Assembly: GCA_030523725.1 (NCBI GenBank)
Contig: JAUNHV010000002.1
Span: 1-64,000 of the forward strand
Direction of reading: 5' to 3'
DNA length: 64,000 nt
Source of the DNA: Synergistaceae bacterium
GTDB taxonomy: Bacteria > Synergistota > Synergistia > Synergistales > Synergistaceae
Within the stretch, counting starts at the first letter, position 1. Each line of letters opens with the position of its first letter. This document shows positions 1 through 64,000 of this stretch, in pieces. The notes beneath the pieces were generated by a model that was given only the letters and a program-made list of their open reading frames with translations, did not search any database and had not been told where the DNA came from. A program made the translations under genes and the position numbers.

Positions 1-1
1 A

Positions 2-373
2 AACTTTGATGTTGCCAACAATGGTATAATTTCAACAGGATTTGACTGGTTCAAGGTTGCAATTCATAGAGACTTCACAAAGAAGTTGAAGGCATTTGCA
101 CAGTACACATATTTCCGTGCAAACAACAATTCAATGCTTGCTAAGGGTTCATCTGCTCTTACAATGGGTCTTGGCAACTTGGAAGTTGACGATGTAAAGG
201 ATCTTGGTGTTGGTATTCGTTATCAGTATACACCAGCAATTGCATTCCAGCTTCAGTATGATATGAGAGATTTTGGACAAGGAATTCATGTAAAGGGATA
301 TAGTAAGTCAACAGACATCGGTATGTTTGGCAAAGATCATGTATTCCGTTTCCGTACAGAGCTCAGCTTCTAA
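2..373 (+). CDS. Outer-membrane porin, C-terminal fragment (OmpM/SLH-porin-like)
   Basis: Only the last 123 codons are present; the frame is open to the left edge, so the start lies outside the window. The protein shows alternating polar/hydrophobic strands separated by short turns, typical of an outer-membrane beta-barrel. It ends FRFRTELSF, with aromatic and hydrophobic residues alternating up to a terminal Phe, the usual BAM recognition signature. The wording of the strands (for example VGIRYQYTPAIAFQLQYD) resembles the barrel part of S-layer-homology porins of Negativicutes and Synergistota, but the N-terminal SLH domain that would prove this is not visible. A strong terminator follows at 411-448. 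Confidence 0.75.
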   Translation, partial: NFDVANNGIISTGFDWFKVAIHRDFTKKLKAFAQYTYFRANNNSMLAKGSSALTMGLGNLEVDDVKDLGVGIRYQYTPAIAFQLQYDMRDFGQGIHVKGYSKSTDIGMFGKDHVFRFRTELSF

Positions 374-410
374 TTTAGTTAGAGTACTGTAAATTAACAA
401 AATTACAAAA

Positions 411-448
411 GATAGTCGTGAGAGTTTTCTTGCGACTATCTTTTTTTT
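411..448 (+). terminator. Rho-independent terminator after the porin
   Basis: An 8-bp stem (GATAGTCG at 411-418 with CGACTATC at 433-440) is followed by eight T residues at 441-448. It closes the porin transcript. Confidence 0.9.
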
Positions 449-494
449 ATACTCTTTTCTGCTGCAGGTTTTCACATAGCAGAGCTCATTTTGC

Positions 495-523
495 TTGTTA
501 GTAAAAAAATATTATGCTATAAT
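495..523 (+). promoter_or_regulatory. Sigma70-type promoter for the HAD/PPTase pair
   Basis: TTGTTA at 495-500 and TATAAT at 518-523 are separated by 17 bp, with TG one base upstream of the -10 (extended -10). The HAD gene starts 38 bases downstream of the -10. Confidence 0.7.
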
Positions 524-561
524 CTAGCGTCATTATAGGGTTTGAGGTTGGCGTTATAAAA

Positions 562-1338
562 ATGCAAAAATTTGGCTTATTAGTGTTTGATATAGATGGA
601 GTATTACTTGATGTGACAAATTCATTTCCTCTAGTCATAAACATGGTTGTGAAGAAAACGTTGAAGAATTTTAGTCTTGCTTGTTCTGACTTGCCATATA
701 GTGCAAGGGAAGAAAATTTCTTAAAGCTTCATGGTGGTTTCAATGACGACTGGGATATAGCACTATTTTTATGTAATATGGCCCTTAGAAAAAAACAGCA
801 GGAAATACGATGTAATTTCTATAATCCAACACTAGAAGAAATAAAAGATGCTGTTACCGATCATTTCTTTCCTACTGAACAATGGCTTGAATATAAATTT
901 GGAATGACAATAAATCGTGATGTTTTTCGTGCTATGTGTGATGATCTCTATTGTAATAGAGAAAACGGGGCATACAAAACAGAAAAAAACTTGATAAAAA
1001 TCTCTTGGAAAAGTATTCCCTTGCCAGTCGCAATTTACACTGGAAGGTATGGCACAGAATATGAGCGCGCACTTGAAATCCTTGGATGGGAGGATTTCCC
1101 AAGAGATCACGCAATAACAGCAGATGGTGAGGTAACAAAGCCAAATCCAAAGGGACTTGAAATATTAGCAAATCGTTTTGATGCAAAATACCTGGCTTTC
1201 TTTGGTGATACAGGAAGTGATAAACAATGTCTTGAATCCTATGGCAAGGGAGAGTTTTTTGCTATTGGTGAGTTGTTAAAGGATTGTCCTAACCACTTTG
1301 ACAATGTTGGGGATGCCCTAAAAAGTGCCATTTTATAG
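562..1338 (+). CDS. HAD superfamily hydrolase, subfamily IA (TIGR01548-like)
   Basis: A 258-residue cytosolic phosphatase-like protein. All four HAD motifs are visible: I = DIDGV with nucleophile Asp10 and acid/base Asp12; II = Thr160 in YTGR; III = Lys193 in TKPNP; IV = GDTGSD at 215-220. The cap carries GGFNDDWD at 58-65, close to the NNDW signature of the 'HAD-SF-IA-hyp1' group, members of which have been annotated as histidinol-phosphatase or phosphoglycolate-phosphatase-like. The substrate cannot be read from the sequence. It is followed 11 bases later by a phosphopantetheinyl transferase, probably on the same transcript; no functional link between the two is known to me. Confidence 0.85.
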   Translation: MQKFGLLVFDIDGVLLDVTNSFPLVINMVVKKTLKNFSLACSDLPYSAREENFLKLHGGFNDDWDIALFLCNMALRKKQQEIRCNFYNPTLEEIKDAVTDHFFPTEQWLEYKFGMTINRDVFRAMCDDLYCNRENGAYKTEKNLIKISWKSIPLPVAIYTGRYGTEYERALEILGWEDFPRDHAITADGEVTKPNPKGLEILANRFDAKYLAFFGDTGSDKQCLESYGKGEFFAIGELLKDCPNHFDNVGDALKSAIL

Positions 1339-1349
1339 TTGGATAAAAG

Positions 1350-1985
1350 ATGACAAAAACTTTTATAATTGACACGAACTGCTTTATAGACAATGATCTT
1401 TTTAATAAGTATTTTCAACGTGTTTCAACACAAAGACAGAAAAAAATAAGCCGTCTTGTTCCAAAAACTTCAAAACGGCTGTCTCTCGGAGCAGGTGTAG
1501 CATTGTCTATTGCCCTAGAGAGATTTGGATTATATGGGAGTAATGCGGAAATTCAATATAGTGAGAAAGGCAAGCCTTTCTTAAAAAATAACAATACACA
1601 CATTAGCATCAGCCATAGTGGACATTATGCGGTAGCTGCTGTAGGAACATGCAGAGTTGGAATTGACATTGAGGAAGTAAAGTCCATTGAAGATGCAGTT
1701 ATAAAACGTGTTACGACAAGAAATGAGCAAGCTCAAATAAAAAATTTGAGGGATTTTTATCGTCTTTGGACAGCAAAGGAATGCATTTTGAAAATCACTG
1801 GAGAGGGACTTTCTGGTGGTATGGAAAATATTGACCTACGCCTTAATGGAAACGTAATCTCTGTAATAAGCTCACCTATAAAAAAAATGCTTTATTTTAA
1901 GGAATATGATGTTTCAAGTTTCTGTTTGACAGTATGTGCAGAAGATGATAATTTCGCATCATCAATAGAAAAAATATCGTTTTAA
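1350..1985 (+). CDS. 4'-phosphopantetheinyl transferase (Sfp/AcpT type)
   Basis: This enzyme moves the 4'-phosphopantetheine arm from CoA to a serine of acyl- or peptidyl-carrier proteins. The 211-residue length fits the two-lobed Sfp family rather than the shorter AcpS trimer. Visible signatures: SISHSG at 86-91, the Mg-binding VGIDIEEV with Asp106 and Glu108, and the FYRLWTAKE helix with Trp140, Lys143 and Glu144. No NRPS or PKS genes lie nearby, so the likely client is the fatty-acid ACP. It is downstream of the HAD gene by 11 bases and ends at a bidirectional terminator. Confidence 0.9.
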   Translation: MTKTFIIDTNCFIDNDLFNKYFQRVSTQRQKKISRLVPKTSKRLSLGAGVALSIALERFGLYGSNAEIQYSEKGKPFLKNNNTHISISHSGHYAVAAVGTCRVGIDIEEVKSIEDAVIKRVTTRNEQAQIKNLRDFYRLWTAKECILKITGEGLSGGMENIDLRLNGNVISVISSPIKKMLYFKEYDVSSFCLTVCAEDDNFASSIEKISF

Positions 1986-1999
1986 ATTGAAAAATAATA

Positions 2000-2050
2000 A
2001 AATCCGCCCTAGGTGATATGTAAAACGTACCACCTAGGGCGGATTTTTGT
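2000..2050. terminator. Bidirectional terminator between PPTase and mtaD
   Basis: A perfect 16-bp stem (2000-2015 with 2031-2046) is flanked by A-rich and T-rich arms on both sides. It serves the plus-strand PPTase gene and the minus-strand ahcY-mtaD transcript, whose last gene stops at 2055. Confidence 0.9.
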
Positions 2051-2054
2051 ATTG

Positions 2055-3329
2055 CTACAAGATTTTTTTTCTAGTTTCTTTTGCTTTTGCCATAACTTCA
2101 GCAATGTTAAATGTTGTGAAGATCCCATCTTGATAAAGTGTCTGTCCTCCTACAACTGTTGCTCTGATATCAGATGAGCTTCCCGCATAGGCAAGGAATT
2201 CATGTAGATTCTCCTCTGTGACACCAAGATAATGTGGTTTATCAAGGTCTATCAAGATAAAGTCAGCTTTGTAACCTTCCTTTATCAAACCAAGCTTTTC
2301 AAATCCAAGAGCTCGAGCTCCATTGCTAGTAGCCATTTCAAACAAATTCTTTATTGGCATTGCCGTAGGATCTTTCCCTTTTTGTAAAAGTGCAGCAAAA
2401 CGGAGTTCTTCCCACATATCAAGTCTGTTATTAGACGAAGAACCATCAGTACCAATAGCAACAGAAACTCCGGTTTTCCTGTATGCATCAATGGGAGCTA
2501 TACCGTTACCAAGTTTCAAATTTGACTTAGGATTATGGGCTATTGTAAGATTTGTTCTTGCATAAAATTTATAGGCATCCTCCTTTATGTGAACACAATG
2601 TGCAAGCAGTAGGTGTTGAACATCACAGAGCCCTGTCTCGTCAAGATAATCTTCTGGGGTCATTCCCTCTGGGTGATTTGAAATTTCCCATTCATTGCCT
2701 GCTTCAAGCCAATGAAGTTGGACAGGAAAATTGTATTTCTTAGCAACCTGTGCAACTTTTTTCATTGCCTCAAATGGCACGGTATAGGTCGCGTGAGGTC
2801 CAAGTGAGGTGCGAATAAGACCATCTTGTTTGTTGTATTGTGCAGCAAGCTCAATATTCTCCGTTATTTTCGTGTCAGTCTCTATTTGATCCCCCATTAT
2901 ACAGCGAGAAAGATTTGCGCGTATTCCACTTTCTTCGCAAGCCTTAGCGACTTGATTCATAAAAAAATACATATCAGCAAAGCACGTTGTGCCAGTGGAA
3001 ATCATTTCTGCAATAGCTAGGCGTGTACCATTATACATATCTTCGGCATTTAGTTTGTCCTCACGAGGCCAAATTTTTTTTTGTAGCCATTCCATTAGGG
3101 GGGCATCTTCGCCGAAACCACGCAAAAGCCCCATTGGAGAGTGCCCATGGGCATTGACAAAACCAGGAATGAGTGCTGTGTGGCACTTTCCATCAAATGC
3201 ACATTTTGAGGACATATTACCAGCTGGTGTTATCTCCTCAAATTTTCCGTCCTTGACCTTTACATCGCAAAGCGATGCTTTTTCACAACTGCTATCCCAA
3301 ACGTAAATATTCTTATAGATTTTTATCAT
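2055..3329 (-). CDS. mtaD: 5-methylthioadenosine/S-adenosylhomocysteine deaminase
   Basis: An amidohydrolase of 424 residues, family COG0402, that deaminates the adenine ring of SAH and MTA to the inosyl compounds. It shows the metal-binding HxH of subtype III (PGFVNAHGHS, His61 and His63), later metal ligands in LHWLEAGNE and LAHCVHI, and the catalytic Asp in GTDGSSSNN. Length and motif order match Thermotoga TM0936 and archaeal DadD. It lies 15 bases downstream of ahcY on the same strand. The pairing suggests that SAH is deaminated to S-inosylhomocysteine before hydrolysis, as described for Methanocaldococcus (inference). Confidence 0.9.
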   Translation of the reverse strand: MIKIYKNIYVWDSSCEKASLCDVKVKDGKFEEITPAGNMSSKCAFDGKCHTALIPGFVNAHGHSPMGLLRGFGEDAPLMEWLQKKIWPREDKLNAEDMYNGTRLAIAEMISTGTTCFADMYFFMNQVAKACEESGIRANLSRCIMGDQIETDTKITENIELAAQYNKQDGLIRTSLGPHATYTVPFEAMKKVAQVAKKYNFPVQLHWLEAGNEWEISNHPEGMTPEDYLDETGLCDVQHLLLAHCVHIKEDAYKFYARTNLTIAHNPKSNLKLGNGIAPIDAYRKTGVSVAIGTDGSSSNNRLDMWEELRFAALLQKGKDPTAMPIKNLFEMATSNGARALGFEKLGLIKEGYKADFILIDLDKPHYLGVTEENLHEFLAYAGSSSDIRATVVGGQTLYQDGIFTTFNIAEVMAKAKETRKKIL

Positions 3330-3344
3330 TTTGTTGTATCTCCT

Positions 3345-4589
3345 TTATTCAGCCCAGCTATTCAGATATGCTTCTTGTTCAGGTGTCAAAATTTCTAGTT
3401 TTAGCCCCATTGATTTTAATTTATATAAAGAAACCATATCATCTAGTTCCTTTGGAACTTTGTGAAGTGCAACAGGCATTTTGTTTTTCGTAAAATATTC
3501 TGCTGCCAAAAGTTGCATTGCAAAGCTCATATCCATAATTTCAACCGGATGACCGTCACCTGAGGCAAGGTTCACAAGGCGACCTTCTCCCAAGAGGTGC
3601 AACTTTCTTCCATCTGGCATTTCATAGGTAGTAATGTTATTGCGTGACTCATAAATTTTTGTAGCAAGCTTTTTAAGATCAGGTTTGTTTATTTCTACGT
3701 CGAAGTGTCCTGCGTTTGCTAGCAACACGCCATCCTTCATATTCTTAAAGTGACGCTCCGTTATTACATTTATGTTGCCAGTAACAGTAATAAAGATGTC
3801 ACCAATTTTTGATGCCTGTTCCATATTAACGACATGGAAGCCGTCCATCATGGCTTCTAGTGCCTTGTGTGGATCAAGTTCTGTTACATAGACACGAGCA
3901 CCTAGCCCCGCTGCTCTTTTTGCTACGCCTTTTCCACAATAACCATAACCGGCAACAACTACATTTCTTTCTGCAATAAAAAGGTTTGTTGTTCTGCAAA
4001 TTGCATCCCAAGTTGATTGACCAGTGCCATAACGGTTATCAAAAAGGTGCTTGCTGTTTGCATCATTAACAGCAAACATTGGAAATGGGAGCACTCCCTC
4101 CTTCTCCATAGCGACAAGTCTTTTTATACCTGTTGTTGTCTCTTCACAACCGCCTAGAATATTTTTGGCAAGCTCTGGAAATTCTTTCAATATCATTGCT
4201 ACCATATCTCCACCATCATCAATCACAATGTTTGGATTTGTAGCAAGCACATCTCTCATATAACTGTTGTATTCTTCTTGAGTCATGTCGTGATGACTAA
4301 AAACATAAAGACCATTAGCAGCCATTGCAGCACAAACATCATCTTGTGTGGAAAGCGGATTACTACCACAAATGGCTACTTCTGCACCTAAATTTTTCAA
4401 TGCAATTGCAAGGCAAGCACTCTTTGCTTCAAGATGTAAACAAAGGGCAATCTTGTACCCTTTGAATGGCTGAAGATTTATCTTTTCTTTCGTTATAAAA
4501 CGCAGGACGGACATATATTGCCATGCCCAGTCGAGTTTTTTTTGCCCAGTTTTAGCTAGAGAAATATCTTTTATTTTATAATCTTCCAT
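3345..4589 (-). CDS. ahcY: Adenosylhomocysteinase / S-inosylhomocysteine hydrolase
   Basis: A 414-residue NAD-dependent hydrolase that releases homocysteine from SAH (or S-inosylhomocysteine). Substrate motifs are HLEAKSA (52-58), DDGGD (124-128), the EETTTG stretch (149-154) and Lys180 before FDNRYGTGQS. The Rossmann loop is GYGYCGKG at 214-221. HLEAK in place of the HMTIQT of most bacterial and eukaryotic enzymes, the missing ~40-residue insertion, and a C-terminus ending LNSWAE rather than the Lys/Tyr dimer-clamping tail all point to the archaeal/Thermotoga clade. The start ATG has AAGGAG upstream. It is first in the operon with mtaD. Confidence 0.92.
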   Translation of the reverse strand: MEDYKIKDISLAKTGQKKLDWAWQYMSVLRFITKEKINLQPFKGYKIALCLHLEAKSACLAIALKNLGAEVAICGSNPLSTQDDVCAAMAANGLYVFSHHDMTQEEYNSYMRDVLATNPNIVIDDGGDMVAMILKEFPELAKNILGGCEETTTGIKRLVAMEKEGVLPFPMFAVNDANSKHLFDNRYGTGQSTWDAICRTTNLFIAERNVVVAGYGYCGKGVAKRAAGLGARVYVTELDPHKALEAMMDGFHVVNMEQASKIGDIFITVTGNINVITERHFKNMKDGVLLANAGHFDVEINKPDLKKLATKIYESRNNITTYEMPDGRKLHLLGEGRLVNLASGDGHPVEIMDMSFAMQLLAAEYFTKNKMPVALHKVPKELDDMVSLYKLKSMGLKLEILTPEQEAYLNSWAE

Positions 4590-4641
4590 GGAAGTTTCTC
4601 CTTAACAAATCATTATTTACAAATGTCTACTTTATTTTTTA

Positions 4642-4647
4642 ATTATA
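4642..4647 (-). promoter_or_regulatory. Candidate -10 of the ahcY-mtaD operon
   Basis: On the minus strand TATAAT is preceded by a TG-rich stretch (TGTGTG), giving an extended -10 about 50 bases before ahcY. No convincing -35 is seen. The resulting leader is under 50 bases, too short for a SAM or SAH riboswitch. Confidence 0.45.
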
Positions 4648-4737
4648 ACACACAAAAATAAGATTAGCCATTTCGTAATCACTAGCATAATTATATATGC
4701 TTTCTGCCTATTGCTTCCTATAGCTTTATTGATTTTC

Positions 4738-4766
4738 TTGACACTGCACTGTAAATAATTTATAAT
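4738..4766 (+). promoter_or_regulatory. Consensus sigma70 promoter of the deacylase-nhaC unit
   Basis: TTGACA at 4738-4743 and TATAAT at 4761-4766 with a 17-bp spacer match consensus at all twelve positions. It faces the deacylase gene, about 45 bases upstream. Confidence 0.85.
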
Positions 4767-4811
4767 TTTTCCGTTGTAAAACATATGCGATGCAAATTTT
4801 TATTCTAATTG

Positions 4812-6176
4812 ATGGTAAAAATAATGAAAACATTTATAAAAAATGGACAACTAATAGACCCTAAGAACAAAATAAATTCACGCCTCAATCTTCTTTTGGA
4901 AGATGGACGTGTAGCAGATATTACGCGTGATGATGCAGCAAATGCAGACATAGTTATTGATGCTACTGGGCTCATTGTGACCCCGGGATTTATTGATATA
5001 CATATGCATGAAGATCCCTTGAATGATGATGGAACTCTTGCTGTTTCTATAACACGTTCAATGCTTGCTATGGGGGTTACAACAGCACTTGGTGGAAACT
5101 GTGGACTAAATGTTGCTGACCCCGTCACATATCTTGATAACATCGATCGTTATGGTGCTCCTGTAAATATGGCGCTTCTTGCAGGGCAAGGTTGGTTGCG
5201 TGAAAAAGTTAGCAAAGCGGATAAATATTCAACAATTTCAAGGGATGAAATTGCAAAAGAAGCTAAAGAAGCAAAGAGAGCCCTTGACGGAGGTTGCATG
5301 GGGCTTTCTTACGGTATGAGATATGTCCCCGGACTTACGGAAGAAGAATATGAAGCAACCGCTACGTTATGTTGTAGGACAGACAGACTCGTAGCTGCAC
5401 ATGTGCGAGACGATGCAGCAGGAATTTTTACTGCAGGAGAAGAATTCATTTCTGTTGCAAGACGGCTTGACTTGAATACAGAATTCTCTCACATTGGAAG
5501 CATGGCAGGTTTTGGTCAAATGGAGGAATTTCTTCGCTATATTGATGAAACGAGAGCGAGAGGAATGAATTTGCATTGCGACTGCTACCCATATTACGCT
5601 TTTAGTACCCATATTGGTTCAACAACATATGACCCAGGATTTTTGGAACGTTATAACACAGACTATTCTGTTGTTGAAATGTGTGAAGGTAAATATAAAG
5701 GGCAACGTTGCACAGAAGAAATATATAACTATTACAGAAAATATGAACCAAATGCAATAACAGTTTGCCATGTTATGAGGCAAGAAGATGTTGACATGGC
5801 ACTTGCTCATCCAGGAGTTATGCTTGGAAGTGATGGACTTATAAACAAAGGACAAGGGCATCCAAGGGCATCCGGTGCTTTTCCACGACTTATTGCTGAG
5901 TTTGTCAAAAAAGGTGTGTTGTCTCTCTATGATGCTATTGCAAAAATGACGAGTATGCCTGCAGAGAAACTCTGTTTGCCAAACAAAGGACATCTGGGAC
6001 GTGGTGCAGAAGCGGATGTTACAATTTTCAATTTGCAAACGATAAAGGACAATGCCACTTTTGCTTCCCCAATGACATCACCGGATGGCATTGAGTATGT
6101 TATTATCGGGGGCAGACTTGCACTTAAAAATGGGAAAATAGTAAACGAAACCTTAGGACGTGCAGTTAGGAAATAA
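4812..6176 (+). CDS. N-acyl-D-amino-acid deacylase family amidohydrolase
   Basis: A cytosolic metal-dependent hydrolase of the D-aminoacylase family (COG3653). It has the N-terminal composite beta-sandwich and then the TIM barrel: metal-binding HMH in FIDIHMHE, GGNCGL with the family's metal-bridging Cys, later His residues in AAHVRDD and FSHIGS, and the catalytic Asp in LGSDGLI. The family removes acyl groups from D-amino acids; some members act on dipeptides or dihydropyrimidines, so the exact substrate is open. ATG 4812 was chosen, but TTG 4809 and ATG 4824 are in frame and no strong ribosome site separates them. NhaC follows after 48 bases, which suggests uptake and use of an amino-acid derivative. 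Confidence 0.8.
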   Translation: MVKIMKTFIKNGQLIDPKNKINSRLNLLLEDGRVADITRDDAANADIVIDATGLIVTPGFIDIHMHEDPLNDDGTLAVSITRSMLAMGVTTALGGNCGLNVADPVTYLDNIDRYGAPVNMALLAGQGWLREKVSKADKYSTISRDEIAKEAKEAKRALDGGCMGLSYGMRYVPGLTEEEYEATATLCCRTDRLVAAHVRDDAAGIFTAGEEFISVARRLDLNTEFSHIGSMAGFGQMEEFLRYIDETRARGMNLHCDCYPYYAFSTHIGSTTYDPGFLERYNTDYSVVEMCEGKYKGQRCTEEIYNYYRKYEPNAITVCHVMRQEDVDMALAHPGVMLGSDGLINKGQGHPRASGAFPRLIAEFVKKGVLSLYDAIAKMTSMPAEKLCLPNKGHLGRGAEADVTIFNLQTIKDNATFASPMTSPDGIEYVIIGGRLALKNGKIVNETLGRAVRK

Positions 6177-6224
6177 TAGCAAATATCGCCTTATGGCGAA
6201 AAAAATAAAAAGGAGTTTTATAAA

Positions 6225-7643
6225 ATGGAGTTTGGTTTTTGGTCAGTAGTTCCGCCAGTGCTAACAATTATTTTGGCACTCATCACAAAGAATGTCTTTG
6301 TGTCGCTTTTTATTGGTATTTTTCTTGGGCAGTTAGTTATCGGAGGTTGGCACTTTATTCCTGCTTTGAATGATGCATTGCAGTCTTGTGTCAACACAAT
6401 GGCAAGTAGTGGAAATACAATTGTTATTGCTTCTATGCTTTTTATCGGTGCACTCATCTATTTGATTGAGAGAAGTGGTGGCATTGACGGTTTTGTCGAT
6501 GTTATGGTAAAGAAAAAAGGTGTAATTAAATCAAAAAGAGGCGCAGAAATTTTTACGTGGCTTCTTGGAGTGTTGGTTTTTACATCTGGTTCTCTTTCAT
6601 GCATGGTTACAGGTTCTGTAGCACGTCCTGTGAATGATGCCTTGAAGGTTCCACATGAAAAGGCTGCCTTCATTATCCACGCAACATCTACGCCGGTTTG
6701 CGTTCTTATTCCACTTTCTGGCTGGCTTGCGGCGATGATTGGCTATCTTACCTCTGGTGGTATTGCAGAAGCAAGTGCCTTGAACGTGCTTGTAGAATCA
6801 ATTTATCTTAATTTCTATTGTCTATTAGTTGTCCTTGGTGTTTTAGTCTTAGCTCTTGTGCAAAAGGACTGGGGGCCGATGGCACGTGCAGAAAAAAGAA
6901 CAGAAATGACTGGTGCACTTGATGATCCAAACCATGTTACAATGGAAAGCACCGGTTTAAAATCTTCCAGAAAAGATGGTGCTGATCCACGTGCAAGAAA
7001 TCTTTTCATTCCTATTGGAACGCTTCTTTTGACAGTTATTGTTACATTATTTGTCACTGGAGATGGTAATTTGATGAAGGGAAGTGGAATGACAAGCTTG
7101 CTTTGGGGGTGCTTTGTTTCCCTTATTGTTATGGGAATTTTGGTTGTTTGCCAAAAGCTCTACACAATGAACGAGGTGGTCGCCGAAATGTTTAAGGGTG
7201 CAGGTGGCATGCTTCCAATTGCATTTATCCTTATGCTTGGTTTTACTATGGGAAGTACCGTCAAAGCGCTTGATACAGGCAACTATCTTTCTTCTATTTT
7301 TCTTAGTGTGCTTCATCCAGCGCTTCTTCCTGCGCTTGTTTTCATTGTTTCATGTCTTATTTCCTTTGCAACTGGAACATCAATGGGAACTATGGCAATC
7401 ATGGCAGTAATTGCGCTTCCTATGGCACAAAACATCGGTGTAAGTCCTGCATTAGTTGCTGGCGCAATTTGGGGAGGAAGCATCTTTGGTGATCACACAA
7501 GTCCAATCTCAGATACGACAATTATGTCTTGTTCAACATCTGGATGTGACATCATTGATCATGTAAAAACACAATCGCCATACTGTGCAGTATTTGCAAT
7601 CTTGACTATTGCGCTTTATGTTGTGTTTGGCTTTGTAATGTAA
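6225..7643 (+). CDS. NhaC-family Na+/H+ antiporter
   Basis: An inner-membrane protein of 472 residues with about eleven hydrophobic segments, matching COG1757. Members exchange Na+ for protons or carry carboxylates/amino acids against cations (for example MleN). The repeated GTSMGTMAIMAVIALPMAQ and SIFGDHTSPISDTTIMSC stretches near the C-terminus are characteristic of the family's helix-hairpin half. The start has AAGGAG 8 bases upstream. It follows the deacylase in the same direction; a small GC hairpin (6186-6199) lies in the gap but has no T run in front of nhaC, so read-through is likely. The transported solute is inferred only. Confidence 0.85.
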   Translation: MEFGFWSVVPPVLTIILALITKNVFVSLFIGIFLGQLVIGGWHFIPALNDALQSCVNTMASSGNTIVIASMLFIGALIYLIERSGGIDGFVDVMVKKKGVIKSKRGAEIFTWLLGVLVFTSGSLSCMVTGSVARPVNDALKVPHEKAAFIIHATSTPVCVLIPLSGWLAAMIGYLTSGGIAEASALNVLVESIYLNFYCLLVVLGVLVLALVQKDWGPMARAEKRTEMTGALDDPNHVTMESTGLKSSRKDGADPRARNLFIPIGTLLLTVIVTLFVTGDGNLMKGSGMTSLLWGCFVSLIVMGILVVCQKLYTMNEVVAEMFKGAGGMLPIAFILMLGFTMGSTVKALDTGNYLSSIFLSVLHPALLPALVFIVSCLISFATGTSMGTMAIMAVIALPMAQNIGVSPALVAGAIWGGSIFGDHTSPISDTTIMSCSTSGCDIIDHVKTQSPYCAVFAILTIALYVVFGFVM

Positions 7644-7656
7644 TCTACGACCAATA

Positions 7657-7697
7657 TGAGAGAGACAAAGAAACGTTTTTGTCTCTCTCATTGTATT
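7657..7697 (+). terminator. Terminator after nhaC
   Basis: TGAGAGAGACAAA at 7657-7669 pairs with TTTGTCTCTCTCA ending at 7690 and is followed by a T-rich stretch. Confidence 0.8.
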
Positions 7698-7736
7698 TTG
7701 AGATGAATTTTGAAATTAGAATTTATGTGAATCTTA

Positions 7737-7765
7737 TTGACGATACATTAAATTAAGGATAATAT
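7737..7765 (+). promoter_or_regulatory. Promoter of the murJ-tsaD unit
   Basis: TTGACG at 7737-7742 and TAATAT at 7760-7765 with a 17-bp spacer. The murJ start lies 42 bases downstream. Confidence 0.7.
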
Positions 7766-7807
7766 ACGTCCTGGGTTAGAAGTAAATTTTTGCTCGAGGT
7801 AGCATCT

Positions 7808-9415
7808 ATGGGTAGTGAAAACAAGAATAAAAATATGACACAGATGATAGGTGGCGCATCTTTCATGATGCTTGGTACCTTGATTAGTCGGGTGCTCGGT
7901 CTCATGAGAGAAATGACCGTTGCAGCTTTTTTTGGCGCAACATGGCAGTTAGACGCTTTTTTTGTTGCCTATACCTTGGCAAATATGGTGCGCCAGCTTT
8001 TGGCAGAAGGAGCTCTTTCTGCGTCTTTTGTTCCTGTATTTGCTAGATTATTACAACATGATGGACGGGACAAAGCTGCAAAGCTTGCGAAGCAGGCTCT
8101 GACTGTTATTCTTCTTGCCTCTGGTACAGTTGCGTTGTTAGGTATTTTAGGAGCACCAATTTTTGTAAAATTTATTGCACCTGGTTTTACTGGTGAAACA
8201 AAGACTGTTGCTATTACAATGACGCGGTACATGTTCCCATTTATTATGCTCATTTCAGTTGCTGCACTTGCGATGGGGGTTTTGAACAGTTTAAACTCGT
8301 TTTTTATTCCTGCAATAGCACCTGCCCTCAGTAACTTTGTGTTCATTCTTTTTCTATACTTTACAAGGCATCATTTAACGATTTACCATTTGGCTGCTGC
8401 AGTCTTGCTTGGTGGTTTTGCTCAAATGTCTTTACAGGTTATTTATTCAGCAAAGAAAAAATTTCCCTTTGTACCTGCTATTCCTGGGCGTGACAACGAA
8501 GATCTCAAAACGATGATGACGCTGTTTCTTCCCTATGCAGCTGGTCTTTCTTTAAACCAGCTAAATCCTATTATAGACAGAATTTTGGGTTCATTTCTCC
8601 ATGCAGGCTCTATTTCTATCTTAAACTATGCCGATAGGGTGTTGCAACTTCCGCTAGGAATATTTGTTATTGCAATAAGCCAAGCAGTATTGCCGCTTCT
8701 TTCAAAGCTTGACCCATCTGATAAGACAGTTTTTCGTGATTTTGTGCGTGATGCACTCCGTTTTAATCTGTTTGTTATTTTGCCAGTTGCAATTTTGTTT
8801 ATGCTTCTTGCTTTTCCAATTGTGCATATTTTATTCTGCCATGGTGCTTTTACCCTTGATAATGCAAGAGCAACTGCTGGGGCTCTTTCAATTTATGCTC
8901 TTGGACTTCCGGCTATGTCATGTGTGGCAATAACCATGAGGGCAATATATGCAATTCGCTTGCCCAAAGTAGCCGTTAAGTCGACAGCTATAACCGTTGT
9001 TACAAATCTTGTGTTGGGCATCATTTTTGCCAGATTTTGTGGTCTATACGGTCTTGCAATTTCGACATTCTTTGCTTTTACGGCTTCTGCAATATACGTA
9101 GCATTTGCATTGCGTAAAAACCTTGGAGTCAAGCTTAATATCCTTACTAAAGACTATTTACTAAGACAACTACTGTCTCTAGTAATTATGATAACAATAG
9201 CAGCAATTTTTGCATATTTCATTCCATTCAACGTAGATGCAAGTATATCTATCCGTATTGTTTGGCTTTGTGCTGTCGGTTTAATTTCCGTTGCTACCTA
9301 TACATTAATTACACTTATCCTTAAGTTTGAAGAGTGGGAAATTTTGCTTTCAATGTTGGGTAAGGGTAGGAGTAGACAAAATAAAGGGGATGATTCATAT
9401 GATGAAATTAAATAA
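7808..9415 (+). CDS. murJ: Lipid II flippase MurJ
   Basis: A polytopic inner-membrane protein of 535 residues (MVF/MviN family, MOP superfamily) that moves lipid II to the outer leaflet for peptidoglycan synthesis. The N-terminus has the hallmark SFMMLGTLISRVLGLMREMTVA stretch with the conserved Arg of helix 1 and the FGATWQLDAFFVAYTLANMVR loop, followed by ANMVRQLLAEGALSASFVPVF. About fourteen hydrophobic segments are visible. ATG 7808 was chosen over the in-frame TTG at 7790 because GAGGT sits 7 bases before it. It is the first gene of a unit with a secreted protein and tsaD. Confidence 0.93.
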   Translation: MGSENKNKNMTQMIGGASFMMLGTLISRVLGLMREMTVAAFFGATWQLDAFFVAYTLANMVRQLLAEGALSASFVPVFARLLQHDGRDKAAKLAKQALTVILLASGTVALLGILGAPIFVKFIAPGFTGETKTVAITMTRYMFPFIMLISVAALAMGVLNSLNSFFIPAIAPALSNFVFILFLYFTRHHLTIYHLAAAVLLGGFAQMSLQVIYSAKKKFPFVPAIPGRDNEDLKTMMTLFLPYAAGLSLNQLNPIIDRILGSFLHAGSISILNYADRVLQLPLGIFVIAISQAVLPLLSKLDPSDKTVFRDFVRDALRFNLFVILPVAILFMLLAFPIVHILFCHGAFTLDNARATAGALSIYALGLPAMSCVAITMRAIYAIRLPKVAVKSTAITVVTNLVLGIIFARFCGLYGLAISTFFAFTASAIYVAFALRKNLGVKLNILTKDYLLRQLLSLVIMITIAAIFAYFIPFNVDASISIRIVWLCAVGLISVATYTLITLILKFEEWEILLSMLGKGRSRQNKGDDSYDEIK

Positions 9416-9962
9416 ATTTGTGATTATAATTGTTGTAATATCTTGTTTTGCTACTTCAGTTGCCTTGGCAGATACAAAATTTGAGGGAATGAAAAATAGC
9501 CTTGAGGAGCAGGCAAAAATGTACAACGACAGGTTATCAGTCCTCTATGTTGGTGCAAAGCAAGTTGGTGATATGCTTTTAGGCTATAAAGGTATACTCG
9601 AGTTTGTTATGAGTGATTATGAACTCAGTGAGAATTTGTCAAGCTTTACCAATTTGCCAAATTGGTTTTATGATGCTTCATTTTCTTTTTCAAATGCAGA
9701 TATGGATAAACATGTGTGCTTTGCATGTCACGTAACATTTTCTCAAGTTTGGAATTTTGATCCACTAAAAATAAAGATTGGAGATTATCAGTTACAGGTA
9801 GGTGATATTATAAGTCCATCTGTATCAAATCCGTTTGGTGAATTTCCATCAGGAACGGATGGTTATTTTGTCTTTCGAGTGCCGCGAAAGGTGATAAAGG
9901 GAAAAACAACTATAGAAATTGCCTATGAAAACAGCAAGGTGACATGGAAAGTAATTCAATAA
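9399..9962 (+). CDS. Small secreted protein of unknown function
   Basis: I do not recognise this gene. About 187 residues. An N-terminal signal peptide is clear (Lys-rich start, hydrophobic core FVIIIVVISCFATS, cleavage likely after ALA). The mature part has a charged helical stretch, then a CFAC pair around the middle, and a beta-rich C-terminal half ending in a Lys-rich strand. The start was set at ATG 9399 (or 9402) because AAAGGGG ends 9 bases upstream; ATG 9390 abuts that site. It overlaps the end of murJ by 17 bases and the start of tsaD by 19 bases, so it is translated within the same transcript. Probably periplasmic or surface exposed. Confidence 0.6.
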   Translation: MMKLNKFVIIIVVISCFATSVALADTKFEGMKNSLEEQAKMYNDRLSVLYVGAKQVGDMLLGYKGILEFVMSDYELSENLSSFTNLPNWFYDASFSFSNADMDKHVCFACHVTFSQVWNFDPLKIKIGDYQLQVGDIISPSVSNPFGEFPSGTDGYFVFRVPRKVIKGKTTIEIAYENSKVTWKVIQ

Positions 9963-10978
9963 AATTTTTAACTCTGGGAATTGAATCAAGTTGTGATGAC
10001 ACATCAATTGCTGTTATCGACGAAGAACTAAACGTTCTGGCAGAGAAAACTGCAAGCCAGATTGATAGCCACAAAATTTGGGGTGGAGTGATTCCTGAGC
10101 TTGCAAGCAGGATGCACCAGGAGGCAATTATGCCGTTACTTGATGATGTTCTTGTTGAGGCTAGTGTTACAAATCCTGCCAAAGAAATATCACTAATTGC
10201 GTCTACAACTGGACCAGGACTTATGGGTTCTTTGTTGGTTGGAGCTATGACGGCTAGGGCTCTTGCCTTTGGTTGGAATGTTCCTTTTACTACGGTAAAT
10301 CATCTTGAAGGGCATATTTTTGCGGCTATTGCTAATGCAAAAGACTTAAAGCCCCCATTTATCTCGCTTATTATTTCTGGCGGTCATACAGAAATAATAT
10401 TAGTAAAAGATTTTGGAAGTTATGAGCTACTAGGAACGACAAGAGACGATGCAGTTGGTGAGTCTTTTGATAAACTTTCTAAGTTTCTTGGCCTTGGTTA
10501 TCCTGGAGGTCCTATAATTGACAAACTGGCAGAGACTGGAAAGGTTATGTACGACCTCCCCATGCCGCTATGTGATACAGATGAAATAGAATTTAGCTTT
10601 AGTGGCTTGAAAACTGCTGCGATAAATCTTGCTGCAAAATTAAAAGAGGAAGGTCGCGTGTTTTGCAAAAATGTTCCTTTAAATGATATTGCCGCAAGCT
10701 TTCAGAATACTGTTTGCAAGATTTTAACTTCAAAACTTGCACTTGCTTTTGATAAAACTGGTATCAAGGCTCTTACGCTTTCCGGTGGTGTAGCCGCAAA
10801 TAGTGCAATACGTTCTGCATTGTGTGATTTCTGCAATAAACGTAGCATTACTCTCTATATGCCGCAAAAACATCTTTGCACAGACAATGGAATTATGATT
10901 GCCATAGCTGGATATTTTGCATACAAAAGGGGAGAGGTTATGAATCATCGCGTTAGTCCATCTTGGAGCCTTTGGTAA
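9944..10978 (+). CDS. tsaD: tRNA N6-threonylcarbamoyladenosine synthase TsaD
   Basis: A 344-residue ASKHA-fold enzyme that transfers the threonylcarbamoyl group from TC-AMP to A37 of tRNAs reading ANN codons, together with TsaB and TsaE (not in this window). Motifs: GIESSCDDT at 12-20, metal-binding His120 and His124 in NHLEGH, SGGHTE at 145-150, the LSGGVAANSAIR phosphate loop and the CTDNGIMIA metal Asp near the C-terminus. The length is normal. The start overlaps the preceding secreted-protein gene by 19 bases. Confidence 0.95.
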   Translation: MESNSIKFLTLGIESSCDDTSIAVIDEELNVLAEKTASQIDSHKIWGGVIPELASRMHQEAIMPLLDDVLVEASVTNPAKEISLIASTTGPGLMGSLLVGAMTARALAFGWNVPFTTVNHLEGHIFAAIANAKDLKPPFISLIISGGHTEIILVKDFGSYELLGTTRDDAVGESFDKLSKFLGLGYPGGPIIDKLAETGKVMYDLPMPLCDTDEIEFSFSGLKTAAINLAAKLKEEGRVFCKNVPLNDIAASFQNTVCKILTSKLALAFDKTGIKALTLSGGVAANSAIRSALCDFCNKRSITLYMPQKHLCTDNGIMIAIAGYFAYKRGEVMNHRVSPSWSLW

Positions 10979-10999
10979 ATAAAAAAGGAGGATTTTACT

Positions 11000-12307
11000 A
11001 TGTTGCGAAAAAGGTTTTTAGTATTAACGGTGTTACTCACGCTATTCATTTCTGGTACGTCTTTGGCTGCGGCTGGCCAGAAGGTAGCTACTAGTCAAAC
11101 AAAACTTCCTTACCTTAAGCCAGTCACAGCTAAAATTAAATCTTTTGATAATTTTGGTAATGGAGTTCTTTCTGTAACTGTTTCGGAATTTATGAGTGCT
11201 GGTTATAGAGCTGGTGACATTTTTATGATTGAAGTACCTAACGCTGGTGCATTCTATGTCCCGTTTGTTAATTCTATCAAAGAAAACGGTATCTATGGCT
11301 TTTCCCTTGTTGCTGACAGCTTTACCGCACCATATCTAGCTCTTGCAATTTCAGATGTAAATTTTGCTAAAATATTCAAGGCAAACCTGGGGGCTCCAAT
11401 TAAAATTACACGGGCAAGATACCAGGCACATACACCAGATATGACAGTTTTGGCAATGACAAGAAAATTGCACACATCAAAAGAGCCTGCAAATTTTAGA
11501 GAAATTACACAGGGAAATGCAAAGCAGGGGCTTTTGTACCGTAGCGCAAGCCCCATTGATTTCAAAAAAATCCCTTCCATGTATGAGGCTGCAGATAGGC
11601 TTGCACGTGAAGCCCGTATTTCGACGGTAGTAAACCTTGCTAATAGTCAAGCAGAGATCCAAAGTTTAGTAAAACAATCCAGCAATAGTGGCAGTTATTA
11701 CAAAACGCTTTTTGCAAGGGGGCAGGTTTTTGCTGCAAAAACTCGTGGTTTTCACTACGATAAGCAGGATGTAGCGATTTTGGCAGATGCTTTTCGCTTT
11801 ATGTTAAAGCATGATGGTCCATATCTTATCCATGATACATTCGGAGAGGATAAGGCGGGGTTTTTCTGTCTGTTGCTTGAAGGATTGTGTGGAGCTAGTA
11901 AGTCGGAAGTGATAGAGGATTATATGAAAAGCTATGTGAATATGTTAAACATAGTGCCTGGAAGCATCGAATATAACACTATAAAGCAATACACTGTGGC
12001 TAGACTTTTAATTGCACTCTCTGTGCCAAGTATTATGTATTCACCGCAGAGTGTAGATTGGCGCAGTGGTACAGGAGATAATATTCCATTGGATCAGGCA
12101 GTAAGGTCATATCTGCATAATATTGTTGGGCTAAGCGAAACAGAAATAAAACTTTTACAAACACGTTTTTCGACCAAGACTCCAAAAACACAAAATGCTC
12201 AGACTAAAACGCAGTCTAACACAGCATTAAAACAGGAAATGAAAAAAACAGTTAAGCAAAAAGTAAAAAATAATCTTGAGTCTTTCAAAAATTGGTGGAG
12301 AAAATAA
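11000..12307 (+). CDS. Secreted SAM-HAT-C-like / pseudo tyrosine phosphatase fusion
   Basis: A 435-residue exported protein with a signal peptide (cleavage near SLAAA, residues 21-25). Residues ~42-140 resemble the C-terminal beta-barrel of SAM hydroxide adenosyltransferases (IKSFDNFGNG, PFVNSIKE, LVADSF, LALAISDVN). Residues ~165-345 match the Y_phosphatase3 / dual-specificity fold (FREITQG, GLLYRSASP, VVNLANS, EVIEDYMKSY). The P-loop is degraded: HDTFGEDKAG at 278-287, where relatives have HC-x5-R. Asp279 replaces the nucleophilic Cys and Lys285 the phosphate-binding Arg, so classical catalysis is unlikely. A Lys/Gln/Thr-rich tail ends the protein. AAGGAGG precedes the ATG, 22 bases after tsaD. 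A binding or regulatory role is possible. Confidence 0.75.
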   Translation: MLRKRFLVLTVLLTLFISGTSLAAAGQKVATSQTKLPYLKPVTAKIKSFDNFGNGVLSVTVSEFMSAGYRAGDIFMIEVPNAGAFYVPFVNSIKENGIYGFSLVADSFTAPYLALAISDVNFAKIFKANLGAPIKITRARYQAHTPDMTVLAMTRKLHTSKEPANFREITQGNAKQGLLYRSASPIDFKKIPSMYEAADRLAREARISTVVNLANSQAEIQSLVKQSSNSGSYYKTLFARGQVFAAKTRGFHYDKQDVAILADAFRFMLKHDGPYLIHDTFGEDKAGFFCLLLEGLCGASKSEVIEDYMKSYVNMLNIVPGSIEYNTIKQYTVARLLIALSVPSIMYSPQSVDWRSGTGDNIPLDQAVRSYLHNIVGLSETEIKLLQTRFSTKTPKTQNAQTKTQSNTALKQEMKKTVKQKVKNNLESFKNWWRK

Positions 12308-12402
12308 GACTTAATACAATTATGGATAACCCAATACGTACTTGCTATGCTACATAAATTCTTGCTTGTATTGGGGAGCAATGATAAATATATGAAGCTC
12401 AT

Positions 12403-12444
12403 AAAAATAACCACAGGTAGTGACTTCTACCTGTGGTTATTTTT
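12403..12444. terminator. Bidirectional terminator containing the adhesin stop codon
   Basis: An 18-bp perfect stem (12403-12420 with 12427-12444, six-base loop) has T-rich ends on both strands. It lies about 95 bases after the pseudophosphatase gene. On the minus strand its right arm encodes the last five residues and stop of the autotransporter gene. Confidence 0.85.
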
Positions 12445-15400
12445 ATATTGGAGATTTTTATTTTTTATCGTTTTTACTTTCTTCTTTTGCATCTTTTTCA
12501 CTTTCTTTTGTTTCTTCGTTTCGGCTTTTTGTTTTGTTTCAATGAGTTCAGTCATTTTTGCAAGTGCCATTTCCAACTGTTGTATGCGTTTCGTGTTTTG
12601 AGAATCTGCATCCTCAAACCGATCCTTCAACTCTTGGATACGTTTTTCATATGATATCTTTTGGCTAGCGAGCTGATTATTCAAGTCTGCGTAATCCTTC
12701 TTCATATCAGCCATGGCAGCTTGTAGTTGCTCCGTCTCTTTTTTGGCAATCTTCTTGCTGCTCTTGCCGAGCGAGAAGGACATACCAGCACGCCCCATAA
12801 CATCTGCACCCTCTGTAACTGATGCCGCAAGGTTGAACATAAAGCGATCAGATGTGTAATGGAATACACCTATTGCATAGCTTGTTTCGTCTCTGTATGT
12901 GCCAACACCAGCGGAAAAGCTCGTTGGTGTGTCTGGGTTGTATGGTAGTGGGTGGAGTGCAGAGAGGGCTGCTGCATGTGAACCAACCTGACGCGTCCTT
13001 TCGTCTAGTCGTGACATATCGCTAGAAAGTTTTGAAAATCCGCTATCGACATAGGCTTTGTTCACGGCATCATTAGCATTTAGTGGCGTTGCGACATTCG
13101 TTATGCGGCGATAAAGCCCCGTTTGTGCGTTACCGACGGATACCGTGTTTGCTTCGTCAGCAAGTGAACCAGCACCAAGTGCTGTGCTTAAATTTGCAGT
13201 GGCTTTACTGTAACTTCCCAGTGCAGTCGCGTATTCCGCGCCAGGGGCTTTTTCATTTGCGTTGTTTATGTTGCTTTGTGGCTCTTGGTCACTTGCTACT
13301 GTCGCACCATAACCTAATGCTATACCTGCCGTTGACGCCTCAGATACACTGGCGTTATACGCCTGCGCAATTGAACCAGGAGCATTTGCAGAAGCGACTT
13401 TGTCAGTTTCGTTTACTTTCTTTGCACTTGCTGCTTCAGTTCCAGTTTTTCCTATGTTATTTATACGAGCGTCATAGCCTTCATATTTTGCCACCTTTTC
13501 TGCAGTTATTCCAGAGTTTACTGCTGCAAGCTGATTTTCTGATAATGTATCCTGCTTACCTGCAAGTAGTGTATTCATCTGTTTAACATTAACTGCATCC
13601 GTGTCATTCACTCCGGCTTTTAGGTTACTTATCGTCGTACCGCCGTTTCCCTCAAGGTCAATTCTTGTTTTATCCTCATTGTAATGCACAGCTTTTTGGT
13701 CTTCTCCGCCGCCTCCACCTGCTATCGTCAGTGTTGTTGTTGAACCGTTGGCTCTCGTAAGGGTAAGTGTGTTATTTGAATAGCTCGCGGCTGTATAGGC
13801 TGTGGCTATTGTCGCTTTGTTTGCTTCTACAATTTTGTTTGTCTCAAAAAGTTGGCCTGTTGTTGCTGCATAGTTGCCATTTTCTGCAAGCTCTGCTACC
13901 GCTACATTGGCTATTTCCTTATCTCCTGCGTTTAGCCCTGCCTTTGTTATGTAATCATGCCCGTCTATTGTCAAACTGTCCGGCCTTAAGGCTGCATATA
14001 TCTTTTCATCTGTCGCAGTTGTCTGGTAACCTAGCGTTATATGGTCTGTTGTCATTTCAGAGAATTTGCCGTAGTTGGAGCCTTCTTCGTCTCCTCTTTC
14101 TGTCATGGATATTCCGTCTTCATCTACCCATACATAGCCGTTACCTGTGTTAAAGTTTGCACTACCCAAGCTTATTTCATCCTGCAGTCCTATTGACATT
14201 GCCTTCACAGTTTTACCATCTGTGTCATACACGGGGGTAAATGCTATGTTGGCACCATTTGTCAGTGGTACTGTTTGCCCTTCTATGGTTATTGTTGAGG
14301 AAATTCCTTCAAGGCTTATTCCTGGAAGTGTCTTTGTAGCTCCAGTATACTCATCCTTTACTGTTAGAGTAAGGTATTTTTTGTTATTCTCACCTGTAGT
14401 TATTGTGCCACCATTTACCACTCCGTTGTGCAACTGGGCAACGTCCAATGTGCTGTTGTCTGCCTTGACTGCCTTGACTGCTCCACCCGTGCTTGTAAAA
14501 CCTGTTATGATGTCTGAAGCTACATCATTTATAGCCGTTTTGTTAGCTGCTATTGCATCTGCATTTATCTTTTCGGCTGCTTTGGCTCGCGACACTTCGT
14601 CGCTTATTGCTGCTTGGTTTGTTGCTATATCATCTGCATTTTTCTTTATTGCTGCATCCGCAAGTGCCTTGTTTGTTTCTATTGTTGTTGCGTAGCTATC
14701 ATATTGCATTACCTTGTCAGATGTTATACCAGAGTTCACGGCAGCGAGTTGTTCTTTTATCAGTTTATCTTGCTTAGTTGCAAGTGCAGTATTCATCTGC
14801 CCAACGTTAGCCGCGTCTGTGTCATTTTTGCCAGCTGCTACATTTACAATTTTTCGTTCGCTGCCAGAAGCACCAACAGAAATTGTGTTCTCTTCGCTTG
14901 CCACAGAGCCATATCCTATTGCCGCATATTTGTCCGACACGAACACACCGTTTGTCGTTATCTTTTTGCCTTCAGTCTTAATTTCTGTCTCTTTTGCGGT
15001 GACAAAGCCAGTGACTGTTACGTCGTCTTCTACTTCCAGTTTGCTTATCGTCGCTCCACCAAAAACTTCTCCGCCACCTTCACCAACATTAACCTTTGTA
15101 TTGTAGCTAGCCTGTTCAAGGCCTAGCTTGAATTTTTGTCCAATGTTAGCCGTTAAATCTTTGTCCTTATAGGCAGCACTAAGTGTTCCCTCGTTCTTGC
15201 TTCCTGCATCAGTTCCTATCTTTTGGATAGTCACACCTGTATCTACCAAATCTGACGCGTAGTCCGTTTTCTTGTCTCCATTTGCCTGCTCTGCATAGAC
15301 AAGTATCTTGTCACCTGGCTGCAGGTTGTCGATATTTACCTTTCTTTGTGTCTCACTGGCATTGGGTGAAATACTTGCATAGTCTTTATATGTATATGGA

Positions 15401-16509
15401 CTTTCTTCCGTACCACCTCCTGTTACAGCTAAAGCAGATACCATATTTGCCTTGTTATCAATGATTGCGTCTGCATTATAGCTAACCAACAGACTATTCC
15501 CCCACGTGGTTGTGTAGCTTCCACCCGTCAGGTCAAGTATGCTACTTCTTTCTGCCATATAGTCAAGCGATCCCACTTGTTCCTGCGTTACGACAACATC
15601 TGTTGGGGCTTTTATTCCAGTCGGATTTTTCTTTTCATCATAAGCATCATTTATGGTCACCTTCCAGCCATTTGCTCCAGTATAGGTATTATCGATTCCA
15701 AAAGTACCTGCTACGCTGGCGGAATCTTTGCCGTCTACGGCGGCGGATAAAAACAAAACCGATTCTGGATTCAGATTTAAAGCCGGACGGACGGTGTTTT
15801 CGAAACTTTCCATTTTGGCATCCACGACTAGGCCGGTATTGCTGACGTAGTACGCATTTTTGTAATTACCGGACGGCGAACGCAGCCACCACCAGGGATT
15901 AGGACCGGATGCTGCTGCTCGGTCTTTGGTATCTTTGAAATACCCCAAATCTTGGTCTGTTTTTACGTAATTTGCTTCTTCGTAACTCAGTAAAAATATT
16001 CTGTCTGTCGATTCTAAGTGAGGCCACGATCCGCCTCCTCCTGCCTTGTGGGTCGTGTCTAATATTGCATTATATTCTGCCTTACCAAACGCACCCTTTG
16101 CAAAACTACCGTCTGTTAAATTAGTGTGTTTAACATCAGTGCTTGAAACACCACTTTTTAGCCCAGATATATCTGCACGTATCTGTGATTCTCCCCACTT
16201 TTGGTTATATGGCTTAGTTCTTGTGTCAAATGCCCTCTTCCACAACGTGTTCTGAGACAAAAGAAGCACTCCCATATTGTTGTAGTCATCTGCTCCATTC
16301 GGATTTACTGCCAACACTCGCCATTGGATCGGGGATTGGTCACCTTTACTATTTTTGCCATAGTATATCGTGCTGGCTGCCGATTGCCCTGTCGCATAGG
16401 GCTTTATCTTGGTAATATCCATCAACCCACTTGCCACCGCCGGCACAACCGAACCAAACACAGACAATAATATCATTACCACTGTCAAAAATTTTTTACT
16501 TCTTTTCAT
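12427..16509 (-). CDS. Trimeric autotransporter adhesin, DUF6273 head and YadA-like anchor
   Basis: A 1360-residue surface protein secreted by the type Vc route. Signal peptide 1-27. Residues ~45-255 form a DUF6273-like domain (IQWRVLAV, WWWLRSPSG, TVRPALNL), an unusual head. Then come the stalk and at least three YadA/Hia-type necks (for example NDTDAANVGQMN, NDTDAVNVKQMN, NANDAVNKAYVD), Ala-rich coiled coil, and the anchor with HAAALSALHPLPYN and the four strands ending GMSFSLGK near residue 1248. About 113 residues follow the barrel: a heptad-rich coiled coil and a Lys-rich tail, which would sit in the periplasm. AGGAGGT is 9 bases before the ATG. A 12-base G tract and a hairpin lie upstream, suggesting switching of expression. 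Confidence 0.88.
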   Translation of the reverse strand: MKRSKKFLTVVMILLSVFGSVVPAVASGLMDITKIKPYATGQSAASTIYYGKNSKGDQSPIQWRVLAVNPNGADDYNNMGVLLLSQNTLWKRAFDTRTKPYNQKWGESQIRADISGLKSGVSSTDVKHTNLTDGSFAKGAFGKAEYNAILDTTHKAGGGGSWPHLESTDRIFLLSYEEANYVKTDQDLGYFKDTKDRAAASGPNPWWWLRSPSGNYKNAYYVSNTGLVVDAKMESFENTVRPALNLNPESVLFLSAAVDGKDSASVAGTFGIDNTYTGANGWKVTINDAYDEKKNPTGIKAPTDVVVTQEQVGSLDYMAERSSILDLTGGSYTTTWGNSLLVSYNADAIIDNKANMVSALAVTGGGTEESPYTYKDYASISPNASETQRKVNIDNLQPGDKILVYAEQANGDKKTDYASDLVDTGVTIQKIGTDAGSKNEGTLSAAYKDKDLTANIGQKFKLGLEQASYNTKVNVGEGGGEVFGGATISKLEVEDDVTVTGFVTAKETEIKTEGKKITTNGVFVSDKYAAIGYGSVASEENTISVGASGSERKIVNVAAGKNDTDAANVGQMNTALATKQDKLIKEQLAAVNSGITSDKVMQYDSYATTIETNKALADAAIKKNADDIATNQAAISDEVSRAKAAEKINADAIAANKTAINDVASDIITGFTSTGGAVKAVKADNSTLDVAQLHNGVVNGGTITTGENNKKYLTLTVKDEYTGATKTLPGISLEGISSTITIEGQTVPLTNGANIAFTPVYDTDGKTVKAMSIGLQDEISLGSANFNTGNGYVWVDEDGISMTERGDEEGSNYGKFSEMTTDHITLGYQTTATDEKIYAALRPDSLTIDGHDYITKAGLNAGDKEIANVAVAELAENGNYAATTGQLFETNKIVEANKATIATAYTAASYSNNTLTLTRANGSTTTLTIAGGGGGEDQKAVHYNEDKTRIDLEGNGGTTISNLKAGVNDTDAVNVKQMNTLLAGKQDTLSENQLAAVNSGITAEKVAKYEGYDARINNIGKTGTEAASAKKVNETDKVASANAPGSIAQAYNASVSEASTAGIALGYGATVASDQEPQSNINNANEKAPGAEYATALGSYSKATANLSTALGAGSLADEANTVSVGNAQTGLYRRITNVATPLNANDAVNKAYVDSGFSKLSSDMSRLDERTRQVGSHAAALSALHPLPYNPDTPTSFSAGVGTYRDETSYAIGVFHYTSDRFMFNLAASVTEGADVMGRAGMSFSLGKSSKKIAKKETEQLQAAMADMKKDYADLNNQLASQKISYEKRIQELKDRFEDADSQNTKRIQQLEMALAKMTELIETKQKAETKKQKKVKKMQKKKVKTIKNKNLQYKNNHR
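13474..13632 (-). repeat. Neck-stalk repeat copy 2 inside the adhesin gene
   Basis: A 53-residue segment (neck NDTDAVNVKQMN plus QLAAVNSGIT) aligns without gaps to the copy at 14692-14850, with about 35 identical residues. It indicates growth of the stalk by internal duplication. Confidence 0.8.
14692..14850 (-). repeat. Neck-stalk repeat copy 1 inside the adhesin gene
   Basis: Partner of the segment at 13474-13632 (neck NDTDAANVGQMN plus QLAAVNSGIT); both copies are 159 bases and in the same frame. Confidence 0.8.
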
Positions 16510-16542
16510 TTCTGTTTACCTCCTATTGGAAAATAAAAACAC

Positions 16543-16595
16543 AACGACACAAGGCATAGAAATTTTTAAACAAAATTCCTATGCCTTGTGTCGTT
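16543..16595 (-). promoter_or_regulatory. 17-bp inverted repeat in the adhesin leader
   Basis: Perfect 17-base arms at 16543-16559 and 16579-16595 surround a 19-base AT-rich loop that can extend the stem further. On the minus strand the hairpin is followed by GTGTTTTTATTTTCC and then the AGGAGG site, 34 bases before the adhesin ATG. It could be an attenuator, an RNA-stability element or the terminator of an upstream short transcript. Confidence 0.6.
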
Positions 16596-16660
16596 ATCTG
16601 GGCACAAATACAGTTTTGCTATTGATTTGATTGTTGTTTCTTGAAATGTTAGGACATAAT

Positions 16661-16672
16661 GGGGGGGGGGGG
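16661..16672. repeat. Homopolymer of 12 G (poly-C on the adhesin strand)
   Basis: Twelve consecutive G residues in an otherwise AT-rich intergenic region, 152 bases upstream of the adhesin start. Tracts of this length change size by slipped-strand mispairing and control phase-variable surface proteins in other diderms. I cannot place it with confidence within a promoter; ATTATG lies directly after it on the minus strand and TATAAA about 30 bases before it. Confidence 0.85.
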
Positions 16673-17224
16673 TAACCGTTGCTATCACTGTATTTGTTAC
16701 ACTTTTATAAGTTTCTTGCACTTCCATGTTTCTGTTTTGCTTGGTACCCATCACAATATGCTTCCCTTCCCATAAATTTACCAAACTAATACATCTCGAA
16801 AATAAATATCAAAGTATAGCAAAAAAGTGAAGTTTATGCAAGCATATTACCAATAATAATTTACTACAATTTATCGTTTCATTTTTATGCAGACTTTTTT
16901 CTGCATAGGCAAAACGCACAACCCTGTAATACCATAGCAAAAGCACGTAAAATTAACGCAAAGTCTTAAGAAATTGATGTGTGATTTTTTTCTTTGAGAG
17001 GAGCAAAAATACGCGAAAATTTTTAAGAAAATTGATAGTGTAGAAAAATTTAGAAAATCTTATAAAACTATTTACGATTGATAATTTTTCGATAATTTTT
17101 TGTCGTAAAAAATTTACATTATGTGTAAATGAACTATTGTTTTAGCTTAATTCTGCTGTGTATTTTTTAATGTATAAAAACATACAGTAAATAAAATAAT
17201 ATGCAATATATACAAATAATAGAC
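16673..17224. other. Gene-free AT-rich stretch between adhesin and mraZ
   Basis: About 550 bases separating the divergent adhesin and division cluster. It is strongly AT-rich with many A and T runs. A 72-codon minus-strand ORF (16566-16784) crosses the G tract but has no recognisable similarity. Apart from the elements listed separately I see no RNA gene or convincing coding signal. Confidence 0.6.
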
Positions 17225-17252
17225 TTGAAATGTGGAAAAAAAAGTATAAAAT
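17225..17252 (+). promoter_or_regulatory. Promoter of the division/cell-wall cluster
   Basis: TTGAAA at 17225-17230 and TAAAAT at 17247-17252 with a 16-bp spacer (TATAAA at 17245 overlaps). The expected start point falls at the beginning of the MraZ-type repeats, which fits repression by the first gene product. Confidence 0.55.
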
Positions 17253-17260
17253 TTATCGTA

Positions 17261-17300
17261 GTGGGAGAAAGTGGTAGAAAATAGTAGAAAGTGGGAAATT
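17261..17300 (+). promoter_or_regulatory. MraZ operator: four tandem 10-bp repeats
   Basis: Four head-to-tail decamers occur: GTGGGAGAAA, GTGGTAGAAA, ATAGTAGAAA and GTGGGAAATT. The 10-bp period and the TGGG/AAAGTGG core match the TGGGN repeats bound by E. coli MraZ and the AAAGTG boxes of Mollicutes. They lie directly before mraZ and cover its leader and ribosome-binding region. A further GTGGGAA occurs at 17311, inside the first codons. Confidence 0.85.
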
Positions 17301-17304
17301 TATC

Positions 17305-17733
17305 ATGTTAGTGGGAACATATACTCCAAAACCGGATGCAAAATCAAGAGTGGTTTTTCCCTCCAAGTTTCGTGCAGAGCTTGGAGCGTCTGTTGTTGTG
17401 ACCATTGGCATGGAACATTCCATCGCTGTCTATTCCAGAGAAGAGTGGGAAGTTTACTTGGAAAGAGTAAAGCAACTTTCTACTTTTAAAAAGGATGCTC
17501 GCGATTTTAGACGCTTCATATTGTCAAAAACATACGAGTTAGACTTTGACGCTGCCGGTAGAATCATTATACCACAAGACCTGAAGACATATGCAGGAAT
17601 TGATTCTCAAATTACACTGATAGGTGTTGAGAACCATGTTGAGGTTTGGAACTCAGAAAAATGGGCTGAACATGAGACCGAAATTATGGCAGGCTTGGAG
17701 TCCATGGCGGAAGCCCTTGAAAATAAGAATTAA
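17305..17733 (+). CDS. mraZ: Transcriptional regulator MraZ
   Basis: A 142-residue double AbrB-like (swapped hairpin) DNA-binding protein that forms rings and controls its own dcw operon. The two half-domains each carry the DxxxR motif: DAKSRVVFPSKFR near residue 11 and DAAGRIIIPQDL near residue 83. ATG 17305 gives the canonical MLVGTYTPKPD start; the ribosome site is weak and lies inside the last operator repeat, so repressor binding and translation share sequence. rsmH begins two bases after its stop. Confidence 0.95.
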   Translation: MLVGTYTPKPDAKSRVVFPSKFRAELGASVVVTIGMEHSIAVYSREEWEVYLERVKQLSTFKKDARDFRRFILSKTYELDFDAAGRIIIPQDLKTYAGIDSQITLIGVENHVEVWNSEKWAEHETEIMAGLESMAEALENKN

Positions 17734-17735
17734 TC

Positions 17736-18704
17736 ATGCCAGAACATGTTTCTGTTCTGCTGAATGAAGTTCTTGCTTTTGCAAGGGATGCCGAAGCTAA
17801 TTCTATTGATGGGGATTTTACAGTCCTTGATGCAACATTGGGATTAGCGGGGCATTCTCGTGCGATATTGCAACAATGTAATGTGAATTTTCTTTATGGC
17901 TATGATCAAGATGCGGAAGCAAGAAAGATTGCTGAAAGAAATTTGGCGAATTTTTCTGGCAAATTCAAAATATTTCCGCACAATTTTTCTCAAATAGTAG
18001 AGTTAATGGATACCCCCTTTTTTAATGGATTAAATTTTATTCTTTTTGATCTTGGTGTTTCTAATTTACAGCTAGTTGAGGTTGAACGGGGGTTTTCCTT
18101 TGTAAATAATGGTCCGCTAGATATGCGTATGAACCAATCGAACGCAAAAATACGGACTGCGGCTGATATTCTTAATGGTTCTAGTGTTAAGGAACTCACG
18201 GAAATATTTCGTGCATTTGGTGAGGAAAAATACGCACACAATATCGCTAAGGCAATTGACAGAAAAAAGCAAAATGGATTTGTTTTTAAGACGACATATG
18301 AGCTTGTAGATGTTATCCGTCAAACCTTGCCACAGGCAATTCAACGCCACTCTGGTGGGCATCCTGCTAGACGTGTGTTTCAGGCCTTAAGGATTGCAGT
18401 AAATTGTGAAATGGATGTATTAAAAGAAGCTTTATCCTCTGCATTTGATCTCTTAAGAGCACATGGCATTTTGTGTGTCATAAGCTATCATTCCCTAGAG
18501 GACAGAATTGTGAAGAACGCGATGCGCGTAAAAGAAGCTGAATGTGTCGGTATTTGCAAACCGAGAAAAGCAATTACCCCGACAGAAAATGAAATGGAAA
18601 AAAATTACAAATCACGTAGTGCAAAGATGAGAGTTTTTGTTCGGTATGATAAAACTGAGGAAAAGGAGGCAAGAGAAAATGTTATGGCATCGTTCCCATA
18701 CTAG
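17736..18704 (+). CDS. rsmH: 16S rRNA (cytosine-1402-N4)-methyltransferase RsmH
   Basis: A 322-residue SAM-dependent methyltransferase acting on C1402 in the ribosomal decoding centre. It shows the N-terminal HVSVLLNEVL, the SAM loop VLDATLGLAGHSRAIL, FDLGVSNLQLVEVERGFSF, DMRMNQS, and the C-terminal ISYHSLEDRIVK with SRSAKMRV. The first glycine-rich loop has LAG where most members have GGG, a mild variation. It sits two bases after mraZ, and ftsL begins inside its last 26 bases. Confidence 0.95.
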   Translation: MPEHVSVLLNEVLAFARDAEANSIDGDFTVLDATLGLAGHSRAILQQCNVNFLYGYDQDAEARKIAERNLANFSGKFKIFPHNFSQIVELMDTPFFNGLNFILFDLGVSNLQLVEVERGFSFVNNGPLDMRMNQSNAKIRTAADILNGSSVKELTEIFRAFGEEKYAHNIAKAIDRKKQNGFVFKTTYELVDVIRQTLPQAIQRHSGGHPARRVFQALRIAVNCEMDVLKEALSSAFDLLRAHGILCVISYHSLEDRIVKNAMRVKEAECVGICKPRKAITPTENEMEKNYKSRSAKMRVFVRYDKTEEKEARENVMASFPY

Positions 18705-19119
18705 TGAAAGTAAGTCTTACGAATCAAAGATATTTATCCAGTTTTTTGCAATAATCTTGGTGTTTTCTCTTGCAGGTACTCTTGTCTATTTTAGACGATT
18801 GAATTTGGAAATTGAAAGAGAATTGGGCGACATCAATAAGGAGGTTTCTGTTGCAAAATCGGAGAATTCTGACCTCAGGCGAAGGATTACGGAACTTGCC
18901 TCCCCTGTCAGAGTTTTAGGCGCGGTTAGAGGGGATTCGATAAAAGATGAAACATCTAAAGCTTTGGATGTAATAATTACAAAAGAAGAGCTGAATGCTA
19001 ATAGAGCAGGCACTTCGGATGATTTGTTTGCTTCAGTATCTGCGAGAAAGGAAGAAAGTTTGATTGCCACACTTGGAAATTCTGCTTTCTTTACAGGAAG
19101 TGCACATGCGAAAGATTAA
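18679..19119 (+). CDS. ftsL: Cell division protein FtsL (by position and topology)
   Basis: About 146 residues. A short basic cytosolic N-terminus is followed by one membrane segment at ~18-37 and a heptad-patterned periplasmic coiled coil (RRLNLEIERELGDINKEV), the FtsL/DivIC topology. The tail beyond the coiled coil is longer than usual and low in recognisable motif. Sequence identity to known FtsL is weak, so the call rests on topology and on its place between rsmH and ftsI. ATG 18679 is preceded by AAGGAGG; the longer frame from 18637 lacks one. Its end overlaps ftsI by 14 bases. Confidence 0.75.
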   Translation: MLWHRSHTSESKSYESKIFIQFFAIILVFSLAGTLVYFRRLNLEIERELGDINKEVSVAKSENSDLRRRITELASPVRVLGAVRGDSIKDETSKALDVIITKEELNANRAGTSDDLFASVSARKEESLIATLGNSAFFTGSAHAKD

Positions 19120-20851
19120 TATTGAAAAGTTAAATATGCAAAAACCAAGTGGAATGCCAAAACGTAGCAGATTCACTTGGTTTTTGTCACATTATATGAA
19201 TAGTCATTCAGATAATTACAGTAACGTAAGAGGATATATTGTTTGGGGTATCATGTTTTTTGCTGTCATTCTTCTGATTATTTTTACGGCTATTAGACAA
19301 TTTTTTCCGGATGAAAGAGTTGTTCAAAGAGGTGAAAGCCAATATTGGGGGAAGATGAATATAAGTGCCTCACGTGGGGATATTCTTGATAGACGTGACT
19401 CGCCTCTTGCTATTTCTGTGCCGACAGTTTTATTTTTTATTGATCCAAAAAATTGGGATACGCAAAATGCTCCAATGCTTGGAGAATTTTTTGGCGAGGG
19501 AGTAGTTAAAAAATTTTCGCGTCTATTGCCAGGTAGATATCAAATAGTAAAAAGAAATGTTCGTTTGGATAGTGCAAAGCGAATAATTGAACGTAAAATT
19601 CCTGGTCTTAGTATTAAACGCGAAAATTTGCGCGTCTATCCACACGGGAGTTTGGCATTTCATATATTAGGCTACTGTGATATAGATGGACATGGTCAAG
19701 CTGGCATTGAGCTAGAGTGGGATGATTTGCTTTTTATTCAGTCTCAGGAATTTACTACTGCAAGGATGTCAAAAAGGAGCAGTGACGGATATGGCGGCGA
19801 TATTCTAGATGAAATTAGTAGAGTAAAATTGACTCTTGATGTTCGCTTTCAAGAAATTGTGGAAGCGAATTTAGCTCTTGCAGCTAAGCAACACAATGTT
19901 AAGTGGGCAGCAGGGATAATTATGAACCCCAAAACAGGTGAAGTGCTTGCTATAGCAAGCTATCCTACAGCGGATGGTAACAAACGCCATTTCTCAAGTC
20001 CACTTGTCATGATGAATAATGCTGTTGGTCGTAACTATGAACCGGGGTCAATTTTTAAGCCACTTAGTATGTCTATTGCCTTGGAGCTTGGTGGAACAAA
20101 TAAAAATATGACTTATGTATGTGGTGGAAGAATAGCACTCCATGACGCAGTAATTCACGATGTCAACAATCATGCACATGGACACCAAACTTTACATCAG
20201 GTCTTGATGAATTCTTGTAATATAGGGATGTCTTTAATGGCGGAGAAATGTGCGCATTATGATACCTATAAAATGCTTGTGCAGTATGGCTTTGGCAGAA
20301 AGAGTGGAATTGATACAGCTGGAGAAGAAGCTGGATTGTTGAATAAGCCAGAGGAATGGCGAGGTATAGTTGCTGCAAATACCTTTATTGGACAGGGTGT
20401 TGGCGTTACTGCAATACAAATGGTTACCGCAATGTCTGCGATTGCAAATGGGGGCAAAATTTTCAAACCATATATCGTAGACACAGTTTATGGCAGAGAT
20501 GGAAAGGTGGTCTACAAAGGAAGACCAAAGATAAGGTATCAGGTCATTTCCAAAGGAACAGCAGATTTCATAAGGTCAGGTATGGAGCAGGTTGTCGCTG
20601 CTGGTGGTGGTAGAGCAGCAAAATCAAAAACTGTTGAAATTGCTGGAAAGACCGGAACTGCCCAAGTCGCAGAACATGGACACTATACTGGACGACATAA
20701 CGCGTCATTCATTGGAATGTGGCCAGCCTCTGCTCCTGAGTATGTTATGGTTATTACTTTAGGAGAACCTAGTAGTGGAAGTTATTATGGTGGTAAAATA
20801 GCTGCACCGTGCTTTAAAAAAATTGTTGAAGAAATAGAAAAGGTTGAATAG
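19106..20851 (+). CDS. ftsI: Division transpeptidase FtsI (PBP3-like, class B)
   Basis: A 581-residue septal D,D-transpeptidase. After a cytosolic segment and one membrane helix (~45-65) come the pedestal domain (SASRGDILDRRDSPLA) and the penicillin-binding domain with Ser315-x-x-Lys318 (GSIFK), SCN at 370-372 and KTG at 515-517 (AGKTGTAQ). There is no C-terminal PASTA domain, so it is FtsI rather than SpoVD-like. ATG 19106 (after ACAGGAAG) was chosen over 19064; it overlaps ftsL. murE follows after 15 bases. Confidence 0.93.
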   Translation: MRKINIEKLNMQKPSGMPKRSRFTWFLSHYMNSHSDNYSNVRGYIVWGIMFFAVILLIIFTAIRQFFPDERVVQRGESQYWGKMNISASRGDILDRRDSPLAISVPTVLFFIDPKNWDTQNAPMLGEFFGEGVVKKFSRLLPGRYQIVKRNVRLDSAKRIIERKIPGLSIKRENLRVYPHGSLAFHILGYCDIDGHGQAGIELEWDDLLFIQSQEFTTARMSKRSSDGYGGDILDEISRVKLTLDVRFQEIVEANLALAAKQHNVKWAAGIIMNPKTGEVLAIASYPTADGNKRHFSSPLVMMNNAVGRNYEPGSIFKPLSMSIALELGGTNKNMTYVCGGRIALHDAVIHDVNNHAHGHQTLHQVLMNSCNIGMSLMAEKCAHYDTYKMLVQYGFGRKSGIDTAGEEAGLLNKPEEWRGIVAANTFIGQGVGVTAIQMVTAMSAIANGGKIFKPYIVDTVYGRDGKVVYKGRPKIRYQVISKGTADFIRSGMEQVVAAGGGRAAKSKTVEIAGKTGTAQVAEHGHYTGRHNASFIGMWPASAPEYVMVITLGEPSSGSYYGGKIAAPCFKKIVEEIEKVE

Positions 20852-20866
20852 TGTGGGGAGTTACAA

Positions 20867-22369
20867 ATGACAATAAAAGTTCTATTGCAAAAATTGCAGG
20901 ATTTAGGATTGAATTTTACAACAAAACATTGTGATGCTAGGATTTTAGAAGACGTTAACGTGCTAGATGTTTATTCTAACAGCAGAGAAACACATTGCAA
21001 AGAGTCTATCTTTGTAGCAACGAAGGGGCTGACATTTGATGGCCATGTGTTTGCTTTAGATTTAGCGCGTCAAGGTCGTGTTAATGCCTTATTGCTTGAA
21101 ACTGCTATAGACTATGATATTCCTCAAATCATTGTGAGTGATTCTCGGCGTGCTATGGGGATTCTTGCATCTGTTATTTATGGCATACCGTCAAATTCTC
21201 TTCAAATGATAGGTATCACGGGGACAAATGGTAAAACGACAACAAGTTTTATTGTACGTAGCATATTAAACAAACTAAACATAAAAACTGGTATGTGTGG
21301 CACAATTATTTATGACGATGGTAAAAAAATTTGCCATGCTAATCACACTACACCAGAAGGTTGTGATCTGCAACGACTTTTTAAAGACATGGTAGTAAAC
21401 CTTTGTAAGGCTTGTGTTATGGAGGTCTCGTCGCATTCGCTAGCGCAGGGACGAGTTGACGGAACTAAATATGATGTCGCCGTTTTTACTAATCTAACAG
21501 AAGATCATCTGGATTTTCATAAAACGATGGAAAACTATTTCGAAGCAAAAAAGTTGCTTTTTACCAAATATTTGAAAACCAAAGGGACATCGTGTATCGT
21601 AGTGGACTCTAGTTGGGGCTCGTCTTTGGCTAATATATTTAGCGGAAGTTGCATTACAATTTCCTTGCAAGATGAGGCAGCAGACATTTTTGCCAAAGTG
21701 CTTGAAGAAAATACAAAAGGCACAAAATTAGCGTTGAAAGTCTTTAAAAGTTCATATATTGCTTCTATACCATTTGTTGGACGACATAATATTTATAACG
21801 CACTTTGTGCTATTGCTGCGATTTATGGACTGGGAATTGATATGGAGAGAATTCTGTCGGTTTTGTCTGAGGTTGAACAGGTTCCTGGCAGACTTGAAAA
21901 ATACGTCCTTAGTAATGGTGTCGTGGTTGTCATAGATTTTGCTCATACGCCTGATGGATTGGAGAAAGTACTTGCCGCTATGAACCATTTTTCACACAAC
22001 AATTTAATTTGTGTCTTCGGAGCTGGTGGAGATAGGGATAAAACCAAAAGACCAATAATGGGAAGTGTTGCGGGAAGTCTATGTGACAAGGTTATTATCA
22101 CGAGCGATAATCCTCGTAGCGAAGAGCCTACTACGATAATTAAAGAGATTGAAGAGGGATTAAAGAACAGTAATACGTATTACGAAAAGATTTGTGATAG
22201 GCGTGAAGGAGTATATCGTGCTTTGGATATTGCTAAAGAAGGGGATATTGTTGTTATAGCAGGAAGAGGACATGAAACACATCAAATTCTTGCAGACAAA
22301 GTTATTCCATTACAAGACAAAAATATTTTAACGGATTGGGCAAGAGAAAAATGTGTGAAAATAATATAA
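20867..22369 (+). CDS. murE: UDP-MurNAc-L-Ala-D-Glu:meso-diaminopimelate ligase MurE
   Basis: A 500-residue cytosolic ATP-dependent Mur ligase adding the third stem-peptide residue. Visible: the N-terminal UDP-binding domain (YSNSRE, DGHVFA), the P-loop GTNGKT at 119-124, the TTPEG loop, the carbamylated-Lys region (EDHLDFH...YFEAKKLLF), and DNPR at 414-417. DNPR is the mDAP-specific version, so the wall is meso-DAP type. GGGAG lies 9 bases before the ATG. murF starts inside its last 19 bases. Confidence 0.96.
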   Translation: MTIKVLLQKLQDLGLNFTTKHCDARILEDVNVLDVYSNSRETHCKESIFVATKGLTFDGHVFALDLARQGRVNALLLETAIDYDIPQIIVSDSRRAMGILASVIYGIPSNSLQMIGITGTNGKTTTSFIVRSILNKLNIKTGMCGTIIYDDGKKICHANHTTPEGCDLQRLFKDMVVNLCKACVMEVSSHSLAQGRVDGTKYDVAVFTNLTEDHLDFHKTMENYFEAKKLLFTKYLKTKGTSCIVVDSSWGSSLANIFSGSCITISLQDEAADIFAKVLEENTKGTKLALKVFKSSYIASIPFVGRHNIYNALCAIAAIYGLGIDMERILSVLSEVEQVPGRLEKYVLSNGVVVVIDFAHTPDGLEKVLAAMNHFSHNNLICVFGAGGDRDKTKRPIMGSVAGSLCDKVIITSDNPRSEEPTTIIKEIEEGLKNSNTYYEKICDRREGVYRALDIAKEGDIVVIAGRGHETHQILADKVIPLQDKNILTDWAREKCVKII

Positions 22370-23763
22370 AAAAAATTTGTGCTAAGGAAATCTGTGAATC
22401 ACTAGGTTTTGAGGTCGTTGGACCTGATACGAGTCTAATACTAGAATGGAATGCAGACAACAGAGTCATAGAAAAAGGAAATGGTTTTATTGCCATAAAA
22501 GGTGCAAAGGTTGATGGACACGATTTTATAGCAGATGCAATAGCTAGCGGAGCGTCTGTTATTGTTGCAGAGAAAAATAAGCGCGAATATGTAGCAGAGC
22601 TTGCGAGCAAAAATAGCAATGTTACATTTATTTTGGTTAATGAATCTATCCATGATTTTGCATGTATAGCCAAAGCATATTTAGAAATTATCAAGCCGAT
22701 TGTTGTAGCAATTACTGGCAGTGTCGGAAAGACAACCACAAAGGAGCTTTGCCTTACAGTTGCAGGTTGCAAATATAGAACTTATGGTACAAAAGTAAAC
22801 CGCAATACGCTCTTAGGGACAAGTCTTACTATTATGTCGATGCCAAATGATACGGAAGTGTTAGTGCTTGAGTTTGGAACAAACCATTTCGGAGAGATAC
22901 AGGAACTTGCCGATTATTTTCCTCCTGATATTGCCATCATAACAGAAATTGCAGATGCACATCTTGAAGCATTTAAATCCCGCGACGGTGTTCTCAAAGA
23001 AAAAACTTGTATTCTATCCCATAAAGAAAAATTGAAGACAATAATTTATAATAAGGACAATGAACATCTACGATTTTACTTTGACAACAATTCTTATTCT
23101 TGTCCGATTTATGCCGTTGGAAAAAATGGTAACTGTAAGATTAATGAAAAAATTTCTCTAACAGTTTCACCGCAAAAAACATCCTGCAACTGTGAGATAG
23201 AAGGGCAAAATGTAGTGCTAGAAAGCTCACTTTTTGGAGTGCAGCACATAAAAAATATGGCATTTGCCCTATGCCTTGGTCATTTTTTTAAGATAGATTT
23301 GCAAAGTGTCAAAGAGGCATTAGCTTCAATGGCTGTTTTGGAGGGGAGAGGACGGATCTATCCTCTGAAAAATCATTGCTACCTCATTGATGAAGCCTAT
23401 AACTCTAATCCAACATCTTGCGAAATGGCAATAAAAAATATGCTGTATGGTGCAATTGGGGAGAACACACGGTTCAAAACATGTGCTGTTCTTGGTGGCA
23501 TGAGAGAACTAGGGGAAAAGGCTGACTCATCTCATCAGTACATAATCGATAAACTTACTGACATTGATTATATCTATTTGCTAGGGGAAGAGTGGAAAAA
23601 TTGTAATCTCTGTAATTTGAGATACGTTGAGTTCTGTGATTCTTTAGATACATTAAAGCAAGCGGTGTGTAATCTTGTTAAAAAATTAGAAAATACAATT
23701 GTGCTCGTCAAGGGATCAAATTCATACGGACTTTGCAATGTCGTTAATGACATAATGGGTTGA
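22351..23763 (+). CDS. murF: UDP-MurNAc-tripeptide:D-Ala-D-Ala ligase MurF
   Basis: 470 residues; ligates D-Ala-D-Ala to the tripeptide. P-loop GSVGKT at 123-128, NRNTLLG(T)S, LEFGTNHFGEI, the IDEAYNSNPTS C-terminal domain motif and AVLGGMRELG are all present. ATG 22351 was chosen; the in-frame TTG 22336 would deepen the overlap with murE. After it the usual mraY gene is absent: a 127-base gap leads directly to murD. Confidence 0.95.
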   Translation: MCENNIKKICAKEICESLGFEVVGPDTSLILEWNADNRVIEKGNGFIAIKGAKVDGHDFIADAIASGASVIVAEKNKREYVAELASKNSNVTFILVNESIHDFACIAKAYLEIIKPIVVAITGSVGKTTTKELCLTVAGCKYRTYGTKVNRNTLLGTSLTIMSMPNDTEVLVLEFGTNHFGEIQELADYFPPDIAIITEIADAHLEAFKSRDGVLKEKTCILSHKEKLKTIIYNKDNEHLRFYFDNNSYSCPIYAVGKNGNCKINEKISLTVSPQKTSCNCEIEGQNVVLESSLFGVQHIKNMAFALCLGHFFKIDLQSVKEALASMAVLEGRGRIYPLKNHCYLIDEAYNSNPTSCEMAIKNMLYGAIGENTRFKTCAVLGGMRELGEKADSSHQYIIDKLTDIDYIYLLGEEWKNCNLCNLRYVEFCDSLDTLKQAVCNLVKKLENTIVLVKGSNSYGLCNVVNDIMG

Positions 23764-23838
23764 GAATGAACCGGCAATAATATTTTCTATATCTAGTCTT
23801 GAAAAATAATTTTCGTTTGTCTGGGGCAATCTGTGATT

Positions 23839-23865
23839 TTGCCTTTATGTGGTAAAATTTATACT
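23839..23865 (+). promoter_or_regulatory. Possible internal promoter before murD
   Basis: TTGCCT at 23839-23844 and TATACT at 23860-23865 with a 15-bp spacer, in the largest gap of the mur cluster. The spacing is suboptimal. Confidence 0.3.
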
Positions 23866-23890
23866 ATCAGTGACGTGGGAGAATAATATT

Positions 23891-25207
23891 ATGGAGAGAA
23901 TTACAATAATAGGTTCCGGTGTTTCCGGATCTGCGCTCGCTTTTTTAGCAAAGAAGCTTGGACACGAAGTGTTTATTTCAGATGCCAAGGATATTAAAGC
24001 TGAATTAAAACAAAAATTTATTGAACAAGGTATACAATTCGAAGATGGTGGTCATACGCAAAAGGTACTAGAATGTGATAAAATCATTCCAAGTCCTGCA
24101 ATACCACACAGCCTACCTATCCTGCAAATGGCACAAAATAATAATATTCCAATTGTAGGTGAATTAGATTTTGTCTATCCTTATCTAAATGGTAAAATAA
24201 TCTCTGTTACAGGTAGTAATGGTAAAACTACAACTACGTCTCTCATAGGACACCTTTTAAAGGAGCAAGGATGCAAGACGGCCGTAGGTGGTAATATTGG
24301 TCTTGGCGTGGCTGAACTTGCACTGGAATCTTTTGATTATATTGTGCTTGAGTTGTCAAGTTTTCAGCTGTCTCGCGCAAAAACATTTAGAACAAATGTT
24401 GGTATAGTAACAAATTTAGCACCCGATCATATCAACTGGCATGGTAGCTTAGAGGCGTATGTGGAGGCAAAGGCGGTCTTATTAAAATCAGTTGTCTATG
24501 GTGGACTTGCTATTTGTCAGCTCAGTGATAAAAAATATCTTGAGACAAAGAGTTATGTTAATAGAAAATTTATTTCATGGTATGATACTAGTGAGAATTC
24601 CATTTATTGTTCAGAAAAAGATTCTTGTGCTTTTATTGGGGCTAATAAGCTGTTTGATTTTGCAAATACAACTTTGCTAGGTAAACACAACATGGAAAAT
24701 ATTGCAATGGCATTGACAGCGCTGGCATTTTTTAACGTCTCCAGTTCGAAAGATGCTTTGTACAGTTTTAAAGCTCCAGATCATCGTTGTAATTTTGTTG
24801 CACAAAGAGATGGTGTTATCTTTGTGAATGATTCTAAGGGAACGAACGTAGCTGCAACTGTGACAGCACTTACGTCGCTTCCAAATAAGAAAATTATTAT
24901 CTTGGGAGGTCAAGGTAAAGGAGAAAGTTATGAGCCACTTGCCTCTGTTGTGGCAGAGAATGCAAGTTATGCTATTCTCTTAGGTGAAGAAAAAGAGAAA
25001 ATAGCGGCTGCGTTAAAAGGAATAAAATTTAATGAATTTGAGTTTGCTAATGACATGAAAGGAGCAGTTGCTGCGGCTTATTCTCATGCAAAATCAGGTG
25101 AAACTGTTCTCCTATCGCCTGCTTGTACAAGTTGGGATATGTATCCATCCTATGAGGCTCGTGGCGAAGATTTTGTGCACTGTGTTAGGGATTTAATAGG
25201 AGGCTAA
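23891..25207 (+). CDS. murD: UDP-MurNAc-L-alanine:D-glutamate ligase MurD
   Basis: A 438-residue Mur ligase adding D-Glu. It has an N-terminal Rossmann-like domain (IIGSGVSGSALA), the P-loop GSNGKT at 108-113, the NIGLGVAELAL and LELSSFQL motifs, NLAPDHINWH, the C-terminal DHRCNFV with NDSKGTNV, and LLSPACTSWDMY. ATG 23891 with GTGGGAG upstream was chosen over the longer frame from 23849. ftsW follows after four bases. Confidence 0.95.
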   Translation: MERITIIGSGVSGSALAFLAKKLGHEVFISDAKDIKAELKQKFIEQGIQFEDGGHTQKVLECDKIIPSPAIPHSLPILQMAQNNNIPIVGELDFVYPYLNGKIISVTGSNGKTTTTSLIGHLLKEQGCKTAVGGNIGLGVAELALESFDYIVLELSSFQLSRAKTFRTNVGIVTNLAPDHINWHGSLEAYVEAKAVLLKSVVYGGLAICQLSDKKYLETKSYVNRKFISWYDTSENSIYCSEKDSCAFIGANKLFDFANTTLLGKHNMENIAMALTALAFFNVSSSKDALYSFKAPDHRCNFVAQRDGVIFVNDSKGTNVAATVTALTSLPNKKIIILGGQGKGESYEPLASVVAENASYAILLGEEKEKIAAALKGIKFNEFEFANDMKGAVAAAYSHAKSGETVLLSPACTSWDMYPSYEARGEDFVHCVRDLIGG

Positions 25208-25211
25208 TTAT

Positions 25212-26336
25212 TTGGTACAACTGAATCAACTGTTTCATAAAAGGACTAATTGGTCTATTGTTTTTATTCCAATGGTTCTCACTGGAATAGGTATATTATC
25301 AATAGCTAGTTCAACGGCTGGAAGTTCATTTGATAACTCGGTTTTTAAACAGGCAGCGTGGCTTGGTATTTCACTTCTTGCCATGTTTTCCGTTTCCTTA
25401 ATTCCAACTGAGTTACTACGTAAATGGTCAAATTGGATCGTGCTTATTGCTTGGTTTACTTGTTTTTTACCCAAGATTCCCGGCTTTTCCTTGCCAAATG
25501 CACCGGGTGGTGCAATGAGATGGGTTCGACTTGGTCCACTGACGTTTCAACCATCAGAATTACTTTTTACAGCAGTTGTTCTCAAAGCGTCTGATATGTT
25601 TACAAAAAAAAATCACTATTCACGCTTTGTTAAGTTGTGTGTTGCAGGTGTTTTAATCCTCGTTGTGGCTTTTCCTCTCTTGCTTCAACCAGATATGGGC
25701 AGTACGGTTGTTGCTTCTGCCTGTATTATGGGTGTATTTGTTGAGAGTGTTGATATAGTTTTGCCCTTGATACTTGGTGGAACACTTTCTATCCCTATCA
25801 TAATAGGGATGATTAGCATGGCAGGTTATAGAAAAGCGAGACTTGCTGCGTTTTTGGATCCGTGGAAAGATCCTCAGGGTAAAGGGTTTCAGATAATTCA
25901 AGGTTTGATTGCCTTCGCTAATGGCGGATTATTAGGGCAAGGTTTAGGGTATGGATTTCAAAAGTTGAATTATCTACCAGCTGCCTATACAGACTATATC
26001 TTTGCGGCGATTGCGGAAGAACTTGGTTTCATCGGAGCTGCTTTTGTTTTGTTGCTATTTTTGATGTGGTTTTTACAACTTTTTCGTGCTTATTTACGTG
26101 TGCATATAAAAGATAAGTTTAGGGGCACATTGATCTGGGGAATTGCTTTCTCTGTTTTATTTTCCCTTCTAATCAATCTTGCTGGGGTTACGAAATTTAT
26201 TCCATTAACTGGTATAGCTGTTCCATTTATTACATACGGTGGTACAAGCCTTGTGTCGACATGGATGAAGGTTGGCATACTTTTGCGATTGGAAAGTGAC
26301 AGTTGGCAGGTAAAGCAAAATGAACAAAATAAATAA
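25212..26336 (+). CDS. ftsW: Septal peptidoglycan polymerase FtsW (SEDS family)
   Basis: A 374-residue integral membrane protein with about ten membrane segments. It is the glycosyltransferase partner of FtsI. Family signatures: the extracellular loop GGAMRWVRLGPLTFQPSE, LLQPDMGSTV containing the catalytic Asp, QIIQGLIAFANGGLLGQGLG, and the C-terminal GIAVPFITYGGTS. Translation begins at TTG 25212, with AGGAGG eight bases upstream; no ATG occurs until residue 21, so the TTG is needed to give a complete N-terminus. It overlaps murG by 17 bases. Confidence 0.93.
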   Translation: MVQLNQLFHKRTNWSIVFIPMVLTGIGILSIASSTAGSSFDNSVFKQAAWLGISLLAMFSVSLIPTELLRKWSNWIVLIAWFTCFLPKIPGFSLPNAPGGAMRWVRLGPLTFQPSELLFTAVVLKASDMFTKKNHYSRFVKLCVAGVLILVVAFPLLLQPDMGSTVVASACIMGVFVESVDIVLPLILGGTLSIPIIIGMISMAGYRKARLAAFLDPWKDPQGKGFQIIQGLIAFANGGLLGQGLGYGFQKLNYLPAAYTDYIFAAIAEELGFIGAAFVLLLFLMWFLQLFRAYLRVHIKDKFRGTLIWGIAFSVLFSLLINLAGVTKFIPLTGIAVPFITYGGTSLVSTWMKVGILLRLESDSWQVKQNEQNK

Positions 26337-27414
26337 AATGACTAACCAAAAGAGTAAAAAAATTGCATTAGTAGCAGGTGGAACTGGGGGGCATATATTT
26401 CCAGCAATATCATTAGGAGAATGGATTGTAAAACATGACCCAAAAGCCTCTGTAATATTTTTCTGTGGAAACCGACAATTAGAAGGAAATATATATTGCT
26501 CTCATGGGATTACTCCGATTGTTTTACCTGTCAAAGGCTCACCCTTTTCAGGAAGTTTAAAACAGAAAATTGCTAGAACTGTAAATATAGTGCGTGCGTT
26601 TTTTAATGCATTTGCTTATTTACGAGAAGAAAGCCCTGATTTTATTTTGTTTTTTGGAGGCTATATTTCTTTTCCAGTTTATCTTGCTGCCAAGTTACAT
26701 TCTTTGCCAGTGGCAATTCATGAGCAAAATGCTTGCGCAGGAATGGTAACAAGGTTTCTTGCAAAGTTCAATGAACTGATATTTACGGGGTTCAAGGCTT
26801 GTTGGCCATTAGATAGTGGCAAAACTGTCTATACGGGCATTCCTATTAGAGAATTTAATTTGCTTCCGAAAAATATGGCAATGGAAGAATTAGGCTTATC
26901 TTGCAAAATATCGAGTAATAGCAAGATTGTTTTGGTTTTAACAGGATCTCTCGGTAGTGAAACGATAAAGACTAAACTTTTATCTTTAGTATCAGGTGGA
27001 AATTTTTCTGATGTGCAGTTTGTTATGCCTGCAACTAGTGAGAAAGTTGAAAAAGTTAGGCATAATATTTGGTTACTGCCAAGAGTTTGGAAGGCTGAGT
27101 TACTGTTTTCCATTGCTGATGCAATTATTGCTCGTGCGGGTGGATCATCACTTGCTGAGATTGGTGCCTTGAAAATTCCGGCAATAATTATTCCATGGAA
27201 AGATGCTAAGGATAATCATCAGTACTATAATGCACGTGAATTTGTACAGGAACACTCGGCACTTTTATTAGATGAAGATGATGTTCAAGGGAAACTTGAA
27301 ATAGTGCTAAATCAAGTTTTGTATGATACCAATTGGATGAGTTCACATACAAAACAAGATAATGCTTCTTTTAAAATTTATAATAAAATGTTAAGTATGG
27401 TCAACGAGCAATAA
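26320..27414 (+). CDS. murG: Undecaprenyl-PP-MurNAc-pentapeptide GlcNAc transferase MurG
   Basis: A 364-residue GT28 glycosyltransferase that makes lipid II from lipid I on the inner face of the membrane. G-loop 1 is GGTGGH at 20-25; FFGGYISFP and HEQNACAGMVTR are also conserved; the UDP-GlcNAc site contains ARAGGSSLAEIG, with PAIIIPW and HQYYNA after it. ATG 26338 is an alternative start. The substrate-making MraY is not encoded nearby. Confidence 0.94.
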   Translation: MNKINKMTNQKSKKIALVAGGTGGHIFPAISLGEWIVKHDPKASVIFFCGNRQLEGNIYCSHGITPIVLPVKGSPFSGSLKQKIARTVNIVRAFFNAFAYLREESPDFILFFGGYISFPVYLAAKLHSLPVAIHEQNACAGMVTRFLAKFNELIFTGFKACWPLDSGKTVYTGIPIREFNLLPKNMAMEELGLSCKISSNSKIVLVLTGSLGSETIKTKLLSLVSGGNFSDVQFVMPATSEKVEKVRHNIWLLPRVWKAELLFSIADAIIARAGGSSLAEIGALKIPAIIIPWKDAKDNHQYYNAREFVQEHSALLLDEDDVQGKLEIVLNQVLYDTNWMSSHTKQDNASFKIYNKMLSMVNEQ

Positions 27415-27442
27415 TCTTGGCTAAAATTTTAGGGGGGAAAAG

Positions 27443-28855
27443 ATGCTTTCAGACGAATTAGATTTAAGAAAACAAAATATACATTTAATGGGTGTTGGCG
27501 GTTCAGGTATGAGTTCTCTTGCCATTTTGCTTCGTGAGATGGGAGCTAATGTTTCCGGTTGTGATACGGCTTTGTCCAGTTATACTGATAAGCTTGAAGC
27601 AAAGGGAATTCGTGTGAAGGTGGGGCATGATCAACAACACATTAATGAATTTATGGCAAATATTTTGGTCTATTCTAGTGCAATTCCTAATGATCATCCA
27701 GAGATTTTACGCGCATGGCAACAAGGCATAACTGTGTGTAGAAGGGCTGAAATTTTATCGGCTGTGTTTAATACTCACAGAGGAATTGGTGTTGCAGGAA
27801 CACACGGCAAAACCACGACGTCTTCTATGGTTTCAGTTGTTCTCGAAAATGCAGGACTTGATCCTTCAATAGCAGTTGGTGGTGAGGTGTTGCAACTTAA
27901 GACAAATGCAAAACTTGGCAAGGGAGAATTTATGTCAGCAGAGTTGGACGAAAGTGACAGGTCATTTGTCTACTTCCATCCTGAGATAGCAATAGTTACT
28001 AATATAGACTGGGATCATAGAGATCACTATATGACATTCAAATCTGTTACTGATGCTTTCGCGGAGTTTTTAAGCAATATAAAACAAGGTGGTTGTGTAA
28101 TTCTTTTTGCCGATGATCCTGGTGTAAAAGACTTGCTACAAAATTATAAAATCGATAAGGAAATTATCACATATGGACTAGGAATTAACTTTGATTATGG
28201 TGCGATTAATCTTTCTTATAAAGATGGTGGAGGTATAAGCTATGACCTCTACAAAAAAGGTGGCTTTGTAACTAGTATTGAACTACAAATATCCGGAGAA
28301 CATAATGTATTGAATAGCCTTGCTACAATTGCTGCTTGTGAAAGATGTGGACTTTCTATAGAACAAATAAAGCCTGGTTTAGCTTTATTTGTTGGAGCAA
28401 AACGCAGACTCCAAAGAAAAGGTGAAGTTGCTGGGGTGTTGGTTTACGATGATTATGGCCATCACCCAAATGAAATTATTGCTACACTGAAGACAATGCG
28501 TCAAATTTTTAAAAATCGCAGAATTGTAGCAATATTTCAACCACACCGATTTAGTAGGACTGCAGCTCTTTACAAAGAATTTGCAGAAGCTCTTTCCTTG
28601 GCGGATAGAGCCTTAATCTTGCCAATTTATGGTTCTGATGAAAGACCAATAGATGGAATTTCTTCAAAGTTGATTTTTGATGCTGCATCGAGTGATGCAA
28701 GAAGTCATTATGAGTTATCTGGGAGTTTTGATGATCTTGTAAATACGGTTTGCAATGTTGCACGTCCGGGGGATGTTTTTGTAACATTAGGTGCTGGCTC
28801 GGTTGGTACGTTAGGTGAAAAAATATTAGATAATTTGAAAAAAACGAGGCACTAA
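27443..28855 (+). CDS. murC: UDP-MurNAc:L-alanine ligase MurC
   Basis: 470 residues; adds the first stem residue, L-Ala, to UDP-MurNAc. Visible are the N-terminal MGVGGSGMSSLA loop, the P-loop GTHGKT at 119-124, AELDESDRSF, NIDWDHRDHY, GAKRRLQ and the DDYGHHPNEI hinge typical of MurC, then FQPHRFSRT. A strong AGGGGGG ribosome site precedes the ATG. Its stop codon overlaps the murB ATG by one base, suggesting translational coupling. Confidence 0.96.
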   Translation: MLSDELDLRKQNIHLMGVGGSGMSSLAILLREMGANVSGCDTALSSYTDKLEAKGIRVKVGHDQQHINEFMANILVYSSAIPNDHPEILRAWQQGITVCRRAEILSAVFNTHRGIGVAGTHGKTTTSSMVSVVLENAGLDPSIAVGGEVLQLKTNAKLGKGEFMSAELDESDRSFVYFHPEIAIVTNIDWDHRDHYMTFKSVTDAFAEFLSNIKQGGCVILFADDPGVKDLLQNYKIDKEIITYGLGINFDYGAINLSYKDGGGISYDLYKKGGFVTSIELQISGEHNVLNSLATIAACERCGLSIEQIKPGLALFVGAKRRLQRKGEVAGVLVYDDYGHHPNEIIATLKTMRQIFKNRRIVAIFQPHRFSRTAALYKEFAEALSLADRALILPIYGSDERPIDGISSKLIFDAASSDARSHYELSGSFDDLVNTVCNVARPGDVFVTLGAGSVGTLGEKILDNLKKTRH

Positions 28856-29739
28856 TGTCGCTAAGCATTTTTGAAGATTTCCCATTAAAGGATTTAACAA
28901 CCTATAAAACCGGTGGAAATGCACGTTATTTTGCTTCCCCAGCTACTGAAGAAGAAGTGTTGGAATATGTTGCTTTTGCAAAGAAAACAGAGTTACCACT
29001 CATTGTAATAGGCGGTGGTTCAAATGTGTTGATTGCCGACGGTCTTCTTAGTGCTTGTGTGATGTCTAGCCTATTGCTCAATACATTAGACATACTAGAT
29101 GAAACTGATAATTACATAACGTTTAATGTAGGTGCAGGTGTTGCTACAAAAGATCTCCTAACATTTTGCCTTGAGCATTCTATTACCGGAGCAGAATTTT
29201 TGACAGGTATTCCAGGAACTCTTGGTGGAGCATTATGGGGGAATGCAGGAGCACAAGGAGAGAGTCTCGTGTCAGTCTTCCAATCGGCAAAGGTAATAAC
29301 GAAAAATAATATGGTTAGAGAAATTCCGCGTAATGATTTGAGTTTTTCGTATCGAAAATTGATATGGCGAGAAGAGCCAGTGTGTGTGTTGTCTATGATA
29401 TTATCCATGCAGAAAGTAGACATAGAATGTGTTAGAGAAAAAATTGCACACTTTGCATCTTGTAAAAAAGGACAACCACTAGGTGCAAAGACGGCAGGTT
29501 GTGTCTTTAAAAATCCTGATGGTGGATTATCTGCAGGAAAGCTAATAGATCAAATTGGAGGCAAAATTTTAAAAGTTGGTGGGGCAGAAGTTTGTCAATG
29601 TCATGCTAATTTTATTGAGAATAAAAATAGTGCAACGAGTACTGATATATACAATCTTGCTAATCTCATAAGACAAAAAATTCAAGGAACATTTGGAATA
29701 ACATTAGAATATGAAATCAAATTCATTGGACAATTTTAG
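28855..29739 (+). CDS. murB: UDP-N-acetylenolpyruvoylglucosamine reductase MurB
   Basis: A 294-residue FAD enzyme that reduces UDP-GlcNAc-enolpyruvate to UDP-MurNAc with NADPH. The FAD-binding half shows TTYKTGGNARYF, GGGSNVLI and GIPGTLGGALWGNAGA; the substrate half has SFSYRK and GCVFKNPDG. The general-acid position is Cys216 rather than the Ser of E. coli MurB, a variation seen in other bacteria. The length fits type II enzymes. It is coupled to murC by a one-base overlap and overlaps ftsQ by 29 bases. Confidence 0.94.
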   Translation: MSLSIFEDFPLKDLTTYKTGGNARYFASPATEEEVLEYVAFAKKTELPLIVIGGGSNVLIADGLLSACVMSSLLLNTLDILDETDNYITFNVGAGVATKDLLTFCLEHSITGAEFLTGIPGTLGGALWGNAGAQGESLVSVFQSAKVITKNNMVREIPRNDLSFSYRKLIWREEPVCVLSMILSMQKVDIECVREKIAHFASCKKGQPLGAKTAGCVFKNPDGGLSAGKLIDQIGGKILKVGGAEVCQCHANFIENKNSATSTDIYNLANLIRQKIQGTFGITLEYEIKFIGQF

Positions 29740-30550
29740 AAGAAAAAATAGGAGAACGAAGCTCCTCATGCTTTTATTTTGCTTTGTGCTGGGGGCGCTT
29801 GTTCATCTTGAGGTGGTATTTCGCACCCTTAGGCTAAGAGATATTAGTCAGAGCCCTGAGGAAGTGCTAGCAGAAGAAAAGCTTTTGGCGTGCTTTTCGT
29901 CTTTTGAAAAAAATTGTTCTCCTTTAATCTTTGTTACGCGTTATAGATTGTGCAAAAAGCTTGAACAATTTTACCCGTCTGAAGTAAAATTGGTTTCTAT
30001 TGGTTGGAACAAGTGGTGTTTTTGTTTTGAGACCATTAAGCCAGTTTTTAGAGTCACCTATAGGGGAAAAGAATATTATTTAAATGATAATAACAAGCTT
30101 TGGCCTGTTGATATAAAAGAAAATAAAAATATTGATGGAGAAATAGCATTTAATATTCCGAAACTAATAATAAGCAGTGATATAGAATTCATATTATCGT
30201 GCGATAATAAAGAGGATGAATTTTTGGAGAAAAGGATAATTTTAGATACATCAATAGATGTATCTAAATTAAAATTGTGGTATAATAAAGCTAATGAGCT
30301 AGGGTGGTTAAAGTTTACTTGTGCTTGCTGTGTTCAGCGAGACAGACAGCATTTTTTTGTAAAATTTTATCTAACACCAACCGACCAAAATGGTCAAAAG
30401 TCTGTGCTTGTCTTAAATGATGATATTTCCACCTGGAATACTAAAGATTTAGCAATAAAAAAGCTTTGGGGAGGTATAGACAGAGTTCCTCAGGGAATGA
30501 GTATAGAAGCTCAATTTGATGACAAAATTTTAGTAAGGCCAATTATGTGA
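29711..30550 (+). CDS. ftsQ: FtsQ/DivIB-like cell division protein
   Basis: A 279-residue bitopic protein: a basic cytosolic start (DNFRRKNRRTK), one membrane segment at ~18-37, then an extracytoplasmic region. Sequence similarity to classical FtsQ is low and the POTRA domain is only suggested (LEQFYPSEVKLVSIGWNKWCFCFE resembles the P-x-V-x-V repeat region). The identification depends on topology and the position between murB and ftsA. It is unusually rich in Cys (CFCF, CACC). The start overlaps murB. Confidence 0.7.
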   Translation: MKSNSLDNFRRKNRRTKLLMLLFCFVLGALVHLEVVFRTLRLRDISQSPEEVLAEEKLLACFSSFEKNCSPLIFVTRYRLCKKLEQFYPSEVKLVSIGWNKWCFCFETIKPVFRVTYRGKEYYLNDNNKLWPVDIKENKNIDGEIAFNIPKLIISSDIEFILSCDNKEDEFLEKRIILDTSIDVSKLKLWYNKANELGWLKFTCACCVQRDRQHFFVKFYLTPTDQNGQKSVLVLNDDISTWNTKDLAIKKLWGGIDRVPQGMSIEAQFDDKILVRPIM

Positions 30551-30576
30551 AAGAGGTTTGAGGAGGAGGGGTTTTC

Positions 30577-31929
30577 TTGAAAAAATTAAAGGGCTTGGTG
30601 ACTGATCCCCACAAATATGTACTGGGTATTGATTTAGGAACTAGCAAAGTCGTAGCTGTTCTTGCAGAATTAACGCAAGATAACTATATGCGGATAGTTA
30701 GTGTGAGAGATATTGCGTCTAAAGGGATCCATCGAGGAAAAATTATAAATCTGGAGCAAGCAATTGCCTCAGTAAAGCAAGTTAGCACCCAAGTATTAAG
30801 TGATAATAATCTGCTTGTGGATGATTTAAAGGCTGTGGTTTCTACCTTTAGTGCGGATAACGTAATTAATATTATTTCCAAGGGCGTAGTGCCTGTTGTA
30901 CAAAGGGGTGCGGATTCATTAGTTGCTGAAGATGACGTCCATAATGCGGTTGAGAGAGCTCTGGATAATTTGAAATTAAATCAAACTCTAAGATCCAATC
31001 CTTTGCTTGCAGTTGCTCACAGTATACCGATTGCTTATACACTTGATAATGAGCGTGAAGTGGCACATCCAGTAGGAATGGTTGCTACCCAATTGGAAGT
31101 AACTCTTTTATCTGTAGCTTTGCCAAAATCAAGCATGAGGGATGTTGTAATTTGTTTTGAACGTGCTGGATTACCTATCCATGCATTGTTATTCAAGCCA
31201 CTTGCGACTGCACTTGGCATTCCCAAAAATGAAGCAGCGGTAGCAAATAATTTAATTTTAGACATGGGTGGGGGCACCACAGATATTGCGATTTTCGCCA
31301 ACAAAAAGCCACGTTATTTTGCCACTGTCCCGTTGGGTGGTGATGATATTTCTCATGATATTTACGTTGTTGAGCATCTGCCACAGTATAAGGCTGAGGA
31401 AGTGAAAAAAGGTATCTCTCTTGTTTCCAATGCTTTGTCTGCAGAAAAGTTAATCTTCGAGTTTGGAGGTAGAAACTATGATCTTGATAAGTCGCAACTC
31501 CAAGCAATTATTGGGGCTAGAATAAGGAATATTATTGCAGAAAAGGTTAAACCTATCCTTTTGGCGTGCGAAAATTTCGCTTGTGAACGAGTTCTATTAA
31601 CAGGTGGTGTTGCGCGTACCAAAGGCATAGAGAATGTTGTGGCTGTATTATTAGATCTGCCTACTAAACGGGTTTTCCCAGCCTTTGAAGATCAACTGGT
31701 TAGTGAAAAATATAATGAAAGTTATGTAACTTCAATGGGAATCTTGAAGTACATACAAGATAGGGCTACTTTGCCAACTGCATATGTGGATGATTTTATA
31801 GATATCGGAGCTAGTCCGTGGAAATTAAGTAGTTCTACAGAAAAAGTTGCAAGTGACCAAGAGATTGAATATCCGGCTGGGACTGGTTTTTTTGAGATTA
31901 TAAAAAATGCTTTTAAAGATATGTTTTAA
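30577..31929 (+). CDS. ftsA: Cell division protein FtsA
   Basis: A 450-residue actin-like membrane tether for FtsZ. Phosphate-1 motif GIDLGTSKVVAVLAE, the SHS2-inserted 1C domain, LDMGGGTTDIAIF and LLTGGVARTKGIENV are visible. The C-terminus ends FFEIIKNAFKDMF, an amphipathic helix suited to membrane binding. Initiation is at TTG 30577 behind AGGAGGAGG. ftsZ starts 16 bases later. Confidence 0.95.
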   Translation: MKKLKGLVTDPHKYVLGIDLGTSKVVAVLAELTQDNYMRIVSVRDIASKGIHRGKIINLEQAIASVKQVSTQVLSDNNLLVDDLKAVVSTFSADNVINIISKGVVPVVQRGADSLVAEDDVHNAVERALDNLKLNQTLRSNPLLAVAHSIPIAYTLDNEREVAHPVGMVATQLEVTLLSVALPKSSMRDVVICFERAGLPIHALLFKPLATALGIPKNEAAVANNLILDMGGGTTDIAIFANKKPRYFATVPLGGDDISHDIYVVEHLPQYKAEEVKKGISLVSNALSAEKLIFEFGGRNYDLDKSQLQAIIGARIRNIIAEKVKPILLACENFACERVLLTGGVARTKGIENVVAVLLDLPTKRVFPAFEDQLVSEKYNESYVTSMGILKYIQDRATLPTAYVDDFIDIGASPWKLSSSTEKVASDQEIEYPAGTGFFEIIKNAFKDMF

Positions 31930-31945
31930 TGGAGGAAAATAGCAA

Positions 31946-33298
31946 ATGTCTGAGCTTTTTCAAATAGATAATGGTTCATCGCAAAGGAGAGAAGTAATAA
32001 AGGTAATAGGGGTTGGTGGTTGTGGTACTAATGCAGTCAACAATCTTATTCATTCTGGTATGAACGATGTTGAGTTTATTGCTGCCAATACAGATCTTTC
32101 TCATTTAGAAAATTCTCTAGCTGAAAATAAGATAGTTCTGGGAGAAAAGTCGACAAGAGGACTGGGGGCTGGAGCAGATCCGAAGCTAGGAGCAGAGGCT
32201 GCTGTTGAATCAAAAGAAACACTTGAGCAAATGCTTGCTGCATCTGATATGGTCTTTGTTACTGCAGGTATGGGCGGTGGCACAGGGACAGGTGCAGCTC
32301 CAATTATAGCAGATATAGCAAAGGATACAGGTGCATTGGTCGTTGCTGTAGTTGTTACACCTTTCCGTTTTGAAGGTAAGAAGAGAAATAGAAACGCACG
32401 TGAGGGGCTGGCAAAATTAAAAGAAAAGGTTGATGCTCTCATTGTAATACAGAATGACAAACTTCTTGCTGTTGCAGATGCTAAGACCACTGCTCAGGAT
32501 GCTTATGCAATGGCAGATAACGTATTGCTGCAGGCAGTTCAAGGTGTTACAGATTTAATAAAAAGACCTGGGCAGGTTAACGTTGATTTTGCTGACGTAT
32601 GTAAAATTATGTCAAACTCTGGTACTGCTCTTATGGGTATTGGTGAAGCGAATGGTGAGGGGAGAGCGCAGAAAGCTGCAAATCTTGCTACACACGGTCC
32701 TTTAATGCCAAGTCGTGGTATACAGGGAGCAAAGGGTGTTCTCTTGAATATTACAGGTGGTGCAAATGTAACAATGTTTGAAATTCAAGAAGCGGCCATG
32801 TCAGTTATGGATGAAGCTGATGAAGAAGCAGAGTTTGTTTTCGGGCATGTTTATGATCCACAAATGGATGATACTATTCAGATTACTGTTATCGCTACCG
32901 GATTTGATGAAACAGAAGATGATATTTTTATTCAACAGCCTAAGCCTACGCCTGTTTTGAGACATGATGACTTTGTAGCACAACAGATGGAAAATGTTGT
33001 AGAGACTGTGCAAGAACCAGTGAAAAAAACGATACAAGAGCAATCAGTTCAAGCCGTTCCGGAAAATAGTCAAACAACATTGAATCAAGCTTCAGATTTA
33101 CAAGAGCAGCAGGAACAACTAGAACAAGAACAACAAAAACGGGCTATGCAGCAAGACAATCCATTTGCGGACTTGTTGAAGAAGAGTGGAATGTATCCAG
33201 AGCAAGCTGAAAAGCCAAAAGACGATGATTTGTTTTCATCACAGAATAAGGGATATGATGACTATGATATTCCACCTTTCCTGAGAAAAGGTTACTAA
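31946..33298 (+). CDS. ftsZ: Tubulin-like division GTPase FtsZ
   Basis: 450 residues. The tubulin signature GGGTGTG (~110-116), the N-terminal GVGGCGTNAVN and the T7 loop NVDFADV are intact. A linker of about 100 residues rich in Gln and Glu follows, and the conserved C-terminal peptide is DIPPFLRKGY, which docks FtsA and other partners. The ribosome site GGAGG lies 8-12 bases before the ATG. The radical SAM gene follows directly. Confidence 0.97.
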   Translation: MSELFQIDNGSSQRREVIKVIGVGGCGTNAVNNLIHSGMNDVEFIAANTDLSHLENSLAENKIVLGEKSTRGLGAGADPKLGAEAAVESKETLEQMLAASDMVFVTAGMGGGTGTGAAPIIADIAKDTGALVVAVVVTPFRFEGKKRNRNAREGLAKLKEKVDALIVIQNDKLLAVADAKTTAQDAYAMADNVLLQAVQGVTDLIKRPGQVNVDFADVCKIMSNSGTALMGIGEANGEGRAQKAANLATHGPLMPSRGIQGAKGVLLNITGGANVTMFEIQEAAMSVMDEADEEAEFVFGHVYDPQMDDTIQITVIATGFDETEDDIFIQQPKPTPVLRHDDFVAQQMENVVETVQEPVKKTIQEQSVQAVPENSQTTLNQASDLQEQQEQLEQEQQKRAMQQDNPFADLLKKSGMYPEQAEKPKDDDLFSSQNKGYDDYDIPPFLRKGY

Positions 33299-33329
33299 AC
33301 TGAACAAAGTTACATCTAAAACAAGAAAA

Positions 33330-34832
33330 ATGTCTCTTTGGGAGACAAATCAGAAATTACGTGAAGCAGAACTTTGGCAAACGGTGCTCCCAGCTGGTGG
33401 AGACTTGCATTGGGCTGTGCTTTTTCCAAATGATTATTCCGTAGGTGCATCTAGTTCCGGTTGGCAGTTTGTTTTTTCTTTTCTACGTAATCATGGTGTT
33501 GCTGCTGAGAGGTTCTGTATATCCCCAGTTCCGTATCGTTCGATAGATAGTGATACAATGTTGGAACGTTTTCCGATTATTACTGCTACAATTTCTTATG
33601 AATGTGATATAAAAAAATTTTTATTATGGTTAAAAGATGCCAGTATACCTTCGTCACCACGTGAAAGAGCAGAAAAAAGTTTCCCATTAATTGGTGTTGG
33701 TGGCGCGTTAACCTACATTAACCCACTTGTTTTAAGTGCGTTTTGTGATTTTGTTATACTTGGTGATGGTGTGTTTGAACTTAGTGTAGTGATAAAGGCA
33801 ATTCGTTCTTATTCATTGCATGGAAATAGAAAAAAATTGTGGCATGATTTGGCAAAGAACGAAAGTATTTTTGTACCACCTGTAGATGTATGTAATGGAG
33901 CCATAAATAGAAAATTAAAAATTTCACGTGATCTTGATTTAAATAGTGCTAATTATTCAGGCTGTAGTATCTTTTCTACTCCCGAGGCAGTGCTGGGCAA
34001 AAATATTTTGCTTGAGTTACAGAGAGGTTGTGTGAGAAATTGTGCTTATTGTACACTTCCAAGTTGTTTCGGGAAATGTCGCCAAAAGGATTTTGAAAAA
34101 GTAGCTGGTCTAGTTGAGTCTATATGTGAAAGGTTTCCAGATCACCATATTGGACTTGTTACACCCGAGGCGGGAGACTACTATGCACTGGATAAGCTTT
34201 TGCTCCTTTTAAGAAGCAAAAACATATCTGTGTCTTTTGCATCTCTTCGTATAGATAGACTTTCAGAATCTGTGCTTGAAACGCTTACTCTAAACGGACA
34301 CAAAAGTATCACAATTGCTCCAGAGACAGCAAATGAAGCTCTCCGTTTTTTATGTGGCAAAAAGTTTACCAATGAGCTTATTGTTGAAAAACTACTTTTG
34401 GCAAAGAAATTTGGAATTACTAAGGTTAAGCTCTATTTTATGATAGGTTTGCCATATGAAACCGATGAGGATGTTGTAGCAATTCCATTTTTTTGTAACA
34501 AAATAGTAGAGCAAACGGGGATGTCATTGACCCTGACAATAAATCCTTTTGTACCAAAGCCATGGACAATATGGCATGATAAAAAATTTATTGGTAAAAA
34601 CGAAGCGAAAAGACGCTACGGACTTATAACAAAATCATTGTGTCGATTCCAGAAACACATTGCAAATGTGAATTTTTCTAGTGCAAGAGAGGCTGAAGAA
34701 GAATACAATTTGTCCTGGGGTTCGATAGAGGATTCCTTTAAGCTATGTGATAAAGTAAAATTAGGACTAAATATTATAGAAGCGTGTGATAGAGATAAGA
34801 CAGAAGCAATTTTAAAAAATAACTTTTCTTAA
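33330..34832 (+). CDS. Radical SAM protein, B12-binding-type architecture, function unknown
   Basis: 500 residues, COG1032-like. The N-terminal ~180 residues look like a degenerate cobalamin-binding-type Rossmann domain (VGASSSGWQF, GVGGALTYINPL, FVILGDG). The radical SAM barrel has the iron-sulfur motif Cys234-x3-Cys238-x2-Cys241 (GCVRNCAYC), then SFASLRIDRL, ITIAPETA and KLYFMIGLPYETDED. The reaction is unknown. It lies 31 bases after ftsZ and 21 before mltG, so it is part of the division transcript. The start is uncertain: ATG 33330 lacks a good ribosome site, and an in-frame CTG at 33300 lies 8 bases after AAAAGG. Confidence 0.8.
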   Translation: MSLWETNQKLREAELWQTVLPAGGDLHWAVLFPNDYSVGASSSGWQFVFSFLRNHGVAAERFCISPVPYRSIDSDTMLERFPIITATISYECDIKKFLLWLKDASIPSSPRERAEKSFPLIGVGGALTYINPLVLSAFCDFVILGDGVFELSVVIKAIRSYSLHGNRKKLWHDLAKNESIFVPPVDVCNGAINRKLKISRDLDLNSANYSGCSIFSTPEAVLGKNILLELQRGCVRNCAYCTLPSCFGKCRQKDFEKVAGLVESICERFPDHHIGLVTPEAGDYYALDKLLLLLRSKNISVSFASLRIDRLSESVLETLTLNGHKSITIAPETANEALRFLCGKKFTNELIVEKLLLAKKFGITKVKLYFMIGLPYETDEDVVAIPFFCNKIVEQTGMSLTLTINPFVPKPWTIWHDKKFIGKNEAKRRYGLITKSLCRFQKHIANVNFSSAREAEEEYNLSWGSIEDSFKLCDKVKLGLNIIEACDRDKTEAILKNNFS

Positions 34833-34853
34833 GAAATTGAAGGGAGTCTTGTA

Positions 34854-35894
34854 GTGGATTTTGAGTCAATTCGCCGATTTTACAAAAAAAACAAACGGGA
34901 TATTAATTGGGCAATAGTAGTTACTGTTATTGTCTCAATTTTTTTTGTGGCTTCTGTTTTCAATTTTGTAAAAAAAAATTATCCAGAACTTGTCTATGAC
35001 AATTTGCCAGAAGTTCAGGTAACGTTTCCACGAGGAGCAAATGCAAATCAAATCGCACACATTTTGCAAAAGGCGGGGGTTGTTCATAGTGCAAAGTCGA
35101 TGATTCATTGTTTGGTGAAATTTCGAGTTGACAAAAAAATTCAGTATGGAACATACAAGTTACGTCGTGCTTCAGCAAAAAATGTAGCTCGCCAGCTTTT
35201 AACCACGCAGCCTGTAAGGAGTAAGTTCACAATTATTCCAGGGACGGCACTTTGTGATTTGGAAAATATGTTTGAAAGAAGATATAATCAAAAAAATGCT
35301 CTTTACAAAGCACTGGCAAACAAAACAAATTTTCCAAAGGTAATTCGTGGCATATTACCAAAAGATATCAAGTCGCGTTCTATTTTTCTTTTTCCAGATA
35401 CATATTACGCAAATGATGTAGACGATCTTGCGGACGAAGTTGTTCGTCTTGCCTCTATAGAGTGGGTCAAAAGGATTTTGCCATTGTTGAAGGAAAAACA
35501 TTTAACCAATAGAGTTCATAAGCTTGCTATCTTGGCTTCTATTGTTGAGCTAGAGGCTATGTTTGACGAGGAGAGGCCAATGATTGCTGGGGTTTTACAT
35601 AATAGGTTGAGCAGAGGTAAAAAACTCCAATGCGATACAACAGTGATATACGCTTGGAAAATACGGGGGGTGCAAAAGGAGCATTTGACCTACAAAGATG
35701 TTAAGATAAACTCCCCTTACAATACTTATATGCGAAAGGGATTACCACCGATGGCAATTTGTGTGCCGTCTCTCGCTTCTTGGCAAGCTACTATCTCTCC
35801 ACATAAAACAGATTATTTATATTTTTATTCAAAGCCAGATGGACATACAGTGTTTGCTAAAACATATGAAGGCCATCTGCGTAACCAGAGGTAA
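34854..35894 (+). CDS. mltG: Endolytic murein transglycosylase MltG
   Basis: A 346-residue inner-membrane lytic transglycosylase that cuts nascent glycan strands. One membrane helix (~20-40) is followed by a LysM-like domain (VQVTFPRGANANQIAHIL) and the YceG domain with LFPDTYY, LASIVELEA containing catalytic Glu232, AGVLHNRL, LQCDTTVIYA and SPYNTY. Translation begins at GTG 34854 behind GAAGGGAG. The window's small DUF4911-like gene begins three bases later. Confidence 0.94.
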   Translation: MDFESIRRFYKKNKRDINWAIVVTVIVSIFFVASVFNFVKKNYPELVYDNLPEVQVTFPRGANANQIAHILQKAGVVHSAKSMIHCLVKFRVDKKIQYGTYKLRRASAKNVARQLLTTQPVRSKFTIIPGTALCDLENMFERRYNQKNALYKALANKTNFPKVIRGILPKDIKSRSIFLFPDTYYANDVDDLADEVVRLASIEWVKRILPLLKEKHLTNRVHKLAILASIVELEAMFDEERPMIAGVLHNRLSRGKKLQCDTTVIYAWKIRGVQKEHLTYKDVKINSPYNTYMRKGLPPMAICVPSLASWQATISPHKTDYLYFYSKPDGHTVFAKTYEGHLRNQR

Positions 35895-35897
35895 TTT

Positions 35898-36119
35898 ATG
35901 GTGGGGTTTCACTCTCTTAAGCTAGAATATATTGTGCCTAAAAACGAGATATTTTACATAAGTTGGATATTAGATGCTTGTGATGAATTGGCCATGCTTG
36001 AAACCATAGATGTAAAACGTGGTCACATTGTAATACATACAACAAAATTTTTAGAGAAATATGTTAGAGGCTTGATGCGTTCATTGCAAAATGAGACTAT
36101 TGCTGTTACAGAATTATAG
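35898..36119 (+). CDS. Small conserved protein, DUF4911-like
   Basis: 73 residues, with the pattern of a single ferredoxin-like alpha/beta unit: KLEYIVPKNEIFYISWILDACDELAMLETI followed by VKRGHIVIHTT and a C-terminal helix. It resembles DUF4911 proteins, which to my knowledge lie next to mltG and tldD in related genomes; this family assignment is from memory and should be treated as tentative. It starts three bases after mltG, so it is almost certainly a real translated gene. Function unknown. Confidence 0.6.
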   Translation: MVGFHSLKLEYIVPKNEIFYISWILDACDELAMLETIDVKRGHIVIHTTKFLEKYVRGLMRSLQNETIAVTEL

Positions 36120-36127
36120 ATTATAGA

Positions 36128-36780
36128 ATGAATAATACGTATTATTATTGAAGACATATCAATTTTGCAAGAAGAGCTTTTCCGTTGCAGGAGAAATGTA
36201 TCCTATGCGGATCTTTATATACAAAAAGCTGTCACACATTTCTTCCACTTTGAAGATGGAAAGATGGAACAAGTAACTTCCAGCATCTCAGACGGTGTAG
36301 GTGCAAGAATTATAAAAAATGGTCATAGCTTTCTTTCTTCCTCTGATGGAACATCAATAAAGAATGCCTTACTTGCGCTGAAAACGGTTGCTGTAATTTC
36401 CGGAGAGAAGCCGAATTTTGAGGATGATTTTAAAGGTATTAATATATATATTTGCTTGTGATCTGAATCTTGCAAAACCAAATTTTGCTTTTTTTGATTC
36501 AATCGACGAAAAATTTAAGTCGCTTGATGCTACTAGTGGTAATTTTGTTTTTTATGTCGCAGAGGCGTATCTCATTGATAATGGAAAAATTACAAGACCG
36601 GTAAAGGGGGCAACTTTGGCTGGAAATAGTCCAAAGTCACTTATGCAAATCAAAGCCCTCGGAAATTCTATGGTGCTTGATCCAGGATATTGTGAAAAAA
36701 ATGGTCAAATCGCGTATGTTACGGATGGGCAGCCAACAATTTTGATAGAGAATATGACAGTTGGTGGAAATGAATTGTAG
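36128..36780 (+). pseudogene. tldD: Broken tldD/pmbA-type metalloprotease gene
   Basis: Fragments of a TldD-family peptidase in two frames. The first piece (about 36132-36461) has the family N-terminus (VSYADLYIQKAVTHFF, EQVTSSISDGVGARII). The second (36418-36780, another frame) has the C-terminal part (AEAYLIDNGKITRPVKGATLAGNS, NMTVGGNEL). Intact members have about 450-480 residues; here only about 200 remain. The central part with the zinc-binding HExxxH is absent, so an internal deletion with a frameshift near 36450-36470 is inferred. The likely original ATG at 36128 is also out of frame with the first piece. It sits between the DUF4911-like gene and ftsK in an otherwise intact operon. Confidence 0.8.
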
Positions 36781-36802
36781 ATAAACGAAATGGAGAAATA
36801 TA

Positions 36803-39154
36803 ATGGCACAGCAACAAATATTGCAAAAGCGAAAATTGCAGCAAGCTAAGCAAAATATCAGCTTTGTTTCAAAGATGCTATCATCATTAAACGATACCTT
36901 TAAAAGCGCAGTGGGGCTTTGTCGTTTACTTTCCCAGGTGTTTTGTGTGTTATCCTTTGCCTTTTTAGTTTTCGTGCTCTTTTCTTTATTTTTTAGTGAT
37001 TACACAGGAAATTTTGGTAACTCATTGGCATCATTGCTTCTCACAATGATTGGTGGAGTTGTCATAGTGCCTGTGCTTTTTTTTATGTATTTTTTTGCCT
37101 CATTTTTAGTAAAAGACCGCCTAGTAATGCCATTTAGGTCTATTTCCTTCACGATCTCTTTGTCTAGCTTTTTACTCCTTTTTTTAGGTATCATAGATGT
37201 ATTTATAGGATGTGCTACGAATCCGTTTTTTAGGGCTGGAGACTTTGGACAGTTTCTTGTAAAGCAGTTGCATAATGCAATCGGTCCTTTTGGAATTATT
37301 TTAATTCTCTTGCTTTCTGTGCTAGGCATCATGGCTAGTTTGGGTATTACAAAACAATTTTTTGTTTCAATTTTTTCTTCTATCATAACTTCTTTTGTTA
37401 CCTTGAGGAAAAAGTTTGAAGAGAAAAGAGATGAGAGAGCAGAAAGAAAAGCCATGTATCATGAAGAGCGAGAAATTGACGAAGACCTTCCTGATACTTT
37501 TGCAGTCGAAGTGCCATATTTAGAAAAGGTACATGATTTATCAGATCAAAAACCGCAAAAGCGAACGAATTGTGATGTTGAAAATGGTAACAACTTGGTA
37601 GAAAACATAAAAAATTCTGTTCCAGAGGGGCAATCAAGGTTGTTTGATGGGGATATACAAGAAGTTATCCCCACTGGGGAAGAAGAACCATATTTTGAAT
37701 TAGAAGGGAGTCGGAAGAAGTATAAAAGAGGTGTTTTTCCCCCCCCACTAGACCTTTTTGGTCCAGCCGAAATGCGTGAAAATAGCGAGGAACTAGATTT
37801 TGTAAAGCCTCTCGGGGAAAAAATTATAAAAACATTGTCTCTCTTTGATAGTCCATCAACCTTGGCAGAGACATTAGTTGGTCCAACTGTTATACAGTTT
37901 AGGATTCAACCAACAGAGGGGGTAAAGGTTAGCAGAATAGTTTCTCTTGCGAATGACGTAGCTTTGTCTATGGCGGTTACATCCCTAAGAATAGAAGCAC
38001 CAATTCCCGGTAAACCATATGTTGGAATAGAAATTCCCAACCCCAAACGTCGTGGTATCCCGTTGCGAACAATCATTGAAGATCCTGTATTTACTGAGAG
38101 TGAGGCAAGTTTACCATTGCCACTTGGTGTGGCGGTTAATGGTGAGCCATTAGTTGTAGCACTTGAGGAAATGCCTCATATGCTTGTGGCTGGTACAACA
38201 GGATCAGGTAAGAGTGTTTTTGTTAATTGTTGTATAGTGGGACTTTGCTCAAAACGTACACCTGATGAACTTAGAATGATCCTTGTTGATCCAAAGCGAG
38301 TAGAAATGGCAATGTATGACAATCTGCCGCATCTCCTTATTCCGCCTGTAACTGATTCAAAAAAAGCGGTTGCAGCGCTTGCATATCTTGTTCGGGAAAT
38401 GGAAGAAAGGTATAAAATTTTTGCTTGTGCCCGTGTCCGTAATTTAGAAGGTTATAATGCTAAGGTTCTTCCAAAGGACAGAATGCCCCACATCGTTATT
38501 GTTGTCGACGAATTTGCTGATCTCATGATGACGGCGGCAAAGGAAGTTGAAGACTATGTATGTCGTTTAGCGCAGATGGCCAGAGCAACAGGAATTCATC
38601 TTATATTAGCAACGCAAAGGCCTTCTGTTAATGTTATTACAGGGCTTATCAAATCAAATATTCCTTCCCGTGTGGCTTTCACGTTGCCAAGCGTCGCGGA
38701 TAGCAGAACAATTTTGGATTCAGCCGGGGCAGAAAAACTTTTGGGCAAGGGAGATATGCTTTGTTCTTCAACAAAATTTAGAAAAGCGGTTAGAATTCAG
38801 TCGCCATGGATAGATGAGAAAATTCTTCTAACTTGGCTTGATTACATAAAGGATTGTTTTGGTGAGCCACAATTTATTGACATTGACTTACAGGGTGGAA
38901 ATTCAAACAACTCAGATGATGCAGTGTATGATGATGAACTTTTGCCACAGGCACTTGATATAATAATGGCTACGGGAGTTGCTTCAGCAAGTGGTCTCCA
39001 ACGTAGACTGCGTGTTGGTTTTAGCCGAGCATCTAGGCTTATTGATATGCTTTCACAAATTGGAATAATAGGCGAGGCTGATGGTTCTCGCCCGAGAGAA
39101 ATTTTGGTGGATGAGGAAACTGCAGCTGATATGCTTGATAGGGCAATGGGATGA
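36803..39154 (+). CDS. ftsK: DNA translocase FtsK
   Basis: A 783-residue septal DNA pump for chromosome-dimer and terminus clearing. Four membrane segments lie within ~30-190, followed by an acidic/basic linker of about 110 residues, shorter than in E. coli. The motor has Walker A GTTGSGKS (~464-471), LVDPKRVEM, Walker B IVVDEFADLMM and ATQRPSVNVITGLIKSNIPSR. A C-terminal winged-helix gamma domain is recognisable (DIIMATGVASASGLQRRLRVGFSRASRLID), which reads KOPS sites. It is the last gene of the long division cluster. Confidence 0.95.
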   Translation: MAQQQILQKRKLQQAKQNISFVSKMLSSLNDTFKSAVGLCRLLSQVFCVLSFAFLVFVLFSLFFSDYTGNFGNSLASLLLTMIGGVVIVPVLFFMYFFASFLVKDRLVMPFRSISFTISLSSFLLLFLGIIDVFIGCATNPFFRAGDFGQFLVKQLHNAIGPFGIILILLLSVLGIMASLGITKQFFVSIFSSIITSFVTLRKKFEEKRDERAERKAMYHEEREIDEDLPDTFAVEVPYLEKVHDLSDQKPQKRTNCDVENGNNLVENIKNSVPEGQSRLFDGDIQEVIPTGEEEPYFELEGSRKKYKRGVFPPPLDLFGPAEMRENSEELDFVKPLGEKIIKTLSLFDSPSTLAETLVGPTVIQFRIQPTEGVKVSRIVSLANDVALSMAVTSLRIEAPIPGKPYVGIEIPNPKRRGIPLRTIIEDPVFTESEASLPLPLGVAVNGEPLVVALEEMPHMLVAGTTGSGKSVFVNCCIVGLCSKRTPDELRMILVDPKRVEMAMYDNLPHLLIPPVTDSKKAVAALAYLVREMEERYKIFACARVRNLEGYNAKVLPKDRMPHIVIVVDEFADLMMTAAKEVEDYVCRLAQMARATGIHLILATQRPSVNVITGLIKSNIPSRVAFTLPSVADSRTILDSAGAEKLLGKGDMLCSSTKFRKAVRIQSPWIDEKILLTWLDYIKDCFGEPQFIDIDLQGGNSNNSDDAVYDDELLPQALDIIMATGVASASGLQRRLRVGFSRASRLIDMLSQIGIIGEADGSRPREILVDEETAADMLDRAMG

Positions 39155-39168
39155 AGATATGCAAAAAA

Positions 39169-39198
39169 GTGCGGTTATCATTTTTATGATAACCGCAC
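39169..39198 (-). terminator. Hairpin with T run on the minus strand
   Basis: A 13-bp stem (39169-39181 with 39186-39198). The T run exists only in the minus direction (AAAAAA at 39163-39168 on plus), so it acts as a second stop for rpmB rather than for ftsK. Confidence 0.6.
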
Positions 39199-39227
39199 AA
39201 GCAAATAAGAATTATCAAAAATAAAAA

Positions 39228-39255
39228 ACGAGCCGAAAGGCTCGTAATTTTTTTA
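39228..39255. terminator. Bidirectional terminator between ftsK and rpmB
   Basis: ACGAGCC-GAAA-GGCTCGT, a GNRA-type tetraloop hairpin with A/T runs on both sides. It ends the division transcript from the left and the rpmB transcript from the right. Confidence 0.9.
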
Positions 39256-39456
39256 TTATCTTGTTGCTCTCTGAACGAACTGTGAACGAAGGCACTTAGT
39301 GCAAACCTTTATTCTGCGTGTTCCTCCGTTGAAAGGATCGTCAATACGAACTGTTTGAAGGTTAATTGCCCAGCGACGTCTTGTATGACGATTAGAGTGA
39401 CTAACTGCGTTCCCCGTTACTGGACCTCTTCCACATAAATCACAAAATTTTGACAT
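39256..39456 (-). CDS. rpmB: 50S ribosomal protein L28
   Basis: 66 residues starting MSKFCDLCGRGPVTGN; the longer upstream frame is not needed because AAGGAGG lies before this ATG. The protein keeps both CxxC pairs (CDLC and CTKC), so it is the zinc-binding form rather than the zinc-independent paralogue induced by Zur. A typical SNRHTRRRW stretch contacts rRNA. It is a single-gene unit with terminators downstream. Confidence 0.95.
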   Translation of the reverse strand: MSKFCDLCGRGPVTGNAVSHSNRHTRRRWAINLQTVRIDDPFNGGTRRIKVCTKCLRSQFVQRATR

Positions 39457-39625
39457 AAACACAACCTCCTTGCTAAAAACGTGTACAAAAAGCACATAAC
39501 TCGGAGATTATAGCAAAAAATTAGAAAAAAGCAATAGATATTTCAACAAAAGATACAGAGATACAGTGCTCATAAGTGACAAAAAATTATTTGCGTATTT
39601 AAAAGTTGAAAATAATTAAATCTTG

Positions 39626-40627
39626 TTATTCTGCCTTTAAAGGTCTTGTCATTAATTCTAGAGTTGCTTCCTTTGGATCCTTACCGTGATTGATAATTTC
39701 GTCCACCGCTTTAACAATAGGCAATTCAACGCTATATTTTCTGGCTAGTTGTAGTGCGGCTGGAATTGCATACACTCCTTCAACAACCATTCCTATTTCT
39801 GCCTGAGCTTCTTTAATGGTCCTCCCTTGTCCCACTAGTCTTCCGGCTCGATTGTTTCTGCTGTGATTGCTTGTGGCTGTAACAATGATATCACCTATGC
39901 CCGCGAGTCCATAAAATGTGCTTGTTTCGCAACCCATTGCGATGCCAAGCCTTGTTAGCTCAGCCAAGGCTCGGGTCAAAATTGCTGCTTTTATATTGTC
40001 ACCAAAGCCAAGTCCATCAGAAATTCCGGCAGCGAGAGCAACGACGTTTTTTAGCGCGCCACAGATTTCAATTCCCTTTATATCCCTATTTGTATAAACT
40101 CGAAAACATTTATTGTTAAAAATGCTTTGAACCAAGAGAGATGCTTCTCTTTCTACACTGGCAGAGACGATTGCAGTAGGTAGGTCTATTGCAACTTCTT
40201 CTGCGTGAGTTGGACCAGACAAAGCAACTAGGCTAATATGAATTTGCCTGCCAGTCTTTTTTATTTCGCTCTGAATTACTTCCGTCATGGTCATAAGGGT
40301 TGTTTTTTCTATTCCTTTTGATACATTAACAATAACTTGGTTATTTTTCAAGAGGGGAGCAATTTGTGAGGCAATATTTCTTACATAAATCGATGGAACT
40401 GCCAACAACAAAAGGTCTTGCTTTTTTATTGTATAGGTAAGGTCAGTAGTGTATTTTATACCTTTTGGAATATCTATCCCAGGTAGATTGATGTGCTTGC
40501 CACACTCTTTGAGCAACTGTATTTCTTCAGGGACTGCTGACCATGCAGTTACAGTATGTCCATTCAAAAAAAGCCGTCTAGCTAAAGCAGTTCCCCATGT
40601 TCCAGTTCCAATCACACCTATGTTCAT
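39626..40627 (-). CDS. gpsA: NAD(P)H-dependent glycerol-3-phosphate dehydrogenase
   Basis: 333 residues; reduces dihydroxyacetone phosphate to sn-glycerol-3-phosphate for phospholipid synthesis. The start MNIGVIGTGTWGTALA carries the Rossmann GxGxxG; the catalytic region has GALKNVVALAAGISDGLGFGDN with the conserved Lys, and LAGIGDIIVTATSNHSRN. AAGGAG 6 bases before ATG 40627 sets the start; the longer frame from 40690 is unlikely. It is 29 bases downstream of the DUF2971 gene and may share its transcript. Confidence 0.95.
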   Translation of the reverse strand: MNIGVIGTGTWGTALARRLFLNGHTVTAWSAVPEEIQLLKECGKHINLPGIDIPKGIKYTTDLTYTIKKQDLLLLAVPSIYVRNIASQIAPLLKNNQVIVNVSKGIEKTTLMTMTEVIQSEIKKTGRQIHISLVALSGPTHAEEVAIDLPTAIVSASVEREASLLVQSIFNNKCFRVYTNRDIKGIEICGALKNVVALAAGISDGLGFGDNIKAAILTRALAELTRLGIAMGCETSTFYGLAGIGDIIVTATSNHSRNNRAGRLVGQGRTIKEAQAEIGMVVEGVYAIPAALQLARKYSVELPIVKAVDEIINHGKDPKEATLELMTRPLKAE

Positions 40628-40656
40628 TGTATTCTCCTTGCTTGCTAGTATTTTAT

Positions 40657-41538
40657 TTATCTTAAGGGACAGTCTGATACGTGTACGCACTTTGCAATAC
40701 GACTGTAGCCAAGTTCTGTGAGAAAATTTTGAAGAATAATTATATTCTGTGTCGATTTTGGACCAATTATTACTTCTGTTATTAGGTCTTGGATATTAAG
40801 GTTATGTTCGGCGCAAAGTTTTTTAATATCAAATATTATATATTCGCGTATCTTGTCAAATGCAGCATCATAATGAATATCGCCATATGGCGTAGTGTCT
40901 GTTGCGCTTATTGGAGTTGTCATAAGGCGGATCTCCATTTCACTTTTGAAGGAATAGTCTTTGTATGCTCCAGATGTTGCCCAAAGTAAGCCAAAGATCC
41001 TATCTATTTTTTCCTTTGACAGATAAGTACCGGCACCGGTAAAAATTTCTTCTGGTAATAGTTTCTCAAAATCTCTATTGCGGTAGTCTCTACTGTAGGA
41101 AACGTTTTCTATCATAAATGGAGATGAGATTTTAAGCAAATTCTCGAGGTCAAAGCCAATGCTTACCCCCTTACCTGCATAGCCATATCTTTCCCATTGT
41201 GCAGCATCATTGGCAAGATATGAAAAGCTAGAACCGTATATGCTCTTATGTTGATGTCTGGCGATTTCTTTCTTAAAAAAAGCGTGGATTAGTTTTGAAA
41301 AACTTGGATGACGAGCCTTTATGAGCTTTTCAACTTGATAGATAAAGGCTAGCATTTCATTCTTATCGTTCATGCCTTTTGTGTTACAAAGCCAAAGATG
41401 ACCCTGCCCTAATATGTTACAAAATGCCTTGAAGTTTGTATAGTGCCAAATTACTTTCCGTTCTTTTATTGTGCTCATTTCACTTTTAGAATTTTTCATC
41501 TCATTGTTGTTTTGCACAATCTGCTCGAATTTTTCCAT
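40657..41538 (-). CDS. DUF2971-family protein
   Basis: 293 residues, predicted cytosolic. The family's signatures are visible in order: VIWHYTNFKAFCNILGQGHLWLCN (Y/H-T motif with the 'small-gap' strand), MNDKNEM, YGSSFSYLANDAAQWERYGYAGKGVSIGFD, and FKSEMEIRL with a Glu near the C-terminal third. The fold recalls ADP-ribosyltransferase-like domains and DUF2971 genes often occur in accessory regions, but the activity is not established. Here it precedes the housekeeping gene gpsA with its own promoter. No partner antitoxin gene is adjacent. Confidence 0.75.
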   Translation of the reverse strand: MEKFEQIVQNNNEMKNSKSEMSTIKERKVIWHYTNFKAFCNILGQGHLWLCNTKGMNDKNEMLAFIYQVEKLIKARHPSFSKLIHAFFKKEIARHQHKSIYGSSFSYLANDAAQWERYGYAGKGVSIGFDLENLLKISSPFMIENVSYSRDYRNRDFEKLLPEEIFTGAGTYLSKEKIDRIFGLLWATSGAYKDYSFKSEMEIRLMTTPISATDTTPYGDIHYDAAFDKIREYIIFDIKKLCAEHNLNIQDLITEVIIGPKSTQNIIILQNFLTELGYSRIAKCVHVSDCPLR

Positions 41539-41571
41539 AAAATACTCTTCTCTCAGTAAATTTATATTGTA

Positions 41572-41599
41572 ATTATATTGCTAAAACAAAAATTTGCAA
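41572..41599 (-). promoter_or_regulatory. Promoter of the DUF2971-gpsA unit
   Basis: On the minus strand TTGCAA (41594-41599) and TATAAT (41572-41577) are separated by 16 bp, about 34 bases before the DUF2971 ATG. Confidence 0.65.
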
Positions 41600-41730
41600 G
41601 CGAAGTATTGTAGTACGCAGTTCATCCTGGACTTTTATTTTATATCAGTATATGTCTATGGGGCTAAAAATGCACTTATACAGTGAAGGTTATTAGTAGA
41701 TCAATGAAAACTAAAAATAGTGGAGAATTA

Positions 41731-41759
41731 AACAGCACCCCGTTTGGCGGGGTGCTGTT
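41731..41759 (-). terminator. GC-rich hairpin downstream of the Na/Pi cotransporter
   Basis: A perfect 12-bp stem, AACAGCACCCCG with CGGGGTGCTGTT, five-base loop. On the minus strand only a short TTTAATTCT follows, so termination is plausible but not strong. The rest of 41600-41862 shows an imperfect AT-rich hairpin (41799-41826) and no coding signal. Confidence 0.5.
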
Positions 41760-41862
41760 CATATGCAAAGATGAGAAAAGAAAAAAATTAATTTTTTTAT
41801 TGCTCGCTTTATTGTTAACGAGCGATTGTAGTCTTGTTTTCTTTTAATTTCTATTAGTAATA

Positions 41863-43713
41863 TTAATTTAATTGTTCATCAAATAGCTTCTGTTGGTTGC
41901 CTGCTCCATTTTGGGAAGCTAGTTCAAGTTTTGGCATGAAGTGCTCAAAGTGTTTCTTGTACTCTTCGTCAAATACTGTATCGCCATACTTGTGAAGTTT
42001 ACGCAAATATTCATGGTGTGTCCTTGCTATAGCACTATTGTTGTAAGAAATTATAAAAACACCAATGTTTGAGCATTTATCAGATAAAACTTCAATTTGA
42101 CGTAGGACATTGAAGAAAAAGAACCCGGCTGTATTTGTACATTCGCCGTCAGTTAATCTTTGCATGTGATTCTGATTGACGGTTTCTGTCATGGCATCTA
42201 TCACCTGTTCTAGTGGTTCAATGTAGCGTGCAGCTGTAAAGGTTCTTTGTAGGAACGCTTTTTGTGTATAGTCTATAATTTGCCCTACGGCTTCCTGCAA
42301 AACTCGAAGCTCTTTTATAGCATAATTTGAAAAAACTATGTCCCTTTCCTGCATTTCCATAGCGTATTCAAAAATTTCGTATGCAGCATCAAATGCTCGT
42401 TCGTATTCAGCAGCACAATTTTCGTAGTAACTTATGAGTTTGCTGTCGCCAGATTCCCGTGCTTTGGTGGAAAGTTTCATGAGGTAAATTTGAGCGTTAT
42501 CTGTAACTGCATCAACATTATTTTCAACTGCAGACAGAAATTTTTTTGTATCCTTGTCAATTTGCAATGTAAGTAGTGCATTCATACTTTTTTCAAAGCA
42601 GTCCTTCAAGACAGAAGACATTTCAGTGAGAATACTGTTGACTGCTGATAGTGCGAGGACAGGAGAAACAAAGAGTTTTGTGTCAAGCCTATTAAGTACT
42701 TTGTTAAGGAACATCGTTTCAGGATCGTCTTTAATTATAATGCGACTGAGCCTCTCGAAGTAATTACAGCAAGGAAGAAGTACAATGGCACCAAAAAGTT
42801 TTAAAATTGTGTTGGTATTTGCGATGGCACTTGAGTTCATCTTTGCTGTCCAAATATTGTCAAGATAACCAAGTTTCTTTGCTATATAGACTACAACAAG
42901 GATCAAAATTGCTTGAAAAATATTGAAAATGACGTGAATTATCCCCGTTCGCTTTGCATCTGCACGTGCATTTACGCCGCAGAAAAATGCAGTCTTTATA
43001 CAGTCTCCCATGAAGATACCCAGAAGTATTGGGTATATTGCCACAAATGTTAGACGCCCTGTGATCGATAGTGCCTGCAAAATACCGACAGTGGCACTGG
43101 AGCTTTGAATTATGGCACAAACCACGAGCCCAGATAAGAAGCCGAGGATAGGATATCTTGCTATCTCTGCAAAATATCCTGCAAAAGCGGTGGATTCAGA
43201 GAGGCCAGCAACGGAATTGGTGATATTGACAAGCCCCATGAAGAGTATTGCAAATCCAAGTAATATATCTCCAATGGTACTGCTGCTCTTGGATTTACAA
43301 TTCATGATTATGATTATTCCGATAGTGGCCGTGATGGAAGCTAAGCAAAAAGGTTGGAAGAGTGTAGCAATACTAAAACCGCCAGTTGAGGAAATGTCAA
43401 GAATTCTGATGATTTGTCCTGTTATAGTAGTCCCAACATTTGCACCAAGAATTATGCCTAAGGATTGATGCAGTGAAATTATGCCGGCTCCCACAAGACC
43501 AGACGTTATAACAATTGTCGCTGTTGAGCTTTGAATCATTGCTGTAACGAAAAGCCCCATTAAGAAACTCTTAAAGTTATTATTGGTTACCTTCTCTATT
43601 GCTCGTTGCAAAGTTCCAGAAGAGCATCGTTTTAAGGCATCGCCCATTATTCTCATGCCATAGAGAAATAACGCCAAACCACCTGCAAAAGAAATTCCAG
43701 AAAGAACGTCCAT
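41863..43713 (-). CDS. Na+/phosphate cotransporter family protein with PhoU-like tail
   Basis: 616 residues. The first ~310 hold two inverted Na/Pi-cotransporter repeats, each with the QSS motif (AMIQSSTATIVITSGLVGAG and CAIIQSSSATVGILQAL) and GANVGTTITGQ. The rest is cytosolic and helical with PhoU-like antiparallel heptads. This NptA/YjbB architecture imports or exports phosphate using the sodium gradient and is controlled through the PhoU part. AAGGAG precedes the ATG. A hairpin lies 42 bases upstream, so its promoter should lie in 43787-44032. No pst or pho genes are nearby. Confidence 0.9.
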   Translation of the reverse strand: MDVLSGISFAGGLALFLYGMRIMGDALKRCSSGTLQRAIEKVTNNNFKSFLMGLFVTAMIQSSTATIVITSGLVGAGIISLHQSLGIILGANVGTTITGQIIRILDISSTGGFSIATLFQPFCLASITATIGIIIIMNCKSKSSSTIGDILLGFAILFMGLVNITNSVAGLSESTAFAGYFAEIARYPILGFLSGLVVCAIIQSSSATVGILQALSITGRLTFVAIYPILLGIFMGDCIKTAFFCGVNARADAKRTGIIHVIFNIFQAILILVVVYIAKKLGYLDNIWTAKMNSSAIANTNTILKLFGAIVLLPCCNYFERLSRIIIKDDPETMFLNKVLNRLDTKLFVSPVLALSAVNSILTEMSSVLKDCFEKSMNALLTLQIDKDTKKFLSAVENNVDAVTDNAQIYLMKLSTKARESGDSKLISYYENCAAEYERAFDAAYEIFEYAMEMQERDIVFSNYAIKELRVLQEAVGQIIDYTQKAFLQRTFTAARYIEPLEQVIDAMTETVNQNHMQRLTDGECTNTAGFFFFNVLRQIEVLSDKCSNIGVFIISYNNSAIARTHHEYLRKLHKYGDTVFDEEYKKHFEHFMPKLELASQNGAGNQQKLFDEQLN

Positions 43714-43741
43714 TTTTATCTCCTTAAAATTGAGATTTAAT

Positions 43742-43786
43742 CAAAAAAACAAAAGACAAGCAATAAATTTACACTTATTGCTTGTC
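43742..43786 (-). terminator. Terminator after jag, in front of the Na/Pi gene
   Basis: A 12-bp stem (43755-43766 with 43775-43786) followed on the minus strand by TTTTGTTTTTTTG. It ends the rpmH-jag transcript about 250 bases after jag, or attenuates a promoter of the cotransporter lying just upstream. The stretch 43787-44032 between has no ORF or RNA gene that I can recognise. Confidence 0.75.
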
Positions 43787-44032
43787 AAAATAGTAATATC
43801 CCATAATTTAATCCAGTTACACTGGCCTGCAATGTTAATAAATTTGCAGACCTAAAGCCCTTGTATTTTAATTTAGCTTGAGAACTTCTAAATGGAATTG
43901 CGTTTAAAAAATACATAACAGCATTCTCCGAAAATACAAATGTCTCGTTAAGTGGCTATGAGCTCACGGGAAATTATAACACAAAAAGCTTTGTACAACA
44001 CAAATTATTTTATAAATAAAAAAATTCTGAGA

Positions 44033-44710
44033 TTAATGATGTCGTCTTGGTCTTTTTTCAAAGGAATCTATGCTCATTCCAGCTGGAGCAATAACAACAC
44101 GACGCGAAGGATCTTCCCCCACAGATTGTGTCTGAAGCTTCTTATTTTCTTGTAGCTCTAGGTGGATAATGCGACGTTCCCAAGCTGTCATTGGCTCAAG
44201 AGCAATTGCCTTGTGACTATGAAGCACATCTCTTGCGACAGCTCCTGCAAGACGTTCTAGAGAACGAATCCTGCGTCCTTTATATCCAGCCGCATCAAAA
44301 TGTACCCGTCTTGTGGTCAAATCTCTATGGCAAACGAGATTTGTAAGATGCTCTAGTGCTTTAAGAGTTTCACCAAATCTGCCAATTACAATACCAATAT
44401 CTTCACCTACAAGGTCGACTGTGCCATCCTCTGTTAATTCCGGAATGAGATCAAGATCCATTCTTTCTAAAATTTCATTAACATAAAGGCATGACTTGAT
44501 ATACGAAACTGGAGCACAAGAAGTTGCTTCAACTGTTATTTTTGAACCAAGAAGGCCAAAAAGCTTTTTGCCTTCTGATACAACACGGACATCAACATCC
44601 TCTGGTCTGATACCCCATTCCCTTGCGCAAATTTCTTGAGCTTCTTCAACAGAGGAGCAATCCAAGGTCTTGGTTTCTACCTCTGGCAATGGATATTTTT
44701 CCTGTTCCAT
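44033..44710 (-). CDS. jag: RNA-binding protein Jag/KhpB
   Basis: 225 residues with the three expected parts: Jag_N (~12-62, TLDCSSVEEAQEICAREWGI...KKLFGLLG), a KH domain with GRFGETLKAL (IVIGRFGE is the GxxG loop), and an R3H domain (LEPMTAWERRIIHLEL, RRVVIAP). In Gram-positive relatives it binds RNA and affects division and envelope homeostasis. A basic tail KRPRRHH ends it. Its ATG abuts the yidC stop codon, so it is the last gene of the rpmH operon. Confidence 0.93.
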   Translation of the reverse strand: MEQEKYPLPEVETKTLDCSSVEEAQEICAREWGIRPEDVDVRVVSEGKKLFGLLGSKITVEATSCAPVSYIKSCLYVNEILERMDLDLIPELTEDGTVDLVGEDIGIVIGRFGETLKALEHLTNLVCHRDLTTRRVHFDAAGYKGRRIRSLERLAGAVARDVLHSHKAIALEPMTAWERRIIHLELQENKKLQTQSVGEDPSRRVVIAPAGMSIDSFEKRPRRHH

Positions 44711-45598
44711 TTATCTTTTATCCTCGCTTTCTTCCTCATCGTCTTCATATTCATAATCATCTTCATATTCGTCCTCATCGTCTTCATACTCGTCGTCATC
44801 ATCGTCGTAAAGCTCGTCATTATTTCCAGTTGGTTTATTTTTGTAGAGAGTTGGTTTTATTGCCATTTGTTCTTTTGTTTTCTTGGTTATAAGATATTGC
44901 TGAACAACGCCCCAAAGAGAAGAAACGCCCCAGTATAACATGACGCCACCTGGCATAGAAAGGCATATAAAGCCCATCATGATTGGCATAATTGTATTCA
45001 TTGTTGCCATTTGTTCATTGCCCTTTGCAGACATATTGGACTGTAACCATGTGAGGTAGCATATTGCCAGGAGTAAGATTAAATTTGGAAGATATAAGGA
45101 AAACTTTGCTAGCGCCGAAGGATTTTCAAAAAGCGACTTTATGATTAAGAAAAAACCTTCCTGCCCTGCAGGGATGCCTAGAGCTGAGCCAAGTCCTTGA
45201 TTGACCGAAGTGTTAAGCCCAAGAGTTAAAAAGGTTGCATTACCACCAAAATCAAATTCACGAAGAACCTTGAATAACAAAATTAGTATTGGGATTTGAA
45301 TGAGAAGTGGAAGACATCCAGCTGCGGGGTTTATGTGGTGGTCTTGATATAACTTCAAAAGTTCCTTGTTCATACGTTCCTTGTCGGAGGCGTATTTTTC
45401 TTGAATTACTTTCATTCTTGGCTGAATGAGTTGCATTTGTTGCATACTCTTGAGTTGTTTTTGGTTTAGAGGGTGAATTGCAAGGCGAACCACTATTGTT
45501 AAAAAAATTATTGCAAGTCCATAAGAACCTGTCCATGTATAAAATAAATTGAGAAGAGATGTTAGGAGCTGTCCTGCTCCAGACCAAATTGCGCCCAT
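44711..45598 (-). CDS. yidC: Membrane protein insertase YidC (short form, acidic tail)
   Basis: 295 residues. It lacks the large periplasmic domain of proteobacterial YidC and starts directly with the first membrane helices, like Oxa1/SpoIIIJ. The groove Arg is present in IVVRLAIHPL, followed by the cytosolic helical hairpin (QQMQLIQPRMKVIQEKY...) and MPGGVMLYWGVSSLWG. No lipobox is visible at the N-terminus. After TKKTKEQ the tail is strongly acidic: about 33 residues that are nearly all Asp, Glu and Tyr, before a final DKR. Most YidC tails are basic and bind the ribosome, so this is unusual. The gene abuts jag. Confidence 0.92.
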   Translation of the reverse strand: MGAIWSGAGQLLTSLLNLFYTWTGSYGLAIIFLTIVVRLAIHPLNQKQLKSMQQMQLIQPRMKVIQEKYASDKERMNKELLKLYQDHHINPAAGCLPLLIQIPILILLFKVLREFDFGGNATFLTLGLNTSVNQGLGSALGIPAGQEGFFLIIKSLFENPSALAKFSLYLPNLILLLAICYLTWLQSNMSAKGNEQMATMNTIMPIMMGFICLSMPGGVMLYWGVSSLWGVVQQYLITKKTKEQMAIKPTLYKNKPTGNNDELYDDDDDEYEDDEDEYEDDYEYEDDEEESEDKR

Positions 45599-45679
45599 AA
45601 AAAAATACCTACCTATCCTTAAGAAGTTGTGTGAATTTTTAACGCTAAAATTCTAAACGCTAAATGAAGTGAATAAAAA

Positions 45680-46003
45680 CTAAAAGCTACTAATATAAGA
45701 CAAAATTCTGTGTTGCTTAAAAAATTCGTCTTTTGACGGTAGTGGGTCATAGCCACCCCTGAAATAGGGTGCACAACGTAGTAATCTCCGAATTGACAGA
45801 TACAATCCTGCAACAAGACCGAAATCCTCTAATGCTTGCTTCGCATATTGTGAGCATGTTGGCAAAAAACGACATTTTGACTTCCCTAACACTGGAGAAA
45901 TCAAATTAGTGTAGGACAAAATGAGTAAAAGCAGAAAAAAAATGCACATGCGAGAAAGAGACTTTACCATGCAATGTGCTATTTGTCTTGCGAAGTTTGC
46001 CAT
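45680..46003 (-). CDS. yidD: Membrane protein insertion efficiency factor YidD
   Basis: About 107 residues; a small membrane-associated helper of YidC. The family core is intact: ISPVLGKSKCRFLPTCSQYAKQALEDFG with the conserved Cys residues, and LRCAPYFRGGYDPLP. ATG 46003 (MANFARQ) gives a 30-residue N-terminal extension containing a hydrophobic segment (CIFFLLLLILSY). It overlaps the 3' end of rnpA by 25 bases in another frame. ATG 45970 is a shorter alternative. Confidence 0.9.
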   Translation of the reverse strand: MANFARQIAHCMVKSLSRMCIFFLLLLILSYTNLISPVLGKSKCRFLPTCSQYAKQALEDFGLVAGLYLSIRRLLRCAPYFRGGYDPLPSKDEFFKQHRILSYISSF

Positions 46004-46383
46004 TTGTGAACCAAAAAACTTTCCTTCAAAAGTTTCTTCTTTTTTAAGATTGAAACCATTTCTCTGTAAATATCTTGCGTTTTTGAGGCAAGTCCCCTTT
46101 GAGTGAGGGAAACACATACCCACAGCCCGTCCTCCAAGTATGGAAGAAGATGGCGGCAAGCCTCTCTCAAAATTCGTCTACCGTGCGTTCTGCCACATGC
46201 ATGTGCAATGTGCTTTGAGACTGTAACACCCACTCGTGTGTCTTGTTCCCCTTTAAGAAACAACAACCGCACCAAAGCCCGATTCTCTCGGAGTCCGATG
46301 CGGAATATTTTGTCAAATTGCCAATCGAATCGCAATCTTTGTTCGGATGAAAAAGTGAAGTGTGTTTCTTCGTTAGACTGCAA
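45979..46383 (-). CDS. rnpA: Ribonuclease P protein component
   Basis: 134 residues; protein cofactor of the RNase P ribozyme that trims tRNA 5' leaders. The family's leading [40 protein letters not shown] (RNR-type basic helix, here GRTHGRR) and the beta strand [10 protein letters not shown] are visible. The conserved RNRIKR box is partly altered, as in divergent members. It overlaps rpmH by 11 bases and yidD by 25, the compact arrangement common at this locus. Confidence 0.9.
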
Positions 46384-46507
46384 GGCGTGCTCTGCCCTTA
46401 CGACGACGGTTTCTCAAAATAGCTCTACCAGAAACAGAAGCGGATTTCACGAGAAAACCCATTGAACGTTTACGCCTTGTGTTGTGTGGCTGAAATGTAC
46501 GTTTCAT
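46373..46507 (-). CDS. rpmH: 50S ribosomal protein L34
   Basis: 44 residues, canonical [22 protein letters not shown]...[16 protein letters not shown]. The start at 46507 has GGAGG 8 bases upstream; longer in-frame starts are not needed. It is the first gene of the minus-strand rpmH-rnpA-yidD-yidC-jag operon. dnaA, the usual divergent neighbour, is not here. Confidence 0.97.
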
Positions 46508-46679
46508 TATAAACACCTCCATTAAAATTCTAAATAAAAACAGTTTGCTATCTATTATCTCTCTAATGTTCAAGGTGTGAACCTCAAACAACTGCGTACT
46601 ATATCATAAAAGGTGGACTAAATCAAGAGGAAAAAGTAAATGCTTTTGTCCTAGGAAAATGGAAAATTCTGAGTCATTA

Positions 46680-46708
46680 TTGCAAAAAACATATATTACT
46701 GTTATAAT
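46680..46708 (+). promoter_or_regulatory. Promoter of yggS
   Basis: TTGCAA at 46680-46685 and TATAAT at 46703-46708 with a 17-bp spacer, 38 bases before the yggS start. Confidence 0.75.
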
Positions 46709-46745
46709 TCAAAACTATGGATAGCTTATATCATGGGGTTGAGCA

Positions 46746-47429
46746 TTGATTAAAGAAAATATCGAAATTATTAGACAGAAAATTGAAAAATCTGTTAAAA
46801 TATCTGGCAGAAAATTAGATGAAGTTCGTCTCATGGGTGTGACGAAGTATCATTCCTTAGACGAAATATGCGAAGCTGCCCCTTTTTTAGACTTTATTGG
46901 GGAAAATAAGGTGCAAGAAGCAGAGAAAAAAAAAGGCAATTCCTCTGCACCTCGTAATATTCCATGGCATATGATAGGGCACATGCAGCGTAATAAAATA
47001 AAAAAAGCTGTGGAAATTTTTGATTTGATTGAGACGATAGATAATATTGAAGCGGCAGACACTTTACAAAATGTTCTTGCTAAAAAAGAGGCTTCTCCTT
47101 TTCCGATTTTTATTGAAGTTAATGTTACGGGAGAGGAAAGTAAAAATGGAATTCCTTCAGTTCAAGCAGAAAATCTTTTATGCCATATATTAAAAAATTG
47201 TTCGCTTGTCATTCCGACTGGACTAATGACAATGGCACGAGAAGTAGCAGATGAACATGAGTTGCACAAAACTTTTGCTACGGCAAGAATGCTTCGTGAT
47301 ACTCTTGAAAAAAAAACAGGTGCAAGGTTGCCTGAGCTTTCTATGGGAATGAGCGGAGATTTTGAAATAGCAATTGAAGAAGGAAGCACTATTGTTCGTG
47401 TTGGCACATCAATTTTTGGCATTCGTTGA
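46746..47429 (+). CDS. yggS: PLP homeostasis protein, YggS family
   Basis: 227 residues with the alanine-racemase-like TIM barrel of the PLPBP/YggS family, which carries PLP and affects amino-acid and vitamin B6 balance without known catalysis. The PLP Lys lies in LMGVTKYHSL; FIGENKVQEA, WHMIGHMQRNK and LSMGMSGDFEIAIEEGSTIVRVGTSIFG are characteristic. Translation starts at TTG 46746. DivIVA follows after 114 bases, a common order in Gram-positive genomes where yggS lies close to division genes. Confidence 0.93.
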   Translation: MIKENIEIIRQKIEKSVKISGRKLDEVRLMGVTKYHSLDEICEAAPFLDFIGENKVQEAEKKKGNSSAPRNIPWHMIGHMQRNKIKKAVEIFDLIETIDNIEAADTLQNVLAKKEASPFPIFIEVNVTGEESKNGIPSVQAENLLCHILKNCSLVIPTGLMTMAREVADEHELHKTFATARMLRDTLEKKTGARLPELSMGMSGDFEIAIEEGSTIVRVGTSIFGIR

Positions 47430-47543
47430 TTAGTCACGTAACAACTACAAAAACTACAATTTTGCTGATGGTAAAAGAGTTATTAAACATTTGGAAATGT
47501 CATAATTCTTTATAAATGAAATTATTTTAACGGGAGTGATATT

Positions 47544-48266
47544 ATGCAAGAACTTTTAACAGCACTGGACATTACGAGCAAGAATTTTTCTCGTTCTTTT
47601 CGTGGTTACAGTGACACTCAGGTTGATGAGTATCTTGAAAATGTTGCCGTTACGGTTCAAGCCTTAACACAAAGCAAACGAGACCTAGAAAGGCAATTGC
47701 GTCAAGCAAAGACCGCTCTTGAAAAATATGAGAGGGATAAGACGCAGCTTCAAGAGACTTTGGTGATGGCACAGAAAACTGCTGAAAAATATCTTGAGGA
47801 TAGTAAACAAAGAGCAATGGAAATAAGGCTTGAAGCTGAAGAGGCAGCAAGAAAAGAAGCTGCGCGTCTTTCACTTCAAGGGCAACAGCTTGCGGAGGAA
47901 ATTCGTCAAATTAAAACGATACGTGACAATTTCTCCTCTGCTTTCCGTGATCTTTTAGCAAAATTTAATAGAGCACTTGATTTCAATTACCAAAAGACTG
48001 GGCTTGATGATGCTGCAGATACCGTAATAAATTACCTTGATGATGTGGAAAAAACTGGAAGAAATTTCTTTGCAGATTATGTTCCAGAAATTTCTGAAGA
48101 AGCAATCGTAGAGGAAACAAAAACTGCAGAAAAAGTTGACAATGAGGAAGAAATAGAAAAAGTGCAGGAGCAAGAAAGTAATTCAAATTTAGATGATATA
48201 GAAGAATATGGAGTAGAAGAAACAGAACACATACAAAATGACGATGAATTAGATTACAGATACTAA
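47544..48266 (+). CDS. DivIVA-domain protein
   Basis: 240 residues. The N-terminal ~60 residues match DivIVA (LTALDITSKNFSRSFRGYSDTQVDEYLENV), including the phenylalanine/arginine loop thought to sense curved membrane. A long coiled coil follows (~35-135) and an acidic, Glu-rich C-terminal tail of about 70 residues. DivIVA proteins mark cell poles and septa. GGGAGTGAT precedes the ATG. recG begins four bases after the stop. Confidence 0.9.
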   Translation: MQELLTALDITSKNFSRSFRGYSDTQVDEYLENVAVTVQALTQSKRDLERQLRQAKTALEKYERDKTQLQETLVMAQKTAEKYLEDSKQRAMEIRLEAEEAARKEAARLSLQGQQLAEEIRQIKTIRDNFSSAFRDLLAKFNRALDFNYQKTGLDDAADTVINYLDDVEKTGRNFFADYVPEISEEAIVEETKTAEKVDNEEEIEKVQEQESNSNLDDIEEYGVEETEHIQNDDELDYRY

Positions 48267-48270
48267 ACCT

Positions 48271-50277
48271 ATGGAAAACATATTTTTTGCAAATGATATA
48301 ATGAGTAAGATTTCCCTAACCAAGATTCCTGGCGTTGGAACTGCACGCTCCACAGCCTTGGCTCGGTTAGGGCTTTTTTATGTTGCGGATATTTTTAATT
48401 TTTTCCCAAGCCGTTATGAAGATAGACGGAATTTCTCAAAAGTAAATGAGCTGTATGATGGATATACTGTGTGTGTGGAAGGGTGCCTTGGTACTATATC
48501 TTCTAAAAGGTTAGATCCGTCAGGACGAAGGATGCTAATTCAAACTACATTGGAAGACGAAACAGGACAAATTCAGTTAATATTTTTTAATAGATTTTTG
48601 GACAAACAATTAGCTGAAGGTGCAAAAGTGGTAATCTATGGTTCTGTTTCTGTGCGACAAGATAAGTTACAAATTGTGTCACCAGAGATAATTGTTTTGG
48701 ACAATGACGAACAGAAAGCGAAAGAACAAATTGCTAATTTTTCACGGCTTCTTCCTGTCTATCCCCTAACTGAAGGCTTAAAGCAAAGTTATATGCGAAA
48801 ACTTGTTGCAGAAGTTTTCAAACTATACGGACATTTAATCAAGGAAAATTTGCCAAGCGAAATTTTGTCTTGTCGTTCTTTAATGGACAGAGCTCAAGCA
48901 TTTAAAGAAACTCATCTTCCAAACGATGAAAAAAACTTGAACGAAGGAAGAAAAAGATTAAAATACGAAGAACTCTTTATCAAGTTTAGCTCTGGTGAAA
49001 ATGTTAGACGAGAGAGTCAAAAGACGCCATTTTATAAAATTACTTCAGACAGCAAAGATTTGTTAAAAAATCTCAATTTTTGTTTGACAGATGATCAAAC
49101 AAACGCAATAGAAGAAATATTGCGGGATATGACGACGTGTCACATGTCACGTCTTTTACAGGGTGATGTAGGAAGTGGCAAAACGCTTGTTGCCTTAGCT
49201 GTGGCAAATGCGACCATAAAAAATGGCTATCAAGTGGCATTCCTTGCCCCGACGGAGGTGTTGGCAGAGCAGATATACGAAGAAGCAAAAAAAGTTGCTC
49301 CTGTAGCTGCACACATTGCATTCTTGACAGGCAAAACTTCCAAAACTGAGCGTAAATTGATAGAAGAAGAACTCTCAAATGGCAAAATAAATTTTGTAAT
49401 TGGGACGCACGCACTTTTTTCCCTTACGGAAAAGTTCAAAAATCTAGCTTTGCTCATAATAGACGAGCAGCAGCGTTTTGGAGTGAACCAGAGAAAAACA
49501 TTGCTTGCAATAAAGCCGACTCCACATTTGCTTATGATGACAGCAACCCCAATTCCTCGCACTTTGACACAGGTGCTTTATAGTGATATGACACTTTCCA
49601 TATTAAAGCAAAGGCCTCTTGTCACAAAAAATGGCATAAAACGAAAAGAAATTACAACAAAAATCGTGCCAACAAAAGATGTCCAAAAGCTTTTAGCGTT
49701 TGTTGGCTCCGAGATTAAAAATGGTGGAAGAGTCTATTGGATTTGTCCACGTGTTGAGGATGATGAAGCAAGTAACTTGCCAGCGGTTGAAAAAAGAGTT
49801 GAGTGGCTAGCAAGAATGCTTCCCATGTTTTCTGTTGGACTTATACATGGGCAAATGAATAGCGATGAAAAATTGTTGGCTATGGATAAATTCAAAAAAG
49901 GGGAATGTCAATTGTTGGCAGGAACAACTGTCCTTGAAGTTGGTATTGACGTTTCAGAGGCAAGTGTAATAGTTATTGAAAGTCCAAACCGTTATGGAAT
50001 GTCACAATTGCACCAGCTTCGTGGCAGGGTAGGAAGGGGCAGCAGGCGTGGTGTTTGTATATTGCTTGTTCGTCAAGATGAACTCAACGAAAGATTAAAA
50101 TTTTTCGCTTCAACTAACGACGGATTTTTGATTGCGGAAAAAGATTTAGAAAACCGCGGAAGTGGCGATACATTCGGCGTGGCTCAACACGGTTTTGCTA
50201 ACTTTTTGATAGCAGACCCTCTCAACGATGCAGAAATTTTTGCTGAAGCGAAGGAAGATGCAAAAATAAATTATTAA
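48271..50277 (+). CDS. recG: ATP-dependent DNA helicase RecG
   Basis: 668 residues; branch-migration helicase that reverses stalled forks and remodels Holliday junctions. The wedge/OB domain is at the N-terminus (LTKIPGVGTARSTALARLG, PSRYEDRR). Motor motifs: Walker A GDVGSGKT, APTEVLAEQ, GTHALF, DEQQRFGV (DEQQ box), MTATPIPRT, and motif VI QLRGRVGRGSRRG. The end is slightly short compared with the usual 680-690 residues but includes the ENRGSGDTFGVAQHG motif. It follows divIVA closely. Confidence 0.95.
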   Translation: MENIFFANDIMSKISLTKIPGVGTARSTALARLGLFYVADIFNFFPSRYEDRRNFSKVNELYDGYTVCVEGCLGTISSKRLDPSGRRMLIQTTLEDETGQIQLIFFNRFLDKQLAEGAKVVIYGSVSVRQDKLQIVSPEIIVLDNDEQKAKEQIANFSRLLPVYPLTEGLKQSYMRKLVAEVFKLYGHLIKENLPSEILSCRSLMDRAQAFKETHLPNDEKNLNEGRKRLKYEELFIKFSSGENVRRESQKTPFYKITSDSKDLLKNLNFCLTDDQTNAIEEILRDMTTCHMSRLLQGDVGSGKTLVALAVANATIKNGYQVAFLAPTEVLAEQIYEEAKKVAPVAAHIAFLTGKTSKTERKLIEEELSNGKINFVIGTHALFSLTEKFKNLALLIIDEQQRFGVNQRKTLLAIKPTPHLLMMTATPIPRTLTQVLYSDMTLSILKQRPLVTKNGIKRKEITTKIVPTKDVQKLLAFVGSEIKNGGRVYWICPRVEDDEASNLPAVEKRVEWLARMLPMFSVGLIHGQMNSDEKLLAMDKFKKGECQLLAGTTVLEVGIDVSEASVIVIESPNRYGMSQLHQLRGRVGRGSRRGVCILLVRQDELNERLKFFASTNDGFLIAEKDLENRGSGDTFGVAQHGFANFLIADPLNDAEIFAEAKEDAKINY

Positions 50278-50305
50278 CAGTAATCATAAAGGCAGGCGTA
50301 CAGTA

Positions 50306-51814
50306 ATGAGAAACAAAGCAAAAAACATTCTCATAAATTTTCTCATAATTTTGTTGATTTCTTTGGCATCTCTTGCCTTTGGGGTGAAATTTGCAATAAA
50401 ACAGACCTTTAACATGACCTCAATAGGAGAAATTGTTAGTATCTTGCTTCTCCCCGTAAATGGTGCAGACACAAGGCTAGTGTTTTCCGTTGTTATAAAA
50501 ACCTTTCTTTATACCCTTATACCTTTTGTGCCGTTAATAAAACATCGTTTAGTGAAACAAAGAGCAATAGTTGTCGTTTCATTACTTCTTTTTACTATTT
50601 GTTTCTTTCCTGCCATCAAAGAGATAACCCGAACAATAAATAATTACAATCATCCTAATGAACTATTGAGAAAATACTACGTTTCTCCACAAAAGGTCTC
50701 TATAACCTTTCCAAATAAAAAACGCAATTTAGTTTATATCTTGGTTGAATCCCTTGAAACAACAATTTTTCAAAAAATTCATGGTGGGGCTATGGATGAT
50801 GATGTAATTCCAGAGTTGTATAGATTGGCTCATGATAATATTTGTTTTTCCATTGACAAAGATTGCCTTGGTATGAAGCCGTCAAGAGATGGCTGGACAA
50901 TTGCAGCAACTGTGGCACAGACATCTGGAATTCCCTTTATCGTTCCATGGGATGGAAACAGCTCACCTACAGGATTAAAACTTTTACCCGGTGTTACAAG
51001 CCTCTTTGATATACTTCACAACAATGGCTATAAGCAGGCTTATATCTGTGGTTCAGATGCTCATTTCTCAGGAATGGACAGCTTTTTAACCACGCACAGG
51101 GTTGATTTTGTCTATGATCTTAATACAGCAAGGCAGGAACATTTTGTTCCAAAAGATTATCATGATGGTTGGTGGGGGTTGGAGGATAAAAAGACTCTTG
51201 AATATGCAAAGAAAAAATTGACAGAAATTTCACGCTCCAATTCCCCCTTTGCATGTGTAATTGCAACTATCGATACACATTTCTGGGGAGGAAATTTCAG
51301 GGGAGATTGTTGCCGCCAGCAGTTTGCAGAAGATTGGTTAAACGTTTATGCCTGCACCTCTCGTCAAGTTAATGCTTTTGTGGAATGGTTAAAAGCACAG
51401 CCATTTTATGAAAACACAACTATTGTTATTATTGGAGATCATCCAACTCGTCTTTATGACGATACAGATGTTGTATTAGCTCCTAAAGACTATCAAAAGC
51501 ATATCTATAATTGCTTCATCAATTCGCCTTTAGCTCCGTTAAAAGAAAAAAATAGAGATTTTACCTTATATGATATGTTCCCTACAATACTTGCTTCATT
51601 GGGATGCAAAATGCAAGGCGATCGCCTCGCATTGGGAACAAACTTGTTTTCAAATAAAACAACATTGTATGAAGATTTAGGCGAAGAAGCGTTTTGGCAA
51701 AAATTTGGCACACCAAAACCCAAGGAAGTTGAATTTTGGGAATATTTTCCTGCAGCATATTCACATGATTATGATGAATTGTTTTTATTAGATGGAAAGG
51801 GACAGTCAAGATGA
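50306..51814 (+). CDS. OpgB/MdoB-like phosphoglycerol transferase
   Basis: 502 residues: about four membrane segments in the first ~115, then an extracytoplasmic alkaline-phosphatase/sulfatase domain. The metal-binding start is YILVESLE; the nucleophile Thr lies in SRDGWTIAATVAQTSGIP, which resembles OpgB more than Gram-positive LtaS; ATIDTHFWGG and IGDHPTR supply the remaining ligands. The family transfers phosphoglycerol from phosphatidylglycerol to periplasmic glucans or to teichoic acid. In a diderm the former is more likely (inference). Its TGA overlaps the ATG of the following deacetylase. Confidence 0.82.
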   Translation: MRNKAKNILINFLIILLISLASLAFGVKFAIKQTFNMTSIGEIVSILLLPVNGADTRLVFSVVIKTFLYTLIPFVPLIKHRLVKQRAIVVVSLLLFTICFFPAIKEITRTINNYNHPNELLRKYYVSPQKVSITFPNKKRNLVYILVESLETTIFQKIHGGAMDDDVIPELYRLAHDNICFSIDKDCLGMKPSRDGWTIAATVAQTSGIPFIVPWDGNSSPTGLKLLPGVTSLFDILHNNGYKQAYICGSDAHFSGMDSFLTTHRVDFVYDLNTARQEHFVPKDYHDGWWGLEDKKTLEYAKKKLTEISRSNSPFACVIATIDTHFWGGNFRGDCCRQQFAEDWLNVYACTSRQVNAFVEWLKAQPFYENTTIVIIGDHPTRLYDDTDVVLAPKDYQKHIYNCFINSPLAPLKEKNRDFTLYDMFPTILASLGCKMQGDRLALGTNLFSNKTTLYEDLGEEAFWQKFGTPKPKEVEFWEYFPAAYSHDYDELFLLDGKGQSR

Positions 51815-52671
51815 AACGAATAAACTTTTTTTCTACAAAAATTGTTATAGCGTTATGTGGAATATTTTTAATATTAGTGTGTTGCCTTATTTTTAGCTAT
51901 ATTAGTTATCGGGATAAAACTGTGCCTGTGTTACTCTATCATGGTGTTGGAAGAGAAGATGCAAAAAACTGGGGTGACCTGAATCTGTTAATCACCCCAG
52001 AGACTTTTGAAGAACAAATAAAATATTTGCACGAACACGGTTATAAAATTGTCAGTGTTGAAGAAGTTTCCAAGCGTCTGCGAATGAACGAAGACGTGAA
52101 GAAATATATTGCAATTACATTTGATGACGGATATCTTAATAACTATATTCATGCATTTCCTATTTTGAAAAAATACGCAGCAACTGCAACTTTTTATATT
52201 ATTCCTGATGTCATAGCCTCCCACGGTTATACGGGAGGAACTGCCAAACATATGAACGACAGTCAAATAAAGGAAATGGTAAAAGCAGGGATACGAATAG
52301 GCTCTCACACTATGAGCCATTGTGATTTGACATCAATTCGAGAAGAAGATTATCAGAAGGAATTGGCAGAATCCAAGCGTCTGTTGGAACAACGCTTTAA
52401 GACACATATTGAAAGTATCGCTTACCCATATGGACTATACAATGAAAAGATTCTTAACCTCGTTAAAGAATACGGATACAAGGAAGGTGTTACAACAAAT
52501 CTCGGAGTTAATACAAAAAAAACTTATGATAAAAACCCTATGGTGTTGTATCGCATAGGAATTTTTAATGAAATCGACGGAATAAAGGGTTTTCTTCGCA
52601 CAATAGAGTATGGAAGACTTGTTGGCTTTTTTAGCAACCTATGGTATGAAATAGAAAATTTCTTGAGGTAA
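51811..52671 (+). CDS. Polysaccharide deacetylase (NodB/CE4), membrane anchored
   Basis: 286 residues with an uncleaved N-terminal anchor (~8-30) and a NodB homology domain: motif 1 ITFDDGY with the base and metal Asp, motif 2 GSHTMSHCDL (HxxxH), motif 3 IAYPYGLYN. It removes N- or O-acetyl groups from envelope polysaccharide or peptidoglycan; the substrate is unknown. The ATGA overlap with the OpgB-like gene suggests coupled translation and a joint role in modifying an extracytoplasmic glycan. It converges with the DUF4127 gene after 15 bases, without an obvious terminator. Confidence 0.9.
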   Translation: MKRINFFSTKIVIALCGIFLILVCCLIFSYISYRDKTVPVLLYHGVGREDAKNWGDLNLLITPETFEEQIKYLHEHGYKIVSVEEVSKRLRMNEDVKKYIAITFDDGYLNNYIHAFPILKKYAATATFYIIPDVIASHGYTGGTAKHMNDSQIKEMVKAGIRIGSHTMSHCDLTSIREEDYQKELAESKRLLEQRFKTHIESIAYPYGLYNEKILNLVKEYGYKEGVTTNLGVNTKKTYDKNPMVLYRIGIFNEIDGIKGFLRTIEYGRLVGFFSNLWYEIENFLR

Positions 52672-52686
52672 ATTTCGGCAGGTGTA

Positions 52687-54288
52687 TTATTCAGGTAGCA
52701 CAATCAAGCCGTCAAAGGTGCGATGCCACGGGAATGAAAACTCTAAATTCTCTAGCCCTTTATATTTTGGCAAATGGGTCACGGCAAATTGACGCATCAT
52801 ATTGGTAGTTAGCGCTGTTATTTCCTCTTCATATTCACCCAATTCAAGACAAAGATTATAGTTACCAAATTTGTTGAATGTCATATTCATAATTTTGGGT
52901 CGAATATTTGCTTGATAAACGTAATCATCAAGGTAACGTGCCATTAAAAGTTGTTCACAGTCTGCTTTTGAAAGGCGAGCTGCTATAATTCCTTGTCCGA
53001 TTGCAAAACCAGTGCTATTGGTTGGTGTATTCCAACCAGCGTAGGCACAGAGCTTCATTAAAAGATTTCTTTTATGTAGCACCTTCATCAATGCATTATC
53101 GGAGCCATTGGCAAAAGCAATATCTGCAACAACCACTTTGTAGTTTGCATTTACTTTTTTCTCAACTAAATTTGCAAATTCAAATGTACCTGCTCTTGGC
53201 TTATCGCTTGTAGCTGGCATATCAGGTATAGAATTACAGTCACCAGTGCGACCATTAGGATTAGTATTTACAAGAAGTATAAAATCCGCATCATCGAATG
53301 AGATAATTTTTTTAGCGCCAGCAATGGCGATTTGCGAGTCGATAGAATTATGAATCGGTTCATCTGAAAAAGCAGGAATGGTATCACTACCTTTACCGAT
53401 GTTATATTGCACGGCAATTTTGGGTGTTTGCTTCTCGTGTTTGTTAACAGCGCGTGCCAAAAGCAACATAGCAAATTCATCAATACCAGCAAGAAGTTGA
53501 AATTTATCACTTGACAAATCACTAACATATTCAGTCAGTTCACGCCCCTCCATATGAGTGGCAGACATCGGAGCATTGTCATCTTTACCGATGATGAAAT
53601 AATCCAGCGTCCCTGAACGTATTAAGTCAATTAGCTTTTTGCTGACCTCAAGATTTTTCTTTCTTCTCTCAGTCCAATCCTGCCAGACGTCACTTGGAAT
53701 TTTACTCATCAGTGCATTTAACTTGTTTTCTTCTTTGTCACTTAAGCCTTGCATATCTTTCTTATCCAAATAGCAAGTAGCTTGAAAAATCTCGCGACCA
53801 TAGCGTCTATAGTATTCTGGTTCCTCATTGCCCGAGGCCCCAGGGCCGCTCGGTGTCCGCATTAGAGACCCAAAAACGTATATGTCTAAAGCTGGGTTTT
53901 CCTTTTTTAGTGAAACTATATTCTCCACCCTTTTTTCTAGTTCTCCTGTACTGAGAGTGTGAGTTCTTGAGGGGATTAGCCCACCATAAATCATGGCATC
54001 GGCAGAGATAACCGCAGCTATTGCACTATGTGCTTGATCTTTTGCCCATTTAGTTAGTTCTTCAGGGTTGCCCGGTTTAGACAGTCCCCCTAATAGTTCC
54101 TTTGGTGCAATCACTACGTCATATCCGAACATGCTAATTGCCTCTGCGGAAACTACACTTGATATAGGTCTGTCATCGTGAGGGATAAAAAGTATTTTCC
54201 CCTTGCTCTGCGCTTGTGCAGACCTGACCGGCAAAAGTGAGAAAAACATAATAACAAGGCAAGAGAAAACAGTTATAAATTTTTTCAT
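52687..54288 (-). CDS. Secreted DUF4127 family protein
   Basis: 533 residues with a clear signal peptide (cleavage near AQAQ, residues 24-27). The DUF4127 pattern is seen: ILFIPHDDRPISS at the mature N-terminus, PKELLGG, AMIYGGLIPSRTH, GSLMRTPSGPGASGNEEPEYY, IGKDDNAPMS, LLARAVN and NTNPNGRTGDC. The family is common in Firmicutes and its function is not known; conserved Asp, His and Glu suggest a hydrolase. It is 44 bases downstream of topB on the same strand. Confidence 0.85.
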   Translation of the reverse strand: MKKFITVFSCLVIMFFSLLPVRSAQAQSKGKILFIPHDDRPISSVVSAEAISMFGYDVVIAPKELLGGLSKPGNPEELTKWAKDQAHSAIAAVISADAMIYGGLIPSRTHTLSTGELEKRVENIVSLKKENPALDIYVFGSLMRTPSGPGASGNEEPEYYRRYGREIFQATCYLDKKDMQGLSDKEENKLNALMSKIPSDVWQDWTERRKKNLEVSKKLIDLIRSGTLDYFIIGKDDNAPMSATHMEGRELTEYVSDLSSDKFQLLAGIDEFAMLLLARAVNKHEKQTPKIAVQYNIGKGSDTIPAFSDEPIHNSIDSQIAIAGAKKIISFDDADFILLVNTNPNGRTGDCNSIPDMPATSDKPRAGTFEFANLVEKKVNANYKVVVADIAFANGSDNALMKVLHKRNLLMKLCAYAGWNTPTNSTGFAIGQGIIAARLSKADCEQLLMARYLDDYVYQANIRPKIMNMTFNKFGNYNLCLELGEYEEEITALTTNMMRQFAVTHLPKYKGLENLEFSFPWHRTFDGLIVLPE

Positions 54289-54332
54289 GTCAGAAATTAG
54301 AGCCCTTTCTATTGAGATTAGTATCTTTTGTA

Positions 54333-56495
54333 TTATTCTTTTTCACGAGGCGTTCTGTTATCGTCTATAAAGAAATGATTACCGTCCTTACGGCATCGCC
54401 AATAGTATCCGCTTCCATCCCTTTTTCTCATTCTGACAATAATGCCATCACACTTCAAGCACTTATGCGTTTTTGGCATTTTGCCTCTGAGGGTCGCATA
54501 AAGAACCTCTGAACAGGCTTCGCATTTCCAGAATTTTACGCCTGTCTTGCGTGAAGTAATTTCAACCATCTTTTCTTGTTTGCAAAAGGGGCATTTTACT
54601 CTCTCTCTTGTATCATGCCATTCATGCCTAAAGCGAATAGGTGGGTGATTTTTTAACCAATTTTTTGTCAATTCTTCCAAGAAATTTTCCTGTTCTTCCA
54701 GGAATTTTTCTTTCGTAAATTCACGGCTTACTATTTGGGAAAGCTTTTCTTCCCACAAGGCTGTCAATTCCACGGATTTAATTTCATGTGGCACGATGGC
54801 AATTATATCACGCCCCATTTGGGTTGAAATTATAGACTTGCCCTTTTTCTCTATATATTCTTTTGCATAGAGCCTTTTTAATATTTCTGTGCGTGTTGCT
54901 TCTGTGCCGATACCAGATGTTTCCTTCAATATTTCTCTGAACCGTGTATCTTCTGTGTATCGCTGAACATTTGCCATAACATTTATAAGACTGCCCTCTG
55001 TGAATCGTTCTGGAGGTGTAGTCTTTTTTTCTGTTTGAGTTAATTCTCTGAGTCCTGCCGACTCACTGAGTGTCATGTGGGGCAGTGCATTTGTTTGTGT
55101 TTCTTCTTCATCTTCCTCAGTTTCATCTGTGCCTGGTTCTGCGTCCTTTGCATAAAGCACCTTCCAGCCGAGCGAAACACATGTCTTTGAGTGTGCCTTG
55201 AAGAGTTCCTTTTCTATTTCAACTTCCGCTTTTGTATCTTCAAAAAGTTGTGGTGGCAAAAATTGTGCAATGTATCGCGCAACAATTGCATCATACACTG
55301 CCTGCTCAACCTCTGTTAATTCGCTTCTGTGCGGAATTGTGCCAGTTGGAACAATGGCGTGGTGTTCCACAACCTTTGCATCATTGAATGCTTTAGATTT
55401 TTTATCAACATCAATTATTTCTTTTACAGAACTTGCTACGTTTTCTGGTAGGGTTTCAAGCACTCGTGGCAAGACGCTTGTGTGGTTTTCGTAAATTGCG
55501 TCCGTTGCATATTCACAACGAGTGCGAGGATAGGTTGTAAACTTTTTCTCGTATAGAGATTGCAGAGCCTGTGTAACCTCTTCAACGGAGCAACCGTGTT
55601 TTTTAGAAACCTCTGTTTGACAAGATGACATGCAATGCAACAAGGGTGGGTTTGCCTTTGCTTCTTTTTTTTCGTAGCTTATTATGCGACCAACAGAACC
55701 ACCATGAAGTTTTTGGCGAAGTTTGTCTATTACAGTTTTGTCCAAAATTCTATTTTTTTCGTCAAGAAAAGGGCTATCTTCATTGGGCTTCCACGTTGCA
55801 GTAAATTCACCATTTGTTACAGTAAAAATTCCGCTGATAGAATAAAATGGCTTTGGCACAAAATTTTCAATTTCTAAATCTCTTTTAACAACTATTGCAA
55901 GAGTTGGTGTGATAACACGCCCAATGCTTAAAGACCTTGTGTCGTCTCTTGGCACAGTAAGAGAAAACAAACGTGATAAGGACATTCCGCAAGTCCAATC
56001 CGCTTCCTGCCGAGAGAGAGCTGCATCATACAGGGGCCTGTATTCCTCGTTTGACTGCATTTCTTCCAGTGCTTTTTTAACGGCACTTTCATTTGTATCA
56101 TTTATAAGAAGTCTTGTAACTGAGCCTTTGTATTTGCAGTAATTTATAATTTCATCTATTAAAAGTTGCCCTTCTCTGTCCGGGTCGCCAGCGTTTACCA
56201 CTTCATCTGCCTGCAGAATTAAATTCTTGAGTGCATTAAATAGCTCCTGCTTATTCTCGTCCGGTGTAACTTTCCATTTCTTTGGCAATTTTATTGGTAA
56301 GGCATCTGTTCTCCAGTGTCTATACTTTTCGTCATAGTCAGATGGTTCACATGCTTTCATAATGTGCCCTGCAGCGTGTGCAACGATTGTATCGCCAATC
56401 TCTATGAAGCCACATTCTATTCGTCTTTGTGGTCTTCCGATTCCGTCTGCAATAGCACGGGCAAGTGAGGGTTTTTCTGCAATAATAAGTCTCAT
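54333..56495 (-). CDS. topB: DNA topoisomerase III (type IA)
   Basis: 720 residues. TOPRIM domain: MRLIIAEKPSLARAIADGIG and GDPDREGQLL; active-site Tyr322 in TTYPRTRCEYAT; the strand-gate region follows. The C-terminus has zinc-binding motifs CPFC...CEAC...CLKC with WRC, so it is the longer form with a zinc-ribbon tail. Start ATG 56495 lies 7 bases after AAGGTG; the GTG at 56504 overlaps that site. It decatenates replication intermediates. The tRNA-Thr terminator is just upstream. Confidence 0.94.
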   Translation of the reverse strand: MRLIIAEKPSLARAIADGIGRPQRRIECGFIEIGDTIVAHAAGHIMKACEPSDYDEKYRHWRTDALPIKLPKKWKVTPDENKQELFNALKNLILQADEVVNAGDPDREGQLLIDEIINYCKYKGSVTRLLINDTNESAVKKALEEMQSNEEYRPLYDAALSRQEADWTCGMSLSRLFSLTVPRDDTRSLSIGRVITPTLAIVVKRDLEIENFVPKPFYSISGIFTVTNGEFTATWKPNEDSPFLDEKNRILDKTVIDKLRQKLHGGSVGRIISYEKKEAKANPPLLHCMSSCQTEVSKKHGCSVEEVTQALQSLYEKKFTTYPRTRCEYATDAIYENHTSVLPRVLETLPENVASSVKEIIDVDKKSKAFNDAKVVEHHAIVPTGTIPHRSELTEVEQAVYDAIVARYIAQFLPPQLFEDTKAEVEIEKELFKAHSKTCVSLGWKVLYAKDAEPGTDETEEDEEETQTNALPHMTLSESAGLRELTQTEKKTTPPERFTEGSLINVMANVQRYTEDTRFREILKETSGIGTEATRTEILKRLYAKEYIEKKGKSIISTQMGRDIIAIVPHEIKSVELTALWEEKLSQIVSREFTKEKFLEEQENFLEELTKNWLKNHPPIRFRHEWHDTRERVKCPFCKQEKMVEITSRKTGVKFWKCEACSEVLYATLRGKMPKTHKCLKCDGIIVRMRKRDGSGYYWRCRKDGNHFFIDDNRTPREKE

Positions 56496-56537
56496 ATTTG
56501 TCACCTTAAAAATAATACAAATTCTGTCGTAAGATAT

Positions 56538-56564
56538 TAAAAAAGCCTTGTCAAAGACAAGGCT
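56538..56564 (-). terminator. Terminator of tRNA-Thr
   Basis: A 9-bp stem (56544-56552 with 56556-56564) and a T run in the minus direction at 56538-56543. Confidence 0.85.
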
Positions 56565-56578
56565 AAATAATCTAATAA

Positions 56579-56654
<76 letters not shown>

Positions 56655-56674
56655 GTTGCGATTGCAACTCGAGT

Positions 56675-56702
56675 ATTATACACAAAAACAGATTTTTGTA
56701 AA
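56675..56702 (-). promoter_or_regulatory. Promoter of tRNA-Thr
   Basis: Minus strand TTTACA (56697-56702), 16-bp spacer, TATAAT (56675-56680), 20 bases before the mature tRNA. Confidence 0.7.
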
Positions 56703-56743
56703 GAGGAAATTTGTGTGTTTAGAATTTGTTTAATTTGTTTTTT

Positions 56744-58381
56744 CTACGAGCGGCTAACCTGTTCTTCCACCAACTTTTCTGCTCCATAAATTTTACGAAG
56801 CTTTGGCTTTTCGATTTTGCCTGTTGGGTTTCTTGGAATTTCTGCAAAGATAATTTTTACTGGACGTTTATAACGTGGTAGCTCCAGGCAAAATTTATTA
56901 ATATCTTCTTCTGTTGCATGTGCACCATCTTTTATCTCAATTATAGCTGCTGCTATTTCACCAAGTCTTGCATCTGGTAATCCAATGACAGCGACATCTT
57001 TAACAGCATTGTGGCGACGTATAAAATCTTCTATCTGTACAGGATAAAGGTTTTCACCACCAGTTATTATAACGTCTTTCTTTCTGTCAACAAGGTATAT
57101 GAAACCGTCACTGTCATATTTAGCCATGTCACCAGTGTATAACCAACCACCACGGAGAGTTTCTTGTGTTGCTTTTGGATCATTGTAATAGCACGTCATA
57201 AGCCCAGGTCCCTTAACAATAAGCTCGCCGACTTCATCCTTGCCAACCTCTGTACCATCTTCTTTGATAATTTTTGCCTGCCAGCCATAGCCAGGTTTTC
57301 CAATTGCACCGACGTGGGCAATATTTTCCACCCCCAAGTGTACACAACCTGGACCAGTTGACTCAGAAAGTCCATAGTTTGTGTCATATTGGTGCTGTGG
57401 AAAATATGTTTTCCAACGAGTAATTAACACTTGTGGAACAGGCTGTGCACCAATGTGCATCAAGCGCCATTTTGAAAGGTCATAGTCAGACATCTTTACT
57501 CTGCCTGAATCCAATGCATCCAAAATATCTTGTGCCCATGGAACAAGTAACCAAACAATTGTGCAAACTTCGTCGCTTGCTACACGTAAAATAATCTCTG
57601 GCTTTATCCCTTTTAATATAACAGCTCTGCTTCCGGTAACAAGACTACCAAACCAATGCATTTTCGCTCCAGTATGATAAAGTGGAGGAATGAGAAGAAA
57701 ACAATCATCATGTGTTTGCCCATGGTGATTTTGTTCCGTGAGAGCAGCATGCATTAGGCTTTCGTGATTGTGCAAGATTGCCTTTGGAAAACCAGTCGTG
57801 CCACTAGAGAAGTATATCGCGGCCTTGTCTGTATCTTTAAGAGGAATTTCCGGCTCTCGTGCAGACATATTAGCCACAAGGTGATAATAGTTTTCGCTCC
57901 AACTGGGGCAAGAATCTCCAACATAGAAGAGATACCTTACGCGTGGAATGCTTTCCACAATACTCTCCAAGCGTCCTATAAATTCGAAGCCAAAGAACAA
58001 GGTGATAGAATCTGATTTTTCAAGGCAATATTTTATTTCATCAGCTGCATAGCGGAAGTTTAGCGGAACGGCGACAGCTCCTGCCTTTAAAATACCAAAA
58101 TATATTGGCAACCATTCAAGGCAATTCGTCATCAATATTGCTACATGGTCTCCTTTTTTTATTCCCCGCGAAATAAGGAGAGACGCAACTCTATTTGCCT
58201 TTTCGTTAAAAATTTCCCACGTTATTTCTCTGCGATAAACTTCAGTTACAGCTGGTTCTATAAGATTGAGCTCTTTCCAAGTCGCTCTGCGGTACTCTGT
58301 TATCTCAGGATTTATTTCAACTAATGCTGTTTCATTATAGTACTTTGTTGCATTTTCTTTTAAAAAATCTGTTATCGGCAT
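56744..58381 (-). CDS. AMP-dependent acyl-CoA synthetase
   Basis: 545 residues of the ANL (adenylate-forming) superfamily. P-loop YFSSGTTGFPK, YGLSESTGPG, the YTGDMAKYD Asp, the DRKKDVIITGGENLYP hinge and the C-terminal PRNPTGKIEK with the catalytic Lys are all present. Overall it looks like medium/long-chain fatty-acyl-CoA ligases, but aryl or other acids cannot be excluded. A minus-strand TATAAT (58424-58429) lies upstream. It diverges from metY. Confidence 0.88.
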   Translation of the reverse strand: MPITDFLKENATKYYNETALVEINPEITEYRRATWKELNLIEPAVTEVYRREITWEIFNEKANRVASLLISRGIKKGDHVAILMTNCLEWLPIYFGILKAGAVAVPLNFRYAADEIKYCLEKSDSITLFFGFEFIGRLESIVESIPRVRYLFYVGDSCPSWSENYYHLVANMSAREPEIPLKDTDKAAIYFSSGTTGFPKAILHNHESLMHAALTEQNHHGQTHDDCFLLIPPLYHTGAKMHWFGSLVTGSRAVILKGIKPEIILRVASDEVCTIVWLLVPWAQDILDALDSGRVKMSDYDLSKWRLMHIGAQPVPQVLITRWKTYFPQHQYDTNYGLSESTGPGCVHLGVENIAHVGAIGKPGYGWQAKIIKEDGTEVGKDEVGELIVKGPGLMTCYYNDPKATQETLRGGWLYTGDMAKYDSDGFIYLVDRKKDVIITGGENLYPVQIEDFIRRHNAVKDVAVIGLPDARLGEIAAAIIEIKDGAHATEEDINKFCLELPRYKRPVKIIFAEIPRNPTGKIEKPKLRKIYGAEKLVEEQVSRS

Positions 58382-58472
58382 TGCAAACTCCTTCTTGCTA
58401 CTAGAGTAAAAACTAATTGCGGTATTATATCACAAATTTTTTTTTTGCAAAGCTATTAAGAATTTTGAATTT

Positions 58473-58503
58473 TTGTCCCAATGCAAGAAATAAAGTGTAT
58501 AAT
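58473..58503 (+). promoter_or_regulatory. Candidate promoter of metY
   Basis: TTGTCC at 58473-58478 and TATAAT at 58498-58503 with a 19-bp spacer; the -10 is perfect and the -35 is poor. The start codon is 34 bases downstream. Confidence 0.45.
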
Positions 58504-58536
58504 GTTCCTGTGATTTTAAGGAAGGTAATAAAAACG

Positions 58537-59823
58537 ATGAAAAAAAATTATGGCGATATGACGAAAGTTTTACACGCGGGGTGGAAGAGCGACAGTGCAA
58601 CTGGGGCTTCCAGTCTTCCAATATATCTCACCAGTGCTTATCAGTTCAAAGATTCTGAGCATGCTGCGCGTCTTTTTGCGTTGGAAGAAGACGGACATAT
58701 TTATAGCCGCCTTACAAACCCGACTGTTACAGCATACGAGGCACAGCTTTCTGCTCTTGAAGGTGGTGTCGGTGCTGTTGCTTTTTCGTCTGGTCAAGCA
58801 GCTTTTACGCACCTTATCACGTGTCTTTGCAGTCAAGGAGATAATGTCGTTTCTTCCAACAAGGTTTACGGTGGCACAGTTACATTGCTCAAAAATATTT
58901 TCTCTCGTTTTGGGATAGAAACACGTTTTGTTGATGGTGATCACCCATGCAAATTTGAAGAAGCAGCGGACGAAAGGACAAAGCTGTTTATCACAGAAAC
59001 AATTGGCAACCCGTTAATGAATGTTGCACCGCTTGACACACTTGGCAATATTGCTCGTCGTGTTGGCTGTCCCCTTGTCGTGGATAACACCTTTGCTCCA
59101 TATCTTGCAAAGCCACTTGAACACGGTGCAAATATCGTTGTTTATTCCGCCACAAAATATATTTCCGGTCAAGGCACTGTGGTAAGTGGTGCTGTTATTG
59201 ATGGTGGAAATTTCCCATGGGAAGATTATCCAGAGAAATTCCCAACTCTTGCTGTTCCCGATCCATCTTACCACGACATAAATTTTGCAAAACAATATCA
59301 CCCAGCAGGACTCACAGCAAAGTTAAAAGCCTCTATCATTCGTGACCTTGGTGGTTGCCCCTCTCCGTTTGATGCGTGGTTTTTGCACACAACAATTTCA
59401 AACTTGCCACTTCGTATGGAGCGTCATAGCCAAAATGCTTTGGAAATTGCAAAATTTCTTGAAAATCATCCTGCTGTTGAATGGGTGCTATACCCAGGGC
59501 TTGAAAGCCACCCACATCACGACCTTGCAAAGGTGTATTTGCCAAAGGGTGCAAGCGGTATGATGGCTTTTTCCGTCAAAGGTGGTGTTGAAGCAGGCAA
59601 AAAGGTGCTGGATAATTTAGAGCTTATCGGGCACATGGCAAATCTTGGCGATAGCCACTCAATAATGACTCACCCTGCGAGCACAACACATGCACAAATT
59701 CCGCCAGCGGAACGTGCAAAGGCAGGCATTACAGATGGGCTTATTCGTTTTTCTGTTGGCATTGAAGATGTAGCAGATTTGAAAGAGGAATTGAGCAGAG
59801 TGCTAGAAATTGCCAGTAAGTAA
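58537..59823 (+). CDS. metY: O-acetylhomoserine sulfhydrylase (MetY)
   Basis: 428 residues, a PLP enzyme of the Cys/Met metabolism class. The internal aldimine Lys207 is in SATKYISGQG; SRLTNPT, FSSGQAA, ETIGNPLMNV, VDNTFAPYL, SNLPLRMERH and SIMTHPASTTH match the O-acetylhomoserine (thiol)-lyase branch of about 430 residues. It would form homocysteine from O-acetylhomoserine and sulfide, complementing homocysteine recovery by ahcY. Methionine gamma-lyase activity is an alternative in amino-acid fermenters. ATG 58537 has AAGGAAGG upstream; the longer frame from 58417 crosses the promoter. Confidence 0.88.
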   Translation: MKKNYGDMTKVLHAGWKSDSATGASSLPIYLTSAYQFKDSEHAARLFALEEDGHIYSRLTNPTVTAYEAQLSALEGGVGAVAFSSGQAAFTHLITCLCSQGDNVVSSNKVYGGTVTLLKNIFSRFGIETRFVDGDHPCKFEEAADERTKLFITETIGNPLMNVAPLDTLGNIARRVGCPLVVDNTFAPYLAKPLEHGANIVVYSATKYISGQGTVVSGAVIDGGNFPWEDYPEKFPTLAVPDPSYHDINFAKQYHPAGLTAKLKASIIRDLGGCPSPFDAWFLHTTISNLPLRMERHSQNALEIAKFLENHPAVEWVLYPGLESHPHHDLAKVYLPKGASGMMAFSVKGGVEAGKKVLDNLELIGHMANLGDSHSIMTHPASTTHAQIPPAERAKAGITDGLIRFSVGIEDVADLKEELSRVLEIASK

Positions 59824-59840
59824 TTTGAGGTAGGCAGAAT

Positions 59841-60908
59841 ATGAAGCATAAATTTATTGCAGGAGTATTTTTATTTTTTGCGGTGCTTTTTGCGCAAACG
59901 AAAATTGCAGAGGCAAAAGAAACATTCCTTTACCATGTAGAAATCCCGTGTGAGATTGGTGCAAAGGTAATTGTAACGGATAGCCTCGGGCAAAAACGCG
60001 AGATTGGAGAAGTTGTTAAACTACCCACAAAATCAAGATGGCCGAGTTATACAGCAAGTGCATGGGGTAAGCCTGGTACAGTTTGCGCAACGGCAGTTAA
60101 TGCAATGCACATTTTGCTTTCCGTTGAAAAGGGACAAGGACGGACTGTCAGCGTGATACCAAAGGAAACAATTGCTCCTGCTGCTGGTGTCTCTGCTGCA
60201 GTTGTCATTTCAACAAAAGCGGGCAATGGTGTTTGGGGGCTATATGCTCCAACGACAGGCACAGCGATTACGCTTCGTGGAAAAGGGGTAATCAGTGTGG
60301 ATAATTTTCCACAGGCTGGTGATATTCTTGAATATGATGTTGTTCAAAAATCAGAATCACCATATATGTTAGAAATTGAAAATAATGTTGGCGGTTTGGT
60401 TACTGTCTTTGACCCATTTGGAAAACAAATCATTGCTCGTGTGTTCAAGCCCGTTGGTGGCTCTGGCAGGTTTGAAGGAACAAAGTTTCAAAATATAGGA
60501 CAACTTAGAGCAAATCACCATGGAGTTATCTGTGTTTCAACATGTGAAATTGGCAAAATTGGTGGTTTTCAGATAATTCCTTATGAGCATGCAGCAGAAT
60601 CAAAGGAAATGCAACACACCTTGAATGATGGCGTAACACAATGGCTCATTATTCGTGGCTATGACCCAAAGACAGGGCAGGACACGGAGCTAAAGGGCAA
60701 ACGTCCACTTTTCTTTGATGCCTTTATTCCTGGTTCAGGGCGTGACGACAAAGAAGCAAATAACTTTGCATATTATGGAAGAAAATCGTTAGTTTTGGCA
60801 GATTATGGAAATGGCTTTGAACGTATCAAGCCTGTAAGTGGAAAAATTGACGATGCCTTTAGAGACATAAAGAAGCTACGAATTTATTACCCCAAAATTT
60901 TGTTTTAA
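59841..60908 (+). CDS. Secreted protein of unknown function with two similar halves
   Basis: I do not recognise this gene. 355 residues with a signal peptide (cleavage near AEA, residues 23-25). Two stretches resemble each other: GAKVIVTDSLGQKREIGEVVKLP (~39-61) and GGLVTVFDPFGKQIIARVFKP (~184-204), each followed some 25 residues later by a Cys-containing strand (GTVCATAV, GVICVSTC). This suggests a duplicated beta-rich domain. The C-terminal ~80 residues differ. It starts 17 bases after metY and may share its transcript, but no common function is evident. Confidence 0.6.
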   Translation: MKHKFIAGVFLFFAVLFAQTKIAEAKETFLYHVEIPCEIGAKVIVTDSLGQKREIGEVVKLPTKSRWPSYTASAWGKPGTVCATAVNAMHILLSVEKGQGRTVSVIPKETIAPAAGVSAAVVISTKAGNGVWGLYAPTTGTAITLRGKGVISVDNFPQAGDILEYDVVQKSESPYMLEIENNVGGLVTVFDPFGKQIIARVFKPVGGSGRFEGTKFQNIGQLRANHHGVICVSTCEIGKIGGFQIIPYEHAAESKEMQHTLNDGVTQWLIIRGYDPKTGQDTELKGKRPLFFDAFIPGSGRDDKEANNFAYYGRKSLVLADYGNGFERIKPVSGKIDDAFRDIKKLRIYYPKILF

Positions 60909-60920
60909 GGTAAAAAATAA

Positions 60921-60970
60921 AGAGGTTTTGAACATTTTTATTTATGTTCAAAGCCTCTCATTTTTTTTTT
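60921..60970. terminator. Terminator between the secreted-protein gene and eutS
   Basis: A ~15-bp stem (AGAGGTTTTGAACAT at 60921-60935 with ATGTTCAAAGCCTCT ending 60959, with G-U pairs) followed by ten or more T on plus and a T-rich arm on minus, so it can serve both converging genes. Confidence 0.88.
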
Positions 60971-61067
60971 AGAAAATTCTCAAATTTTTTTTTCAAATTT
61001 TATGCGTTTTATCCTTGCAAATTGTGAATTTACAATTTTCGGTATGTAAAAAAAAGTTTACAAAAAA

Positions 61068-61415
61068 CTATGTGCGTGTGATAGGAGTTGGAGTGTAACC
61101 CATCTTGCCACACAAAACGGCAAGAACACCATTCATAGCGGCTTCCACGTCGCCAGTTTCTCCTGTGATAAGAAGTGAGCCGTTGAATCTGTCAACAAAT
61201 CCAATTTGAACTCGTGCTGCTTTTGAAGCGACATCAGCTGCAATCATGGCAGCTTCGGATGGCGTAATGGTAAAAATTCCAATTGCACCAGCACCATCAA
61301 AGAGACCCAATTTTGCGTAAAGCACACGGGTTGGACTTGTTATAATATGTGCCAAGGTTACCTGACGACCAGGTACAAATTCTTGAATTATTCTTTGCTT
61401 TTGATTGTCCGCCAC
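61068..61415 (-). CDS. eutS: Lone microcompartment shell protein, EutS/PduU type
   Basis: 115 residues, a permuted BMC domain. The N-terminal IIQEFVPGRQVTLAHII is the hallmark of EutS/PduU; IGIFTITPSEAAMIAADVASKAA and IGFVDRFNGSLLITGETGDVEAAM complete it. Proteins of this type form bent hexamers in the shell of ethanolamine or propanediol compartments. Translation starts at GTG 61415 behind GAGGGTGAT. No other eut or pdu gene is in the window, so the remaining shell and enzymes must be elsewhere or the gene stands alone. Confidence 0.9.
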   Translation of the reverse strand: MADNQKQRIIQEFVPGRQVTLAHIITSPTRVLYAKLGLFDGAGAIGIFTITPSEAAMIAADVASKAARVQIGFVDRFNGSLLITGETGDVEAAMNGVLAVLCGKMGYTPTPITRT

Positions 61416-61430
61416 AACATCACCCTCTAA

Positions 61431-61458
61431 ACTATATTGTCGTAATTTTAACTTCCAA
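61431..61458 (-). promoter_or_regulatory. Promoter of eutS
   Basis: Minus strand TTGGAA (61453-61458), 16-bp spacer, TATAGT (61431-61436), 16 bases before the GTG start. Confidence 0.55.
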
Positions 61459-61567
61459 GAAAATAATTGTCAATCATTACAAGCGAAACATTTTATATTT
61501 TTTGAAAATTCAGTAAGCAATAGCTACATATTTTTATACCTTTCTTCCCACTAACCTTATTTAAAAC

Positions 61568-61596
61568 TTGACACATATGATGTTTAGTTGTAATAT
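61568..61596 (+). promoter_or_regulatory. Promoter of tRNA-Pro
   Basis: TTGACA at 61568-61573, 17-bp spacer, TAATAT at 61591-61596; the tRNA begins 12 bases downstream. Confidence 0.85.
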
Positions 61597-61607
61597 CCTC
61601 ATGCAAC

Positions 61608-61685
61608 CGGGATGTAGCGCAGTCTGGCTAGCGTACCTGCATGGGGTGCAGGTGGTCGGAGGTTCGAATCCTCTCATCCCGACCA
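61608..61685 (+). tRNA. tRNA-Pro (anticodon GGG)
   Basis: 78 bases with encoded CCA. Acceptor CGGGATG pairs with CATCCCG, discriminator A; anticodon stem CCTGC/GCAGG closes the loop ATGGGGT with anticodon GGG and G37; T arm GGTTCGAATCC. The C1-G72 type end is typical of bacterial tRNA-Pro. Confidence 0.97.
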
Positions 61686-61696
61686 TTTTGAGAATT

Positions 61697-61737
61697 AAAA
61701 TCCATAACCAAATAATCGTTTGGTTATGGATTTTGTC
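61697..61737 (+). terminator. Terminator of tRNA-Pro
   Basis: A 16-bp perfect stem (61697-61712 with 61719-61734) with a T-rich end. Confidence 0.85.
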
Positions 61738-61809
61738 ATTTGAAAGTTATCAAGTAATGCTAATGAGCCTGATTAACTACTAGCCGTGATTTTTTTCAAA
61801 CTGGTTGTC

Positions 61810-61838
61810 TTGAAATCACTAAATTATTATGCTAGAAT
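61810..61838 (+). promoter_or_regulatory. Promoter of the aquaporin gene
   Basis: TTGAAA at 61810-61815, 17-bp spacer ending in TGC (extended -10), TAGAAT at 61833-61838. Confidence 0.7.
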
Positions 61839-61876
61839 TACCATACTAAGTTTATTGAAAGGCGGATGTTAGTACT

Positions 61877-62563
61877 GTGAAAAAATTGGTAGCAGAATTT
61901 GTTGGCACATTAGTGTTAGTTGTGTGTGGTTGTGGAACAGCCATGCTTGTTGGTTGTAATGCAGCGGTTGGTTGTGGATATATTTTGACTGCATTGGCAT
62001 TTGGTCTAACGATTGTAGCAATGGCTTATAGCATAGGTAATACTTCAGGTTGCCATATTAACCCAGCCGTTTCTCTTGGTATCTTTATGACAGGTGGTAT
62101 AAGTCTCTCCGAGTTTCTTCAATACATTATTGCCCAGTGTCTTGGTGCTCTTGCAGGTAGCGGTGTTCTCTATGCAATCTTTGAGTTAGGTGATGTATTA
62201 GATATGACGGGTGGTCTTGCTTCGAATGGACTTGGTGGTGTTGGTGGCTCTGCCGCAGCAGGCTTACTGGTTGAGATTATTCTCACATTCATTTTTGTCC
62301 TTGCAATTCTTGGGGTGAATTCCAAAAAAGCTTCACACGGTTCTTTTGCTGGACTTGTAGTTGGGTTAACATTGACCTTGGTTCACATCTTAGGCATCGG
62401 GCTTACCGGAACATCTGTGAACCCAGCTAGAAGTTTTGGACCAGCTGTCATTGCAGCAATCACAGGACATACAGAGCCTATTGCCTGCCTTTGGGTGTTC
62501 ATCGTTGGACCTCTACTTGGTGCTGTTCTTGCTGCACTTGTTTATAAGTTTTTAGATGATTAA
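61877..62563 (+). CDS. Aquaporin (AqpZ-like water channel)
   Basis: 228 residues, six membrane helices and two half-helices. The NPA boxes are at 62-64 (GCHINPAV) and 182-184 (SVNPARS). His170 and Arg185 at the selectivity filter, and the overall short loops, fit the water-selective AqpZ group rather than glycerol facilitators. Translation begins at GTG 61877, with AAAGGCGG upstream. The gene is a single unit with a strong promoter and a 25-bp terminator. Confidence 0.92.
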   Translation: MKKLVAEFVGTLVLVVCGCGTAMLVGCNAAVGCGYILTALAFGLTIVAMAYSIGNTSGCHINPAVSLGIFMTGGISLSEFLQYIIAQCLGALAGSGVLYAIFELGDVLDMTGGLASNGLGGVGGSAAAGLLVEIILTFIFVLAILGVNSKKASHGSFAGLVVGLTLTLVHILGIGLTGTSVNPARSFGPAVIAAITGHTEPIACLWVFIVGPLLGAVLAALVYKFLDD

Positions 62564-62572
62564 TTGTAAATA

Positions 62573-62630
62573 GTAAACAATACAAAAAGAGTTTCGGTTA
62601 ATTTGCCGAAACTCTTTTTGTATTGTTTAC
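62573..62630. terminator. Bidirectional terminator overlapping the aas-like stop codon
   Basis: A 25-bp perfect stem (62573-62597 with 62606-62630), eight-base loop. It closes the aquaporin transcript; on the minus strand the stop codon of the adenylate-forming gene (62627-62629) lies in its arm. Confidence 0.9.
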
Positions 62631-64000
62631 AGCTTTTCCATTAGTGAGGGGTAGTCGGTTTTTCCATTGCCCAAAAGCGGTAATTCTGTCATATAAACAA
62701 GCTTTTTGGGAATTGCAATTTCTGCCATACCAATTTCTGATAATGCATTTTTAACTTCTTGACACTTAAGATTAGAATCAGTGGTTACAGCTACAATTAC
62801 CTCTTTTTCTCCTATCGTTTGTGCGACGACAGCAAAGACCTTATCAGGGTAGATTGTTTGTAATGCTTCTTCTATTGACGGTAGAGACACCATTTCACCA
62901 CCAAGCTTTGCAAATCGCTTTGCTCTGCCTAGTACAGTAACGTATCCCAAGTCATCTATTTTTACAATATCACCGGTGTCGTACCAACCATCTTTTAATG
63001 GTTCAATTACGCCAGGAGCAGTAGCACGCATATAGCCCTTCATAATGCTATCCCCTTTTAGCCAAAGCCTTCCACCCTCTGCTACACCTTCTATTGGCTC
63101 AAGGCGATATTCAAGTCCCTCAACAATTGGACCAACTGTGCCAGTTTTGTGGTGTGCATAGTAATTGTGGGCGACAATAGGTGAACATTCAGTTACTCCG
63201 TAACCTTCAGTAATGCGGATATTAAAACGCTCCATCCAAAGGTTTTGTGTGGATGCCTTCGTTTTTTCTCCACCTTGAACAACAATTCGCATTGTTGCAA
63301 AGTCATAGTTGTCACTTGCTGCTTTGCCATATCCGGCAAGAAATGTATCTGTGGCAAAAAGAATTGTAATACGTTCGTCGTAACACAAGCTAGCGATGGT
63401 CTTGTATTGTAACGGAGTGGGATAGAAATAGGCCATGAAGCCAAGCACCATGGGGAAGTAAATTCCGCAAAGCCCAAATGAGTGAAAGATTGGCAAAACA
63501 CAAAGGGCTCTATCAGTGCGGTAAAAATCAACTCTTGTTACAGTTTGGTAAGCATTTGTGTTTATGTTTTTGTATGACAGGACGACGCCCTTTGGAAGAC
63601 CTTCACTGCCTGATGTGAAGAGAAGGTAGGCTGGGTTTTCTGTTTCCTGTAGGAGCTTAGTACTTGCCTTTCTAGCAGAAACAAAATATGTCTTAAGAGC
63701 TTTACACAACTTTTGCCATGCCGTAATTAAATGTGCTTCATTTTCTAGGTAAACAATTTTGCATCCTGCTTCTTCTGCCGCGTTTGTGAGGTGTTCTAGT
63801 TTACCTATGGTAACAAATTTGCGAGAAGTAATAACAGTTTTTATACCGCCTATTTTCAGACAATTTTTTAGTTGTTTTACTCCTTGTGAGAAGTTTAGCA
63901 TCGCAGGAACTTTTTTCATTTTTTGCAGTGCAAAAATTGTTACTGCACCAGCTACTGAAGTTGGTAAAAGAACACCAACATACTGTTCCTTTATTTTTAC
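62627..64000 (-). CDS. Acyl-ACP synthetase / 2-acyl-GPE acyltransferase-like (5' end missing)
   Basis: The frame is open to the right edge, so the N-terminal part is outside; 457 residues are visible. The first visible residues (YVGVLLPTSVAGAVTIFAL, then KVPAMLNFSQG) match the start of the AMP-binding half of Aas. Further motifs are LLFTSGSEGLPKGV, ITEGYGVTECSP, WYDTGDIV, GRAKRFAKLGGEMVS and LPLLGNGKTDY. Aas re-acylates lysophospholipids using acyl-ACP it makes itself. Whether the acyltransferase half is fused upstream cannot be seen. No in-frame stop occurs between the internal Met at 63919 and the edge, so that Met is not the start. Confidence 0.82.
   Translation of the reverse strand, partial: VKIKEQYVGVLLPTSVAGAVTIFALQKMKKVPAMLNFSQGVKQLKNCLKIGGIKTVITSRKFVTIGKLEHLTNAAEEAGCKIVYLENEAHLITAWQKLCKALKTYFVSARKASTKLLQETENPAYLLFTSGSEGLPKGVVLSYKNINTNAYQTVTRVDFYRTDRALCVLPIFHSFGLCGIYFPMVLGFMAYFYPTPLQYKTIASLCYDERITILFATDTFLAGYGKAASDNYDFATMRIVVQGGEKTKASTQNLWMERFNIRITEGYGVTECSPIVAHNYYAHHKTGTVGPIVEGLEYRLEPIEGVAEGGRLWLKGDSIMKGYMRATAPGVIEPLKDGWYDTGDIVKIDDLGYVTVLGRAKRFAKLGGEMVSLPSIEEALQTIYPDKVFAVVAQTIGEKEVIVAVTTDSNLKCQEVKNALSEIGMAEIAIPKKLVYMTELPLLGNGKTDYPSLMEKL

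Follow-up and report, generated by a model that had tools for sequence, protein, structure and literature searches.

The trimeric autotransporter adhesin in this stretch of Synergistaceae DNA is probably controlled by a phase-variable transcription attenuator, whose slippage element is a run of twelve C inside a short leader reading frame that ends in the loop of a strong intrinsic terminator. We give this reading roughly two chances in three. The window, by which we mean the whole stretch analysed (64,000 nucleotides), comes from a draft genome of 1.55 Mb in 15 contigs, in which homopolymer lengths may be off by one; the genus of the source organism is represented by this one genome. All parts of the proposed switch lie between the adhesin gene and the divergently transcribed mraZ:

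17305–17733, plus strand: mraZ, divergent neighbour and first gene of a division/cell-wall cluster, outside the switch
16813–16841, minus strand: probable sigma-70 promoter, TTGCAT (16841–16836), 17-nt spacer, TATACT (16818–16813), extended −10 TGC
16566–16751, minus strand: leader ORF of 61 codons from the frame analysis, MGTKQNRNMEVQETYKSVTNTVIATVTPPPHYVLTFQETTIKSIAKLYLCPDNDTRHRNFV and stop
16687–16697, no strand assigned: second arm of an 11-bp inverted repeat
16661–16672, minus strand: homopolymer tract of 12 C, encoding Thr-Pro-Pro-Pro in the leader frame
16649–16651, minus strand: early stop TAA of one alternative frame, in the fourth codon past the tract and roughly 50 nt short of the hairpin
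16604–16614, no strand assigned: inverted-repeat arm, 11 bp, perfect, whose partner at 16687–16697 encloses the tract with it
16594–16596, minus strand: stop TAA of the second alternative frame, exactly at the hairpin base
16527–16597, minus strand: intrinsic terminator and putative attenuator, with a 26-bp stem (16597–16572/16566–16541), a 5-nt loop and the tail GTTTTTATTTTCCA
16519–16524, minus strand: AGGAGG, ribosome binding site of the adhesin, from the sequence
12427–16509, minus strand: trimeric autotransporter adhesin of 1360 aa, with DUF6273, YadA stalk, YadA anchor and a 114-aa C-terminal extension

Tract, leader frame and terminator upstream of the adhesin

The sequence-only reading had placed twelve G at 16661–16672 ahead of a trimeric autotransporter, and both the coordinates and the identity of the gene hold exactly. 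The adhesin carries a YadA anchor (E 4.5e-13), a YadA stalk (E 1.9e-11) and an N-terminal DUF6273 domain, and it scores above cut-off for PF03895 and PF05662, which places it in type Vc. The anchor is not C-terminal, being followed by a coiled-coil, lysine-rich extension of 114 aa (12427–12771); the adhesin of a relative (L217) likewise continues beyond its anchor. On the other side, the divergent neighbours are mraZ and mraW, and the closest named MraW is that of Candidatus Caccocola faecipullorum, also of the Synergistaceae (57%); on this match an origin in the Negativicutes, at first suggested by the diderm dcw cluster, was rejected. Just 5′ of mraZ (17262–17304) stand GTGGGAGAAAGTGGTAGAAAATAGTAGAAAGTGGGAAA repeats that resemble MraZ operator boxes. 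As far as their DNA was fetched, G015, G016 and G044 do not show the adhesin beside mraZ, and a direct scan of the genome contigs with the adhesin gave no match.

The tract, twelve G on the plus strand and twelve C on the adhesin strand, is separated from the adhesin ATG at 16509 by 151 bases. No other G/C run in the window is as long, the closest being 8 C and 6 G, and A/T runs reach 9–10 at most. Under a first-order Markov model such runs are expected 0.0004 times per window and 0.01 times per genome, and the tract is thus far beyond chance. The adhesin reading frame excludes it and no frame through it joins the adhesin in the frame analysis, so that slippage does not change the coding frame of the adhesin itself.

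The tract does lie within a leader frame. This frame is open from 16808, has its ATG at 16751, preceded by a rather weak Shine-Dalgarno sequence (AAGGGAAG), reads the tract as Thr-Pro-Pro-Pro and, at 12 C, continues into the hairpin loop, where it meets the TAA at 16568–16566. A slippage-prone repeat whose unit is not a multiple of three therefore sits inside the leader ORF, and the three frames that leave it stop at +9, +64 and +92 past the tract, with the hairpin spanning +63 to +120: one well before the terminator, one at its base and one within it. When the tract and hairpin were kept and the rest was shuffled with dinucleotide composition preserved, an ORF of 50 aa or more that starts with ATG, crosses the tract and ends in the hairpin arose in 90 of 4000 shuffles (2.3%), and an ORF of the same type of at least 30 codons in 6.8%. 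By itself the geometry of this leader is suggestive, not conclusive, at about 2% by chance. A search for a homologue of the leader elsewhere in its own genome detected none.

The terminator, taken alone, is far beyond chance. Its hairpin has a dG of −38, and its score of 43.7 compares with a maximum of 15.0 among 25 dinucleotide shuffles (0 of 25 as high). As far as sequence can tell, it stands between the leader ORF and the structural gene, directly followed by the ribosome binding site and the adhesin ATG. Because the stretch between the divergent promoters (mraZ on the plus strand, adhesin on the minus strand) holds no other gene, there is none for the terminator to end; here it would make sense only if it attenuates the adhesin or closes the leader. 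The hairpin sequence has no second copy in the genome besides its own other arm, and no Rfam family exceeded its gathering score, the matches listed being chance fits to a long hairpin.

Transcription probably enters from upstream of the leader. Among the sites ranked on the adhesin strand from 16950 to 16509, TTGCAT-17-TATACT comes first with a score of 9.7, the next independent site reaching 6.0, and it predicts a transcription start near 16806; a stricter consensus scan omits it because of its weak −35. No promoter of comparable score lies between tract and adhesin. In fact, the tract is some 140 nt downstream of the best-scoring promoter, neither between nor next to the −35 and −10 elements of the adhesin promoter, and the ATTATG and TATAAA motifs once pointed out around the tract do not identify one. 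With the tract downstream of the best-scoring promoter, in a leader ORF whose stop falls in the terminator loop, the likely switch is attenuation controlled by the leader peptide.

Slippage tracts and leaders in the genome and its relatives

The source genome holds six further G/C runs of at least 9. Four belong to a repeated promoter/leader module, which stands ahead of autotransporter adhesins wherever the downstream gene shares the contig. The module sites (L017 6665, L018 6934, L019 129 and L021 1, corresponding to G000:C6, C6 end, C7 start and C15 start) show a G9–11 run beside a GC-rich hairpin; at those that retain the downstream part, the run precedes a TTGACA promoter by 37–42 nt. Contigs break off within these modules, and several giant adhesins, the longest of 4456 aa, have their start at a contig end. 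A G9 run also lies inside a giant autotransporter (L017 9723–9731, G000:C6:14722–14730); there the frame with the N-terminal DUF6273 ends shortly after the run while the beta-domain frame is open across it, so that in this assembly the tract splits the gene. A C10 run (L020 6223–6232, G000:C9:19222) lies near the 3′ end of the gene for a small, cysteine-rich, predicted-exported protein whose C-terminus reads ...DPPPSYYGY.

The paralogous adhesin loci combine a TTGACA/TATAAT-like promoter, in most copies with a G9–11 tract 37–42 nt upstream, with a leader peptide MMSNQLTFVFFN... or a close relative of it, whose stop lies inside a strong terminator; the sequence of the stem differs from copy to copy, and four such leaders end in this way. 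Leaders of the conserved form MM(SN/G)QLxFVFFN..., each ending in a strong terminator, were seen at G000:C6:11599, C9 end, C13:24659 and C14:27806; they have no slippage tract in frame and look like attenuators of the pyrBI type. Slippage tract and attenuator are separate at the paralogous loci and combined in the window.

Relatives place slippage tracts at comparable leader or 5′-coding positions. We surveyed three genomes of the family (G004, G013 and G014) for C tracts of at least 9 ahead of or at gene starts on the same strand, and 13 of the 14 tracts lay 39–54 nt after a start codon led by a Shine-Dalgarno sequence, in an open frame. The rate among control positions was 3.9%, and on the opposite strand the count was 1 of 14. 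Some tracts fall within the opening codons of surface-protein genes, as in ordinary translational phase variation, and others are in short leader ORFs before trimeric autotransporters, with YadA domains confirmed for L214 and L217. The leader of the window departs from this pattern in that 79 nt separate its ATG and tract, beyond the 39–54 nt range, and its Shine-Dalgarno sequence is modest whereas those of the relatives are strong.

Four of the leaders before trimeric autotransporters (L214, L217, L221 and L249, from two genera, three in G004 and one in G014) share the ending MQYxx[YF]xDD[GS] directly before the stop (MQYLPYCDDG, MQYGKFADDS, MQYQPFADDS and MQYLQYFDDG), with synonymous codon differences. 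The corresponding DNA pattern has no other site in 53 genomes of the family; a search of the phylum (188 genomes) returned three matches in another family (L254–L256), which are ordinary genes and were set aside. The stop of L214 and of L249 lies inside a strong terminator, and the long frame of L217 passes a strong terminator-like hairpin before which its other frames stop; terminator scoring found no convincing terminator at L221, L227 and L231.

In G015 the repeat is a different one. Five leaders there, with a GGAGGGG Shine-Dalgarno sequence, carry AGAC repeats within the leader ORF, and the copies occupy all three frames (short, middle and long). In the fetched DNA an adhesin-type ORF comes after four of the five, and the fifth meets the end of its contig; a hairpin directly ahead of the adhesin is traversed by the long frame, though these hairpins are weak and not significant singly. 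Elsewhere in the same genome (L095, G015:C46), twelve CATA repeats lie in a Shine-Dalgarno-led leader ORF upstream of an adhesin, with frames that stop at +11, +55 and +375. In G004 and G013, runs of G9–11 precede phage tail-collar-like genes (..GTLVCDGS..) by 38–62 nt (L215, L225 and L229), possibly phase-variable prophage tail fibres, and in G014 a near-identical pair of transposase-like ORFs is placed divergently at 129–202 nt from five G/C tracts (L235, L242, L243, L247 and L251).

Proposed switch, its precedents and competing explanations

We propose that RNA polymerase would start near 16806 and make a leader of about 300 nt, on which a ribosome would begin at the ATG at 16751 and translate across the C tract. 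In the long frame, as assembled with 12 C, the ribosome would reach the stop in the terminator loop and keep the hairpin open, so that transcription would go on into the adhesin. In the slipped frame that stops at 16649, the hairpin would form behind a free RNA polymerase and the transcript would end at the T-run, leaving the adhesin off. The third frame, with its stop at the hairpin base, may be on, partly on or intermediate. The assignment of the assembled 12-C state to on, of one neighbouring frame to off and of the other to on or intermediate follows the precedent of pil1. What the DNA shows directly is the tract, the frame open through it, where each of the three frames stops, and the hairpin followed by its T-run; the use of the promoter, translation of the leader, termination, length variation and switching are what we infer from them.

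The precedent comes from Streptococcus gallolyticus, whose pil1 and pil3 loci are phase-variable attenuators (Danne et al. 2014, PMC3894217). At pil1, the number of GCAGA repeats in the leader gene sets the length of the leader peptide and places its stop either within a hairpin terminator or ahead of it, by 49 bp or by 4 bp, the ribosome blocks premature termination, and long leader peptides give high expression, as shown by experiments on the leader start codon, the terminator and chloramphenicol (PMC3894217). Like pil1 and pil3, the window has a short, non-triplet repeat in a leader ORF and an intrinsic terminator before a surface-adhesion gene, and upstream of the leader, where pil1 and pil3 have their promoter, it has its best-scoring predicted site, with a weak −35; like pil1, its three frames stop far upstream of the hairpin, at its base and within it. 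The streptococcal repeat is a pentanucleotide, GCAGA, in a monoderm, serving sortase pili, with expression shown experimentally, whereas the window has a C homopolymer (Pro-Pro-Pro) ahead of a trimeric autotransporter in a diderm of the Synergistota and is known from sequence alone.

The window also resembles Escherichia coli pyrBI, where the frame of the leader peptide (pyrL) likewise runs into a terminator, whose action is prevented by a ribosome close behind. Control at pyrBI is by UTP, with no slippage tract involved, and it is the non-repeat leader peptides of the paralogous adhesins in the source genome that come closest to it. Coupling at pyrL has been described, and where polyproline precedes an intrinsic terminator in E. 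coli, read-through comes to depend on EF-P (PMC5021804). The Pro-Pro-Pro codons upstream of the terminator in the window recall the PPPPPP-pyrL construct of that study (PMC5021804), which, unlike the window, is a synthetic reporter without phase variation; a role of EF-P in the window is a possibility. It is tentative, and in our view rather doubtful, that the tract has two jobs, setting the frame and pacing the ribosome as Pro-Pro-Pro, such that stochastic switching would be overlaid by a sensing of EF-P activity or translation speed in a leader class widespread in Synergistaceae. A signal for nascent-chain arrest could further come from the conserved MQYxx[YF]xDD[GS] terminus.

The mechanism first suggested for the tract was that of Moraxella catarrhalis uspA1, where, as in the window, a homopolymeric G/C tract lies upstream of a trimeric autotransporter adhesin; we know of no leader ORF with a terminator there. 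Slippage as the source of phase variation is likely, and well supported by its context, namely the improbability of the tract, the further tracts in the genome and those in relatives, and it is the promoter mechanism that finds no support. A tract that altered the spacing within a promoter or directly preceded one, in the manner of the uspA1, fim or opc switches, would have parallels in the source genome, with its G9–11 tracts 37–42 nt upstream of TTGACA, and in G015, where a G10 run before an adhesin (L087 430–439, G015:C85) lies between TTGACA and GATAAT with 18-bp spacing, a classic case of promoter-spacer phase variation. We nevertheless hold it unlikely here, because the sole candidate spanning the tract, TTACCC-18-TAACAT, is also the best from tract to gene and scores 6.0 against 9.7 upstream of the leader, a ranking on which a promoter at the tract was rejected, and because such a switch leaves the terminator and the open leader frame without explanation. 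That the tract, which is probably transcribed, acts on an untranslated leader RNA by way of its folding, its stability or how accessible the ribosome binding site is, we consider quite unlikely: the 11-bp perfect inverted repeat around it (ACAAATACAGT/ACTGTATTTGT, 16604–16697, seen in 4 of 500 shuffles) forms a stem in the predicted fold of the leader, but the C run stays mostly unpaired in this fold, the terminator forms independently of it, and in relatives the tract sits inside Shine-Dalgarno-led frames. An invertible element between the same repeats was also considered, with nothing in its favour except the repeats themselves.

A perfect 26-bp stem directly upstream of a ribosome binding site could protect an mRNA, and the hairpin might accordingly serve in 5′ stabilisation or processing, or end transcription so as to release a short RNA, beside a tract of no regulatory role. 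We regard this as very unlikely, given the T-run directly 3′ of the stem, the different hairpins found at the same place in paralogous and related leaders, several with the leader stop inside, and a G run so improbable by chance. Finally, in a draft of 15 contigs, one of which starts inside a C run, the tract might be suspected to be an artefact of assembly or a passive repeat that keeps one length; this is most improbable, as the tract is internal to its contig and similar tracts occupy comparable places in relatives, including the single-contig genomes G013 and G014.

Attenuation as a possible route to adhesin phase variation

The design of the switch has already been described for streptococcal pili, and what is new here is the distant phylum and the different repeat unit; our literature search found no paper combining Synergistetes with adhesin phase variation. 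If our reading is true, the repeat-in-leader attenuator of S. gallolyticus is not a one-off, but also occurs in a distant diderm phylum, where it precedes trimeric autotransporters and uses another repeat unit. Transcription attenuation would then join promoter and coding slippage as a route to adhesin phase variation in this little-studied lineage, and a simple rule would follow for genome scans: a slippage tract in a short, Shine-Dalgarno-led frame that runs into a terminator.
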